From Clostridia bacterium (lineage in GTDB: Bacteria > Bacillota > Clostridia > Christensenellales > Borkfalkiaceae): a stretch of 64,000 nucleotides of DNA. The stretch spans positions 1 to 64,000 of the forward strand of contig JAFQAQ010000019.1 of NCBI GenBank assembly GCA_017399945.1. The letters run 5' to 3'. Each line of letters starts with the position of its first letter. Positions within the stretch are counted from its first letter, which is position 1. The position numbers and the translations under genes were made by a program. The notes below the pieces were generated by a model that saw nothing but the letters and a program-made list of their open reading frames with translations, searched no databases and was not told the origin of the DNA. Shown here one piece after another: positions 1 through 64,000 of this stretch.

Positions 1-110
1 AAAGACCCGTTTACGGGTAGCAAGTAAAAGGTGCAGGACTGGCAGGTCGTTTAAATACGCACTTGTGCGTAAGCCAGAATAGTTTAGGGCTAATTGCCCG
101 AAAATGAAAA
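1..110 (+). other. possible 3' part of a structured RNA cut by the window edge
   Basis: No open reading frame of note. Several short complementary arms are visible: ACCCG-TTTA-CGGGT at about 5-18, CTGGC near 38 pairing with GCCAG near 73, TACGC/GCGTA at about 56-71, and GGGC-TAATT-GCCC near 88-100. A strong terminator follows at once. This density of helices suits the tail of a structured RNA on the plus strand, but I cannot match it to RNase P, tmRNA, SRP RNA or a known riboswitch. Confidence 0.3.
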
Positions 111-111
111 A

Positions 112-143
112 CCACCAGCTAGGCTGGTGGATATTTATTTTTT
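112..143. terminator. bidirectional intrinsic terminator
   Basis: Stem CCACCAGC / GCTGGTGG with a TAG loop (112-130). It is followed by a T-rich run on the plus strand and preceded by AAAA, which reads as a U-run on the minus strand. It can end both the upstream plus-strand transcript and the GDPD gene. Confidence 0.8.
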
Positions 144-146
144 GTG

Positions 147-854
147 TTAAATAAGTTCAAAAATTACGTTGTCTGCAAGGGTTTTTGCTTTGCCTAGTTT
201 TTGCTCATCATCAATCGTCCAAGCAAGCACGGTTTTGTTTTTTATCTTACTTTTCTTAATAGGAAAACTTTGTATATCATAACTAATAAAATCGGGTTTT
301 GCAAGGAAGTTTAGCGCCATATTTTTAACTATGAATCTTTTTATAGGTGGAAGAAAATTTAGGCGTTTAGTGCTTAAAATACCACGAATAACGTAAGGGG
401 CAATCTTTTTAACTTTGATTATATGAAAGGGGTTAAAAGATTGAATTGCAAACTCGCCTTGATATTCGTCTAGTTCACATAAAACTCTTTCAACTATTTG
501 TTTGTCGGGTTGGTCTTTAATTTCAATCAAGATTGGAACTTTGCCGTTTACGATAAACAACAAATCTCTAAAAGTAGGAATTCTTTCTTTGGAGTCTTTT
601 AGAAAAAGTGATTTTATAAAAGCGCTATCTTTATCAAAAATATAACCCTCTTCACCCGTCATGCGTTCAAGAGATACGTCGTGAAAACAAAACAATTCCC
701 CGTCGGTAGAGGCGTAAAGGTCAACTTCGATAGCAAACCCGTTTTGCACTGCGTTTTTATACGCAGTGATAGAGTTTTCCTTAATATCCTCTCCCCAAAG
801 ACCACGGTGGGCGATAGGGGTATTTTTAAGCCAATGATTATCATTAATTCTCAT
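147..854 (-). CDS. glycerophosphodiester phosphodiesterase
   Basis: Hydrolyses glycerophosphodiesters to glycerol-3-phosphate and an alcohol, in lipid turnover. The 235-residue protein shows the GDPD signature: the catalytic HRG near the N-terminus with an ENS motif shortly after, an EVDLY segment (usual ExD metal ligands), FHD (second catalytic His region) and an EIK motif mid-protein. No signal peptide is visible, so it is probably cytoplasmic. I chose the ATG at 854, with AGGTG five bases upstream, over the GTG two codons earlier. It stands alone and is divergent from lepA. A second GDPD lies at 48062-48883. Confidence 0.85.
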   Translation of the reverse strand: MRINDNHWLKNTPIAHRGLWGEDIKENSITAYKNAVQNGFAIEVDLYASTDGELFCFHDVSLERMTGEEGYIFDKDSAFIKSLFLKDSKERIPTFRDLLFIVNGKVPILIEIKDQPDKQIVERVLCELDEYQGEFAIQSFNPFHIIKVKKIAPYVIRGILSTKRLNFLPPIKRFIVKNMALNFLAKPDFISYDIQSFPIKKSKIKNKTVLAWTIDDEQKLGKAKTLADNVIFELI

Positions 855-874
855 AAACACACCTTTTTAAATAC

Positions 875-903
875 TTGCAAAAAAACGAGTATTAGTATAT
901 ACT
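875..903 (+). promoter_or_regulatory. probable sigA-type promoter of lepA-hemW
   Basis: TTGCAA (875-880) and TATACT (898-903) with a 17-base spacer, 39 bases before the lepA start. Confidence 0.6.
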
Positions 904-941
904 AAATATATCTTTTTAGATTATATATAAAAAAGGAATTT

Positions 942-2753
942 ATGTCAACGGTAAAAGAAAATATAAGGAACTTTTGTATAGTAGCGCACATTGACCACGG
1001 CAAATCCACATTGGCAGACAGGCTAATGGAAAAGACGGGACAGGTGAGCGAAAGGGATATGGAAGAACAACTTTTGGACTCCATGGATTTGGAGCGTGAA
1101 AGGGGAATAACCATAAAACTTACGCCCGTAAGAATGTTTTACACTGCAAAAGACGGAAAAGAATACGTATTCAATTTAATAGACACCCCCGGTCACGTGG
1201 ACTTTACTTACGAAGTTTCTCGTTCGCTAAAAGCGTGCGAAGGGGCGATACTAATCGTAGACGCAACACAAGGCGTGCAAGCGCAAACGCTTGCCAACGC
1301 ATACCTTGCCATTGATAACGACTTGGAGATTATGCCCGTTATCAACAAAATGGACTTAGCGTCTGCTCGTCCCGACCAAGCCGTAGAAGAAATAGAAAAC
1401 ATTCTCGGTGTCGAAGCGCACGACGCACCAAGAATTTCGGCTAAAAGCGGACTTAATATAGAAGAAGTTTTAGAAAAGATAGTGGAAAAAATTCCTGCGC
1501 CAAAAGGGGATGACGACGCGCCCTTAAAAGCGCTTATTTTCGATAGTTATTACGATAACTTTAAAGGCGTTATATGTTTCGTCAGGATAGTGGACGGCAA
1601 GGTTAGTGCAGGCACTAAAATAAAAACCTTTATGAGCGACAAGGAGTTCGTCGTTACCGAAGTTGGTGTGTTCTCCCCAAAAATGACGGCAAAATCTCAA
1701 CTTAGTTCGGGCGAAGTAGGTTATATTGCCGCAAGCATAAAAAGTATAGAAGATACGGCAGTTGGCGATACCATAACCGAAGTAAATAACCCTGCAAAAG
1801 AGCCCTTGCCGGGATATAAAAAAGCATTACCTATGGTGTTCTCCGGCGTATTCCCACTAGACGGAAGCAAGTTTAACGATCTTAAAGATGCGTTATTAAA
1901 ACTCAAACTAAACGACGCGGCGTTATCAATTGAACCGGATAATTCGGCAGCGCTCGGTTTTGGGTTTAGGTGTGGCTTTTTAGGATTACTTCATATGGAC
2001 GTAATTCAAGAGAGAATTGAAAGGGAATTTGATTTGCAAATCATAACCACTGCTCCGTCGGTTTCTTACAAGGTATATAAAACGGACGGAACGCAAATGG
2101 TTGTGGAAAACCCAACTCACTTGCCACCCGTAACCGAAATTGATTATATGGAAGAGCCAATAATTAAGGCAAGCATATTCACCCCACCAGAATACGTTGG
2201 ACCTATTATGGAACTATGTCAATTCAAACGTGGCGTGTATAAGGATATGGTGTATTTAGATAAAACTCGTGTAGAACTTAAATACGACCTTCCGCTTAAC
2301 GAAATTATATACGACTTTTTTGATAGCCTTAAATCAAGAACAAAAGGTTATGCGTCCTTTGACTATGAAGTAAGTGGCTATCAAAAAAGCGAGTTAGTAA
2401 AACTTGATATGCTACTAAACGGCGAAATGTGCGACGCGCTTTCTATTATCGTCCATAAAGACAAAGCGTACGAGCGTGGCAGACAAATAGCCGAAAAACT
2501 TAAAGAAGTAATTCCCCGTCAAATGTTTGAAATACCAATTCAAGCAGCAATTGGTGGCAAGATAATTGCAAGGGAAACGGTTAAAGCGTTTAGAAAAGAC
2601 GTTTTGGCAAAATGTTACGGTGGTGACGTAACTAGAAAGAAAAAACTTTTAGAAAAGCAAAAAGAAGGTAAAAAGAAAATGCGTTCTATCGGCTCGGTAG
2701 AAATTCCGTCTGAAGCCTTTATAGAAATCTTAAAAACCGACAACGAAAAATAA
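942..2753 (+). CDS. lepA: elongation factor 4 (LepA)
   Basis: Ribosome-associated translational GTPase that back-translocates or remodels stalled ribosomes. At 603 residues it has the normal family length. G1 is at residues 15-22 (AHIDHGKS), DTPGHVDF is the G3 motif, NKMDL is G4, and the LepA-specific C-terminal domain follows. The basic tail includes [15 protein letters not shown]. An AGGA-type ribosome site is present. hemW starts 12 bases downstream, a lepA-hemW order commonly seen in Firmicutes. Confidence 0.98.
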
Positions 2754-2764
2754 CAAGGAATTTT

Positions 2765-3874
2765 ATGAAAGGAATTTACGTTCACGTTCCGTTTTGTAAA
2801 AGCAAATGTACCTACTGTGATTTTGCCTCTTTTCCAAAGGAAATAGGCAAAACCGAAAGTTATTTTGCTTGTTTATACAGAGAAATGGAAGGGCGTGGCA
2901 AACAACTAAAAAACAAAACCTTTGATACCGTTTATATTGGTGGTGGCACGCCGTCGGTTGTAGAGTCAAAGTTTATCGTAGGCGCAATTCGCCAAATTAA
3001 AAAGCAGTTTAACCTATCGAAAAACCCAGAAATCACCATAGAAATCAACCCAGGCACGGTTACCGAACAAAAAATAAAGGATTATAAAAGCGTTGGTATA
3101 AACAGGTTTTCAATTGGACTTCAAACGGGATACGACGACCAACTAAAACGCCTTAATCGTATACATACTGCAAAAGACTTTTTAATTTGTTGCAATATGC
3201 TAAAAGGCGAAAACAAGTCGGCTGATATTTTAATTGGACTTGCAGACCAAACGGCAGAACAAGTTAAAAAGAGCATTGACCTTGCAATAGCAGGCGAAGT
3301 AAACCATATTTCTATGTATGCGCTAACCCCAGAAGTTGGCACGCCTATATACACCGATTATCTAAACGGGTTGTTGCCGTCTGGCGACGAGATTGCAGAG
3401 CTTTACGATATAGCAAGGGAATATTTAAGCCAAAAAGGGTTTGAAAGATACGAAGTATCAAACTTTTGCAAAAAAGGGTTTGAAAGCAAACACAACCTTA
3501 ACTATTGGCAACGTGGCGAATATATAGGTTTGGGCGTTTCGGCATCTTCTTTTATAGACGATAGAAGGTTTACTAACACGTTTAGTATAGACGAGTATAT
3601 GAACGCAATAATTTATAACAAAGCGCCCGAAATATCTTCTGATATAATTGAATTAGAAGACGCTAAGTTTGAGTGTATTATGCTTGGTCTAAGAACCGAA
3701 AAGGGCGTTGATAAAAAGCAGTTTAACCAAGAGTTTAATTGTGATTTTGACAAGGAATATAAAAACGCAATCGATAAAAAAGGGGAGTATTTAATAAACA
3801 CCCCAACCAAAATTAGCATTAACCCAGAGTATTTATACGTTCAAAACGATATAATACTTGAATTTATGAAATAA
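2765..3874 (+). CDS. hemW: radical SAM heme chaperone HemW
   Basis: A radical SAM protein related to coproporphyrinogen dehydrogenase. In characterised bacteria HemW binds heme and delivers it to respiratory proteins rather than oxidising coproporphyrinogen. The protein has 369 residues with the cluster motif C11-x3-C15-x2-C18, followed by GGGTPS and a HemN C-terminal region at about residues 290-360. It is co-transcribed with lepA (12-base gap, ribosome site AAGGA) and ends at a strong terminator. Older annotations call this family HemN; the lack of the HemN N-terminal extension favours HemW. Confidence 0.93.
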   Translation: MKGIYVHVPFCKSKCTYCDFASFPKEIGKTESYFACLYREMEGRGKQLKNKTFDTVYIGGGTPSVVESKFIVGAIRQIKKQFNLSKNPEITIEINPGTVTEQKIKDYKSVGINRFSIGLQTGYDDQLKRLNRIHTAKDFLICCNMLKGENKSADILIGLADQTAEQVKKSIDLAIAGEVNHISMYALTPEVGTPIYTDYLNGLLPSGDEIAELYDIAREYLSQKGFERYEVSNFCKKGFESKHNLNYWQRGEYIGLGVSASSFIDDRRFTNTFSIDEYMNAIIYNKAPEISSDIIELEDAKFECIMLGLRTEKGVDKKQFNQEFNCDFDKEYKNAIDKKGEYLINTPTKISINPEYLYVQNDIILEFMK

Positions 3875-3911
3875 ACCGTGGACTTTTAACCCATCAAAAT
3901 ACTTAAAGTAT

Positions 3912-3945
3912 TTTCGCCACTAGATATTAGTGGCGAAATTTTTTT
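3912..3945 (+). terminator. intrinsic terminator after hemW
   Basis: Eleven-base-pair stem TTTCGCCACTA / TAGTGGCGAAA (3912-3938) followed by seven T. The next gene's AGGAG begins right after the T run, so the ribosome site of the downstream gene abuts the terminator. Confidence 0.9.
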
Positions 3946-3955
3946 AGGAGTACGA

Positions 3956-4648
3956 ATGAACAAAAAACCTTTTTGCAGTGAACTTATATACTTGCTATCA
4001 ATAATTATAATATCCTTTTCAGTCGCAATGCTAACGGCGGCGGATTTTGGAATTTCTATGGTAGTAGCGCCAGCGTATATCATAAGCCAAGCACTACCGT
4101 TTTTAACCTTTGGGCAAGCCGAATACATGGTGCAGGGCGTGTTGTTTATCTTAATGTGTTTGTTGATGCGAAAGTTAAAAGCAACTTTCTTTTTCTCTTT
4201 CGTAACTTGTTTAATATACGGCTTGTTTTTAGATTTATGGAGAATTATAATACCGACGTTTAATCCCTTGGTATGCGCGCCGGGTAGCATGCAACTTTGG
4301 GTAAGAATAGTTTTCTTCGTGGTGGGTGAATTGTTGACTACCTTGGCGGTAGCCCTTTCCTTTAAGCCCTATTTATATCCACAAGTATACGACTTTTTCG
4401 TGTCGGCAGTAACCAAACATTTTAACGTAAGTTTAGGCAAGTTCAAAACTTTTTTTGACTTTGCGTTTTTAGCCCTTTCTTTAATACTAACTTTTAGCAT
4501 ATTTGGAAAGTTAGTGGGAGTAAATTGGGGCACGATAATAATGACGGTGGTAAACGGACCGTTAATATCCTTTTTCTCAAAAACCTTTGATAAAATCTTT
4601 TATCCAAACCCCTTATTTAAAAAGTTTTCTAAAATATTTGAAAACTAA
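3956..4648 (+). CDS. multi-pass membrane protein, YczE/DUF6198-like
   Basis: The 230-residue protein has about five hydrophobic segments: roughly residues 7-30, 45-65, 70-90, 100-125 and 155-195. The fold resembles YitT/YczE-type membrane proteins (DUF6198-like), whose function is not established. The start has AGGAG six bases upstream. The gene is probably monocistronic, because terminator-like DNA lies before it and spoIIGA follows 88 bases later. A transport or regulatory role is a guess; family placement is by hydrophobicity pattern and overall resemblance. Confidence 0.6.
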   Translation: MNKKPFCSELIYLLSIIIISFSVAMLTAADFGISMVVAPAYIISQALPFLTFGQAEYMVQGVLFILMCLLMRKLKATFFFSFVTCLIYGLFLDLWRIIIPTFNPLVCAPGSMQLWVRIVFFVVGELLTTLAVALSFKPYLYPQVYDFFVSAVTKHFNVSLGKFKTFFDFAFLALSLILTFSIFGKLVGVNWGTIIMTVVNGPLISFFSKTFDKIFYPNPLFKKFSKIFEN

Positions 4649-4736
4649 AAAGACCTTTTCGGCAAATTAGTTAAAATAAGTAAAAAATCCACCAAAACCC
4701 CAAGCCGTTATAATGATACCCTAAATTAGGGCGGTT

Positions 4737-5561
4737 ATGACGGTATATATTGAATACGTATTAATAGATAACTTTATAATAGATTTTCTTATCCTGAAAG
4801 CCACCTTTACGGTAAGTGGGCAAACCACTTCTATAAAGAGGCTTTTTCTTTGTTCTATAATTTTATCAGTTTTTGCGTTACTATTTCCATACGTCGACGT
4901 GGGCGGAATAATTAGCACAAGCATAAAAGTTGCGTTTGGACTACTTACCATTATTCTCGCAGGTAAATACCAATCTTTTAGAGAGTATTATATAACCGTG
5001 CTTATATTTTTTACCTTTACCTTTTTAACGGGTGGAGGGGTAACGGCAATATATTCGTTATTAAACTTGCCCTTTGGAACAACTCCTACCATAGCCCTTG
5101 CAGTATTGCCAATATGGTTAATATTAAAACTTGGGAAAAGTCTAATATTTTATCTTTCAAGAAAGGGTAAAAACAAGGAATATATTTATCCCGTAGAAAT
5201 ATGCGTTGTTAAAAAGAAAGTTAGTTGCAAAGGGTTTTTAGATACAGGCAACGGTTTATACGATAACGGAACTCCTTGCGTGGTGTGTTCGGCAAAACTA
5301 ATAGGAAAACTGTTTACCCTTTCGCTACCCAAAATGAAAAAAATAAACGTGCAAACGATAAACGGAAATTCGCAAAAAATCGCAATACAATCGACCTATA
5401 TAAAGATATATATGGACGGGCAGTGGAATATATATAATAACGTAACGCTCGTGTTATCAAACGCAGGTTTTGACGACGGCTATCAAATAATATTACACCC
5501 GTCGTTATTTAAGGAGAATTATGTTAAAAGCAATAACGTGCAAACTGAAAAAGCTAGTTGA
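4737..5561 (+). CDS. spoIIGA: sigma-E processing peptidase SpoIIGA
   Basis: A membrane aspartic protease that cleaves the pro-sequence from pro-sigma-E in the mother cell after it is triggered from the forespore. The 274-residue protein has five N-terminal membrane segments (about residues 1-145) and a soluble C-terminal half with the catalytic LDTGN motif near residue 168. The last 41 bases overlap the start of sigE, so translation is likely coupled. It marks the organism as a spore former or a recent descendant of one. A TATAAT at 4709-4714 may be its -10 box; I found no clear Spo0A box. Confidence 0.92.
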
Positions 5562-6231
5562 AATTTTAGGGCTAAACCAAAACCTTTTAAGATACGTTGG
5601 CAGTAGTGAAGTATTGCCATCTCCCTTTACGCCCGAACAAGAAACCGAAATGATTGATCGGTTAAACAACGGCGAGGAGGGCATAAAAGATAAACTAATA
5701 GAACACAACTTGCGTTTGGTCGTTTACATAGCGCGTCGTTTTGAAAACACGGGAATAGATTTAGACGACTTGGTGTCGGTAGGTACCATAGGACTTATAA
5801 AAGCAGTAAACTCTTTTAACGCAGAAAAAAACATAAAACTAGCAACCTACGCTTCTCGTTGTATAGAAAACGAGATTTTAATGCATTTAAGAAAGACTGC
5901 GCGTATCAAAACCGAAGTTTCCTTTGACGAGCCGTTAAACACCGATTGGGAGGGCAACGAATTAGTGCTATCCGACGTTATGGGAACGGACGGAGACGTG
6001 GTGTATAAAAAGATAGAATCGGGCGTAGAAAACGAACTGTTAACCCAAGCCTTACTAAGACTTAACGGCAGAGAAAAACGCATTATGGAACTACGCTACG
6101 GGCTTAACGGCAAACAGGAAAAAACACAAAGAGAGGTCGCCGACATGCTCGGTATATCGCAAAGTTATATTTCTCGACTAGAAAAAAAGATTATTTTAAG
6201 GCTACAAAAAGAGTTTGCCAAAATGGTATAG
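5521..6231 (+). CDS. sigE: mother-cell sporulation sigma factor SigE
   Basis: RNA polymerase sigma factor for early mother-cell genes during sporulation. The 236-residue protein starts with a basic, amphipathic pro-sequence ([12 protein letters not shown]...) that SpoIIGA would remove. Region 2 follows ([22 protein letters not shown], with the CIENEI segment), then SFDEPLN, which is typical of SigE, and a region 4 helix-turn-helix ([14 protein letters not shown]). The start overlaps spoIIGA by 41 bases. In many Firmicutes sigG follows directly; here a terminator and a minus-strand ABC gene follow instead. Confidence 0.97.
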
Positions 6232-6253
6232 TTAATAAGACTATAAAAAACAA

Positions 6254-6287
6254 AAAACCCGTCTAGAAAATATCTAGACGGGTTTTT
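6254..6287. terminator. bidirectional terminator between sigE and the ABC gene
   Basis: AAAAACCCGTCTAGA pairs with TCTAGACGGGTTTTT, giving a long stem with A-run and T-run on either side. It serves both convergent genes. Confidence 0.9.
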
Positions 6288-6300
6288 ATTAGTGTTTTTA

Positions 6301-9300
6301 TTATGGTCTTCTGATTAGGTCAACGGGTTTTTCCTTACAAATCTTTATAATCGGGATAGCCGAAGAAATTATACTGGTAAGTAAACTCATACCGAAGATA
6401 ATCAAAATTTGTCTTATACTGAATATTGCAAAGCTAATTGCAAGGTTCATAATTTGTTGGATATAAAGGTTAACGAAAATACAACCGATAGCGGCAACGC
6501 CACAAGCAAGCAGTCCGTTAACCAGCGCTATGATAAGACTTTCTGTAAAGAATATCATAAAAATATCTTTACTGTTAGAACCGAGCGCGCGAAGAACGCC
6601 GATTGCTTGATGACGAGAAACGATACTAGTGGTAATATAGTTAAACAACATAAAGATAGAGAATACGGCGAGAACTAATGATAGATACAAGAATAGGTCG
6701 GAGAATTGTCTCATTTGTTCTCTGTTCTCTTCAACTTGTTCAAGAACGGCGTTATTATACCAAGGAGTTTTAAGTCCGTTGTTGTTTGCCATATAAGAAG
6801 AAAGCGATTTTGTACTGAAATACCCTTTGTTAATAACCGAAATCATACGCGCGTATTCGCCTTGTTCTAAGCTAACGTTTAAGGTGGTTAGCATATCGTC
6901 TGCAAGCATCAATGGCTTGTAACTAGTAACCTGGTTGTAATTGCCGTCGATATCGGCGTCAACGTTAAAGTAAACGCCAACTATTTCTAGTTGTTCTTTA
7001 GGGTCGTTATTAGAGTATGGGTTTAGCATTTCAAGGTCAACAGACCTAGTAAGCCTCTTGCCCGAGGAATTAAACATATCTTCAACCTTTCTTAACGATT
7101 CTACTCTTTGAGTATAAGTAATCATATTAGAATCGTTTAAAAGTGATAGTGCAGAGTTAAGTTGAGTTTTCTTGTCTGGCACGATTGATGCGCATTCGTC
7201 ATCGTAAATGTTTCTAATATCTCTTGCCGCTATAATAACTTGGTTTTTAGAAAGGCTTATAGGCGTTGGGTTTAACGTGTTGTCGGTAACGGGGGAATCG
7301 GTTGCGCCTAAATCCTTAAATAGAATAACGTTAGCAGTGGAGAATTCGCTTGCTCTATAAAAAGAAGTCATCGATCTTCCGGTAAAGACATTACCAGCAA
7401 GCTTATACGTAACGCCTTGGTCACTGCCTGCGCCAAAGTATCTAACTTGTCTTTGGTTAAACTCTCTCCATTCCTTAATATAATTTTCAGCAACGAAAAC
7501 TCTTTGATATAAGCCTGAGTCTAACCAAGTGTTAAAGTTGGTTGCTAAGACACTATTGAGAGACGGGGATTTTTTAAGTTCTTTGAACTTTTCAGGTATT
7601 TTACCACAATCGATAATACCGGTAATTTTATAAAGACCAGATCTTTCGCCAAGTTCTTGATTTTGACCTTCCCAAAGTTTAAGAACGGTATAATCGTTGC
7701 CTAAGGAAATAACGAAATTATCTTCTGCAAAATCAGCAATGCTTTCAATTTTGTCTGCTGGGTATTCTTTAATAACTTGACCGTTATCTTTATCTCCGTA
7801 AAAGGTAAGCTTATTAATTTTAGCCCAATACAACAAGGATTCAGCTAAGTGAGAAGAAATAGCAATTTCAGCAAAGTCTTTTGCAACGTGATAGGGGTTG
7901 CCTTGTGCGTCCACGTTAGCATAATTGCCTTCAAAATCTCTTTCGTAATCAAGGGTTGGGTATCTTCCGTAAAGGATTTTAAGGTTATATCCGTTTTTAT
8001 CGATAACGTTGCCTTCTATTTCACTCTTTTTAAATTCTACGAAATCGTCAACATGAGTAGTGTAATAACTAACGCCTTCAATGAAGCCTCCGGTGTTAAA
8101 ATCTTTTTCGTCGGGAGATTTAACGGTAACGGTAGTGGAAATGCCACGGGGTCTTTTATCGTTAACTTCGTATAAAGGACGGAAAGAGAATCCCGTGTCT
8201 TTATTGATTTTATCGATAGTAGCTTGTTTAGCTCTTACGCTAGTAACTATGGATTGTTCGCCGAAAGATTCAACGTATTGGGTGTTGATAGTAACGGAGT
8301 TATAATCACCCGTTTTAAGTAGGTTAGCCATAATTCTAGCATTATCGTAAGCGCCTATGGTATCGAATAAACCAAAGAGAGCAAACGCGATAACCGAAAG
8401 TAAAACGGTAAAGATAAGTCTAAGTGGTTTAACGGTAAGCGACCTTACGCCAAGCCCCATAGAACTTTTCATTTTCATTTTACTGCTAACGAAATCAACG
8501 GGTTTTTCGGGGTGAACGGCTGTAATTTCAGGGGTGGGGGACTTTTGTCTATCACTAATATCGTTAGTAAAAACGATATTTCTCTTTTCTCTAATAGCCT
8601 TAACTAACGCAGCCGTTTCGCCTTCGTTAAGATCAGCGCCGTTTTTAACGGTTAAACCGTCTTCGTTATCGATAAGATTAAAGGTAATTTCTTCGTCGGA
8701 AAGGGTAACGTCCTCTGCGAGTTTGCCGTCAACTAAACGAACTATTCTGTCAGCGTAACGTTCAGCCATTTCCATATCGTGGGAAACTACTACGACTAAC
8801 TTTTCCTTAGAAAGCTTTTTGAGCGCTTCCATAACCTGAATACCGGTTGCTTGGTCTAACGCACCGGTAGGTTCGTCCGCCATAATAATTCTTGGGTTTT
8901 TAATAAGCGCACGCGCGATAGCAACCCTTTGTTTTTGTCCACCGGAAAGTTGAGATGGCATTCTGTTATTAAGACCTTCAAGGTCAACTAGTTTAAGCAC
9001 TTCGTCAACTTCTTCGGTGGTCGTTTCCTTTCCTTGAAGCTCGTTTGCTATACGAATATTTTTTTCAATAGTATAGTCGGGCAAAAGGTTATATTCTTGG
9101 AAAACGAAACCAACGAAAGTGTTTCTATAATCGCAGTCGTTTTGAGAAGTGAATTCGGAAAATTTCTTTCCGTCGACGATAATGTCGCCACCGTCAATGC
9201 CGTCAAGACCACCAACGACGTTAAGAAGGGTAGTTTTACCACTACCACTTCTACCGGTAATAAACACCATACCGGAGTCGGGTAGAACTAACGAAAGACC

Positions 9301-9366
9301 ATTGAGCGCAGCAGTATCGCCAGCTTTGGTTTTATAGATTTTTGTAACTTTTTGTAGTTCTAACAT
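6301..9366 (-). CDS. MacB-type ABC transporter, fused ATPase and FtsX permease
   Basis: One polypeptide of 1021 residues. The N-terminal ATPase has Walker A at residues 38-46 (GRSGSGKTT), the signature LSGGQKQR, and Walker B with MADEPTGALD. After a linker comes a first membrane helix near residue 320, a large extracellular region (about 340-900), and three more helices near the C-terminus in FtsX style. Type VII ABC proteins of this kind use mechanical force to export peptides or lipoproteins or to control cell-wall enzymes, rather than classic import. The gene stands alone, and its promoter contains a palindrome suited to a repressor. The substrate is unknown. Confidence 0.88.
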   Translation of the reverse strand: MLELQKVTKIYKTKAGDTAALNGLSLVLPDSGMVFITGRSGSGKTTLLNVVGGLDGIDGGDIIVDGKKFSEFTSQNDCDYRNTFVGFVFQEYNLLPDYTIEKNIRIANELQGKETTTEEVDEVLKLVDLEGLNNRMPSQLSGGQKQRVAIARALIKNPRIIMADEPTGALDQATGIQVMEALKKLSKEKLVVVVSHDMEMAERYADRIVRLVDGKLAEDVTLSDEEITFNLIDNEDGLTVKNGADLNEGETAALVKAIREKRNIVFTNDISDRQKSPTPEITAVHPEKPVDFVSSKMKMKSSMGLGVRSLTVKPLRLIFTVLLSVIAFALFGLFDTIGAYDNARIMANLLKTGDYNSVTINTQYVESFGEQSIVTSVRAKQATIDKINKDTGFSFRPLYEVNDKRPRGISTTVTVKSPDEKDFNTGGFIEGVSYYTTHVDDFVEFKKSEIEGNVIDKNGYNLKILYGRYPTLDYERDFEGNYANVDAQGNPYHVAKDFAEIAISSHLAESLLYWAKINKLTFYGDKDNGQVIKEYPADKIESIADFAEDNFVISLGNDYTVLKLWEGQNQELGERSGLYKITGIIDCGKIPEKFKELKKSPSLNSVLATNFNTWLDSGLYQRVFVAENYIKEWREFNQRQVRYFGAGSDQGVTYKLAGNVFTGRSMTSFYRASEFSTANVILFKDLGATDSPVTDNTLNPTPISLSKNQVIIAARDIRNIYDDECASIVPDKKTQLNSALSLLNDSNMITYTQRVESLRKVEDMFNSSGKRLTRSVDLEMLNPYSNNDPKEQLEIVGVYFNVDADIDGNYNQVTSYKPLMLADDMLTTLNVSLEQGEYARMISVINKGYFSTKSLSSYMANNNGLKTPWYNNAVLEQVEENREQMRQFSDLFLYLSLVLAVFSIFMLFNYITTSIVSRHQAIGVLRALGSNSKDIFMIFFTESLIIALVNGLLACGVAAIGCIFVNLYIQQIMNLAISFAIFSIRQILIIFGMSLLTSIISSAIPIIKICKEKPVDLIRRP

Positions 9367-9397
9367 TTTATCCCTCTAAAAAATTTCTAACCTAAAA

Positions 9398-9427
9398 ATT
9401 ATATCATAACAGTAATGTTATTTCCAA
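9398..9427 (-). promoter_or_regulatory. promoter with embedded palindromic operator for the ABC exporter
   Basis: Minus-strand TTGGAA (9422-9427) and TATAAT (9398-9403) with an 18-base spacer. The spacer holds the perfect inverted repeat ATAACA-GTAA-TGTTAT (9406-9421), placed where a repressor would block polymerase. Confidence 0.6.
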
Positions 9428-9479
9428 ACAAAAAAAGGCAAAAAATAACTAAATGATAAAAATAGTCAACCATAAGCAA

Positions 9480-9502
9480 AAAAGAAGCCAACGGCTTCTT
9501 TT
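9480..9502 (-). terminator. terminator of the XRE gene
   Basis: AAAGAAGCC-AAC-GGCTTCTTT. On the minus strand the hairpin is followed by a T-run. It touches the stop codon of the regulator. Confidence 0.8.
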
Positions 9503-9800
9503 AAATTAAATTTTTACATAATTTTTTAACTGCGTTTTTATTCTTAACGCTAAGTTTTCTGTAATTAGAAAGCAACTCAAACTCGTCGGGGGAAAGAGCG
9601 CTTTCGCCTTCATCAAAAAATTGGGCAAGTGAAATATCCAAAGCGTCGCAAATATTTTTTAAGGTTGTAATAGAGGGTAACGTACCCCTTGAATACATGT
9701 TGGACAATGTTGATTGGGTAAGCCCAGCTTCTAAGGCTAATTTATATTGCGACCAGCCTTTTATTTTTAATAAATCGTCTATTTTCTTTAATATATCCAT
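9501..9800 (-). CDS. XRE-family helix-turn-helix regulator
   Basis: The 99-residue protein has an HTH_3 domain at about residues 8-62 (SQYKLALEAGLTQSTLSNMYSRG is the recognition region) and a short charged tail (LSVKNKNAVKKL) of a kind common in small Firmicute XRE repressors. The start has GGAGAG upstream. It is transcribed away from the MACPF lipoprotein gene, and the 139-base gap holds that gene's promoter and near-palindromic ACATATGT-type sites. It is the obvious candidate regulator of the MACPF gene and of itself. Confidence 0.88.
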   Translation of the reverse strand: MDILKKIDDLLKIKGWSQYKLALEAGLTQSTLSNMYSRGTLPSITTLKNICDALDISLAQFFDEGESALSPDEFELLSNYRKLSVKNKNAVKKLCKNLI

Positions 9801-9864
9801 TTATTTCTCTCCTTATCATATACACTCTACTATACATTTGAAAAACACATAAAACACAAAAGAG

Positions 9865-9893
9865 TTGACATTAATATACATATGTGTTATTAT
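9865..9893 (+). promoter_or_regulatory. strong promoter of the MACPF lipoprotein gene
   Basis: TTGACA (9865-9870), 17-base spacer, TATTAT (9888-9893). The spacer contains the palindrome ACATATGT (9878-9885). Related ATACA/TACAT words lie at about 9822-9838, toward the XRE start, and could be further regulator sites. Confidence 0.75.
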
Positions 9894-9939
9894 TTGAATA
9901 ATATTTTTACAAATGTAAAAGGATTAAGGAGAATTACTA

Positions 9940-11598
9940 ATGAAAACGTTTAAACGAATTATAGTTGCGTTGTTGGCATTAATAATGACCGTAACTTTTA
10001 CCGGTTGTACTTCGGATGAAGTTAACGACGTGGTTAACAACGTGTTTGAAAACTATCAAAATATGAACAACACTGAAACAGGTTCGTATTCAAAGTTTAA
10101 AAATATTAACGTTCAATCTTCATATTTGGGGTATGGTTACGACGTTATTAACGATCCTTATATGGATATGGACAACATAAATTTAAGTTATCCTATAATA
10201 GACATGCAAAAGATTGATAATGTAAACTTGCTTATGCAAAAGGTTAATAATGGTAGTCTTACCGAAAGTTACGGTTCTACTATGAGTGAACTTTATAGTG
10301 ATTACGCAACTTCTATTAACGTATACGGAAAAGTGGGAAAGTTTTTCTCAGGTGGTTTAAAAACCGATTTTATAGGAAGTACTAGTGAAAAATCATATTG
10401 GTATTTTTATAAACTCTCTTATAATTTTAATTCATTTTATATACACATAACCGATACGATTGAGCAAATAAAACAAGTGTTGTCCGAAGGTTTTAAAAAC
10501 GACGTGAAAACGATGGATATAGAAAAACTTTTCGATAGATACGGCACCCATTTAATAAAAGAAGCAGCCATGGGTGGTAGAATAGAAAAAAGCGTAACTT
10601 ACTCGTCCGAAAGCAATACGAACAAAGAGTCTATGACCGCTGCGGTAAACACGCATATAAAAGCATTTGGCGCTTCAATCAACGCCGAAGCTTCCACGTC
10701 GGCTAATAACGCACTATCAGCAGAAAGCATAGAATCTAAAACAAAAATAACGCAACTTGGTGGTAAGGCAATTAGTTTAAGCGGGGATATGAACTACGAT
10801 AAGTGGGCGTCCTCGTTTGACGAAAGTTTGGATTATTCTGCTTTATGTGGAATAGTAGGCAACAATTCGTTAATCGGTTTGTGGGAACTTTTGCCCGAAG
10901 GGTACGAAGAAAGAGCAGAGCAAATAAAACAAAAGTTTATACAGTTAAGTGGCGATAGTTATAACGAACTTTGCGATATGTTTAAGCTAAAAGACATAGG
11001 TTCGGGTTCAGTTGATACAACTTGGAACACGATTAAAGTCACTATGCCCAAAATTAATACTCACGATAACAATAGATACAGTCCTAGCAAAGAAAACACT
11101 GAAGAAAAATGGATAGCCCGTCATAGTGGGTGGGAACTTGGTGAACTTTGTCTTTACGGTATGCAAGCTAAGGAAAATGGCGAAGGATACGTAATAAAAA
11201 ACAAACAAGACTTAGCGCTAAAATACAACGTTTTACATAATATTAACGATCTTCCGTTAGGAGACGGTATTGCTGAATCTCAAAAAATCTCGTCGGATTC
11301 TAGCACGGGCGTTGCAAATACGACTATAACGGAAACAGTAGGAAAGGGTGCTTATTGGGTTAGAATTACCTATACGGACGATAGTCAAACCATAGTAAAA
11401 AAAGTTGATTGTCTAAATGGCTCTACTCAAGGAAGTTACGTTGATTTGCTTGGTAATGACAGTATAGACCAGTCAAAAACCATAAAACAAATCGACGTGG
11501 TATTCGTGTATGAGTTATACGCTGGTGCGCCGGGTGTTCTAGGGATCTGGTGGGCAGATTATAGCAATTGGCGTTGTGAATATACTATAAAATTTTAA
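9940..11598 (+). CDS. MACPF (perforin-fold) domain lipoprotein
   Basis: The 552-residue protein starts with a lipoprotein signal: a basic N-terminus, a hydrophobic stretch, and TFTGC with C23 as the lipidated residue. The mid-region (about 60-345) carries the MACPF hallmark Y201-G-T-H-L-I followed by G212-G213, with the Ser/Thr/Asn-rich, alanine-rich helix-forming segments flanking it that become membrane hairpins in pore formers. Residues about 385-552 look like a separate beta-rich domain rich in Trp and Gly. MACPF proteins of known function form pores (perforin, complement C9) or act in adhesion. Bacterial ones are known in Bacteroidetes toxins and Chlamydia. A lipid-anchored form in a spore-forming Firmicute, beside a dedicated XRE gene, is unusual. 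Target and activity are unknown. Confidence 0.8.
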   Translation: MKTFKRIIVALLALIMTVTFTGCTSDEVNDVVNNVFENYQNMNNTETGSYSKFKNINVQSSYLGYGYDVINDPYMDMDNINLSYPIIDMQKIDNVNLLMQKVNNGSLTESYGSTMSELYSDYATSINVYGKVGKFFSGGLKTDFIGSTSEKSYWYFYKLSYNFNSFYIHITDTIEQIKQVLSEGFKNDVKTMDIEKLFDRYGTHLIKEAAMGGRIEKSVTYSSESNTNKESMTAAVNTHIKAFGASINAEASTSANNALSAESIESKTKITQLGGKAISLSGDMNYDKWASSFDESLDYSALCGIVGNNSLIGLWELLPEGYEERAEQIKQKFIQLSGDSYNELCDMFKLKDIGSGSVDTTWNTIKVTMPKINTHDNNRYSPSKENTEEKWIARHSGWELGELCLYGMQAKENGEGYVIKNKQDLALKYNVLHNINDLPLGDGIAESQKISSDSSTGVANTTITETVGKGAYWVRITYTDDSQTIVKKVDCLNGSTQGSYVDLLGNDSIDQSKTIKQIDVVFVYELYAGAPGVLGIWWADYSNWRCEYTIKF

Positions 11599-11602
11599 TA
11601 AT

Positions 11603-11640
11603 AAAAAGCGCACGACAATGCGCGTTTCCCTTAGGGATTT
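11603..11640 (+). repeat. left inverted repeat of the acetyltransferase cassette
   Basis: It starts AAAAAGCGCACG and ends GCGTTTCCCTTAGGGATTT. Both segments occur exactly, in reverse complement, at 12755-12795; the middle few bases differ. The outer part also forms a small hairpin, GCGCA/TGCGC, that could help end the MACPF transcript. Confidence 0.7.
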
Positions 11641-11652
11641 TTTAGGAACTAT

Positions 11653-11684
11653 AAAAGGATAGCAAAAAATTTTGCTATCCTTTT
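11653..11684. terminator. strong hairpin terminator after the MACPF gene
   Basis: AAAAGGATAGCAAAA pairs with TTTTGCTATCCTTTT around an AA turn, followed by CTTTTTG on the plus strand. Confidence 0.85.
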
Positions 11685-11793
11685 CTTTTTGCTTCGCAAA
11701 ACACACGACTTTCTTTTGAAAGTATAGTGTGCTACACTTTTGAAAATTTTTCCACAAAGAATATCAAATCGATAAATTGGAATTTGAAAACAA

Positions 11794-11823
11794 GAGCAGT
11801 GCACATGCAAACGCACACTGCTC
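11794..11823. terminator. terminator at the 3' end of the acetyltransferase gene
   Basis: GAGCAGTG / CACTGCTC stem with an A/C-rich loop, 12 bases past the acetyltransferase stop. A T6 run follows on the plus strand, and TTGTTTTC follows on the minus strand. Confidence 0.6.
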
Positions 11824-11834
11824 CGTTTTTTCTT

Positions 11835-12464
11835 TTAGTTAAAAAGTTGTCCTGGAAGTTTTAATTTTTCTTTGTATGAAAATGTTTTGTCAAATTCTTC
11901 GGCTTCTTGTTCATTAACGAAGTATCCTTGTGGCGGGGCATACTCCCCAGTGATGCCATCAAGATATCCTGGAATTAATTCTTTACAAAGAAAGAAGGAT
12001 GAATCTGCACCATCGGGCAAACCGTGATAACGAATACCAAAATCTCTGGCAAAAGTAAAACCGCTTTTTCCATAGAAATGGATATTGCCTTCAAAGCACA
12101 GTGCGCCACAACCGAATTCCGTTGCTTTTTCTAAGGAATAATCCAACAGGATTTTACCATATCCTTGTCGTTTCAAATCGGGGATAATACAGATTGGACC
12201 CATTGTCATAATGGGAACATCTTTACCATTATCTGTTTTGATGACCGCTCGCATAAACATATTTTGCCCAATTATTTTTCCGTCTTTCTCCATTACAAAA
12301 TGAAGTTCTGGAACAAAGGCTTCATCATTTCTGAGTTGATTGAGTACATAATGCTCTAAACAACCTGGACGGTACACATTCCAAAATGATTCTCTTACAA
12401 GAGTTTCAACTTCTCTGTATTCTTCTTTTCTTTCTAAACGAATGATGTAGTCATTTTTATTCAT
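11835..12464 (-). CDS. GNAT-family N-acetyltransferase
   Basis: A 209-residue acetyl-CoA-dependent acetyltransferase. The GNAT core is at about residues 8-150, with the acetyl-CoA pyrophosphate loop R99-Q-G-Y-G103 (motif A) preceded by the beta-4 strand GPICIIPD, and FYGKSGF as the motif B region. The closest pattern is the YhbS-like predicted acetyltransferases; the substrate cannot be named. AGGAGG precedes the start. It lies in a small cassette with its own promoter, a leader that looks regulatory, and flanking inverted repeats. This resembles the arrangement of acquired resistance genes, but resistance is only a guess. Confidence 0.85.
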   Translation of the reverse strand: MNKNDYIIRLERKEEYREVETLVRESFWNVYRPGCLEHYVLNQLRNDEAFVPELHFVMEKDGKIIGQNMFMRAVIKTDNGKDVPIMTMGPICIIPDLKRQGYGKILLDYSLEKATEFGCGALCFEGNIHFYGKSGFTFARDFGIRYHGLPDGADSSFFLCKELIPGYLDGITGEYAPPQGYFVNEQEAEEFDKTFSYKEKLKLPGQLFN

Positions 12465-12496
12465 TGTTTTTCCTCCTGATGATTGTTGACTCCAAT

Positions 12497-12540
12497 ACTG
12501 GGAGGTTTGTGCGAGACTGTATTTGCACTAACCTCCCAGT
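12497..12540 (-). promoter_or_regulatory. 16-bp leader hairpin upstream of the acetyltransferase
   Basis: The arms ACTGGGAGGTTTGTGC (12497-12512) and GCACTAACCTCCCAGT (12525-12540) pair with one mismatch around a 12-base loop. On the minus strand the distal arm carries CCTCC, which could also pair with the AGGAGG ribosome site just before the gene. This suggests translational attenuation. No T-run follows, so it is not a plain terminator. Confidence 0.55.
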
Positions 12541-12578
12541 TAGAATACAATCTCCAGTGTTTTGATTATTTTCTTCAA
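12540..12578 (-). CDS. possible 12-codon leader peptide
   Basis: A TTG start eight bases after AGGAG (minus strand), reading LKKIIKTLEIVF (first residue Met in practice), then TAA. The stop codon touches the first base of the leader hairpin. This spacing is what ribosome-mediated attenuators show. There is no comparative support, so treat it as a candidate only. Confidence 0.3.
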   Translation of the reverse strand: MKKIIKTLEIVF

Positions 12579-12660
12579 AAAGCAATCTCCTTTAAAATAT
12601 TTATAATCAAGCCTTTTGGCAGATTATCCTTTAGATAAATTCTTATTTATCGGTGAGTTT

Positions 12661-12689
12661 ATTGTACCACAAATTAATATTTTATGCAA
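12661..12689 (-). promoter_or_regulatory. promoter of the acetyltransferase gene
   Basis: Minus-strand TTGCAT (12684-12689), 17-base spacer, TACAAT (12661-12666). It implies an untranslated leader of about 190 bases, which holds the leader ORF and hairpin. Confidence 0.7.
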
Positions 12690-12710
12690 CTTGTTATGCG
12701 TGGTAAAAGA

Positions 12711-12737
12711 AAACTCGACTTATGATAAGTCGAGTTT
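12711..12737. terminator. terminator at the promoter end of the cassette
   Basis: AAACTCGACTTA-TGA-TAAGTCGAGTTT. It insulates the acetyltransferase promoter from the tRNA cluster. Confidence 0.7.
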
Positions 12738-12754
12738 TATAATTTATTAAATTT

Positions 12755-12795
12755 AAATCCCTAAGGGAAACGCCCTAAACGCCGTGCGCTTTTTT
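12755..12795 (-). repeat. right inverted repeat of the acetyltransferase cassette
   Basis: Contains AAATCCCTAAGGGAAACGC and CGTGCGCTTTTT, the exact reverse complements of both ends of 11603-11640. Confidence 0.7.
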
Positions 12796-12804
12796 AATGT
12801 AAAA

Positions 12805-12835
12805 AAAGAACGATTACTAAAAGTAATCGTTCTTT
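12805..12835 (-). terminator. terminator of the tRNA cluster
   Basis: AAAGAACGATTACT / AGTAATCGTTCTTT stem followed on the minus strand by a seven-base T run. It begins right at the CCA end of tRNA-Lys(CTT). Confidence 0.9.
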
Positions 12836-12910
12836 GGTCCGCCCACGGGGACTCGAACCCAGGACCCACTGATTAAGAGTCAGTTGCTCTACCAACTGAG
12901 CTATGGGCGG
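12835..12910 (-). tRNA. tRNA-Lys(CTT)
   Basis: 76 nt, CCA encoded. Acceptor CCGCCCA / TGGGCGG, anticodon loop CTCTTAA. Last gene of the minus-strand tRNA cluster. Confidence 0.95.
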
Positions 12911-12914
12911 AAAA

Positions 12915-12939
12915 AACTTTCCTTGTAAAAAGGAAAGTT
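12915..12939 (-). terminator. intrinsic terminator inside the tRNA cluster
   Basis: AACTTTCC / GGAAAGTT stem followed on the minus strand by six T, placed between tRNA-Lys(TTT) and tRNA-Lys(CTT). The T run ends only four to five bases before tRNA-Lys(CTT), so it should limit expression of that last tRNA. Confidence 0.7.
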
Positions 12940-13014
12940 GGTGGCTCATCGGGGAATCGAACCCCGGACACCATGATTAAAAGTCATGTGCTCTACCGTC
13001 TGAGCTAATGAACC
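12939..13014 (-). tRNA. tRNA-Lys(TTT)
   Basis: 76 nt with encoded CCA. Anticodon stem CATGA / TCATG, loop CTTTTAA. Confidence 0.95.
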
Positions 13015-13018
13015 AAAT

Positions 13019-13093
13019 TGGCAGGGGTGGCAGGATTTGAACCTACGAATGACGGAATCAAAATCCGTTGCCTTACCGCTTGGCGACACCCCT
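13019..13093 (-). tRNA. tRNA-Gln(TTG)
   Basis: 75 nt with encoded CCA. Acceptor AGGGGTG / CACCCCT, anticodon loop TTTTGAT. Its body closely resembles tRNA-Gln(CTG) at 36522. Confidence 0.95.
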
Positions 13094-13112
13094 ATTTATA
13101 TTAAATTGATTG

Positions 13113-13190
13113 TGGGGCGGGTGATGGGAATCGAACCCACGACCTCAAGGACCACAATCTTGCGCTCTAACCAACTGAGCTACACCCGCC
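13113..13190 (-). tRNA. tRNA-His(GTG)
   Basis: 78 nt including the extra 5' G (position -1) facing discriminator C, as expected for tRNA-His. Anticodon loop TTGTGGT; CCA encoded. Confidence 0.95.
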
Positions 13191-13192
13191 AT

Positions 13193-13269
13193 TGGCGCGC
13201 CTGAAGGGATTCGAACCCCTGACCCTCGGCTTAGAAGGCCGATGCTCTATCCAACTGAGCTACAGACAC
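13193..13269 (-). tRNA. tRNA-Arg(TCT)
   Basis: 77 nt with encoded CCA. Anticodon stem TCGGC / GCCGA, loop CTTCTAA. The acceptor GTGTCTG pairs with CAGGCGC through two G-T pairs. Confidence 0.93.
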
Positions 13270-13294
13270 ATATTTGCCTATTGCCTAAATGCAT

Positions 13295-13368
<74 letters not shown>

Positions 13369-13396
13369 ACGTCGTTTCCCAAGACAATGCTTATAC

Positions 13397-13425
13397 ATTT
13401 TATCAAAATGTTTTATTTGTGTCAA
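13397..13425 (-). promoter_or_regulatory. promoter of the tRNA cluster
   Basis: Minus-strand TTGACA (13420-13425), 17-base spacer, TAAAAT (13397-13402), about 28 bases before tRNA-Gly. Confidence 0.8.
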
Positions 13426-13525
13426 CTGTTTGTAAAATAAATTTTCAAATATTTATCTAATATTTTTCATAAAAACAAAAGGAGGCGTAAAAAAGCAAAT
13501 AGACGACAAAAATTTTGAATATTCT

Positions 13526-13554
13526 TTGACATATTTAAGTATATATTGTATAAT
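13526..13554 (+). promoter_or_regulatory. consensus promoter of pgcA
   Basis: Perfect TTGACA (13526-13531), 17-base spacer, perfect TATAAT (13549-13554). Confidence 0.9.
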
Positions 13555-13588
13555 ATAGCGTAGATTGTTTTAAAATAGGCGGAGTCTT

Positions 13589-15295
13589 ATGTACAAATAT
13601 TTATACAAAGAATGGACTGAAAGCTTAAAGCTTACCGAAGAAGAAAGAAAGGAACTTTTGCAAATAACCGACGAAAAGGAAATCGAAAACCGTTTTGGCA
13701 AGGATTTAGAATTCGGCACGGCGGGTATGCGAGGATTTATTGGTCTTGGCACTAATATGATGAACGTATACACGGTAAGAAAAGCAACGCAAGGTTTATC
13801 AGAATATATAAAAGGTCTTGGCGAACAAGCAAAAGAGCGTGGCGTAGTGATTTCTTACGACACTAGAAGAAAATCATACGAATTTGCGTATAACGCGGCA
13901 ATCGTGCTTGCAACCAACGGAATAAAAGCGCATTTATTTTCGGACGTTCACCCCGTACCCATGCTATCTTACGCGGTAAGGGAACTTAAAACGGTTGCCG
14001 GCATAATGATAACGGCAAGTCACAACCCAAAAGAATACAACGGATATAAACTTTACGGCGAAGACGGTGCGCAAATGTCAATTTCTGCCACCAACGAAAT
14101 AGTTAAGTATATCGACGCGATAGGCAGTCCTTTGTCGGACAAAATTCTTTTTGACGAAAAGTTTGAAAAGAAGATAAAAAAAGTAAAAAAGTCGGTTGAT
14201 AGAAAATATTATAAAACCATCAAAAAACTTTGTTTATCCCAAAAAGAATTAAGAAAGTATGGCAAGCAACTTAAAATCGTGTATACTCCCGTTCACGGAA
14301 GTGGTTACGTTCCTGTAACTACCATACTTAAAAAGATAGGTATAAAACCCATCGTAGTAGAAGAACAGATTAGAAAGGATACGGAATTTTCTACGGTAGA
14401 AATACCCAATCCAGAACATAAAGAAACGCTCACCTTAGGAATAAAACTAGCAGATTTCAGAAATGCCGACGTAGTATTCGGCACCGATCCCGATTGCGAT
14501 AGACTTGGCGTGGCAATAAGGGACGACGGAGGGGACTTCGTTGCGCTCACAGGCAACCAAACGGGCGTGTTGCTTTTAGATTACGTTCTTTTAAGATTAA
14601 AAGAATCTGGCAAACTAAACAAAAAAGGTTTTGCAGTAAAAAGTTTCGTAACCACGAGTTTAGCTAAACTCATTGCAAAAACCTACGGCGTAGAACTTAT
14701 GGAAGTTCCCGTTGGATTTAAGTTTATCGGCGAAAAGATAAAACAACTAGACGATACGGGTATGCGTAACTTTATCTTTGGTTTTGAAGAAAGTTGCGGA
14801 TATTTAAGGGGAACTCACTGTCGTGATAAAGACGCGGTCGTTGCAAGTATGTTATTTGCTGAAATGTGTTGTTATTACGCTTATAACCAAATGAGCGTTT
14901 ACGACAGACTAAAAGACATATACGCAAGATACGGCTACGTTTACGACACTAACGTAAGCACTGCGTATAGCGGAATTAATGCAATGCGTGATATGATTGC
15001 AGTCGTTGATAAAATAAAGCAAACCCAAATCCAAAATATTGGCGAAGTTACGGTAGAAGCGGTTAGGGACTATTCAGTTTTAAAAAGAACGCTTAAAGAC
15101 GGAACGGTTGAAGATATGGAAGGGGATAGCGTAAACGCAGTTTACTACGAACTATGCAACGGTGGTTTCGTGTGCGTTCGTCCAAGCGGAACGGAACCTA
15201 AATTAAAAGTTTATTATTCAGTTCCCGCAAAAGATAGACACACTGCAACCGAACTCTTTTCCAAAATTAAACAAGATTTTGAAAGATATTTATAA
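13589..15295 (+). CDS. pgcA: phosphoglucomutase / phosphomannomutase (PgcA type)
   Basis: Interconverts glucose-1-phosphate and glucose-6-phosphate for cell-wall precursors and glycogen. At 568 residues it has the family length for Firmicute PgcA. The phosphoserine loop is T142-A-S144-H-N-P with Ser144 as the phospho-carrier. The metal loop is D300-x-D302-x-D304. FGFEESCG forms the sugar-binding loop, and RPSGTEPKLKVYY is the C-terminal phosphate-binding loop. It is a single gene with a consensus promoter and a weak terminator. Confidence 0.95.
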   Translation: MYKYLYKEWTESLKLTEEERKELLQITDEKEIENRFGKDLEFGTAGMRGFIGLGTNMMNVYTVRKATQGLSEYIKGLGEQAKERGVVISYDTRRKSYEFAYNAAIVLATNGIKAHLFSDVHPVPMLSYAVRELKTVAGIMITASHNPKEYNGYKLYGEDGAQMSISATNEIVKYIDAIGSPLSDKILFDEKFEKKIKKVKKSVDRKYYKTIKKLCLSQKELRKYGKQLKIVYTPVHGSGYVPVTTILKKIGIKPIVVEEQIRKDTEFSTVEIPNPEHKETLTLGIKLADFRNADVVFGTDPDCDRLGVAIRDDGGDFVALTGNQTGVLLLDYVLLRLKESGKLNKKGFAVKSFVTTSLAKLIAKTYGVELMEVPVGFKFIGEKIKQLDDTGMRNFIFGFEESCGYLRGTHCRDKDAVVASMLFAEMCCYYAYNQMSVYDRLKDIYARYGYVYDTNVSTAYSGINAMRDMIAVVDKIKQTQIQNIGEVTVEAVRDYSVLKRTLKDGTVEDMEGDSVNAVYYELCNGGFVCVRPSGTEPKLKVYYSVPAKDRHTATELFSKIKQDFERYL

Positions 15296-15314
15296 ACAAC
15301 AATAAATAATATAA

Positions 15315-15338
15315 AAAGCACCGACAATTCGGTGCTTT
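15315..15338 (+). terminator. weak hairpin after pgcA
   Basis: AAAGCACCGA / TCGGTGCTTT with a CAAT loop and only a short T run. Some read-through into the MFS gene is likely. Confidence 0.5.
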
Positions 15339-15351
15339 AAAGTTAGAGAAA

Positions 15352-16581
15352 ATGCCACATTTAAAGATTTCCAACAAAAAACAAAACGCATTGATATTTT
15401 TGTGTTGGCTAATGTATACCATAGCCTATCTAGGAAGATACAGTTATAATTCCAACATAAAAATAATCGGCGAATATTTCTCGCAAGGAAAGGACGCTAC
15501 GGGGTTAGTTAGTTCTATGTTCTTTTTCTTTTACGGCGCAGGTCAAATAATAAACGGCTTGCTATGTAAAAGGTATAACAAAAGAATAATGCTATCCTTA
15601 TCGTTAATCGTTTCGGCTATAATAAACCTAGTAATCGCACTGGGCGTGCACTTTACTTACTTTAAGTTTTTATGGTTACTAAACGGCGTTTCTCAATCTA
15701 TTTTATGGTCGTCGTTAATACTAGTACTAAGCGAAAATTTAGATGACCAACACCTTAAAAAAGCAATAGTAGTAATGAGCACTTGCGTGCCGGCAGGTAC
15801 TTTTTTAGCTTACGGTGCAAGCGCGCTCTTTTCCACCTTCACTAGTTATAACGCAAGCTTTTTATTGGCGGCGGTTGGTATGAGTGTCGTTGGTATATTA
15901 TGGTTTTTTACCGAAACCAAGGTAACTTGCCCCACCGTAAAAGTAACGGAAAAGGTTGGCGAGCAACCCAAACAAAAAAACAAACTTGCAAGCTCGCTTA
16001 TCGTAACCATTATTATAATATGCGTTTTTGCAATTATATGCAATCTCGTTAAGGACGGCTTGCAAACTTGGACGCCCGATATCTTGGGTAAAAAATTCAC
16101 CTTGCCAAACAGCCTTTCTATAATGTTAACCCTATTACTGCCGTTAGTAGGCGTGCTCGGTGCAACCATAGCAGTAAAAGTTCAGTCTATAATCAAAAAC
16201 TACGTTGTGGTTTTAGGTATATTCTTCTTGGTTGCAGGCGCGTTGCTAACTGCCGTAATACTACTTATGAACGTTCATTGGGTACCCGTAATTGCTTGTA
16301 TGTCGATAGCATTTTGCATGTCGCAGGGGATGAACAACGTTATCACGAGTATAGCCCCCTTACAGTTAAGGGACAAAATAAACTCTGGCACGATAACAGG
16401 CGTTTTCAACGGCTGTTGCTACGTTGGTAGTACCATAAGTGGATACGGTCTTGGCAGTTTAGTAGAAAGCAGTGGTAATTGGAACGTAATCTTTTGGCTA
16501 ATGGTTGCCCTATGCGCAATAGCAGTAATCGTATCGATAATATACCTACTGTTTTCCAAACGAAAACAAAAACAAGTATAA
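15352..16581 (+). CDS. MFS transporter, GlpT/UhpT-like
   Basis: The 409-residue protein has about twelve hydrophobic helices and a long central loop near residue 205 (KVTEKVGEQPKQKNK). The start of the second helix region (YLGRYSYNSNIKIIGEYF) and the FFYGAGQIINGLL segment resemble the organophosphate:phosphate antiporter branch, which includes GlpT and UhpT. A sugar-phosphate substrate would fit its position after pgcA but is not shown. The ribosome site is weak (AGAG), and the gene may rely on read-through from pgcA. Confidence 0.75.
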   Translation: MPHLKISNKKQNALIFLCWLMYTIAYLGRYSYNSNIKIIGEYFSQGKDATGLVSSMFFFFYGAGQIINGLLCKRYNKRIMLSLSLIVSAIINLVIALGVHFTYFKFLWLLNGVSQSILWSSLILVLSENLDDQHLKKAIVVMSTCVPAGTFLAYGASALFSTFTSYNASFLLAAVGMSVVGILWFFTETKVTCPTVKVTEKVGEQPKQKNKLASSLIVTIIIICVFAIICNLVKDGLQTWTPDILGKKFTLPNSLSIMLTLLLPLVGVLGATIAVKVQSIIKNYVVVLGIFFLVAGALLTAVILLMNVHWVPVIACMSIAFCMSQGMNNVITSIAPLQLRDKINSGTITGVFNGCCYVGSTISGYGLGSLVESSGNWNVIFWLMVALCAIAVIVSIIYLLFSKRKQKQV

Positions 16582-16589
16582 AACTAAAA

Positions 16590-16616
16590 ACGCCCGACGT
16601 TAGTTACGTCGGGCGT
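16590..16616. terminator. bidirectional terminator
   Basis: ACGCCCGACGT / ACGTCGGGCGT stem followed by AATTTTTTT on the plus strand. It also serves the convergent XRE gene. Confidence 0.85.
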
Positions 16617-16623
16617 AATTTTT

Positions 16624-16830
16624 TTAATAATCATTTCTACCTAAAAGATAATCAACGGAAACGTCGAGCACGTCTGCAATAGCAACCAGCGTTTTAAGCG
16701 TAGGTTGGCTAGTACCTTTTTCGTATCTAGTATACGAAGGCTGTGTAATCCCAAGTTTATCAGCAAAAACCCTTTGAGTTAACCCCAAAGCCTTGCGTTC
16801 TTGCTTTAACCTTTCTTGAAAAATCTTCAT
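16624..16830 (-). CDS. small XRE-family repressor
   Basis: The 68-residue protein is essentially one HTH_3 domain (LGLTQRVFADKLGITQPSYTRYEKGTSQPT), ending in VDYLLGRNDY, a tail common in Cro/CI-like proteins of Firmicutes. It is divergent from the membrane protein at 16923. The shared 92-base gap holds a consensus promoter overlapped by a long dyad of AGTTTGCTAT words, almost surely its operator. Confidence 0.9.
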   Translation of the reverse strand: MKIFQERLKQERKALGLTQRVFADKLGITQPSYTRYEKGTSQPTLKTLVAIADVLDVSVDYLLGRNDY

Positions 16831-16848
16831 TTTAAATCCCCTATCTTG

Positions 16849-16899
16849 TTGACAATTATAACAGTTTGCTATATAATTATTTCAAAATATAGCAAACTG
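16849..16899 (+). promoter_or_regulatory. consensus promoter overlapped by a 13-bp-arm operator
   Basis: TTGACA (16849-16854), 17-base spacer, TATAAT (16872-16877). Inverted arms CAGTTTGCTATAT (16862-16874) and ATATAGCAAACTG (16887-16899) span the -10 box and the start point. The right arm also belongs to the smaller palindrome ATAGCA-AAC-TGCTAT. Confidence 0.8.
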
Positions 16900-16922
16900 C
16901 TATCAAAAAAAAGGAAAAACAA

Positions 16923-17483
16923 ATGAGAAAAGAAGCGAAAATTGTTAAAACGAGTCCAGAATTTGAACAAACTTCCATTGAAAATTGGGAAGCGTTCGGC
17001 TGGGAACTACTAAGCACGCAAGAAATTCTTGCAAAAGAAAGTCATTTAGAAGACGCAGGTGGCGGAGCAGTGGATAGTGTAATCACTACTACTAACTACG
17101 TTAAGCTTGCCTTTAATCGTGACGTAAACATTAAAAACAAACAAGAACTAGACGAGTTACAAGAAGAATACAGTAAACTAAAATTCAATCCTACAAAACC
17201 TTCGTCTGGTATAGGAACGTTTTTTATGTTGTTGGTTTTTGCAATAGTTGCGGTTATGGTTATGATTAGTCTAGATGTATCAATGAGCGTATGCATTATT
17301 GTTGTAATGTCCGTGCTTTTGATTGGTCTTTTTGTTGTTCAAAACACACAAAATTCTAGGAATAAAATTGCAAGAGAGGAGAATAAGGAAAAAATGCAAG
17401 TGTTGATGGCAAAACGTAAAGTAATAGTTGACAAAGCACGTGCAATACTTGATAAAAACGAGCAGGAAGAAAAACAAAACTAA
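16923..17483 (+). CDS. two-helix membrane protein with a DUF4177-like N-terminus
   Basis: The 186-residue protein has a soluble N-terminal part whose NWEAFGWELLSTQEI stretch resembles the small DUF4177 fold. Two adjacent membrane helices follow (about residues 100-120 and 125-142), then a basic, coiled-coil-like cytoplasmic tail rich in Lys and Glu. I do not recognise a function. The tight XRE control with a consensus promoter suggests a switched gene, as in small phage-derived or stress modules. Confidence 0.65.
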   Translation: MRKEAKIVKTSPEFEQTSIENWEAFGWELLSTQEILAKESHLEDAGGGAVDSVITTTNYVKLAFNRDVNIKNKQELDELQEEYSKLKFNPTKPSSGIGTFFMLLVFAIVAVMVMISLDVSMSVCIIVVMSVLLIGLFVVQNTQNSRNKIAREENKEKMQVLMAKRKVIVDKARAILDKNEQEEKQN

Positions 17484-17514
17484 CTTGCTTGTAACAATAA
17501 TAATCTACTTAAAT

Positions 17515-17545
17515 GAAAACGCTCTCCCAAAAGGAGAGCGTTTTC
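17515..17545. terminator. bidirectional terminator before glyS
   Basis: GAAAACGCTCTCC / GGAGAGCGTTTTC stem, shared by the two convergent genes. Confidence 0.85.
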
Positions 17546-17570
17546 ATATTTTATATTTATAAGTTTTTAA

Positions 17571-18980
17571 TTAGAAAGCGATTTTTTCTTCGATATAAGA
17601 TTTTAACTCGCTAATCGGGATACGTACTTGTTGCATGGAATCTCTTTCACGAACGGTAACGCAACCGTCGGTTTCCGAATCAAAGTCATAAGTAATGCAG
17701 AAAGGAGTTCCGACTTCGTCTTGACGGCGATAACGTTTACCGATAGAACCTGCTTCGTCGTAATCAACGGGGAAGTATTTAGCGAGTTCGCAATAAATTT
17801 TATCAGCACCTTCGCTAAGTTTTTTAGAAAGTGGCAATACTGCCGCCTTAAATGGAGCGAGAGCAGGGTGTAAACGCATTACCACGCGAACGTCGTTCTT
17901 TTCAGCGTCAACCACTTCTTCGTCGTATGCGTTGCAAAGGAACATAAGAACGCTTCTTTCTACGCCAAGGCTAGGTTCAACGACGTATGGGATATATCTT
18001 TCGTTTGCTTCTTGGTCAAAATAAGATAAATCTTTACCCGAAACGTTTTGGTGTTGAGTAAGGTCGTAGTCAGTTCTGTCGGCAATACCCCAAAGTTCGC
18101 CCCAACCGAATGGGAACAAGAACTCAAAGTCGGTGGTTGCCTTAGAGTAAAAGCAAAGTTCTTCTGGGCTATGATCTCTAAGTCTAAGTTTGTTTTCATC
18201 AACGCCAAGGGAGAGTAGCCAATCACGGCAGAAAGTTCTCCAATAAGCAAACCACTCTAAATCAGTGCCGGGTTTGCAGAAAAATTCAAGTTCCATTTGT
18301 TCGAATTCACGTACACGGAAAATAAAGTTACCGGGAGTGATTTCGTTACGGAAGGATTTACCTATTTGACCGATACCGAAAGGCATTTTTTTGCGGGTAG
18401 TACGTTGAACGTTAACGAAGTTAGTGAAAATACCTTGTGCCGTTTCAGGACGGAGATAAACGGTATTTTTAGCGTCTTCGGTAACGCCTTGGAAGGTTTT
18501 GAACATCAAGTTAAATTGACGAATATCCGTAAAGTTATGCTTACCGCAAGTAGGACAAGGGATATTGTGTTCTTCCACGAAAGCTTTCATTTCGGCTTGG
18601 GTAAAAGCGTCGATAGGCTTGTCTAAGGTAAAAGAGTTTTCCGAGCACCAATCTTCAATTAGTTTGTCTGCTCTAAAACGTTCGTGACATTCACGGCAAT
18701 CCATAAGGGGATCGGAAAAACCCGAAAGGTGACCGGAAGCAACCCAAGCTTGTGGGTTCATCAAGATAGCGGCGTCTAGACCAACGTTATACTTGTTTTC
18801 TTGAACGAATTTTTTCCACCAAGCCTTTTTAACGTTGTTTTTAAGTTCAACGCCCAAAGGACCGTAGTCCCAAGTGTTTGCAAGACCACCGTAGATTTCG
18901 CTACCGGGGAATATAAAACCTCTGTTTTTGCATAGGTTAACGATTTTTTCCATAGTTGCAACAGTTTTAATTTCTTCCAT
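17571..18980 (-). CDS. glyS: glycyl-tRNA synthetase, dimeric class II
   Basis: Charges tRNA-Gly. The 469-residue protein is the single-chain (alpha-2, GRS1-type) enzyme rather than the alpha2-beta2 form. Seen: [20 protein letters not shown] near the N-terminus, the class II motif 2 region ([25 protein letters not shown]), motif 3 ([14 protein letters not shown]), and an anticodon-binding domain at the C-terminus. I start it at the ATG at 18980, which has GAGG five bases upstream, rather than twelve codons earlier, where no ribosome site exists. No T-box is visible in front of it. Confidence 0.96.
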
Positions 18981-19018
18981 AACAACCTCGTAAAATAAAA
19001 ATATATAATAACGCAAAT

Positions 19019-19047
19019 ATTGTACATTATAAAAAATTTTTAGTCAA
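19019..19047 (-). promoter_or_regulatory. promoter of glyS
   Basis: Minus-strand TTGACT (19042-19047), 17-base spacer, TACAAT (19019-19024). Confidence 0.75.
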
Positions 19048-19163
19048 GCAAACGAATAGTTGATAAAATATTTAAATTTTGCTTTTTTTATTTAAGTATT
19101 TGTGGTACAATAAAAGGGTTAAAAAACACCTTTAATAAAAAACCTAAAAAAACGGTGAAATTT

Positions 19164-20801
19164 ATGGTAGAAGCAACTAATTTTATTGAACAAATTATCA
19201 ACGAGGAACTAGAATCCGGCAAAGTAAATTCCGTTTACACTCGTTTTCCCCCCGAACCAAACGGATACCTACATATAGGTCACGCAAAATCCTTATGCAT
19301 AAACTTTGGCATAAAGGAAAAGTATAACGGAAAATGCAACCTATTTTTAGACGACACCAATCCATCAAAAGAAAAAACCGAATTTGTAAACGCCATTAAA
19401 GAAGATATAAAATGGCTAGGTTTTTCTTGGGATAAGGAAACTTACGCTTCGGATTTTTTTCCTAAGATTTACGAGTTAGCAATAGAACTAATCAAAAAAG
19501 GCAAGGCTTTCGTGTGCGATATGAACGCCGAAGAAATAAGCCAAAATCGTGGAACGCTTACTCAGGCCGGCAAAGAGAGTCCTTGGAGAAATAGAAGCGT
19601 AGAAGAAAACCTTGACTTGTTTACGAGAATGAAAAACGGGGAGTTTGCCGACGGCGAAAAATGTTTAAGGGCAAAAATAGACATGGCGTCGCCAAACATC
19701 AACATGCGTGACCCAGTTATTTATAGAATACTACGTCAAACCCATCACAGAACGGGCGACGAATGGTGTATTTACCCAATGTACGATTACGCACATCCTA
19801 TTTGCGACTATATGCAAGGTGTAACCCACTCTATTTGCACCTTAGAGTTTGAAGACCATCGTCCGTTATACGATTGGGTAGGTATTGAACTAGGTTTTGC
19901 GCCAAAGCCAAGGCAAATTGAGTTTGCAAGGCTTAACGTAACCAACTTGGTTATGAGCAAACGTTACCTTAAAAAACTAGTTGAAGATGGCTCGGTAGAA
20001 GGTTGGGACGATCCAAGAATGCCCACCTTAACCGGACTTAGAAACAGGGGAATTCCCGCCCAAGCGCTTAAAGATTTTTGTGGAAGAATAGGCGTAAGCA
20101 AAGCCAATTCGGAAGTTCAAATCAGTTATTTTGAAGCGTGCGTAAGGGAATACTTAAACGCAAATGCGGAAAGGGCGATGGCAGTTCTTAATCCCTTAAA
20201 GGTAACCATTACTAACTATCCCGAAAACCAAACCGAAAGTCTTGATTTTGAAATCAATCCTAGCGACGAGTTAAAACGTACTAGAAAGATAGATTTCTCA
20301 AAGACAATCTATATCGACCAAGACGACTTTTCACTTGCGCCTCCACCCAAGTATTTCAGACTTAAAAAGGACGGTTACGTAAGACTTAAAAGTGCGTATA
20401 TTATTAAATGCGACGACGTGTTGTTTAATGAAGACGGAAGCGTTAAAGAACTTTTATGTTCATACGTTCCCGAATCAAAAAGTGGAAGCGACACTTCGGG
20501 TATAAAAACCAAAGGCGTTATCCAATGGGTAAACGCTGAAAAAGGCAAGGACGTGGAAATTCGTCAGTACGGATATTTGCTTAACGACGAAGAATACGCT
20601 GGGCAAGACTTTTCCGAACGCATGAACAAACAAAGCGTAAAAATCTTTAACGGCAAGGTAGAACCATACGTTTTAGATAACGCAGACGATAGACCATACC
20701 AATTAATGCGTACTGGCTACTTTAAACTTCTTAACGTAAAAGATAAAACTATTCTCAGTGAAATAGTATCCTTAAAAGATAACTTTAACGTAAAAAAATA
20801 A
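19164..20801 (+). CDS. glnS: glutaminyl-tRNA synthetase
   Basis: A class I synthetase that charges tRNA-Gln directly. The 545-residue protein has RFPPEPNGYLHIGHAKS (HIGH at 37-40) and VMSKRYL as the KMSKS loop, followed by the beta-barrel anticodon-binding domains. Many Firmicutes lack GlnRS and make Gln-tRNA by amidation; this one carries the direct enzyme and two tRNA-Gln genes in the window. I prefer the ATG at 19164, with GGTGA five bases upstream, over the GTG at 19155, which is itself part of that ribosome site. Confidence 0.95.
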   Translation: MVEATNFIEQIINEELESGKVNSVYTRFPPEPNGYLHIGHAKSLCINFGIKEKYNGKCNLFLDDTNPSKEKTEFVNAIKEDIKWLGFSWDKETYASDFFPKIYELAIELIKKGKAFVCDMNAEEISQNRGTLTQAGKESPWRNRSVEENLDLFTRMKNGEFADGEKCLRAKIDMASPNINMRDPVIYRILRQTHHRTGDEWCIYPMYDYAHPICDYMQGVTHSICTLEFEDHRPLYDWVGIELGFAPKPRQIEFARLNVTNLVMSKRYLKKLVEDGSVEGWDDPRMPTLTGLRNRGIPAQALKDFCGRIGVSKANSEVQISYFEACVREYLNANAERAMAVLNPLKVTITNYPENQTESLDFEINPSDELKRTRKIDFSKTIYIDQDDFSLAPPPKYFRLKKDGYVRLKSAYIIKCDDVLFNEDGSVKELLCSYVPESKSGSDTSGIKTKGVIQWVNAEKGKDVEIRQYGYLLNDEEYAGQDFSERMNKQSVKIFNGKVEPYVLDNADDRPYQLMRTGYFKLLNVKDKTILSEIVSLKDNFNVKK

Positions 20802-20821
20802 AGGAATATTAAAAGTTAAAA

Positions 20822-20855
20822 AAGAGGTTGCATAAACAGTTTAATGCAACCTCTT
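20822..20855. terminator. bidirectional terminator between glnS and proS
   Basis: AAGAGGTTGCAT / ATGCAACCTCTT stem with a ten-base loop and A/T-rich flanks. Confidence 0.85.
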
Positions 20856-20876
20856 ATCTTTTTAAAAGTATTTTAA

Positions 20877-22574
20877 TTAAAGTTTATTTAATATTTCTTG
20901 CAAAGCGTTTTCGATGGGAGCAGTTAAAGAAAAACTCTTGTCCCTTGCAACCATTTCCACAACGCCTTGTTTAACGTTTCTTGGGCTTACGATAACTCTA
21001 AGTGGAACGCCCAAAAGGTCTGCGTCGGAGAACATAATACCTGCGCTAACGTTTCTATCGTCGTAGATAACTTCAACTCCCTTATCCAAAAGTTTTTGGT
21101 ATAGGTCGTCGGCAATATCTTTAACTTCTTGATTATCGGGACGAACGGCGCATAAATGAACTTGATAGGGTGCGATAGCCTTTGGCCAAATAGGACCGTA
21201 ATCGTCGTGATGAACTTCGCAAATAGCCGCCGCAAGTCTACCAACACCAATACCGTAACAACCCATAATGGGGTTTTTGGTGTTGCCTTCGCTATCAATA
21301 TAAGTCATACCCATAGATTTTGTGTATTTCGTGCCAAGTTGGAAGATGTTGCCAACTTCAATACCACGGGAAATGGTAATGGCAGGTTTTTTACAACAAG
21401 GGCAAATACCACCTTCCTTAATTTTAGCAAAATCGTGATATTCGGCGTTAGGTAAATCCCTTTCCATATCTAAGCCGGTGTAGTGATAATCTTGTTTGTT
21501 AGCGCCACAAACGACGTTGTTTAATCCCTTTAAGGAATTATCTAAAAGAACGATATAATCTCCGTTTAGATTATAAGGTCCAATAAACCCTGCTTGCAGA
21601 CCACAATCTTCGGTGATAGTTGCAGGGTGAATTTCAAAACCTAAATAATTAGTAAGTTTGGTTTCGTTAACTTCCAAATCACCACGCAAGAAAAGAACCA
21701 CGTATTTATCGTCGATATTTCTTTGGTAAACCACAGCCTTGCAAGAAGCCTTTTCGTCGCTATTTAGATATGCGCATACGTCGGCAATAGTTTGTTGATG
21801 CGGGGTATAAACTTCTTTTAGTTGTTCGGAAGGTTGGGTTTTTTGGTTAATAACAATGCTATCGGCAGCTTCCATATTAGCCTTATAACCACACTCTGGG
21901 CAAATTGCAATGGAATCTTCGCCAATACCCGTCAAAAGCATAAATTCGTGGGAGATGCTCCCGCCCATCATACCAGAATCGGAAGCAACCGAAATAACTT
22001 CTGGGATACCACATCTAGCAAAAATTCTTTCATAAGCCTTGTGACACTTGTCGTAATATTGTTCCAAGTCTTGTTGACTAGTATGGAAAGAATAAGCGTC
22101 CTTCATAGTAAATTCTCTAACTCTTATAAGACCGGACTTAGGTCTAGCTTCGTCACGGAACTTAGTTTGAATTTGATAAATCATAAAAGGATACTTATTA
22201 TAACTTTGACCGTATTCTCTAACTAGTCCAACGGCAGCTTCTTCGTGAGTCATACCGAGAACCAAAGGACTTTCGTTTCTATCGTTGAAACGAACAAGTT
22301 CCTTGCCGATACTTTCGTATCTACCCGATTCTTGCCATAAACTAGCAGGCATAACGACGGGGAACTGAACTTCTTGTCCGTCGATAGCGTCCATTTCTTC
22401 ACGTAAAATTTGTTCGATTTTACGGGTAATTCTTTTTAAGGGCATATAAGACGAATAAATACCGTTAGCAACGTATTTCATATACCCGCCACGAACCATA
22501 AGCGCGTGACTTTCCACCGTGCAGTCAGAAGGTTTTTCCTTAAACCTTTCGCCAACTAATTTTTCTAATTTCAT
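20877..22574 (-). CDS. proS: prolyl-tRNA synthetase, bacterial type
   Basis: Charges tRNA-Pro. The 565-residue protein has the bacterial layout: a class II core with motif 2 (RDEARPKSGLIRVREFTMKDAYSF), the inserted editing domain at about residues 225-390, motif 3 (GCYGIGVGRLAAAI), and the C-terminal anticodon-binding domain. The start has CGGAGG upstream. Expression is under a T-box leader that reads uncharged tRNA-Pro (next feature). Transcription ends at the hairpin shared with glnS. Confidence 0.97.
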   Translation of the reverse strand: MKLEKLVGERFKEKPSDCTVESHALMVRGGYMKYVANGIYSSYMPLKRITRKIEQILREEMDAIDGQEVQFPVVMPASLWQESGRYESIGKELVRFNDRNESPLVLGMTHEEAAVGLVREYGQSYNKYPFMIYQIQTKFRDEARPKSGLIRVREFTMKDAYSFHTSQQDLEQYYDKCHKAYERIFARCGIPEVISVASDSGMMGGSISHEFMLLTGIGEDSIAICPECGYKANMEAADSIVINQKTQPSEQLKEVYTPHQQTIADVCAYLNSDEKASCKAVVYQRNIDDKYVVLFLRGDLEVNETKLTNYLGFEIHPATITEDCGLQAGFIGPYNLNGDYIVLLDNSLKGLNNVVCGANKQDYHYTGLDMERDLPNAEYHDFAKIKEGGICPCCKKPAITISRGIEVGNIFQLGTKYTKSMGMTYIDSEGNTKNPIMGCYGIGVGRLAAAICEVHHDDYGPIWPKAIAPYQVHLCAVRPDNQEVKDIADDLYQKLLDKGVEVIYDDRNVSAGIMFSDADLLGVPLRVIVSPRNVKQGVVEMVARDKSFSLTAPIENALQEILNKL

Positions 22575-22591
22575 AATAAACCTCCGTAAAA

Positions 22592-22840
22592 ATTACGTAT
22601 AAAAAAACCCTAAGCAAAAATTTTGCTTAGGGCGAACTGACTAGTCCGTGTTACCACCTAAATTCGGATATAACTATCCGCTCTCAATCGGCAAACTGCC
22701 GTTTCTCTATTACGGGAGAAACCCGTTGACGCTTAGTTGAACTAAAAAGTCCGTTAGGCGCACTGCTCCAAGACGGGTTCGGGAATTACGTTTAAGGACT
22801 TACACCAACCGTCCTCTCTCTAAAAAACAATAACGACCTA
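22592..22840 (-). promoter_or_regulatory. T-box riboswitch (tRNA-Pro) controlling proS
   Basis: Read on the minus strand: a stem I start with AGAGAG and GGTTGGTG, a specifier-loop segment GAA-CCC-G whose CCC (22775-22777) is a proline codon, and GGAGC. The antiterminator T-box sequence GGTGGTAACACGG lies near 22648-22660. A terminator CCCTAAGC...GCTTAGGG with seven T ends just before the proS ribosome site. Uncharged tRNA-Pro would stabilise the antiterminator and turn proS on. Confidence 0.93.
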
Positions 22841-22877
22841 CTATTTCTTTTCATCGCTTTATATTCAATTTTAATTA

Positions 22878-22906
22878 AATATAACACACAAAGTAAAAAA
22901 AATCAA
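22878..22906 (-). promoter_or_regulatory. promoter of the proS T-box transcript
   Basis: Minus-strand TTGATT (22901-22906), 17-base spacer, TATATT (22878-22883). Confidence 0.65.
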
Positions 22907-22926
22907 TTAATTTATAGACGTTTGGT

Positions 22927-23610
22927 CTAAAAAACTTCTCTTATAGCAAGCACTTGACCGGAAAGACCGTCAACTAGCAAAGCTTTAAGTCCACCTTTTG
23001 CCGTGCAAAATCCAACGTACCAATAAGATTTGTTATCTTTAACCAAAACTTTCATACGAATTTCAGCGGTAAATCTTCCGTTTTGGTCGTAATAAGAGTC
23101 GATAAGTTCTTTTTGATTTTTAACCAAACAACTAAGAGCGTTTACGTAACTTATAGTATCTTTTGGCAATAAAGATACTAAATTAACGTTAACAATATCA
23201 GAAGCCTTGCTTATTTTAACGTCAAAACTTTTAAGGTCAAAATTTTCAATTTCAAACCAAACTGAAAGTCTGTCGTTAGTGGGGTTATGTAAAAACTTAT
23301 CCGAATAATTAACCCCGTTAAAACTAAACTCAACGCGATACTCGGCGTTAAAATCGATGACTTCGGGAAGAATAAAAGTAAGATAATACCTTTTTTGCAT
23401 AACCTTACTATCGTTATCGTAAGGGGTTTCCTTAAACCCGTAATGCGCCTTTACCTTTAAGGTGTCGGTTTGACCAAAAAAAGTATCCGTTCTCAGTTCG
23501 CTTAAATATTCTTCAAGCCCCTGAGTCTTTGCGTGCGAACACCCGATAAAAAAACTAAAACAAAACAAAATGCAAAAAGATAATACTAAAACCTTTTTTA
23601 ACTTAACCAT
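22927..23610 (-). CDS. hypothetical lipoprotein
   Basis: The 227-residue protein has a lipoprotein signal (basic start, hydrophobic core, FIGC with C24 lipidated). The rest is beta-rich with no motif I recognise, and ends with YWYVGFCTAKGGLKALLVDGLSGQVLAIREVF, which resembles a PepSY-like or other small beta-meander end. It lies between the T-box and a divergent membrane-anchored protein. The stop is only about 20 bases from the proS leader promoter. No function is proposed. Confidence 0.7.
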   Translation of the reverse strand: MVKLKKVLVLSFCILFCFSFFIGCSHAKTQGLEEYLSELRTDTFFGQTDTLKVKAHYGFKETPYDNDSKVMQKRYYLTFILPEVIDFNAEYRVEFSFNGVNYSDKFLHNPTNDRLSVWFEIENFDLKSFDVKISKASDIVNVNLVSLLPKDTISYVNALSCLVKNQKELIDSYYDQNGRFTAEIRMKVLVKDNKSYWYVGFCTAKGGLKALLVDGLSGQVLAIREVF

Positions 23611-23746
23611 AACAAACCGTCCTTAAACTATTTTTATGTGCAAACGGCTAATTTGATTACAAAAGGTAAAAATAATGGTAATTAGATTGATTTTTTAATT
23701 ATATTTTGGTAAAATAATAAAAAACACCAAAATGGAGTAAGTACTC

Positions 23747-24364
23747 TTGAAAAAACTAGTATTAAAAACCGTGGCTATAACCCTTGCGGCAGTGTTGTGT
23801 TTATCACTTATCGTTTACGGGATAATAGCCCTTTCAAGCCCTATAACTTTGGCAAAGGCATACGACGGGTTAGGTTGGTATAAACCTGCCGTTCGTTATT
23901 ATGAAAATCAATACGAAAAAACCCAAAGTAACGACGACTTGTTTGTTCTTTGCACCAAGGTGAACGAGTATACGGACTCGCAAAGGGCAGTTAAATATCT
24001 TGGCGAACTTATCGAAAAAGAAGATTATTTAGATTATTGCGAGAAAGTGGATAAAGAGCAAAAAGACCAAGAGTTTACTACCGAAAACTTTATTGACGGA
24101 AAGTACGTAGTCGCAGTGTTTTCCCTTCGTGGAATGTCAAAGGCAATTACCCAAGCTAAGAAAATGATTGAAAACGGTTACGACGATTACAATCCTTTCT
24201 TCTTGTTATATACGGACGCAAACCTAAACCTAACCAAAGAACAGCTAACCGCCTTAAAATCTGAAATTAGCACCTTGACGATAACCTTGCCTTCTTCGGC
24301 AGAAAGGTTACGCGCGGTTAACGATTTAGCAAACGTTAAAAAATTATTAGAATCTATGGAATAA
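23747..24364 (+). CDS. membrane-anchored protein with a repeat-like helical domain
   Basis: The 205-residue protein has one N-terminal membrane helix (about residues 8-28) and an extracytoplasmic helical domain. Its segments AVRYYENQYEKTQSNDDLFVLCTKVNEYTDSQRAVKYLGELIEKEDYLDYC look like tetratricopeptide-type repeats. It starts at TTG, with GGAG nine bases upstream. It is followed by a terminator and then a CPBP protease with its own ribosome site. No specific function is recognised. Confidence 0.65.
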   Translation: MKKLVLKTVAITLAAVLCLSLIVYGIIALSSPITLAKAYDGLGWYKPAVRYYENQYEKTQSNDDLFVLCTKVNEYTDSQRAVKYLGELIEKEDYLDYCEKVDKEQKDQEFTTENFIDGKYVVAVFSLRGMSKAITQAKKMIENGYDDYNPFFLLYTDANLNLTKEQLTALKSEISTLTITLPSSAERLRAVNDLANVKKLLESME

Positions 24365-24368
24365 TAAA

Positions 24369-24391
24369 AAACCGCACGGAAAGTGCGGTTT
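24369..24391 (+). terminator. intrinsic terminator
   Basis: AAACCGCAC-GGAAA-GTGCGGTTT followed by TATTAGTTTTT. Confidence 0.75.
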
Positions 24392-24412
24392 ATTAGTTTT
24401 TAAGGAGAAATT

Positions 24413-25279
24413 ATGAAAAACAACGCAAAAACAACGTATAATGGCGGACTATATTTTTTCGCCATGTTTTGCGTATACGTGTTGTTTGCCTTTATCGGTC
24501 AATCGATAACGGCTAGCGTATTTACGTTTGGCAGTAGAGCGTATAACCTTATAGTATCTCTCTTTCCAATATTAGCACTGGTTTGCATAACCGTTTACGC
24601 AAAGATAAAACAACAAAAAACTTTCAAGTGCTTGTTATTATTAAACCAATTCAAACCAATAAACTTGCTTTTAGCGATTATGCTAGCGGTAGGAATGTTT
24701 CTAGGTCTAGGCTTTATAAACCAAATAATAATAAACGGACTAGAAAGCGTTGGTTTAACCATTCCACAATCAACAGTCGTAGTAAAAGACACGGGGGATT
24801 TTATAGGTTACGCCGTAACACTTTGTCTGCTACCTGCCGTTTTTGAAGAGTTATTTTTCCGCGGAGTGTTGCTAAACGATATAAAAGAGTATAACCCCCT
24901 TCACGTTTCGTTGTTTATCGGTGGGCTTTTTGCTTTATATCACGGCAGTTTATCCCAACTAGTTTATCAATTTGTTTACGGAACTTTACTTACCTTTCTT
25001 GCAATAAAATCGGGCAGTAGTTTACCTTGTATAATAGCGCATTTTTTGAATAATTTTACTATAATACTACTTGAATATTTAGGCGTTTACCTAAACCTTT
25101 TAAACCCCGTGGTTATAGTAGTTGGTCTGATTGTTTTAGGCGTGTTTTTAACTGTTTTAATAAAAGGTTATAATAAACAAAATTGTCAAAGTTTACCTAG
25201 AAAATACTACGCTAATTTATATTCTGTAACGGGTGCGATTTTGTGTTTATCACTAATTATTTTAGGGCTTTTTTCATAG
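24413..25279 (+). CDS. CPBP-family intramembrane metalloprotease
   Basis: The 288-residue protein has about eight membrane helices and the CPBP/Abi (CAAX-prenyl protease 2) motifs: E145-E146-x3-R150, a histidine at H177 (LYHG), and H210-x3-N214. In Firmicutes such proteins work in bacteriocin self-immunity or in maturation of secreted peptides, but no bacteriocin gene is seen nearby. rlmH begins nine bases after its stop, so the two are probably co-transcribed. Confidence 0.88.
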   Translation: MKNNAKTTYNGGLYFFAMFCVYVLFAFIGQSITASVFTFGSRAYNLIVSLFPILALVCITVYAKIKQQKTFKCLLLLNQFKPINLLLAIMLAVGMFLGLGFINQIIINGLESVGLTIPQSTVVVKDTGDFIGYAVTLCLLPAVFEELFFRGVLLNDIKEYNPLHVSLFIGGLFALYHGSLSQLVYQFVYGTLLTFLAIKSGSSLPCIIAHFLNNFTIILLEYLGVYLNLLNPVVIVVGLIVLGVFLTVLIKGYNKQNCQSLPRKYYANLYSVTGAILCLSLIILGLFS

Positions 25280-25287
25280 GTGAAGAA

Positions 25288-25761
25288 ATGATAAAAATAA
25301 ACGTGGTTGCAGTTGGCAAAATTAAAGAAGATTATTTTTCTAAGGCGATAGCCGAATACCAAAAACGCCTTAGCCGTTTTTGCGAGTTCAATATTATAGA
25401 AGTACCCGAAGAAAACTATGCCAAGTTTGAAGAAGGGTTAGTTGCCAAAATTAAAAAAAAGGAAGCAGAAAATATTGCTCCAAACTTAAAAGGATACCTT
25501 TTTGCCACTGCCATAGAAGGCAAAAAATACGATAGCGTTGCCTTTGCAAAAAAACTAAAAAATATATCGGATAGCGGTCAAGGAGTAATAACTTTCGTGA
25601 TAGGTGGTTCTTACGGGCTAGACGACAGCGTTAAAACTCGCGCGGACTCGCTTATTTCTTTTTCGGATATGACCTTTCCGCACACTTTTTTTAGAGTAAT
25701 GCTAACCGAACAACTTTATAGGGCTTTTTGTATTAATTCGGGGGTATCCTACCATAAATAA
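25288..25761 (+). CDS. rlmH: 23S rRNA (pseudouridine-1915-N3) methyltransferase RlmH
   Basis: A SPOUT-class methyltransferase acting on pseudouridine 1915 in helix 69 of 23S rRNA. The 157-residue protein (family about 155-160) has FVIGGSYGLDD as the SAM knot and FPHTFFRVMLTEQLYRAFCINSGVSYHK at the end, the usual RlmH signature. I use the ATG at 25288, preceded by AGGTGA, because homology begins there. The longer upstream reading overlaps the preceding gene. Confidence 0.95.
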   Translation: MIKINVVAVGKIKEDYFSKAIAEYQKRLSRFCEFNIIEVPEENYAKFEEGLVAKIKKKEAENIAPNLKGYLFATAIEGKKYDSVAFAKKLKNISDSGQGVITFVIGGSYGLDDSVKTRADSLISFSDMTFPHTFFRVMLTEQLYRAFCINSGVSYHK

Positions 25762-25776
25762 CGCATATATTAGTCT

Positions 25777-26622
25777 ATGTGTATTTTTAGCTTAATACAA
25801 GACTTGTATAACAACCTTAACTGCCAAAAACAAGTTGTAGGCAAAAGTTTTTTAGGCAAACCTATATATTGTTTTACTATAAAAAAGAGTGAATATCCCG
25901 TGTTGATATTTACCTATTCAATACATGCAAGAGAATATATTACAAGTTATCTTGCCATAGAACAAATAAAAAGTTTTTATAAAAAGGGTAAAATGGGCAC
26001 GGTGCATTTTATTCCAATGGTAAATCCAGACGGAGTGGAAATTGCGTTGACTAAAAACCCTTTATATAAAGCCAATGCTCGTGGTGTGGATTTAAACGTT
26101 AATTTTGACGCAAATTGGGGTACGGGAAAACAAAACGTCTTTGTTAAAGGGGAGCAAAACTACGTTGGAACTCATCCTTTCAGTGAGCCGGAAAGTCTTG
26201 CGTTAAGAGATTTTACCCTAAAAATAAACCCCGATATGACGGTTAGTTATCACAGCAAAGGCGAAGAGATATACTGGGAGTTTTTTCAAGATAAAAAACG
26301 ATTAAAAAGAGATTGCGTTTTTGCAAAAGTCATAAGCGACTGCACGGGTTACCCAATGGTAAGGATAAAAGACTCGGCAGGTGGATATAAAGATTGGTGC
26401 GTGCAAAAACTAAAAATCCCAGCCGTAACCATAGAAGTTGGAAGCGACCTTTTATCTCATCCGTTAGACCAAAGGCATTTGCCCGAAATACTTGCAAAAA
26501 ACCAAAGGGTAGTTTTTGCCCTTACGGAGAAATTTAATGAACTTTTATATGAAAAAAGCGCTTGCGCAAGCAAAAATAGCCTTAAAAAAGGACGAAGTGC
26601 CAATCGGCGCGATAATAGTTAA
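25777..26622 (+). CDS. M14-family zinc carboxypeptidase
   Basis: The 281-residue protein matches the M14 catalytic pattern: H50-A-R-E53 (zinc), N-P-D-G, a substrate-binding Arg region (ANARGVDLNVNF), H159 (third zinc ligand), and catalytic E220 (TIEVG). M14C enzymes cleave gamma-D-glutamyl-diaminopimelate bonds in peptidoglycan peptides, the likeliest role here. No signal peptide is visible, so a cytoplasmic, peptide-recycling role fits. The last 86 bases overlap tadA; the final 25 or so residues are low-complexity Lys/Arg/Ser and may be an extended or frame-shifted end. The ribosome site is poor. Confidence 0.85.
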   Translation: MCIFSLIQDLYNNLNCQKQVVGKSFLGKPIYCFTIKKSEYPVLIFTYSIHAREYITSYLAIEQIKSFYKKGKMGTVHFIPMVNPDGVEIALTKNPLYKANARGVDLNVNFDANWGTGKQNVFVKGEQNYVGTHPFSEPESLALRDFTLKINPDMTVSYHSKGEEIYWEFFQDKKRLKRDCVFAKVISDCTGYPMVRIKDSAGGYKDWCVQKLKIPAVTIEVGSDLLSHPLDQRHLPEILAKNQRVVFALTEKFNELLYEKSACASKNSLKKGRSANRRDNS

Positions 26623-26992
26623 AGACCAAAAGATAATTGCGCGCGCGCATAACTTAATGGAAACCACCCAAAAAGCAACTGCGCACGCAGAAATATTAGC
26701 CATAGAAAAAGCGTGCAAAAAACTAGGCAGTTGGCGACTTGACGGAACGGAAATGTACGTAACGATAGAGCCTTGCGCAATGTGCGCGGGCGCAATAGCA
26801 AACGCGCGTATATCAAAGGTATATTTCGGTGCGTACGAACGTAAAAGCGGTTGCGCGCAAAGTTTGTATCCCGTTCTTACCCAAAACGGACTCAATCACA
26901 AAACCGAATTTTTGGGTGGCATAGACGAAGAGGCGTGTGCAAGTATAATAAAAAATTATTTTAAAGCAAAGAGAAAAAGCAAAAACTCTTGA
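26537..26992 (+). CDS. tadA: tRNA adenosine(34) deaminase TadA
   Basis: Converts A34 to inosine in tRNA-Arg(ACG). The 151-residue protein has H50-A-E52 (zinc and catalytic Glu), and P-C80-A-M-C83. The ATG at 26537 has GGAG upstream; the longer reading frame starts inside the preceding peptidase. It overlaps that gene by 86 bases. Its stop codon overlaps the -35 box of the prs promoter. Confidence 0.94.
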   Translation: MNFYMKKALAQAKIALKKDEVPIGAIIVKDQKIIARAHNLMETTQKATAHAEILAIEKACKKLGSWRLDGTEMYVTIEPCAMCAGAIANARISKVYFGAYERKSGCAQSLYPVLTQNGLNHKTEFLGGIDEEACASIIKNYFKAKRKSKNS

Positions 26993-27017
26993 CTAATTGG
27001 TTAAGTAGTAATACAAT
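26989..27017 (+). promoter_or_regulatory. promoter of prs
   Basis: TTGACT (26989-26994, overlapping the tadA stop), 17-base spacer, TACAAT (27012-27017). Confidence 0.75.
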
Positions 27018-27064
27018 AGAATTGTACATAATGTACATAAAGTTACATTAGGAGAAAAAATAAA

Positions 27065-28018
27065 ATGATTACACACGGCAACACTATCGAGATTTTATCG
27101 GGCAACTCAAACAGACCTTTGGCTGAGGCGGTTGCTGCACAACTCAAAATTCCCGTATCTAGCGCGGAAGTAAGCAAGTTTTCGGACGGAGAAATAAGCA
27201 TAACCCTACCCGAATCGGTAAGAGGTAAAGACCTATTTATCTTCCAATCTACTTCTAGCCCTGTAAACGACAATTTTATGGAACTTTTGATTATGATTGA
27301 CGCTTGTAAGCGTGCGTCCGCAGGTCGTATCACGGCAGTAATGCCATATTTCGGATACGCTCGTCAAGACAGAAAGGCACGTCCAAGAGATCCGATTACG
27401 GCAAAACTTTGCGCAGATATTTTAACTGCCGCAGGTGCAGACAGAGTAATGACGATGGACTTACACGCAGCGCAAATTCAAGGATTTTTCGATATTCCCG
27501 TTGATCACTTATACGGCGCACCGTTACTTGCAAAACACTTCAAGAAAATGATGAACGAAGAATGGGTAGTAGTTTCCCCAGACGTAGGAAGCGTTGGTAG
27601 AGCAAGAAACTTTGCTTCTAGGGTAGACGCATCGCTCGCAATCGTTGATAAGCGTCGTCCTAAGGCAAACGCAATCGAAGTTATGAACGTTATCGGCGAC
27701 GTTAAAGGCAAAACCTGTTTAATGGTAGACGATATGATAGATACCGCAGGTACTATCTGTCAAGGTGCCGAAGCACTTATCAAAAACGGCGCGAAAGAAG
27801 TTTACGCTTGCTGTACTCACGGCGTGTTCAGTGGGCCTGCGATGGAAAGAATTACCAATTCACCCATCAAGAACTTAATCGTACTAGATACCATCAATAT
27901 GCCGGAAGCAGTAAGAAAGAATCCCAAGATTAAAATCGTATCTTCTGCAAAGGCGATTGCAAAAGCGATTACGGCAGTATATCAAGACTCCTCGCTTTCA
28001 GCAATTTACGAAGACTAA
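27065..28018 (+). CDS. prs: ribose-phosphate pyrophosphokinase
   Basis: Makes PRPP from ribose-5-phosphate and ATP for nucleotide, His and Trp synthesis. The 317-residue protein (family about 315) has the ATP flexible loop YARQDRKARPRDPITAK, the MDLHAAQIQGFFDIPVDHLYG segment, and the PRPP-binding loop VDDMIDTAGT. AGGAG precedes the start. Single gene between its own promoter and terminator. Confidence 0.98.
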   Translation: MITHGNTIEILSGNSNRPLAEAVAAQLKIPVSSAEVSKFSDGEISITLPESVRGKDLFIFQSTSSPVNDNFMELLIMIDACKRASAGRITAVMPYFGYARQDRKARPRDPITAKLCADILTAAGADRVMTMDLHAAQIQGFFDIPVDHLYGAPLLAKHFKKMMNEEWVVVSPDVGSVGRARNFASRVDASLAIVDKRRPKANAIEVMNVIGDVKGKTCLMVDDMIDTAGTICQGAEALIKNGAKEVYACCTHGVFSGPAMERITNSPIKNLIVLDTINMPEAVRKNPKIKIVSSAKAIAKAITAVYQDSSLSAIYED

Positions 28019-28028
28019 TAAAAAACCA

Positions 28029-28053
28029 AAAGCCGTTATCAAACGGCTTTTTT
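28029..28053 (+). terminator. terminator of prs
   Basis: AAAGCCGTT-ATCA-AACGGCTTT followed by TTTTA. The pth ribosome site follows at once. Confidence 0.85.
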
Positions 28054-28065
28054 ATTGGAGAAAAT

Positions 28066-28641
28066 ATGAAGCTTATAGTGGGCTTAGGCAATCCCGACAA
28101 AGAATATCTTAATACCTTCCATAACTTAGGGTTTATGGCAGTAGAAGAATGCGCTAGATTACTAGACGCAACTTTTACCAAAATAAAATGTCGCGCCCAA
28201 CTTGCCGAAACAAGGATAAACGGACAAAAAGTTATACTAGCAAAACCCCAAACGTATATGAACCTAAGCGGAGAAAGCGTTAGGGAATTAGTAACTTTTT
28301 TCAAAATAGATATATCAGACCTAGTCGTATTATACGATGATTACGATTTAGAAAAAGGTGCGCTACGTTTAAGGGAAAACGGCTCTGCTGGAACGCACAA
28401 CGGCATGCGCAATATCGTAAAAGAACTAGGCACGGAAAACTTTAAGAGAATAAGGATAGGTTTTAAGCCGGATACGGAAAGTAAAATTCCTTTACTTAAC
28501 CTAGTTTTAAGTGGAATTTCAGAACAAGACAAACCGGTTTTTGAAAAAGCAATCACGCGTGCCGCAAACTCAGCAAAGGAGTTTGCCGAAGGTAAAACCT
28601 TTCAAAGCATAATGCAAAAATATAACGGAAAATCAAACTAA
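28066..28641 (+). CDS. pth: peptidyl-tRNA hydrolase
   Basis: Releases peptides from peptidyl-tRNA that drops off the ribosome. The 191-residue protein has GLGNPDKEYLNTFHNLGF (N10 and H20 region: substrate Asn and catalytic His), KPQTYMNLSGESV, VLYDDYDL (catalytic Asp) and GSAGTHNGMRNI. mfd follows 22 bases later, the conserved pth-mfd order of Firmicutes. Confidence 0.97.
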   Translation: MKLIVGLGNPDKEYLNTFHNLGFMAVEECARLLDATFTKIKCRAQLAETRINGQKVILAKPQTYMNLSGESVRELVTFFKIDISDLVVLYDDYDLEKGALRLRENGSAGTHNGMRNIVKELGTENFKRIRIGFKPDTESKIPLLNLVLSGISEQDKPVFEKAITRAANSAKEFAEGKTFQSIMQKYNGKSN

Positions 28642-28663
28642 AATCTTTTCGTTATAAAGATAT

Positions 28664-31600
28664 ATGCCGAATACAGACTTAAAATTTAATCAAAAAAACA
28701 ATTCGGTAACCGAACTGTTAGAAGCCATCCGCCAAGGTATACCTTCGGCGGTGTTTGGCGTTCCGGAAAGCTTTAAAAATTACCTAGTTTCTCAAATAGA
28801 AAACCAAGTTTTGTACCTTGTAAAAGACTCCTTAACTGCGATGCAAGCAGTAAAAATTATAAACGAGTTTAGTAATAAAAGGGCAGTTTATCTTCCCCCA
28901 AAGGACGAAACGCTAGTAAACGTAAAAGCCTTTTCTAAGAACGGGGTTTATCAAAGATTGCAAGCTATTTATCAAATTCCCACCGCGCAAGTGGTGGTCG
29001 TTACCCCACAAAGTCTATTGCAACCCATCTCCAAAAAAGTAAACTTATTAAAAATAGAAAAAGATGGCGATTACGATTTAACTAATATAGTAAAAACTCT
29101 CGTAGACTACGGTTATCAAAGGAGAGAGCAGTGCGCCTATAAAGGAACTTTTAGTTTGCGTGGCGACGTGCTAGACGTTTTTCCCATAAACCAAAAAAAC
29201 GCGTTTAGAATAGACTTTTTCGGAGATACCGCCCAAAGTATAAGAGAGTTTGATGCCGAAACCACCAAGACCATTGAGTTTATTAACTCAGTGGAAATTT
29301 TGCAAGCAGTTGAATGCGTTCTTAACGGCCAAGATATTGAGAGCATTTTACAAGTTATCGACCTTCAAGTAAACAACGCAAAAGGGGATAATAAACTAAA
29401 ACTATCCCTAATAAAAGAGGATATAAACCTTGCCGTTGAAAATAAAGATTACGACGCGTTATCTTTGTATTTATCTTTAACCGAGTCGGTTTGCCCAATA
29501 TATGAGCTATTTACCAAGCAAACCGTTGTGATTATAAACGAAGGTAAAAGGGTATACGAAACCTGCCAACTAGTCGAACGTGAATTCGTTGAAAGACTTA
29601 AATCGTTAAGTGAAGTCGGCGAAGCCTTTTCATGTCTTTCGGGCAACTGTTTAAGTTTAGACCAAGTTGTAGAAGATTTGCATGCTTTTATGCAAGTTGG
29701 CGTGCAAACCTTGTCGTCGTCAAACCCATTTTTTAATCCATTAAAAATAATAAACCCGTCGGTAAGCGGGGTGGCTAACTATCAACTAGCATTTTCAGAA
29801 CTTTTCACCGATACGGACAACTGGCTAAAAAGTGGATATTCGGTGCTAATTCACACGGCCGATAGTAGAAGGTCGGATAGGCTTTGTATGGATTTTTCCA
29901 CCAAAGGCATAGCTTCTTCAATCGATAAAACGGGGGAATTTACGGGCGTAAATATTATTTCTCGTTCATTATCGGACGGGTTTGTCTTTCACGAACAAAA
30001 AACCGTGGTAATCGGCAGTGGAAACCTTTACGCAAAACTAACTAAAACAAAACCCAACGCAAAACGCACGCAAACCTTTTTTAGTGCGCCCGAAGTTGGC
30101 GATTATTGCGTTCACGAAACGCACGGTCTCGGCAAAGTTTTAGGCAACAGAAAAATATCCACCACCGAAGGTACTAAGGACTACGTTTGCGTGGAATATT
30201 CTGGTGGAGATTTGCTTTATATTCCCGTAGAGCAAATGGATATACTAACGAGATATCTCGGTAGCGAAAAACATCCAAAACTATCAAGAATTGGTGGAAA
30301 GGACTTCGAAAGGGTAAAAAAGGCAGTAAAAGAATCTATCAAAAAGATGTCTTTCGACCTTAAACGCTTGTATTTAGAACGTGAGGAGCAAAAAGGTTTT
30401 GCCTTTATAAACGAGCCCGAACTACAATCGGTGTTCGACGGTGCTTTTCCATACGAACTTACCCCCGACCAACAGACGGCAGACCAAGAAATACTCGACG
30501 ATATGACGTCCAAACGGGTAATGGACCGTCTTGTTTGCGGTGACGTTGGGTTTGGTAAAACCGAAGTGGCTTTCCGTGCCGTGTTCCGCGCCATAGCAAA
30601 CGGAAAACAAGTGGCTTTCGTCGCTCCGACGACCATACTTACCGAACAGCATTTTAATACGGCAAAAGAACGTTTTAAGGACTTTGGCGTAAAGATAGCC
30701 TGTCTAAACCGATTCAAAACTCCCAAGCAACAAAGGGAAATCGTTCAAGGATTAAAAGATGGGACGATAGATTTAGTTATCGGTACGCACAGATTGTTTA
30801 GCAAGGATATACAATTTAAGGATTTAGGTCTTTTAGTACTAGACGAAGAACAGCGTTTCGGGGTAGAACATAAAGAAAAAATAAAACTATTAAAAAAGAA
30901 CGTCGACGCGCTTACATTAACTGCAACGCCTATTCCGAGAACTTTGCATATGTCCTTATCGGGTATTCGTTCGATAAGCACTATAAATACCCCGCCTAAA
31001 AAACGTTTACCCGTCCAAACGTACGTAACCGAAGAAACGGATATGCTTATAAAGGACGCGATAACAAGGGAAGTAAACCGTGGTGGTCAAGCCTTTATTT
31101 TGTATAATAGAGTAGAAAGTATTTATACCTTTGCAGACAAGATTTCCACCCTTATGCCAAACCTTAAAATAACCGTTTGTCACGGGCAGATGGAAGAACG
31201 TGTTTTAGAAAGGAATATCCTAGGTTTTTATCGTGGTGAAAGCGACGTTTTGATATCGACTACTATAATAGAAAACGGTATAGATTTACCCAAGGCTAAC
31301 ACCTTGGTAGTAATAGACGCCGATAGGCTTGGGTTATCAACCCTTTATCAAATAAAGGGAAGGGTAGGAAGAAGCGATAGACTAGCATACGCTTACTTTA
31401 CTTATAAACGTGATAAAGTGCTTACGGGCCCAGCCTTTGAACGTCTTAACGCAATTATAGAATTTGCCGAAATGGGCAGTGGCATAAAGATTGCCGTTCG
31501 TGACCTCGAAATAAGGGGCGCAGGTAACATTTTAGGGGCAGAACAACACGGCCATATGGACAAAATCGGCTACGAATTGTATTCAAAACTACTTAAAGAA

Positions 31601-32065
31601 GAACTTTCCGGCGAACAAGACGTTATGCCCGAACTAGATATTCGTATAACCGCGTTTATTCCGGACGATTATATTGAAAACTCCACCGTGCGTATGGACG
31701 TTTATAAAGAGATTGCCGAGATGACCGACCTTGATAGTAAAGAAAGAATTATAAACTCTCTCGAAGACACCTTTGGCAAGATTCCCGAGGAAACGCTTAA
31801 TTTAATATCCATCGCCATGGCAAAACGCATGGCGTCTAAACTAAAAGTAAAAGAAATAACCGTAAAGAGCACTGAAACGTCGTTAACTTTTTCGGATTTT
31901 ATGTCTATGAACAATCCTAAGTTATTAACGGCAATAGATTGTTTTGGCAGTAGGGTAAAACTAGAAATGTCTCAAATGCCGAAGATAGTTTTTAGATCAA
32001 CCTATGCAGATAACGCCGAGATGATGGGCGTGATAACCGAATTTTTAACGATTGCCGTTAAATAA
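28664..32065 (+). CDS. mfd: transcription-repair coupling factor Mfd
   Basis: An ATP-driven translocase that removes stalled RNA polymerase and recruits UvrA. Order in 1133 residues: UvrB-like N-terminal domains (to about 350), the RNA polymerase-interaction domain near residues 465-540 (GDYCVHETHGLGKVLGN), the RecG-like motor with Walker A GDVGFGKTE (about 626-634) and DEEQ (about 726), the conserved GRVGRSDR motif VI, and a TRCF C-terminal domain at about 990-1090. The length is normal. It follows pth and precedes a PrsA/SurA-like lipoprotein, a common Firmicute arrangement. Confidence 0.98.
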   Translation: MPNTDLKFNQKNNSVTELLEAIRQGIPSAVFGVPESFKNYLVSQIENQVLYLVKDSLTAMQAVKIINEFSNKRAVYLPPKDETLVNVKAFSKNGVYQRLQAIYQIPTAQVVVVTPQSLLQPISKKVNLLKIEKDGDYDLTNIVKTLVDYGYQRREQCAYKGTFSLRGDVLDVFPINQKNAFRIDFFGDTAQSIREFDAETTKTIEFINSVEILQAVECVLNGQDIESILQVIDLQVNNAKGDNKLKLSLIKEDINLAVENKDYDALSLYLSLTESVCPIYELFTKQTVVIINEGKRVYETCQLVEREFVERLKSLSEVGEAFSCLSGNCLSLDQVVEDLHAFMQVGVQTLSSSNPFFNPLKIINPSVSGVANYQLAFSELFTDTDNWLKSGYSVLIHTADSRRSDRLCMDFSTKGIASSIDKTGEFTGVNIISRSLSDGFVFHEQKTVVIGSGNLYAKLTKTKPNAKRTQTFFSAPEVGDYCVHETHGLGKVLGNRKISTTEGTKDYVCVEYSGGDLLYIPVEQMDILTRYLGSEKHPKLSRIGGKDFERVKKAVKESIKKMSFDLKRLYLEREEQKGFAFINEPELQSVFDGAFPYELTPDQQTADQEILDDMTSKRVMDRLVCGDVGFGKTEVAFRAVFRAIANGKQVAFVAPTTILTEQHFNTAKERFKDFGVKIACLNRFKTPKQQREIVQGLKDGTIDLVIGTHRLFSKDIQFKDLGLLVLDEEQRFGVEHKEKIKLLKKNVDALTLTATPIPRTLHMSLSGIRSISTINTPPKKRLPVQTYVTEETDMLIKDAITREVNRGGQAFILYNRVESIYTFADKISTLMPNLKITVCHGQMEERVLERNILGFYRGESDVLISTTIIENGIDLPKANTLVVIDADRLGLSTLYQIKGRVGRSDRLAYAYFTYKRDKVLTGPAFERLNAIIEFAEMGSGIKIAVRDLEIRGAGNILGAEQHGHMDKIGYELYSKLLKEELSGEQDVMPELDIRITAFIPDDYIENSTVRMDVYKEIAEMTDLDSKERIINSLEDTFGKIPEETLNLISIAMAKRMASKLKVKEITVKSTETSLTFSDFMSMNNPKLLTAIDCFGSRVKLEMSQMPKIVFRSTYADNAEMMGVITEFLTIAVK

Positions 32066-32123
32066 ACCCCCTTTCTTTTGCTTTCTATTAGTAAAAAATA
32101 CCAAAAAACGATTGCAATTTTCG

Positions 32124-32156
32124 ATAAAGTAGTATATACTTTATTAGTATTATAAT
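32124..32156 (+). promoter_or_regulatory. possible promoter/operator of the PrsA/SurA-like gene
   Basis: TATAAT at 32151-32156 with no good -35. Just upstream is the inverted repeat ATAAAGTA-GTATA-TACTTTAT (32124-32144), which may be an activator or repressor site. Confidence 0.4.
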
Positions 32157-32181
32157 ATCGAATAATTGTGGGAGAATATAT

Positions 32182-34086
32182 ATGAAGAAAAAACTGATTG
32201 CACTCGTATCGCTAATTATGTCGCTTATGATTGGTCTTTGCGGACTCGGCGGGTGTAAACTAATCACTAGGGACACCGATAAGGATATGCAACAGGTAGT
32301 TGCAACAATTAGTATAGACAAGGGCGTAAAAGACTCCGTTTATAAACAAGACCTTATCGTAGACTATCTCAATTACGGATATTACTACGTTCAATACAAC
32401 GGCTACACTCAGGCGCGTACCTTTGAACTTATTTTACAAAACCAAATCAACACTAGAATTTTAGTTCAAAACGCAATTAAACAACTAGAAGAGGACGCTG
32501 ACTATCAAAAGGACTCCCAATACGCAAAATGGGACGCAAGAAGATATTTAGATTCCGACCAAATGATAGAAGCAACCTATAACACCTACAAAATCTTCAA
32601 CGATTTACTCGATCAATTTGAAGAAACCGACGTGGAAGACAAACTTAGCGACGCTTACGATCAACAAGTAAGAACCGTTCCCACAGACGCAACGAAGGCA
32701 GAAGAAGAACTTGACTCTACCAAGATGCAAGAGTATATCGATAAGGGTTTTGACCTTTCTAGCACTGCAAAACGTAGGGAAGCTTTTAACAGACTTATCA
32801 ACTTCTTAAAAGTAAACAATCTTCTTGGCGAAAGTTATAAAAACAACGATCTCACCACTACCGAATACTACAAAAAGAATATCAAACTCGAAAGAGAAAA
32901 TATCGTAGTAGAAACCTATCGTGATTTACAAACCTTAAAACTACGCAAACAATACACCTTTGCGGATTTAGAAAATGCGTTTAAGGCAGAATTAGAAAAC
33001 CAAAAAGGATGGAGTAACACCGAATTTGTGGAAGCTTTAAGCAACGCTTCGGTAAAAGAACCCGTTCTTTACGGTGTTAACGGCACCTACGGATACGTTT
33101 ATAACCTACTTTTAGGTGTGGACGAAATTCAAACAGAAAGAATTAAAGCTATCGACGAAACTCTTTCTAACGCAGAACGCGAACAAGCAAGAAACGATAT
33201 TCTTAAAACCACTAGGGTAAAGGATTTAAGAGATTCTTGGATAATTTCCGGATACGATTTTGACGGAAAGAACTTTACCGGCGACTACACTTTTGCAAAA
33301 CTTGCTAAAAACAGCCTTGAATTTAAGGGGGACGTAACCTTACTCAATCCTTCCGAAGACGATGCAACCAAACCCGTAGAAGGTGAAGACGCACAATATA
33401 ACGCACTTTCAACCATCTATGGTTTAGACGATTTTATCGCTTGCATGAACGCTTATATGACGGGTGGCGAATTTGATAAAACCCAACCACAAAACGTAAC
33501 CGACAACAAGGGTGATTACTCTGGTAACTCCGTATATTCGGCAGGTACCTATAACGGCAACGTTGAAGAATACACTGCAAAAATCAACGAATTGTTGTTT
33601 GCATTCTCAACCGACTCCGGTTCACTCAACACCTATAAAGGCTACGTAATTAAACCCGAAGTAGACGGCGCAAATTCCGAAGAATACGTTGAAACCTTTG
33701 CTACTGCTGGTAGAGAACTTATTGCTAAGGGTGGCAACAGTTACGTTATCGTTGCATCAGACTACGGCTATCACGTAATGTTCTTCTCTGAAAAGTTTAC
33801 TGCTGAAAAAACGGTTGCCGATAACCTTATCGACTACATGAACGCAGAGTTCGATCTTCCTGAAGGAATTACTACTTGGCAAAATTATTTTGACAATATG
33901 GTTAAAGACTTTGGCGAATGGGAAGATACCAATAACTATATGTATTTATTACTAGACGCAATTTCTTCTAGCAAGATTACTAACCAAATCAATAGATTAG
34001 AAAGAGACGTAGTAAACGAATATTTATACGAAAAAGATAACGCAGTAGTTATTTTTGAAAAAGCTTATAGCGATTTACTTAAATAA
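32182..34086 (+). CDS. PrsA/SurA-like foldase-type lipoprotein
   Basis: The 634-residue protein has a lipoprotein signal (LGGC, C25 lipidated) and a long helical N-terminal part of SurA type (residues about 45-260, including VYKQDLIVDYLNYG and a Gln/Asn-rich RILVQNAIKQLEE). Near residues 525-545 YVIVASDYGYHVMFFSEKF resembles the closing strand of a parvulin domain. The family acts outside the membrane as a chaperone or peptidyl-prolyl isomerase. The isomerase domain is hard to see complete, so it may be a pure chaperone. Its place after mfd supports the assignment. Confidence 0.65.
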   Translation: MKKKLIALVSLIMSLMIGLCGLGGCKLITRDTDKDMQQVVATISIDKGVKDSVYKQDLIVDYLNYGYYYVQYNGYTQARTFELILQNQINTRILVQNAIKQLEEDADYQKDSQYAKWDARRYLDSDQMIEATYNTYKIFNDLLDQFEETDVEDKLSDAYDQQVRTVPTDATKAEEELDSTKMQEYIDKGFDLSSTAKRREAFNRLINFLKVNNLLGESYKNNDLTTTEYYKKNIKLERENIVVETYRDLQTLKLRKQYTFADLENAFKAELENQKGWSNTEFVEALSNASVKEPVLYGVNGTYGYVYNLLLGVDEIQTERIKAIDETLSNAEREQARNDILKTTRVKDLRDSWIISGYDFDGKNFTGDYTFAKLAKNSLEFKGDVTLLNPSEDDATKPVEGEDAQYNALSTIYGLDDFIACMNAYMTGGEFDKTQPQNVTDNKGDYSGNSVYSAGTYNGNVEEYTAKINELLFAFSTDSGSLNTYKGYVIKPEVDGANSEEYVETFATAGRELIAKGGNSYVIVASDYGYHVMFFSEKFTAEKTVADNLIDYMNAEFDLPEGITTWQNYFDNMVKDFGEWEDTNNYMYLLLDAISSSKITNQINRLERDVVNEYLYEKDNAVVIFEKAYSDLLK

Positions 34087-34106
34087 TTTTTAAGGCAAAG
34101 CAAAAA

Positions 34107-34137
34107 AGGGCAAAACGTTTTGTTTTGCCCTTATTTT
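34107..34137 (+). terminator. intrinsic terminator
   Basis: AAGGGCAAAAC-GTTTT-GTTTTGCCCTT followed by ATTTTATG. Confidence 0.85.
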
Positions 34138-34144
34138 ATGAGAT

Positions 34145-34735
34145 ATGATAATTTGTTTAGATACCGAGACCACCGGTTTATATCCGGGGGAAATATGCCA
34201 ACTTTCATACGTTTGTATAAATAAAGGGGTTGTCACGGCAAAAAACTTCTTTTTTGCAGTTGACCACGTCGAATACGGCGCGTATTTAGTTCACGGATTT
34301 TCCGTTGAAAAACTACTTGAACTATCAAAAGGCAAAACCTTTGCTCAACAAATATCCGAAATACAAAATGATTTTGACAAGGCAAGTTTTTTAGTTGCGC
34401 ATAACGTAAACTTTGACTTTTCTTTTTTAAGCAAAGAGTTTGAAAGATGCGGTAGAATTTTTTATTGTAAAGACAGTTTTTGTACGATGAAAAAATCCCT
34501 TCCGATATGCAAAATACCAAGGGCAAATCATAGGGGATATAAATACCCAAAACTATCCGAACTATGCGCGTTTTTAGGCATAACGGACACTCAAATACAA
34601 CTAGCAACACGCACTCTTTTTGGTAAAGAAGTTGGCTATCACGACGCAAGGTTTGATGCTACCGCCGTGTATTTAGCAGTAGAAAAAGGGATAAACCAAC
34701 TACCAGAATACGCCTTATTAAAGGAGCATTTATGA
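34145..34735 (+). CDS. 3'-5' exonuclease, DnaQ/epsilon family
   Basis: A 196-residue DEDDh exonuclease: D6-x-E8 (DTETTG), HNVNFDFSFL (ExoII Asp), and HDARFDATA (ExoIII His/Asp). The length suits a stand-alone epsilon-like nuclease used in DNA repair or RNA trimming rather than the full PolC. The start is 8 bases after a terminator and has only a weak ribosome site. The stop overlaps the next start (ATGA), so a three-gene operon with the PHP and AEC genes is likely. Confidence 0.85.
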   Translation: MIICLDTETTGLYPGEICQLSYVCINKGVVTAKNFFFAVDHVEYGAYLVHGFSVEKLLELSKGKTFAQQISEIQNDFDKASFLVAHNVNFDFSFLSKEFERCGRIFYCKDSFCTMKKSLPICKIPRANHRGYKYPKLSELCAFLGITDTQIQLATRTLFGKEVGYHDARFDATAVYLAVEKGINQLPEYALLKEHL

Positions 34736-35457
34736 AACTAGAAACTCATTGTCACTCGTCGGTCGCGAGCGTTTGTGCAGACGTAACCGACGAGCAAATA
34801 ATAAATACGTATAAATCGCTTGGCTACGACGCAATTATTCTTACTAACCATATAAATTGGTATTGGAAGGAAGGCTATCCAAGGACAAGTTATAAGGACA
34901 AGGTCGATTATTTTATAAATAGATACAACCAACTCAAAACCCTTGCAAACCAAAAAGGACTAAAAGTATTTTTGGGTGCAGAGGTTGTAACTATAACGCA
35001 AAGTGGCGTTCATCAAGAATTTTTGATAGTCGGTTTTGACAAAGAATTTTTATATTCCAACGATTTAGTTTATACTTGCACTCAAACTAAACTGTTTGAA
35101 ATAGCAAACCAAAACGGTCTTTTTATGTGGCAATCACACCCTTATCGCGTGGGCGAAGAACGTGGCGATCCAAAATATATGCACGGAGCAGAAGCGTTTA
35201 ATTGCCATTTTCATCACGATAACAATAACCCACAAGCAACAGAGTTTTGCAATGAAAATTCACTTATAAAAATGTCCGGCTCTGATTACCATCACGGTGA
35301 CCAACCCGTGTTTGCGGGAATATATATCCCAGACGATATTCAAACCGAAAAACAACTAGCAAACTTTTTATTAGCCAACCAACCCAGACTTATAGTAGAC
35401 CAAGAAAGATGCATTATAGAAAGGGAAAAGTATATTAAAAGCGAGAAAAACTTATGA
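34732..35457 (+). CDS. PHP-domain phosphoesterase
   Basis: The 241-residue protein has H6-C-H8 at the N-terminus, TNH near residue 38, an E at about 84 (GAEVV), and SGSDYHHG near the C-terminus, the ordered metal ligands of PHP enzymes. Possible substrates include histidinol phosphate, nucleotides or cyclic phosphates; none can be chosen. It overlaps the exonuclease by four bases and the following transporter by four. A second, larger PHP protein lies at 48893-49939. Confidence 0.8.
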   Translation: MKLETHCHSSVASVCADVTDEQIINTYKSLGYDAIILTNHINWYWKEGYPRTSYKDKVDYFINRYNQLKTLANQKGLKVFLGAEVVTITQSGVHQEFLIVGFDKEFLYSNDLVYTCTQTKLFEIANQNGLFMWQSHPYRVGEERGDPKYMHGAEAFNCHFHHDNNNPQATEFCNENSLIKMSGSDYHHGDQPVFAGIYIPDDIQTEKQLANFLLANQPRLIVDQERCIIEREKYIKSEKNL

Positions 35458-36449
35458 ATTTTTTAGACGTATTAATAACGGTAGTTTTCTTATTAATATT
35501 AATGATACCGGGCTTTATTTTAGCAAAGACGAAAATGCTTGGCGAAAACGCAGATAGCGTCTTTTCGGTATTAGTTCTTTACGTATGCCAACCCGCGTTA
35601 GTGTTTATGGCCTTCCAAAAAACCGAATATTCGCCTAGGCTTGCCACAAACCTATTAATCGTGTTTGGTCTTGCAATGGCAGTACACTTGATTTCTATCG
35701 GCTTATTTTCGCTTATTTTTAGAAATAAAGACAACTCCAAAAAAATCAACTGCCTAAAATTCGCAAGCATCTTTGGAAATTGTGGATATATGGGCTTACC
35801 TTTCTTGCAATCACTTTTCGGCTCAACGGGAATGAGTGGGGAAATATTGATTTACGGTGGCGTTGTAATTGCCGCGTTTAACTTTTTAACTTGGTCGATT
35901 GGCGTTTATATAATGACGGGCGATAAAAAACAAATCAACGTACAAAACGCGCTCGTAAATCCAACCGTAATAGCGCTTATCTTAGGTATCGTAATATTCT
36001 TCGTAGCAAAAGTACCCTTAGTAAACTTAGCGGAAAAGGGCAGTTTTTTGGACAAGACGGTAGAGGGCTTTGTTAAGTCAATCAACTTCCTATCTGAAAT
36101 GGTAACCCCACTTGCAATGACGGTAATTGGCGTAAAGCTAGCAAAAGTAAGCCTAAAACAACTATTTTTAGACAAATGGGCATACGTAGTAGCCTTAAAC
36201 AAATTGATAATCGTGTCCTTAATTACCATATTGCTAGTGGCATTCTTGCCGGTAGATAACGTAGTAAAATACGCATTATTCTTCTTGTTGTCAATGCCGT
36301 CGGCAACCAACACGGTGTTATTTGCAGTAAGATTTGGTGGCGACGGGGAATCTGGCTCGGTATTCGTGTTATTAACCACGGTGTTGTCAATAATAACTAT
36401 ACCACTAATGTTCTTAGTAATAAACGGACTTTTTGGAATCCCCGTATAA
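35454..36449 (+). CDS. AEC-family (auxin efflux carrier-like) permease
   Basis: The 331-residue protein has about ten hydrophobic helices in two halves. Features of the AEC family include YVCQPALVFMAFQ in helix 2, FGNCGYMGLPFLQSLFG in helix 4, and the corresponding AMPSATNT-like stretch in the second half (LLSMPSATNTVLFAVRFGGD). Such permeases export small acids such as malonate or malate. Its start overlaps the PHP gene, and a long terminator follows. Confidence 0.88.
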   Translation: MNFLDVLITVVFLLILMIPGFILAKTKMLGENADSVFSVLVLYVCQPALVFMAFQKTEYSPRLATNLLIVFGLAMAVHLISIGLFSLIFRNKDNSKKINCLKFASIFGNCGYMGLPFLQSLFGSTGMSGEILIYGGVVIAAFNFLTWSIGVYIMTGDKKQINVQNALVNPTVIALILGIVIFFVAKVPLVNLAEKGSFLDKTVEGFVKSINFLSEMVTPLAMTVIGVKLAKVSLKQLFLDKWAYVVALNKLIIVSLITILLVAFLPVDNVVKYALFFLLSMPSATNTVLFAVRFGGDGESGSVFVLLTTVLSIITIPLMFLVINGLFGIPV

Positions 36450-36464
36450 AATAAAAACAAAACA

Positions 36465-36502
36465 AAATACGGCTAAAATGCTTGTATTTTTTAGCCGTAT
36501 TT
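36465..36502 (+). terminator. intrinsic terminator before tRNA-Gln
   Basis: AAATACGGCTAAAA / TTTTAGCCGTATTT stem. TACAAT at 36505-36510 just after could be a -10 box for the tRNA, but then the transcript would start almost at the tRNA 5' end. Confidence 0.8.
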
Positions 36503-36521
36503 GTTACAATAAAAACAACGA

Positions 36522-36597
36522 AGGGGTATCGCCAAGCGGTAAGGCAACGGACTCTGACTCCGTCACTTCGTTGGTTCGAATCCATCTACCCCTGCCA
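36522..36597 (+). tRNA. tRNA-Gln(CTG)
   Basis: 76 nt with encoded CCA. Acceptor AGGGGTA / TACCCCT, anticodon loop CTCTGAC. The T stem GTTGG / CCATC has one T-T mismatch. Its last 21 bases recur exactly at 36726-36746. Confidence 0.93.
36577..36597 (+). repeat. tRNA-Gln tail, copy 1 of a 21-bp direct repeat
   Basis: The T-arm, acceptor 3' strand and CCA. It is repeated exactly at 36726-36746 (same strand), and in degenerate inverted form at about 36627-36648 and at 39779-39793 (14 of 15 bases). Confidence 0.85.
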
Positions 36598-36627
36598 CGA
36601 AAGACACCGAAAGGTGTCTTTTTTCGT
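36596..36627 (+). repeat. tRNA-Gln terminator, copy A of a 32-bp direct repeat
   Basis: A hairpin AAGACACC-GAAA-GGTGTCTT with a T6 run and CACGA/TCGT(G) ends, acting as the tRNA terminator. The same 32 bases occur exactly at 39746-39777. The two copies enclose the AraC/ThuA/Gfo-Idh islet. Confidence 0.85.
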
Positions 36628-36725
36628 GGTAGGGTAATGGATTTGAATTAGGAGAAAATTTGCTTGCAAATTTCCCGTAGGGTAAACAGTGGACACCCAC
36701 TGTTTATCGGGAGGCTCGAGAGAAG

Positions 36726-36746
36726 CGAATCCATCTACCCCTGCCA
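36726..36746 (+). repeat. tRNA-Gln tail, copy 2 of a 21-bp direct repeat
   Basis: Exact copy of 36577-36597, 128 bases beyond the tRNA end, with no tRNA body in front of it. It looks like an attachment-site or recombination scar. Confidence 0.85.
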
Positions 36747-36776
36747 TCAATGGGCGATAAAAAAGATATCGCCCGG

Positions 36777-36802
36777 AAAAGCCTTGATTTATCAAGGCTT
36801 TT
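36777..36802. terminator. hairpin terminator
   Basis: AAAAGCCTTGAT-TT-ATCAAGGCTTTT, with a T run continuing on the plus strand. Confidence 0.75.
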
Positions 36803-36913
36803 TGCTTTTCTCGGGTGAAATTTTTCAGTTTGATTTTGTAGATGGAAAATGGGTATTTTCCGGTACTGAAAGGATTTGAACTCCAGTGAGAACAGAAACC
36901 GCCCACAACACAC

Positions 36914-36946
36914 AGCACAGAGAAAGAAAAGCTCTGTGCTTTTTTA
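36914..36946 (+). terminator. hairpin terminator
   Basis: AGCACAGAG / GCTCTGTGCT stem followed by six T. Confidence 0.75.
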
Positions 36947-36967
36947 TGCCAAAAGGAAGGAGATATA

Positions 36968-36994
36968 ATGAAGCCTACAACGAAGTTACCTTAA
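36968..36994 (+). pseudogene. eight-codon ORF, likely 5' remnant of a lost gene
   Basis: ATG preceded by a strong AGGAAGGAG, reading MKPTTKLP then stop. A strong ribosome site on such a short frame suggests the start of a gene cut off when the adjacent AraC/ThuA islet arrived. A true leader peptide is less likely, as no plus-strand gene follows closely. Confidence 0.3.
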
Positions 36995-37023
36995 CCGAAA
37001 TTAGTAGAGTACACCCTTTTGAT

Positions 37024-37770
37024 TTACGATTTTCGTTTATATTCCGTTGGCGTGATTCCCTCTGCCTTTTTAAACTCAATATTAAAAGCCCGTAAAGAAT
37101 TAAATCCACACTCACTCGCAATTTCAGTTATGGTTTTTGTTTCATTTAATAATAGTTGTTTGGCTAAGATAATACGAAGTGTATTTACGTATTTTCGAAA
37201 TGAAATTCCGATGGCACTTTTGAATTTCTTCGATATATAAGCATAATCGTATCCAATTGCGGAGGCAGCATCTTCTAATAAGCAAGAGCTTTTATAATTT
37301 TCCTCCGCGTAGATTAAAATGCGCATAATGCACTTATGAAAAACATCTTTTTCGCGATTTTTATAAGACCTTCCTATGTCAAAATTTCCACAGATGTCAT
37401 ATGTCAACGCCTTTTGAAGATAGGGGTTATCCGAAACCGTTTCAGGAGCGTTGTATAAAAACAAGTTGCTCACGGGAAGTAAATTGGCTTTGCTATTTGA
37501 ATATTCCATAACCATATCACTTGAAAAGATGCTAATTGCGTGTTTCCCTTTGGTTATTGTTTTATAGGAATGGGTTTGGAATGGAAAGATAAGCACTGCC
37601 TCTCCTTCTTTTAATTCATATTCTTTCCCATCAATTACAACTAAGGTTTTTCCTTGAAGCTGTGAAAAAAATTCAAATGACCTGTGTATATGAAGTGGAA
37701 AATCTAAGCTATCCCCGAAATGATAATGGAATTCAGATTGCTTTTCGGAATGTATCGATTCAAAAAACAT
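37024..37770 (-). CDS. AraC-family transcriptional regulator
   Basis: The 248-residue protein has an N-terminal cupin sensor (FPLHIHRSFEFFSQLQG, with EGEAVLIFPFQTHSY) and a C-terminal double helix-turn-helix (about residues 150-245, ending FNIEFKKAEGITPTEYKRKS). It is divergent from thuA and the Gfo/Idh dehydrogenase, which it most likely controls in response to a sugar. Codon choice here and in the next two genes looks unlike the core genes around them, which supports transfer. Confidence 0.9.
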   Translation of the reverse strand: MFFESIHSEKQSEFHYHFGDSLDFPLHIHRSFEFFSQLQGKTLVVIDGKEYELKEGEAVLIFPFQTHSYKTITKGKHAISIFSSDMVMEYSNSKANLLPVSNLFLYNAPETVSDNPYLQKALTYDICGNFDIGRSYKNREKDVFHKCIMRILIYAEENYKSSCLLEDAASAIGYDYAYISKKFKSAIGISFRKYVNTLRIILAKQLLLNETKTITEIASECGFNSLRAFNIEFKKAEGITPTEYKRKS

Positions 37771-37904
37771 TTCAGTTCTCCGTAAAAAAGACTAATTTTT
37801 TCTTATGTTATACCAAAAATCACATTGCTTGTCAAGCTGGAAAGTGATACGATCAAATGTATAAGGATGCAAGTCTTTTAAACGTTAATAAAGGAGATTA
37901 TATT

Positions 37905-38558
37905 ATGAAAAAAGCATTAATTGTGTATGGCGGCTGGGACGGGCATGATCCTAAAGGAGTAGCGGATTTGTTTTCCAAGATGTTGAAAGAGGAAGGATTT
38001 GAGGTGAGAATGTCCGATTCCTTAGATTCTTTTCTTGAAGAGCTTACCTCTTTTGACCTGATAGTTCCCGTTTGGACTATGGGAAAATTATGCAGTCAAG
38101 CGGAAAAGAATGTCTGTGATGCAGTTGCCGCAGGTACAGGAATTGCCGGATGCCACGGGGGAATGTGCGATGCATTTAGAGAGAATACGGAATGGCAGTT
38201 TATGACGGGTTCTCAATGGGTTGCACATCCCGGGAATAATAACGTAACGTATACGGTACACGTCATCGATTCGGAAAAAAGTTCTATTACCGACGGAATA
38301 AAGGATTTTGAGGTAACAAGCGAGCAATATTATATCCATGTAGACCCTGCTGTGAAAGTGCTTGCAAACACTAAATTTTTCGCAAGCGACGAGCCATATG
38401 GGGCGAACGGCGAGGTAACGGTTCCGGTTGTTTATACAAAACAATGGGGAAAGGGACGTGTTTTCTATAATTCCCTTGGACACACTAGCGAAATCTTCAA
38501 GAATATCCCCGAGGCGAAGGAGCTTATGCGTCGAGGCTTTCTCTTTGCGGCACGATAA
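37905..38558 (+). CDS. ThuA-domain protein
   Basis: The 217-residue protein has the ThuA (class I glutamine amidotransferase-like) fold: KKALIVYGGWDGHDP at the start, GIAGCHGGMCDAF, the FMTGSQWVAHPG segment, and VFYNSLGHTSEIF near the end. ThuA proteins take part in trehalose or other disaccharide use in rhizobia and are often next to Gfo/Idh oxidoreductases. The ATG at 37905 with AAAGGAG is used; the frame extends 16 codons upstream without a ribosome site. It lies 11 bases before the dehydrogenase. Confidence 0.88.
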   Translation: MKKALIVYGGWDGHDPKGVADLFSKMLKEEGFEVRMSDSLDSFLEELTSFDLIVPVWTMGKLCSQAEKNVCDAVAAGTGIAGCHGGMCDAFRENTEWQFMTGSQWVAHPGNNNVTYTVHVIDSEKSSITDGIKDFEVTSEQYYIHVDPAVKVLANTKFFASDEPYGANGEVTVPVVYTKQWGKGRVFYNSLGHTSEIFKNIPEAKELMRRGFLFAAR

Positions 38559-38569
38559 AGGAGGATGTT

Positions 38570-39673
38570 ATGAAAATCGGTGTTGTTGGCTGTGGAAACA
38601 TCAGTGATATTTATTTTAAAAACCTTACTTCTGTTTTTAACAACACAGAGGTTTTAGCCTGTGCTGATCTTGATGAACAAAAGGCTTTGGCAAAAAAAGA
38701 AAAATATGCAATTCCATATGTTATGACTTTGGACGAGATGCTTGAGTGCAAGGATATAGACCTTATTTTGAACATAACTACGCCCCAAAGTCATTACTCC
38801 ATAACGAAAAAAGCGCTAATGGCGGGTAAACACGTATACGTTGAAAAACCGCTTGCGCTTCATTATTCCGAGGGGAAAGAGTTGGTAGAACTTGCCTCTG
38901 AAAAAGGGGTGTATCTCGGGTGCGCACCGGATACTTTTCTCGGCGCCGGTATACAAACTTGCGAGAAACTGATTAACGAGGGTAAAATCGGAAAACCCGT
39001 TGCTGCGGGAGCATATATGCTTTGTCACGGTCACGAAACATGGCATCCCTCTCCAGAATTTTATTACGATATTGGCGGAGGACCACTTTTTGATATGGGC
39101 CCGTATTACATAACGGCATTGGTAAGATTGCTTGGTAGAGCTGAAAGCGTTACCGCTTGTTGTGGCAAAGCATTTCAAGAGCGAATTATCACTAGCAAAG
39201 ACAAATACGGCAAAAAAATAGATGTTAAGGTAGATACGCATAATGCGGCAATAATTAAATTTGAAAGCGGTACGATTGTTACTTTGGTTACAAGTTTCGA
39301 TGTCTGGGGAAATAATATGCCGAAAGTGGAAATATACGGCACGGAAGGTAGCCTTAGCGTTCCCGATCCAAACACCTTTGGCGGTTTGGTTCGTGCGACC
39401 TTAACAGATAAAAAGAAATTTGAGGACGTTGAACTGTGTTCTCCTTATTATGACAATTCAAGAGGGATAGGTCTATCAGAGATGGTACTCGCAATAAGCG
39501 AAGGAAGAGCAAACAATGCTTCTGGTCTACTAGCTCTTCACGTGCTTGAGATAATGGAAAGCATAATCAAAAGTTCAAAAGAGGGCAAAGCAATCATTCT
39601 TGAAAGCACGCCAAGCCAACCTGTTGTACTGGATTGGAATATACCGTTAGGTGATCTAAAAACGTTTGGTTGA
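38570..39673 (+). CDS. Gfo/Idh/MocA-family oxidoreductase
   Basis: An NAD(P)-dependent sugar or cyclitol dehydrogenase of 367 residues. Rossmann GVVGCGNISDIY at the start, the catalytic EKPLALHYSEG motif near residue 95, and a C-terminal GFO_IDH_MocA alpha/beta domain with GGGPLFDMGPYYI. It is co-transcribed with thuA. Together with the AraC regulator it forms a small sugar-oxidation module; the substrate is unknown. The gene ends about 70 bases before the right direct repeat of the islet. Confidence 0.9.
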   Translation: MKIGVVGCGNISDIYFKNLTSVFNNTEVLACADLDEQKALAKKEKYAIPYVMTLDEMLECKDIDLILNITTPQSHYSITKKALMAGKHVYVEKPLALHYSEGKELVELASEKGVYLGCAPDTFLGAGIQTCEKLINEGKIGKPVAAGAYMLCHGHETWHPSPEFYYDIGGGPLFDMGPYYITALVRLLGRAESVTACCGKAFQERIITSKDKYGKKIDVKVDTHNAAIIKFESGTIVTLVTSFDVWGNNMPKVEIYGTEGSLSVPDPNTFGGLVRATLTDKKKFEDVELCSPYYDNSRGIGLSEMVLAISEGRANNASGLLALHVLEIMESIIKSSKEGKAIILESTPSQPVVLDWNIPLGDLKTFG

Positions 39674-39745
39674 ACGTCGTAATTAAATACACGGGTTTAA
39701 GTCCATACGAAAACTCACAAAAATATCTTTTTTATCTTCTTTACA

Positions 39746-39777
39746 CACGAAAGACACCGAAAGGTGTCTTTTTTCGT
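39746..39777 (+). repeat. copy B of the 32-bp tRNA-Gln terminator repeat
   Basis: Identical to 36596-36627. It is followed by TGGTAGGGGTAGATG (39779-39793), the inverted tRNA-Gln tail with one mismatch. Confidence 0.85.
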
Positions 39778-39804
39778 TTGGTAGGGGTAGATGATTTTAT
39801 AAAA

Positions 39805-39832
39805 AAACACCGTGCTATTTGCACGGTGTTTT
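39805..39832. terminator. terminator after nadE
   Basis: AAAACACCGTGC-TATT-GCACGGTGTTTT with an A run before it, so it works on the minus strand. Confidence 0.85.
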
Positions 39833-39845
39833 GATTTTGCGAAAA

Positions 39846-40580
39846 CTAATTTAAATCAGGTTCAAAGCAAGGCATAAGTTCTAGTTTAAATAGGTTTGCC
39901 TTGTGCTTGCGGTCAATAAGTTCCTTTTTCTTTGGGTCGTCGATTTCGCCCGTGCGAATATAACGGTCGAGTTCGGCGTAAGTAAAACCAAGATTTTCTT
40001 CGTCGGTTTTGCCACAAAGACCGTCGATTGGCGTTTTTTCAACTAATTCGCTAGGAAGTTTAAGCAAATGTCCAATTTGTTTAACTTCGGTAACGGTAAG
40101 ACGGGACATAGGACTAAAATCACCAACGGAATCGCCGTATCTAGTGGAGTATCCAACCCAATCTTCAGAAAGGTTGCAAGTATTAACAACGCGCCCGTTA
40201 CAACTTTGCGAAACTGCGTAAAGAGTAGTCATACGGATTCTTGGTGGAAGGTTAGTGACTGATTGAACGCTAAGTTCAAGTTCTTTTGGCATAGCGTTTA
40301 AGATTCCGTCGAAAGCGTCTTTAATATTAATAACGTAGTGCTTTATATTAAGATGTTTACATAAAGCGTATGCGCAGTCGATATCGTGTTGATTACCTTT
40401 CGGCATAAGTACGCCTATAACTCTATCAGCACCTAAGGCTTCAACGCAAAGGGCTGCCGCAACCGAACTATCTTTTCCACCCGAAATGCCAAGCACTGCG
40501 TTGCAATCAGGTCCGTTCTTTTCAAAGAACTCACGAATCCAGTTAACACAATCGTTTTTTACTTTTAACGCGTTAAACAT
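39846..40580 (-). CDS. nadE: NAD synthetase, ammonia-dependent
   Basis: Converts nicotinate adenine dinucleotide to NAD. The 244-residue protein has the P-loop ISGGKDSSVAAALC and the NLSEDWVGYSTRYGDSVGDFSPM active-site stretch. There is no N-terminal glutaminase domain, so it uses ammonia. It is the last gene of a minus-strand run plsC-like / ESS symporter / nadE, 24 bases after the symporter. Confidence 0.95.
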   Translation of the reverse strand: MFNALKVKNDCVNWIREFFEKNGPDCNAVLGISGGKDSSVAAALCVEALGADRVIGVLMPKGNQHDIDCAYALCKHLNIKHYVINIKDAFDGILNAMPKELELSVQSVTNLPPRIRMTTLYAVSQSCNGRVVNTCNLSEDWVGYSTRYGDSVGDFSPMSRLTVTEVKQIGHLLKLPSELVEKTPIDGLCGKTDEENLGFTYAELDRYIRTGEIDDPKKKELIDRKHKANLFKLELMPCFEPDLN

Positions 40581-40604
40581 AATAACTCCTTAAAACAATA
40601 AAAA

Positions 40605-42038
40605 TTAATTAGTCTCGGTGGGCTGACTTTCGCTTACCGATTGGTCTTGACTTGTATTTTTCTTTTTTCTTTTGAATATAAAACTTCTAAACAAAATCAA
40701 ATTCATAACGATAAAGAAAGCCACTAGCAAAATTAAAGTTAGAATTGGATTTTTAGGGGCAAGGGTAGCGAGTAACATTAACGGGAACCCAAACACGATA
40801 GCAGGGAAGTTTTGTAATATCAAGTTTTCTTGCGCGGGCGTTTTAAATTCAGGGTCTAGTTCACGAAGGAGCATTACACCCGTGCTAGCAGTACCCGTGA
40901 GCATACCGTACATAACCAAGAATTGTTCGTCCTTATATTCTTTGAAAAACAATTTAGCAATCCAAAGGTTATAAAGATAGGTGGAAATAGTGCCAACTAC
41001 TGCAAGAATTAAAAGCACCCACCAATATTGTTTAATAAGGTCAATCTTAATAGCGGCGATACCGGCAACGACCATAACGTCAAAGAAGAAATTGCTTATT
41101 CTATTAAGTAAAAAGTTGTTGGTATGTTGTCTTTTAACGATTTGTTTTTTGCTAAGACCTTTAAGAAGAACCTTCATCAAACTAGCCAGCAACACGCCGA
41201 TAAGGAAGTTGAAACCATAAATAACCGAAGTCATTCCGGGTAGGAGCGCGCTAAGTCCCATCATAAGCATATAAGTTGCAAAATAGGTAATTGCAACTAA
41301 GGTTAGCTGAACGGTAAGTTTATCAATACTGCCGTTAACGGGAATTTCGTTTTCGTCTTGCACGTCAGCCATAGTAAGTTTTTCGGTTAGTTCGCCTTGT
41401 GGATTAAACTTACCTTTCTTTTTAAGTATATTTAAATGTATAACGCCACCTAACGCAGCGCACAAAAAACCAAGGGCAGCAACCGTAAGTCCAAAACTTC
41501 TGCCACCGTCAAACCCCCAGTCGGTTTCGTAAATATTACCGTAATTAAGCGCTTGTCCGGTACCTTGCCCGAAACCAAAAGGTAAAAGCACGCCACTAGC
41601 GGCAAAAAAACCTGAAACAAACATAGCTATTACGATTGTGATACCAAGACCTAAAACACCTTGTAATAGATAACTAGAAACGGTAGTTACACCCGTGTTA
41701 AATATTTCATTGGTGCGCTTTTTGTTTAGTTTATTCGTACTAGTTTTAAGCGAAGAAGCAATAAACCCAAGCGCTAGCGCGTGATAGGTTAAAATTTCAA
41801 GTACGTTCATTCCGTCGCCACCAAAAAACGGTGTGTCAAAAAGATAAACGCCCGTCACGGCTTTATAGATAGCGCTTGCAATAAGTATTAAAATACCACC
41901 CAAAACCGAAGTCGGAATAAGTGAATTTTTCAAAAATTTTACGTATTTTTTTAGCATGTTAGCAAGTAACAAACTTACTAGTAGTACGGCAACTAGATTA
42001 AACGTTCCCCAAACACTAAAGTCCCAAAAATTGTTCAT
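40605..42038 (-). CDS. gltS: sodium:glutamate symporter, ESS family
   Basis: The 477-residue protein has about eleven membrane helices in two repeats. The GltS-type GFGQGTGQALNYG motif stands in the first half and a matching LTGTASTGVMLLRELDP in the second. It is longer than the usual 400 residues owing to a cytoplasmic loop near 225-250 and a charged Ser/Gln-rich C-terminus. Its start overlaps the end of the acyltransferase gene by 23 bases, so translation is probably coupled. Glutamate is the family substrate, not proven here. Confidence 0.82.
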   Translation of the reverse strand: MNNFWDFSVWGTFNLVAVLLVSLLLANMLKKYVKFLKNSLIPTSVLGGILILIASAIYKAVTGVYLFDTPFFGGDGMNVLEILTYHALALGFIASSLKTSTNKLNKKRTNEIFNTGVTTVSSYLLQGVLGLGITIVIAMFVSGFFAASGVLLPFGFGQGTGQALNYGNIYETDWGFDGGRSFGLTVAALGFLCAALGGVIHLNILKKKGKFNPQGELTEKLTMADVQDENEIPVNGSIDKLTVQLTLVAITYFATYMLMMGLSALLPGMTSVIYGFNFLIGVLLASLMKVLLKGLSKKQIVKRQHTNNFLLNRISNFFFDVMVVAGIAAIKIDLIKQYWWVLLILAVVGTISTYLYNLWIAKLFFKEYKDEQFLVMYGMLTGTASTGVMLLRELDPEFKTPAQENLILQNFPAIVFGFPLMLLATLAPKNPILTLILLVAFFIVMNLILFRSFIFKRKKKNTSQDQSVSESQPTETN

Positions 42039-43236
42039 TCAAGTCTCCTTTTAAGTAGTTTTTGTATCTATTAAACAAATGAGTGTACTTAATTGCGTTA
42101 AAACTCTTGTCTCCCTTAAACTGATAAACCTTGTCCTTATAATAAACATTAAGTTTGTTTTTACCCAAAACGGTAATCGAGGAAACGTCGTCAAAAGAAA
42201 AACTATGCACTTTTTCCTTTTCGGTAAACTCAATTTTATTAGAATATAAACTAATCTTGGAATTTTTATCTAAAATACGTTTATTCTTAAACAAAATCAC
42301 CTTAAACAATCTAGCCGATTCATTATAAAGTGGTTTGTCGGCAATTTCCAAGGGGTTAAGCGAGTTTATAAAAGATTTTTGATACTCGTACCAATCGTTT
42401 ACGAAAGTAAAATCCAACTTTCCGTCTTGAACGCTTAGGGTTTTATCAGGCAAGTATTTAACGGTTTTTCCACATTTAGCGCAAGTTAAAGTATCTTTTT
42501 TAGACGAGAAAGTAGAAAGTCCACAGTCAGGGCAAACGTAAATAAGTCTTTCTAGATACTCAGCGTTTTTCTTGTTGTAATACAACCCGTCCTTTACAGC
42601 ATCGCAAACGTAAAGTTCACTTTTAATAAGCTCGTAAAGTTGTTCGTCGGATAGTTTAGAGTATTCTTCGGGCTCGACTATTTTGCTAACACCGGCACTC
42701 ATCTTACCCTTTCTCGTCTTGTCGCTCCAACGAGGATAAACGCCGTAACCACCTTCAATACGATAAAACACGACGGGCAGTTTAAGAAGCCTAACGAAAC
42801 GTGTAATAGAAGGGTTAATATATTCGGTTTTACCACTATAAGTTCTATTGCCTTCGGGGAAGATGATAATTGAATTACCTTCCTTTGCAACTCTCGCGCA
42901 GCTTAAAACGGCAGAAAAATCAGAAGTTTGTTTTCTAATAGGAATAGGCGCTATTGCGTATTCCATAAACCTACTTGCAAATCCAGCGGAAAATAAGTCC
43001 TCAGAACCAACGCAATAAAAGGTTTTTCTAAACGAAATAGTGGCAAAGAATTGGTCCAAAGGCGTTTGGTGGTTAATAAGCACTAAATACTGTCTTTTTC
43101 TATCACCCTTAAAAGGCGTAGGTTTAAAATGATAATTTGCCTTAATATACACGCGCAACAACCCGTTAACGAGCATACGGAAAAAGGTGTGGCGTGGTCT
43201 TTTCCATTTTTTAGTTTTTGATTTTTTATCAGTCAT
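42016..43236 (-). CDS. PlsC-like acyltransferase with zinc ribbon and PH-like C-terminus
   Basis: The 406-residue protein starts with a PlsC fold: H56-x4-D61 (catalytic), FPEGNRT at 126-132 (glycerophosphate binding). After the transferase domain (about 45-215) comes a four-cysteine zinc ribbon C235-x2-C238...C252-x2-C255. A C-terminal PH-like (bacterial GRAM/PH type) stretch follows at about 300-395, with alternating beta strands (ILDKNSKISLYSNKIEFTEKEKVHSFSFDDVSSITVLGKNKLNVYYKDKVYQF is spread over this region). Ordinary PlsC is about 200-250 residues, so the extra domains are unusual. Acyl donor and acceptor are unknown; lysophosphatidate is the family default. Confidence 0.8.
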   Translation of the reverse strand: MTDKKSKTKKWKRPRHTFFRMLVNGLLRVYIKANYHFKPTPFKGDRKRQYLVLINHQTPLDQFFATISFRKTFYCVGSEDLFSAGFASRFMEYAIAPIPIRKQTSDFSAVLSCARVAKEGNSIIIFPEGNRTYSGKTEYINPSITRFVRLLKLPVVFYRIEGGYGVYPRWSDKTRKGKMSAGVSKIVEPEEYSKLSDEQLYELIKSELYVCDAVKDGLYYNKKNAEYLERLIYVCPDCGLSTFSSKKDTLTCAKCGKTVKYLPDKTLSVQDGKLDFTFVNDWYEYQKSFINSLNPLEIADKPLYNESARLFKVILFKNKRILDKNSKISLYSNKIEFTEKEKVHSFSFDDVSSITVLGKNKLNVYYKDKVYQFKGDKSFNAIKYTHLFNRYKNYLKGDLNEQFLGL

Positions 43237-43258
43237 GAATCCCTCTTTATATCATTTC

Positions 43259-43287
43259 ATTATACCACAATTTAAAATTTCAGTCAC
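43259..43287 (-). promoter_or_regulatory. promoter of the acyltransferase-symporter-nadE unit
   Basis: Minus-strand GTGACT (43282-43287), 17-base spacer, TATAAT (43259-43264). Confidence 0.6.
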
Positions 43288-43420
43288 TATATTTTTAAAA
43301 AAAGTCGTTAATCGACCTGTTTTTTTATCTTCTAATCTACTTAAAAGACTAAACTGATATTGATTTTTTTGTAATTATATGGTTTAATAAATATATAAAC
43401 AACGACGGGAGAAACAAAAA

Positions 43421-43951
43421 ATGTCTAAAAAATATTACCTAACTATAAAACTCACTAATGATAAAGATATAAATATCGTATGCGATAGCGCAGTTGCACC
43501 CAAAAGTGTAGAGCAGTTCGTTTCGCTAGTAAAACAAAATTATTACGACGGAACTATCTTTCACCGCGTGATAGCAAACTTTATGATACAAACGGGCGGA
43601 TATAAAATCGACCAAAACTGTCTTACCGAACTACCTTCCGTGCCATCTATCGAAGGCGAATTTAAAACAAACGGCTACGATAACCCACTAAAACACCAAC
43701 TCGGCGTAATCAGCATGGCAAGGACAATGGACAAAAACTCAGCAACCAGCCAATTTTTCATTTGCTCTGCAACCTGTCCTTGGCTAGACGGTGAGTATGC
43801 AGCCTTTGGTCAAACTATTGACGAGCAAAGCAACCAAGCCGTATTAGAAATATCTAATATGCAAACGTGCGCTCCACACCCAGCCTTTTCTGATTTCCCC
43901 GTAAAAGAAATCGGTATAAAAACCATATTATTAACAAAAGAAGAAGAGTAA
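43421..43951 (+). CDS. cyclophilin-type peptidyl-prolyl isomerase
   Basis: The 176-residue cytoplasmic cyclophilin has FHRVIANFMIQTGG (catalytic Arg), GVISMARTMDKNSATSQFFI, and WLDGEYAAFGQ. No signal peptide. The start has a GGGAG ribosome site. A probable promoter TTGATT-N17-TTTAAT lies at 43360-43388. A strong terminator follows. Confidence 0.94.
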   Translation: MSKKYYLTIKLTNDKDINIVCDSAVAPKSVEQFVSLVKQNYYDGTIFHRVIANFMIQTGGYKIDQNCLTELPSVPSIEGEFKTNGYDNPLKHQLGVISMARTMDKNSATSQFFICSATCPWLDGEYAAFGQTIDEQSNQAVLEISNMQTCAPHPAFSDFPVKEIGIKTILLTKEEE

Positions 43952-43973
43952 CCGACGTAAAAACCCAATAAAA

Positions 43974-43997
43974 AAGCCCGAACGCGCGTTCGGGCTT
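43974..43997 (+). terminator. intrinsic terminator
   Basis: Perfect palindrome AAGCCCGAACGC / GCGTTCGGGCTT followed by AATTTAG; A run on the other side. Confidence 0.8.
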
Positions 43998-44037
43998 AAT
44001 TTAGTTTAAAATAACTAAAAATACGCATACTTACACT

Positions 44038-44910
44038 ATGAAATTGGGTAAAGTAAAATCGGTATTAATAAGCTTTTCGTTGTGTGCGCTTGTATTATTA
44101 ATAAGTATTGGCGTTAACGTTCAAACGGTAAAAGCACAATCTATGCCTTATTATGATTTAAGACCATCACCAATAGTCGTCCGTTCGGAGTTTTCAACCG
44201 ACTATTCAAAATCTAGCCAAGACCGAAAAACTAATATAAGCCTTGCTTGCAAATCGTTAAACAACGTTTTTGTGGACGTGGGCGGGGAGTTTTCTTTTAA
44301 TAAAACGGTTGGACCAAGAACGGAAAGTCGTGGCTATAAGAACGCAAAAATAATAGTAAAAGGCGAGTTTGTTGACGGTGTTGGTGGGGGTGTGTGTCAA
44401 GTGTCCACAACTTTATATAACGCACTGCTTTTGGCAGGTCTAAAAATAATCGAATATCACCCCCACAGCCTTCCGGTAAGTTATATAGAACCTTCTTTCG
44501 ATGCGATGGTAAACTCAGGAAGCGCTGATTTAAGGTTTATAAACGATACGCATAACCCCGTAATAATAAAATCAACAGCAAACGGCAACCAAGTAAAGTT
44601 TGTTATTATGGGCGAAAAACTCAAAACTACTATAACTCGCCAAAGCGCAGTAACCGATTATCTTCCCGTATTAGAACCGTTAATCAATATTGATAACGAT
44701 AAACAATATCCCGATTTATACGTAGGCGAAAAACGAATAATTTCTTACGGTAAACAAGGGTATAAAAGCACGGGTAAAATAATAAAGAGTGTTAACGGCA
44801 AAATAATAAGTCAAAAGATTATAAGAAAGGATAGCTACGCAAGTACTCGTGGGGTAGTGGTTATCGGCACGGCAGAACGACAGGAAAACCAACTAAACCT
44901 AGGTAAATAG
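44038..44910 (+). CDS. VanW-family protein
   Basis: The 290-residue protein has an N-terminal membrane anchor (about 8-28) and a VanW domain with FSFNKTVGPRTESRGY and GVGGGVCQVSTTLYNALLLAGL. The C-terminal 60 residues look like a G5-type domain. VanW proteins sit in glycopeptide-resistance clusters and on spore or cell-wall loci of Clostridia; their biochemical role is unknown. No van genes are near, so a cell-envelope role outside resistance is more likely. The start lacks a clear ribosome site. Confidence 0.88.
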   Translation: MKLGKVKSVLISFSLCALVLLISIGVNVQTVKAQSMPYYDLRPSPIVVRSEFSTDYSKSSQDRKTNISLACKSLNNVFVDVGGEFSFNKTVGPRTESRGYKNAKIIVKGEFVDGVGGGVCQVSTTLYNALLLAGLKIIEYHPHSLPVSYIEPSFDAMVNSGSADLRFINDTHNPVIIKSTANGNQVKFVIMGEKLKTTITRQSAVTDYLPVLEPLINIDNDKQYPDLYVGEKRIISYGKQGYKSTGKIIKSVNGKIISQKIIRKDSYASTRGVVVIGTAERQENQLNLGK

Positions 44911-44981
44911 CCAAAACACCCAAAAAGAATAAATACCTTGTATTAATTTACGCTAACTTAACAAAAATTTCAAAAAATACT

Positions 44982-45010
44982 TTGACAAAACGGATAAATT
45001 GTGATAACAT
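44982..45010 (+). promoter_or_regulatory. promoter of tRNA-Ser(GCT)
   Basis: TTGACA (44982-44987), 17-base spacer, TAACAT (45005-45010), about 83 bases before the tRNA. Confidence 0.75.
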
Positions 45011-45099
45011 AACCTAGACGCTTGTTGAAAGCATTTTTTATTTTTCAAAAAAAGCCGTCGTCAATTGAATATAGAACTTAAAAAACTTTAAGCAAAAAT

Positions 45100-45191
45100 G
45101 GAGAAATACCCAAGTGGCTCAAGGGGCTCCCCTGCTAAGGGAGTAGTATGTGATAAACGTAGCGAGGGTTCGAATCCCTCTTTCTCCGCCA
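45100..45191 (+). tRNA. tRNA-Ser(GCT)
   Basis: 92 nt with a long variable arm and encoded CCA. Acceptor GGAGAAA / TTTCTCC, anticodon stem CTCCC / GGGAG, loop CTGCTAA. Its last 18 bases plus eight more recur at 45321-45346. Confidence 0.95.
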
Positions 45192-45199
45192 CCAAAAGG
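45174..45199 (+). repeat. tRNA-Ser tail, copy 1 of a 26-bp direct repeat
   Basis: Spans ATCCCTCTTTCTCCGCCA and the next eight bases (CCAAAAGG), which begin the terminator. It is exactly repeated at 45321-45346. Shorter relics CTTTTCCGCCAC (about 45479-45490) and ACTCCGCCAACAAAA (about 46049-46063) lie further on. Confidence 0.85.
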
Positions 45200-45219
45200 C
45201 ACCCAATTGGGTGCCTTTT
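45194..45219 (+). terminator. terminator of tRNA-Ser
   Basis: AAAAGGCACCC-AATT-GGGTGCCTTTT with one more T. A related terminator follows the second tail copy. Confidence 0.85.
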
Positions 45220-45320
45220 TGCGTGGCGTGAAAAGAGATTTGATTAGGTTCTTTTGGTGCGCCCGTCATATGACGGACAAACTTTGATGGGCGAGGGGAT
45301 CGTAGCGAAAGCGGAGATTT

Positions 45321-45346
45321 ATCCCTCTTTCTCCGCCACCAAAAGG
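45321..45346 (+). repeat. tRNA-Ser tail, copy 2 of a 26-bp direct repeat
   Basis: Exact copy of 45174-45199 with no tRNA body. It runs straight into a terminator related to the first. Confidence 0.85.
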
Positions 45347-45368
45347 ACACCAATTGGGGTGTCCTTTT
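45341..45368 (+). terminator. terminator attached to the second tRNA-Ser tail
   Basis: AAAAGGACACC-AATTGG-GGTGTCCTTTT. It differs from the first terminator by paired, stem-preserving changes. Confidence 0.75.
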
Positions 45369-45501
45369 GGTGTGTCGTCAAAGTGCGGAATTTGCCCTTA
45401 GGGCAACCCTTAGCAGGGCGCAACCCCCCCCTCGCAAACTGCGTTTACCTTCCCCTTATCAAGGGGCAGAACGCCCGCCTTTTCCGCCACGTAAATGCTC
45501 C

Positions 45502-45702
45502 CTAATTAAACATTTGATAAACTTCAATTTTAATTATTCTTGCAATTCTAAAAAGTGCAGTTATTTCAAAATTGAAATTATTAGCCATAATTTTATTTAA
45601 GGTGTTAAGACTAATTTTGCACATCTTGCAAAATTTTGTTTTACTTATATTATTTTCTAACATAAACTTTTCAATAATTTCCACATTAATCGTGTTGTTC
45701 AT
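45502..45702 (-). CDS. small XRE-like HTH protein
   Basis: The 66-residue protein is a single helix-turn-helix (ISKTKFCKMCKISLNTLNKIM). It is divergent from another XRE gene 109 bases away, around three palindromic operators. Very AT-rich, with codon use unlike core genes. Reminiscent of a phage-type two-regulator switch. Confidence 0.75.
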   Translation of the reverse strand: MNNTINVEIIEKFMLENNISKTKFCKMCKISLNTLNKIMANNFNFEITALFRIARIIKIEVYQMFN

Positions 45703-45716
45703 ATTTGCCCCCTATT

Positions 45717-45790
45717 TACCATATGGTATATATATTATATATTTACCAATTGGTAAAAGTCAAGCAATTTATTACCATTTGGTATACAAT
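45717..45790. promoter_or_regulatory. three-operator switch between divergent XRE genes
   Basis: Palindromes TACCATATGGTA (45717-45728), TTACCAATTGGTAA (45743-45756) and TACCATTTGGTA (45773-45784), with centres 27 and 29 bases apart. A minus promoter TTGACT (45758-45763), 18-base spacer, TATAAT (45734-45739) is covered by the middle operator. The plus gene has TACAAT (45785-45790) beside the right operator. Confidence 0.85.
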
Positions 45791-45811
45791 TATTAAAAAT
45801 AAGGAGTTAAT

Positions 45812-46015
45812 ATGAATAAGTTTGCAGAAAGATTAAAAGAATTAAGAGAAGAAAATAATCTTACACAATATGAATTGTCTAAAAAGCTTAATATAAGCAC
45901 TGCTTGTATTAATCGCTGGGAAAAGAATTTAAGAGTTCCAAATATTGATAGTATAATTATTCTTTGTCAATTTTTTGGTTGTTCATCAGATTATTTAATA
46001 GGTTTAGAAAACTAA
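45812..46015 (+). CDS. small XRE-family repressor
   Basis: The 67-residue HTH_3 protein (LTQYELSKKLNISTACINRWEKNLRVPN) has the SSDYLIGLEN tail common in Cro/CI-like repressors. AAGGAG is upstream. It probably binds the TACCANNTGGTA-type operators and sets the balance with the minus-strand partner. No recombinase or phage structural genes are near, so this is either a relic or a regulator of distant targets. Confidence 0.88.
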   Translation: MNKFAERLKELREENNLTQYELSKKLNISTACINRWEKNLRVPNIDSIIILCQFFGCSSDYLIGLEN

Positions 46016-46065
46016 AACTCAATCAAGAGTTCAATGAGTGAAGCACACACTCCGCCAACAAAATG

Positions 46066-46130
46066 AAAACCCTGCACTTTTTATGTGTGGGGTTTTTGTT
46101 TTTAAGTCCTTATTTAAGGGCTTTTTCTTT
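46066..46130 (+). terminator. two tandem terminators after the XRE gene
   Basis: AAACCC...GGGGTTT hairpin (46066-46097) with TTTTTG, then AAGTCCTTA-TT-TAAGGGCTT (46104-46123) with a T run. Confidence 0.7.
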
Positions 46131-46246
46131 TTACAAGACAAGCACACACCATAGTGCCAAATTAAAATTTACGATAAAATTTTAGAAGTGTAGCAAGAAA
46201 TTGGCAAAAATTTAAGGCTTTTTAAAAATTATTTTTATATTTGTTT
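46131..46246. other. AT-rich intergenic stretch
   Basis: Nothing clear. It includes GCACACACCATAGTG and T-rich sequence; no good terminator for eda is seen. Confidence 0.5.
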
Positions 46247-46897
46247 TTACGCATTTTTTAATTTTTCAACAAGTTCGCTTGCCGTTTTAGTGATTTTGTC
46301 GTATTCTTCGGCATCTAAAAGTTTTTTATTGATAAGCGAACTCCCAATCCCTACGCCCTCAGCCCCTGCCTTTATAAAATCGCAAGCGTTTTGCACGTTT
46401 ACGCCACCAACTGCTAAAAAGTTAATGTGTGATAGTGGTGCTTTTAATGCTTTTAAGTATTGTGGGTCGGTACAAGGGAAAAGTTTAACAAAATCAGCAC
46501 CGTAGTTATTTGCTTTTTTTGCTTCACTAGCAGTATACGCGCCGGGGATAGAAATCAACCCCAATTTTTTTGTACGCTCAATAACGTCCTTGTCTGTGTC
46601 GGGGGAAATAATGTATTCTGCACCGGCAGAGTTTGCAAGTTCAACTTGCTCAACGTTAAGCACTGTTCCAGCACCAACGTGCATATTGGGGCAGTGAATT
46701 TTTATTTGTTTGATTGCGTTTACCGTATCTTGAAAAGTATCCGGTGATTTTTGGTTAAAGGTCACTTCGATAAACCTTATTCCCCCTTGGTAAACGGCTT
46801 TTGCCGATTTAACTGCCTGTTTAACGTTTGCCCCACGAACTATTGCTATAATTTTATTTTCTAAAATACTTTTAATCAGTTGTTCACTCATAAACAT
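46247..46897 (-). CDS. eda: KDPG/KDPGal aldolase
   Basis: Cleaves 2-keto-3-deoxy-6-phosphogluconate or -galactonate to pyruvate and glyceraldehyde-3-phosphate. The 216-residue protein has GIRFIEVTF with catalytic E44 and the Schiff-base lysine K138 in FVKLFPC. It is the last gene of the galactonate operon, 16 bases after dgoD. GGAG precedes two in-frame ATG codons two codons apart; either may be the start. In this setting it is likely to act on KDPGal. Confidence 0.92.
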   Translation of the reverse strand: MFMSEQLIKSILENKIIAIVRGANVKQAVKSAKAVYQGGIRFIEVTFNQKSPDTFQDTVNAIKQIKIHCPNMHVGAGTVLNVEQVELANSAGAEYIISPDTDKDVIERTKKLGLISIPGAYTASEAKKANNYGADFVKLFPCTDPQYLKALKAPLSHINFLAVGGVNVQNACDFIKAGAEGVGIGSSLINKKLLDAEEYDKITKTASELVEKLKNA

Positions 46898-46913
46898 AAA
46901 CTCCTAAAGTTTT

Positions 46914-48062
46914 TTACCATTCGGCAACCGAGCCGTCCGTGTGTCGCCAAACGGGGTTTTTCCAACTGTGCGGAGTTTTGTTTTCTTCAACAATAAGTTG
47001 TTTGTTAACGTCTACGCCAAGTCCCGCGCCTTTTGGCATATCAACAAAACCGTTTTTGAATTCAAAAACTTCTTTATTAACAACGTAATCAAGCACGGAT
47101 TTACCAACGTTGTAGTGTATGCCCATACTTTGTTCTTGAATAAAAGCATTATAACTTACTGCATCAACTTGTAAGCAAGCGGAAAGTGCAATTGGCCCTA
47201 ACGGGCAGTGTGGTGCAAGCGCAACGTCATAGGCTTCTGCCATTGCGGCGATTTTTTGCACTTCGGTGATTCCTCCTGCGTGTGAAAGGTCGGGCTGAAT
47301 AATATCCACGCCACCTGCGTTTAAAAGACGCTTAAAATCGTATTTAGAAAAAAGTCTTTCCCCCGTAGCGATAGGTATATTGCAACTGCGTGCAATTTCC
47401 TTAAATTCTTCCATATTTTCGCAAAGAACGGGTTCTTCAATAAACATTGGGTCAAATTGTTCAAGTTTTTTTGCCAACACCTTTGCCATTGGTTTATGAA
47501 CTCTGCCGTGGAAATCAATTGCAATTCCAAAATATTTCCCACACGCTTGTCTGATTTCGGCAACTCTTTCCAAAACGGCGTCGATTTTATCGTAACTATC
47601 AACAAATTGCAATTCTTCGGTTGCGTTCATTTTAATTGCGCAAAAGCCTTCTTGCATTTTTTGTTTTGCGGCAAGGGCAACGTCACTTGGTCTGTCTCCA
47701 CCAATCCAAGAATAAACCTTTATTTTATCACGGCAAGTACCGCCCAAAAGTTCGTGTACAGGTACGCCCAACTTTTTACCTTTAATATCCCAAAGTGCTT
47801 GGTCAATCCCTGCGATAGCGCTCATAAGAATTGGACCGCCACGATAAAAGGCACAACGGTAAAGCATATTCCAAATATCTTGAATTTTGCTTGGGTCCTT
47901 GCCAATCAAATATTCTTCCATTTCGTTAACGCATGCAGAAACGGTAGAGGCTTTTCCTTCAATAACAGCTTCGCCCCAGCCGGTAATTCCTTCATCAGTT
48001 AAAATTTCAACCATACACCATCTTGGACGAACCAAATAAGTGTTAATCTTTTCTATTTTCAT
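46914..48062 (-). CDS. dgoD: galactonate dehydratase, enolase superfamily
   Basis: Dehydrates D-galactonate to 2-keto-3-deoxygalactonate. The 382-residue protein has D183, H185, E209, E235 and H285 ([25 protein letters not shown]). These metal ligands and catalytic residues fall at the numbering known for E. coli DgoD, which supports the specific call. It abuts the GDPD gene (shared A of the stop/start) and precedes eda. A DgoK kinase is not in the operon. Confidence 0.92.
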
Positions 48063-48883
48063 TAATATTCTCCTTTTTCGTTTAAATGTTTAATCATATT
48101 TAGTGGATCGTTAGTGTTTACTATTCTACTTCCGTATGAAAACGCCAAATCGTAAAGCGGATATTCTTTCAAACTTGGTGCCATAAGTGGCATTATATCT
48201 TTTGATAGTAAATAATCAAACCACTCTTTGGGGCACATATTATCTGCACATTTTTGAACAGTTCCATCTGCTAATTGAACTCTGTGTTGCATACAAGCAA
48301 CCGAAATAAAACTTTCTGGTTCTATTTGCATATACCCCAAAATAAACCAAGGGTAAAAGCCGTGATAATAAAAAGTATCCCCGTATTTTTTATAAACGTA
48401 TTCTAAAAGTTTACCGCTAAACGAGTTAATAAGCGTTCTTTCGGCAAGATTATTTTCAATAATCATATCGCATACTATATCGGCACATAAACAGGCAATT
48501 TGCTCGTCTTCTTCGGGATAATCTTTTAATTCAATATTTAAGTAAATTTTTTTATGCTTTTTTACAAGCTGAATAAATTCCAAAAGAGTTGGTGGTGGTT
48601 CTGGTGCGATTTTGATTTTTGCACCTACCGTTGCGTCTAGTTTTTTTATTTCTTTTAGGGTTAAATCAATAATTTTGCCTTTTCCGTTAGTGGTTCTGTC
48701 TACGGTGTTGTCGTGCATTAAGATAGGGTATCCGTCTTTGGTCAAATGCACGTCGGTTTCAAGCATATCAACCCCATCTTCAATTGCTAAACGAAAGGCC
48801 GTAAGAGTATTTTCTATACCGTAACACCCTTGTCCACGATGTCCACACACTAACACTTTATCGTCGCTTGGAAACTTTTTCAT
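48062..48883 (-). CDS. glycerophosphodiester phosphodiesterase-like enzyme
   Basis: The 273-residue GDPD protein has H15-R16-G, E24-N-T, E42-x-D44 and MHD with H57, so the catalytic set is complete. No signal peptide. It lies within the galactonate operon, between the PHP and dgoD genes, and overlaps dgoD by one base. That position suggests a substrate linked to galactonate or a sugar-acid phosphodiester rather than lipid turnover. This is inference from context only. Confidence 0.88.
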
Positions 48884-48892
48884 TTTTAATTT

Positions 48893-49939
48893 TTATCCTT
48901 TAATTTTTCTAGACTCAAATTCTGCTATCGCTTTACTAGTTTCAAATTCTTCTCGGAAGTAAGCGCGTGTGTTTGCGGTTTTACCGTATATATCCGTAAC
49001 CGTAAAGCGCACGAACAAGTCTAATTCGCTAATAGGGAACTCTGCTTTTGTAATACCACCGTTGGCGTCTCTTTTAATTGAAATTTTAGGGTCCCTTCTT
49101 CCACTATTAGAAATTACTATTTCTTTTGCCGGTGAACATTCTATATGGAACACGCCGTTTTCATACCAAAGGGCGTTTATTTTTGGACCACGAGATGCGT
49201 AATAGTCACCATTTTCTAATGCTTTAATAACTTTATCGTAAGAAAGTTCATCGGCATAAACGTAGTTAAAGCCACCGAACAGATCTTCTTTTTTATGCGT
49301 ATCGTCGTTGGCAATGCAACCTATTTTTTGTCCGCTTCTTACCATTTCTTCGTAAACGTATGGGCAATAGGTGTCATGTCCGCTAAGTTCTGCGTCTGTA
49401 TTATATATTTCCATAGAGTATAGCCCTTGAAAATTTGTATAAATACTAGCATCTTCTTTTGACCAAGTTGGGTGGTTATAGCTAACTATAAATCCATTAT
49501 CTAATCCTTTTTTAATAAGGGCATTAATACCGTTTGCCGAATATTCTTTGTAATCTTTACCATCGCCATCGTATACGGCTTTTGAAATATCAGGTTGTTT
49601 ATCAAGGCGTAAAACGTCATCTAAATTAAAAAATGGCATTTTTCGTTGATTTGCATTTTTTGCTATATAATTTATATGACATACTCTACGAAGTCTTTTT
49701 GGCAAGTGCATATCTCCGTAAATTTGCACTTCATATCCGGTAAGTGGTAAAAAGTTTTCATCTTGCAAATCGGTATGTGGAACTAAAATTTCGTGGTCAG
49801 TATACGCTAAAATGCTGTAACCTTGTTCTTTATACAAAGATTTAAGTTCTTCCACCGTCATTTTTCCGTCCGAAATAGTGCTGTGACAATGCAAGTTGGC
49901 CTTAAAACATTTTTTGTTGGGTAATAAATATTTCTTCAT
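48893..49939 (-). CDS. PHP-domain phosphoesterase of the galactonate operon
   Basis: The 348-residue protein has H17-x-H19, D24, D48-H49 (TDHE), H166-region SYNHPTW, and NDDTH near residue 225, the ordered PHP metal ligands. The C-terminal ~90 residues are a beta-rich extension (ECSPAKEIVISNSGRRDPKI). It is 10 bases upstream of the GDPD gene and 18 bases after the regulator gene. Two phosphoesterases in tandem could work one after another on the same phosphodiester. Substrate unknown. Confidence 0.82.
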   Translation of the reverse strand: MKKYLLPNKKCFKANLHCHSTISDGKMTVEELKSLYKEQGYSILAYTDHEILVPHTDLQDENFLPLTGYEVQIYGDMHLPKRLRRVCHINYIAKNANQRKMPFFNLDDVLRLDKQPDISKAVYDGDGKDYKEYSANGINALIKKGLDNGFIVSYNHPTWSKEDASIYTNFQGLYSMEIYNTDAELSGHDTYCPYVYEEMVRSGQKIGCIANDDTHKKEDLFGGFNYVYADELSYDKVIKALENGDYYASRGPKINALWYENGVFHIECSPAKEIVISNSGRRDPKISIKRDANGGITKAEFPISELDLFVRFTVTDIYGKTANTRAYFREEFETSKAIAEFESRKIKG

Positions 49940-49957
49940 TTTTTCTCCTTACGACGT

Positions 49958-50650
49958 CTATTCTTTATTAAAAAGTTCTTTCATTCTGGCAAGGTTATAT
50001 TCGCCGTTATTATTAAACAATTTTATTGCCCCTTTCACGTCTTTTTTAATTAAACAATCGGCAATTTTTTTGTGCAAGTTTATAGCGTAGCCGTGGCTAT
50101 CTTCTAAATTGTTCATACTATCTAAAACAGAAATTATTTTTTCTTTACAAAGCTCGTGCGAGGAAATTAAAAAAGGATTGTGCGAACAAGCAACTATTTT
50201 AGAGTGGAATTCGTAGTCAAGCGAGGTAAAAGTTTTGTTGTTTAATTGGTTTTCTTCCATTTTTTTCGCTATTTCTTTTATTTCTAAAAGTTCTTCATTG
50301 GTAGCGTAAACAATCGCATAGTTCATAGCGGAAAATTCTATCGTCTTACGAAATTCCATAACTTTAACGAAAAGTTCAAAATCTATTTTTTCGCCTAACT
50401 GGTCAACCGCTATATTAAAGTTTGCAGGATTAGCAATAAAAGAGCCTTTACCTTGATAAGTTAAAATAAGCCTTTCATTGCGTAATTTAGAAAGCGCTTC
50501 TCTTACAACGACTCTACTAACGGAAAGGGTTTTGCTTAGTTGGTTTTCCGAAGGAATTTTTTGCCCTTCGAAAAAGGTTCCGTTAAAAAGATAGTCTTTT
50601 ATTCTTTTATAAACTTCATCTGCAAGAAAACTTTTATTAATTTTTTCCAT
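49958..50650 (-). CDS. GntR/FadR-family regulator of the galactonate operon
   Basis: The 230-residue protein has an N-terminal winged helix (IPSENQLSKTLSVSRVVVREALSKLRNERLI) and a C-terminal FCD ligand domain (metal-type H residues in YEFHSKIVACSHNPFL and YAINLHKKIADCL). It is the first gene of the operon. The ATG at 50650 (with GGAAG upstream) is used; the frame extends 29 codons upstream through the promoter, so the longer reading is wrong. A palindrome over its -10 box suits self-repression relieved by galactonate or its product. Confidence 0.9.
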   Translation of the reverse strand: MEKINKSFLADEVYKRIKDYLFNGTFFEGQKIPSENQLSKTLSVSRVVVREALSKLRNERLILTYQGKGSFIANPANFNIAVDQLGEKIDFELFVKVMEFRKTIEFSAMNYAIVYATNEELLEIKEIAKKMEENQLNNKTFTSLDYEFHSKIVACSHNPFLISSHELCKEKIISVLDSMNNLEDSHGYAINLHKKIADCLIKKDVKGAIKLFNNNGEYNLARMKELFNKE

Positions 50651-50674
50651 CACGTCACTTCCGTTATTTTTAAC

Positions 50675-50712
50675 TTGTATATTTATTATACAACTTTGCA
50701 AACAATAGTCAA
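50675..50712 (-). promoter_or_regulatory. promoter and operator of the galactonate operon
   Basis: Minus-strand TTGACT (50707-50712), 16-base spacer, TATAAT (50685-50690). The perfect inverted repeat TTGTATA-TTTAT-TATACAA (50675-50693) covers the -10 box, as expected of a FadR-type repressor. Confidence 0.75.
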
Positions 50713-50783
50713 GCAAAAAACAAAAAAATAAAACCACTTACTAAAAAGTAAATGGCAAAAAAGCGAAAGCGAAACATTTAAAA

Positions 50784-50875
50784 TAAAAAAAAGAACGGCA
50801 CTGCACGAGCATACAAAGGCATTGGCTGTGATTACGGGATACCGAAACTTAATGCGTTTATCTCCCAACGTTCTT
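50784..50875 (-). ncRNA. unidentified structured small RNA, about 92 nt
   Basis: A free-standing transcription unit on the minus strand. Its promoter (next feature) puts the start at the first A of AAGAACG (50875). The transcript ends CGTTCTT plus a run of eight T. So the 5' and 3' ends pair as the terminator stem and close the whole RNA. Inside are GCATT/AATGC and a CGG-TATC-CCG hairpin, and TGC-TCGT-GCA near the 3' side. No reading frame or ribosome site. I can rule out SRP RNA, tmRNA, RNase P and the common riboswitches I know; its identity is open. Confidence 0.7.
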
Positions 50876-50881
50876 ATGTTT

Positions 50882-50910
50882 ATTATATGCAATAATATTA
50901 TAAAAGTCAA
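50882..50910 (-). promoter_or_regulatory. promoter of the small RNA gene
   Basis: Minus-strand TTGACT (50905-50910), 17-base spacer, TATAAT (50882-50887). An AACTAATT/AATTAGTT inverted repeat (50909-50940) overlaps the -35 edge and may end the ZIP transcript or act as an operator. Confidence 0.8.
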
Positions 50911-50970
50911 CTAATTTAACTAAAAATGATAGAATTAGTTATTTGGTATGAGAAGGGATAGCATGAGTGC

Positions 50971-64000: not shown

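What the first reader, a model, noticed from the sequence alone, without database searches (positions are those of the whole stretch)
9501..11640. MACPF-fold lipoprotein under a dedicated XRE switch in a spore-forming Firmicute
The sequence shows a lipobox (C23), the MACPF signature Y-G-T-H...GG (residues 201-213), and a separate C-terminal beta-rich domain, with a divergent XRE gene and a strong promoter holding palindromic words. MACPF proteins are known pore formers or adhesins; a lipid-anchored one in this type of genome, without a toxin cluster, could be an anti-competitor or anti-protist weapon, a self-acting pore, or a spore or envelope factor.
Basis: partly seen in the sequence, partly recalled or inferred. 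Interest (0 to 1): 0.7.

Follow-up and report, generated by a model that had tools for sequence, protein, structure and literature searches.

The report
Switch-controlled perforin-like lipoprotein in Clostridia
This genome carries a gene for a membrane-anchored protein with the same core as the immune system's perforin, next to a small switch gene; the same pairing recurs in related gut bacteria with different switches, which suggests a tightly controlled weapon against other cells, though no activity has been shown.

The parts
9501..9800 (-). XRE/Cro-type HTH regulator, 99 aa
   Evidence: divergent partner of MACPF
9801..9939 (.). divergent control region between the two start codons
9831..9844 (.). 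operator-like dyad TATACA-TT-TGAAAA (1 mismatch to TWTACANNTGTAWA by the tool's count)
   Evidence: candidate only
9865..9893 (+). sigma-A-type promoter TTGACA-17-TATTAT, 11 of 12, extended -10
   Evidence: consensus match only
9875..9888 (.). weaker operator-like dyad TATACA-TA-TGTGTT between -35 and -10
   Evidence: 2 mismatches, candidate only, not picked by the repeated-dyad test
9906..9919 (.). perfect dyad TTTACA-AA-TGTAAA downstream of the promoter
   Evidence: candidate operator
9940..11598 (+). MACPF lipoprotein, 552 aa
9940..10008 (+). lipoprotein signal peptide up to and including the lipobox cysteine C23
10117..10989 (+). MACPF core, about residues 60-350; segments 113-152 and 224-263 (about 40 aa each) lie between core strands, where the two membrane-inserting segments of MACPF proteins are placed (recalled)
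11020..11595 (+). C-terminal domain (residues 361-552), a recurring module without significant Pfam or PDB match
11653..11684 (+). intrinsic-terminator-like hairpin after the MACPF gene
   Evidence: consensus match only

Best explanation
The locus is a two-gene, repressor-controlled weapon module. The XRE protein binds dyads in the shared control region and shuts off an intrinsically strong sigma-A promoter. When repression is lifted by an unknown signal, the cell makes a lipoprotein anchored on the outer face of its membrane and perhaps shed from it. Its C-terminal domain binds a receptor on a target cell, and the MACPF core assembles into a ring that inserts beta-hairpins and opens a pore. 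Shown by computation: MACPF sequence and fold, lipobox, a C-terminal module shared between otherwise different proteins, divergent XRE pairing far above background, strong promoters at most paired loci and strong palindromes at about half of them. Inferred: repression, release, receptor binding, pore formation, and that the targets are other cells rather than the producer.
For: MACPF family and fold. The architecture anchor + MACPF + C-terminal domain is that of BSAP toxins; in BSAP-1 the C-terminal domain is necessary and sufficient for receptor binding (PMC12853789; abstract, section 9 and Discussion seen). Divergent XRE at the MACPF start in 21 of 47 loci, against 5 of 430 other genes after removing 3 MACPF-operon heads, Fisher p about 3e-20. 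Promoter match of at least 11 of 12 in 18 of 21 paired MACPF genes, 3 of 24 unpaired, 45 of 206 other genes; palindrome z of at least 2 in 10 of 21 paired, 0 of 24 unpaired. XREs are exchanged while the layout stays: window and L066 MACPF 64% identical, their XREs 26% over 53 aa. In L039, L040 and L058 the MACPF gene is followed directly by a C11 (clostripain) protease gene; in Bacteroidales such proteases are reported to activate antibacterial toxins (PMC12853789 and PMC8406203, passages). The gene is sporadic.
Against: No activity, target or immunity gene is known; apart from XRE, clusters of three or more loci among the neighbours were only ABC-type, AraC-like and C11 genes. The own genome has no Omp85 match, so the host is probably single-membraned; a 552-aa protein tethered by a linker of about 40 aa might not reach past the wall without release, and the own genome has no C11 match. 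4 of 10 relatives scanned carry InlB-type repeats and 2 of 10 a GLUG motif, which look adhesive. The C-terminal domain also sits on proteins without a recognised pore domain (L131, L133). 23 of 47 loci show no XRE at the MACPF start or operon head, among them the own genome's second MACPF gene. Divergent XRE pairs with other genes are common in this genome too. In the window itself the palindromes are hardly better than chance.
Confidence: 0.5

Rival explanations
1. Surface adhesin: the MACPF core is kept as a binding or assembly fold and the protein attaches the cell to host, particle or neighbour; XRE controls its display.
For: InlB-type repeats in 4 of 10 relatives scanned (L005, L006, L067, L071) and GLUG motifs in 2 (L005, L051). 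The C-terminal domain occurs on repeat proteins without MACPF (L131, L133, repeats by eye).
Against: Both segments that would form pore hairpins are kept at about 40 residues and contain windows at the 98th-99th percentile of beta-moment within the protein, though higher values occur elsewhere, e.g. in the last 12 residues. Y201, G202, H204, G212, G274 and G275 are invariant in 19 rows. Near-consensus promoters beside a repressor-type gene suit an episodic product better than a constant adhesin (inference).
Confidence: 0.2
2. Weapon against gut eukaryotes (ciliates, other protists, animal cells) rather than bacteria.
For: The best solved match is GNIP1Aa, entered in the PDB as 'Gram-negative insecticidal protein', with Mpf2Ba1 next. 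Named relatives include MAGs of sheep, goat, roe deer, water deer and reindeer gut.
Confidence: 0.17
3. Self-acting pore: the XRE lifts repression on phage attack or stress and the MACPF permeabilises the producer.
For: The XRE resembles phage repressors, and the anchor places the core next to the producer's own membrane.
Against: No PADLOC match for the MACPF protein, no homologue in the phage and plasmid collections or in two scans of viral contigs, no recurrent sensor gene; a C-terminal domain shared with other surface proteins suggests external targets.
Confidence: 0.08
4. Spore or envelope factor expressed in development.
Against: Sigma-A-type promoter, and a MACPF match in only 2 of 44 genus genomes and 16 of 301 family genomes.
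Confidence: 0.05

Closest known systems
BSAP (Bacteroidales secreted antimicrobial proteins), e.g. BSAP-1; Bt_3439 (3KK7) by fold
   Different: Host in class Clostridia without an Omp85 match; no BSAP-type C-terminal Pfam domain found; NCBIfam BSAP5a 26 bits against a cut-off of 500; divergent XRE regulator; no immunity or receptor gene recognised beside it
GNIP1Aa and Mpf2Ba1 (solved MACPF proteins)
   Same: Best sequence and among the best fold matches of the MACPF core
   Different: The matches cover essentially the MACPF part; anchors and regulation of these proteins were not checked
CDC and CDCL pore-forming proteins
   Different: No thiol-cytolysin Pfam match at E up to 1; weaker structural match than the MACPF proteins
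XRE/Cro-CI type repressors beside their target gene
   Same: Small HTH_3 protein, divergent gene, dyads on or near the target promoter
   Different: Here XREs of low mutual identity are paired with members of one MACPF lipoprotein family

Membership tests
MACPF superfamily (PF01823) | Pfam MACPF score above curated cut-off | tested here: met
   38.4 bits against 21.5
MACPF superfamily (PF01823) | MACPF fold of the core | tested here: met
MACPF superfamily (PF01823) | YGTH...GG signature | tested here: met
   Y201-H204 and G212-G213; Y201, G202, H204 and G212 invariant in 19 rows
MACPF superfamily (PF01823) | two membrane-inserting segments long enough for hairpins | tested here: inconclusive
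   segments 113-152 and 224-263 lie between core strands, but 127-151 has pLDDT under 50
MACPF superfamily (PF01823) | pore formation | not testable with these tools
   needs protein
BSAP | lipoprotein anchor | tested here: met
   lipobox with C23
BSAP | curated BSAP family model (NCBIfam BSAP5a, the only NCBIfam match) | tested here: not met
   26.1 bits against 500
BSAP | Bacteroidota host with outer membrane | tested here: not met
BSAP | C-terminal domain of a described BSAP group with a Pfam model (PF18885, PF20779, PF20785) | tested here: not met
   none among Pfam matches at E up to 1; BSAP groups without a Pfam model were not tested
BSAP | kills competing strains through a surface receptor | not testable with these tools
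   needs strains
CDC | thiol-activated cytolysin domain (PF01289) | tested here: not met
   not among Pfam matches at E up to 1
XRE repressor of the neighbouring gene | HTH_3 domain above cut-off | tested here: met
   41.9 bits against 23
XRE repressor of the neighbouring gene | operator dyads on the target promoter | tested here: inconclusive
   weak in the window alone; enriched across paired loci
XRE repressor of the neighbouring gene | binds and represses | not testable with these tools
   needs protein and reporter

The most novel reading that the evidence does not exclude
Clostridia of animal guts carry an undescribed, modular arsenal: lipid-anchored pore-formers in which pore core (MACPF, and perhaps an aerolysin-like domain in L130, L132 and L134), C-terminal recognition domain and XRE-operator switch are exchanged independently. 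It would be a single-membrane counterpart of the BSAP system with a one-component on/off switch.
Probability: 0.35. Interest if true: 0.8.

Novelty: new variant of a known kind. Interest (0 to 1): 0.62.

Why it matters
[quoted passage not shown] A family of anchored MACPF proteins in Clostridia, with a switch that keeps its layout while the regulator is exchanged, would extend perforin-type antagonism to bacteria that appear to lack an outer membrane. It also gives a directly testable handle (XRE gene, dyads, promoter) on when such proteins are made, and turns the question of how an anchored pore-former gets past a wall into a concrete one.

Tried and rejected
Single-sequence AlphaFold gave no usable model (pLDDT 31); replaced by a 19-row alignment. 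A single-protein scan of genome contigs found no relative. Two scans of viral contigs and tblastn against the phage and plasmid collections found no relative, so carriage on known phages or plasmids was dropped at that sensitivity.

Rib-domain hits of the C-terminal domain are far below cut-off and were dropped. The operator pattern over the whole window is not in excess (23 found, 26 expected), and it was derived from the region it was tested on; the regulation claim therefore rests on the multi-locus comparison. There too, mere overlap of the best palindrome with the best promoter does not separate the groups (13 of 21 paired, 11 of 24 unpaired by the marks); only palindrome strength and promoter strength do.

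The idea that XRE pairing marks lipoproteins in general was checked: 3 of 38 lipoprotein-like control genes have a divergent XRE (the script did not print which; by eye two are the heads of MACPF operons in L051 and L065). An aerolysin-like nature of the N-terminal part of L130, L132 and L134 is only suggestive: no Pfam or NCBIfam match near a cut-off; one of them alone hits the hemolytic lectin 1w3a at E=0.16; a three-row profile hits four PDB chains, all named toxins, best E=0.0057 over 64 residues; the stretch is Ser/Thr-rich, so this may be composition. Synteny: in the near relative G008 the match to the window stops at 11769 and the contig ends 673 bp further, so absence of the cassette there is likely but not proven; a search of G008 for the ABC gene on the other side gave only short ATPase-like matches. 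PADLOC gave no match for the MACPF protein and only weak HTH matches for the XRE. Kinship of the named genome contigs genomes is not told.

Literature searches for Firmicute or Clostridia MACPF lipoproteins or an XRE-MACPF link listed no paper on them as judged by titles and abstract beginnings; several lists were capped (20 of 50, 20 of 138, 20 of 26 and 10 of 2,798 papers), and the library holds open-licence papers only. PMC11169675 and PMC4999547 were seen as passages only.

Full report
What is there. The window holds a divergent gene pair: an XRE/Cro-type regulator of 99 aa at 9501-9800 (-) and a 552-aa lipoprotein at 9940-11598 (+). The lipoprotein matches Pfam MACPF at 38.4 bits (cut-off 21.5), residues 151-294. 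Its best PDB sequence matches are GNIP1Aa (E=2.8e-9) and Mpf2Ba1 (3.1e-9) over about 200 residues. The only NCBIfam match at E up to 1 is the BSAP5a pore-forming toxin family, at 26 bits against a cut-off of 500: a distant relative, not a member.

The family. The own genome (1.59 Mb, 29 contigs, 93% complete) has a second MACPF gene, a 1742-aa lipoprotein with Listeria-Bacteroides (InlB-type) repeats, a GLUG motif and a Big_2 match just below cut-off. MACPF matches occur in 3 of 101 genomes of the relatives sample, 16 of 301 of the family, 16 of 396 of the order and 3 of 391 of the class; the own genome is counted in each. The 18 named relatives include gut MAGs of sheep, goat, roe deer, water deer and reindeer, Christensenella sp. 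UBA1782, Alkalibaculum sporogenes, [Clostridium] polysaccharolyticum, two Fibrimonadales MAGs, Pedobacter and Belliella. The habitat of the window's own genome is not known. A lipobox was found by a loose rule in 39 of 47 family members, and in a fortieth (L054) by eye. No Omp85 match was found in the own genome, while the same search rang in 7 of 14 control genomes.

The switch. In 21, a divergent XRE gene of at most 150 aa starts between 150 bp inside and 300 bp upstream of the MACPF start. In three more (L051, L062, L065) the XRE is divergent from the first gene of a same-strand row that ends with the MACPF gene. Three of the misses have under 300 bp of upstream DNA (L043, L049, L053). Among 433 other genes called in the same loci, 8 have such an XRE, three of them the operon heads just named. 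Fisher's test of 21 against 22 (L043, L049, L053 and L084 set aside) versus 5 against 425 gives p about 3e-20; dropping three near-duplicate paired loci gives 2e-17. The XRE profile was seeded with the window's XRE and iterated in the same loci, for targets and controls alike; control genes are non-overlapping ORFs, so some may be false. The own genome holds 29 HTH_3 matches, and several small XREs there are divergent from other genes: the arrangement is a habit of the genome, and what is unusual is its concentration on MACPF genes.

Promoters and operators. In the 130 bp before the MACPF start (starts chosen by rule), a match of at least 11 of 12 to TTGACA-N16-18-TATAAT occurs in 18 of 21 paired loci, 3 of 24 unpaired MACPF loci (L043 and L053 were too short), and 45 of 206 other genes with an intergenic upstream. 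Some unpaired MACPF genes lie inside operons, which lowers their score. Palindromes with z of at least 2 against 60 dinucleotide shuffles occur in 10 of 21 paired and 0 of 24 unpaired loci, Mann-Whitney p=0.0004, or 0.001 without near-duplicates. In 9 of these 10 the palindrome overlaps the best promoter; counted over all loci, overlap alone does not differ (13 of 21 and 11 of 24). The palindromes differ between loci: three TTAGGGA-N3-TCCCTAA copies in L060, one exactly filling the space between -35 and -10; TCTAGGAATCCTAGA between -35 and -10 in L071; 17-bp arms around the -35 in L054; ACAGCA-AAC-TGCTGT after the -10 in L066. In the window the candidates are 9831-9844, 9875-9888 (inside the promoter) and 9906-9919, but the window's evidence alone is weak (p=0.41 for the best single palindrome, 0.03 for repeated dyads), and the pattern is not in excess over the window as a whole.

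Exchange of regulators. The window's MACPF protein is 64% identical to that of L066 over 554 aa, yet their XREs are 26% identical over 53 aa and differ in length (99 and 68 aa). Among the 21 paired loci the window's XRE is closest to that of L061 (44% over 98 aa), whose MACPF protein is about 28% identical to the window's. Near-duplicate loci keep similar XREs (L041/L075, L006/L059, L072/L074, 89-94%). The layout is thus kept while, over longer distances, the regulator is replaced or changed beyond recognition.

The C-terminal domain. Residues 361-552 align with L066, L045, L063 and L067 at 55, 36, 32 and 32% identity. No Pfam family above cut-off and no PDB match at E up to 5 was found. In 297 genomes of the order it occurs in 7. 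Besides the window and L045 (both MACPF), it ends three proteins with a Ser/Thr-rich beta-like region (L130 and L132 with a lipobox by eye, L134 with another hydrophobic N-terminus), a lipoprotein with InlB-like repeats by eye (L131) and a long repeat protein (L133). L134 also has a divergent XRE, and the palindrome CATCTTAC-TATT-GTAAGATG fills the space between its TTGACA and TATAAT; L130 to L133 show no XRE beside them. An aerolysin-like nature of L130, L132 and L134 is only suggestive. A module that moves between different N-terminal parts is best read as a recognition domain, by analogy with BSAP-1, where the C-terminal domain is required and sufficient for receptor binding (PMC12853789; abstract, section 9 and Discussion seen).

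Neighbours. Clustering of 302 genes within 4 kb of MACPF in 44 loci (near-duplicates L059, L074, L075 left out) gave five clusters of three or more loci: two of XREs, one ABC-type, one AraC-like by eye, and one in L039, L040 and L058, where the MACPF gene, without XRE pairing, is followed at once on the same strand by a C11 (clostripain) protease gene, at least 131 bits against a cut-off of 25.8. L039 and L040 look nearly identical. In Bacteroidales, C11-type proteases are reported as needed for CDCL activity and fragipain as activating Fab1 (PMC12853789 and PMC8406203, passages). The own genome has no C11 match.

Reading. The parts add up to a controlled, anchored, receptor-directed pore-former, working like a BSAP but not a member of that family: the curated model, host envelope and C-terminal Pfam tests fail. 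Steps not shown are repression, release from the membrane, receptor binding, pore formation and target. The adhesin reading is the strongest rival because of the repeat-bearing relatives. The anti-eukaryote reading cannot be separated from the antibacterial one by sequence. The weakest point of the preferred reading is geometry: nothing found here explains how an anchored 552-aa protein gets past the wall of a single-membrane cell.

Novelty. [quoted passage not shown] Eight literature searches listed no paper on Clostridia MACPF lipoproteins or their regulators, judged by titles and abstract beginnings. I rate it a new variant of a known kind.

Noticed in passing
L005:4915-10143 (-), own genome contig C2: Second MACPF lipoprotein of the same genome, 1742 aa, FN3-like N-terminus by eye, InlB-type repeats and a GLUG motif; no XRE beside it.
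   Followed up: partly
L134:75-1775: Protein with the window's C-terminal domain but no recognised MACPF; divergent XRE and a palindrome between -35 and -10. Possibly an aerolysin-like pore-former.
   Followed up: partly
L039:5881-9856, L040:6401-9866, L058:222-4113: MACPF gene followed directly by a C11 clostripain-family protease gene. L039 and L040 look nearly identical by eye although their genomes are placed in different families; the L040 frame lacks the N-terminal part.
   Followed up: partly
window 16624-17483: Another divergent XRE pair: small XRE 16624-16830 (-) and a 186-aa ORF 16923-17483 (+); the genome has several such pairs.
   Followed up: no
window 4737-6231: Two overlapping ORFs that look like SpoIIGA and a sporulation sigma factor by eye; not tested with a profile of their own.
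   Followed up: no
window 12838-13368 (-): Cluster of six tRNA genes just beyond the GNAT-like gene next to the MACPF locus.
   Followed up: no
window 22625-22863 (-): T-box leader, 116.7 bits.
   Followed up: no
L118 (G008 contig C35): Near relative with a 98% identical GNAT-like protein in which the tool counted one TAA; identity to the window begins at 11769, so the MACPF cassette seems absent at that site.
   Followed up: partly
L092, own genome contig C1 near 48555: Small lipoprotein-like ORF of 146 aa divergent from an XRE gene, a possible further switch-controlled surface protein.
   Followed up: no
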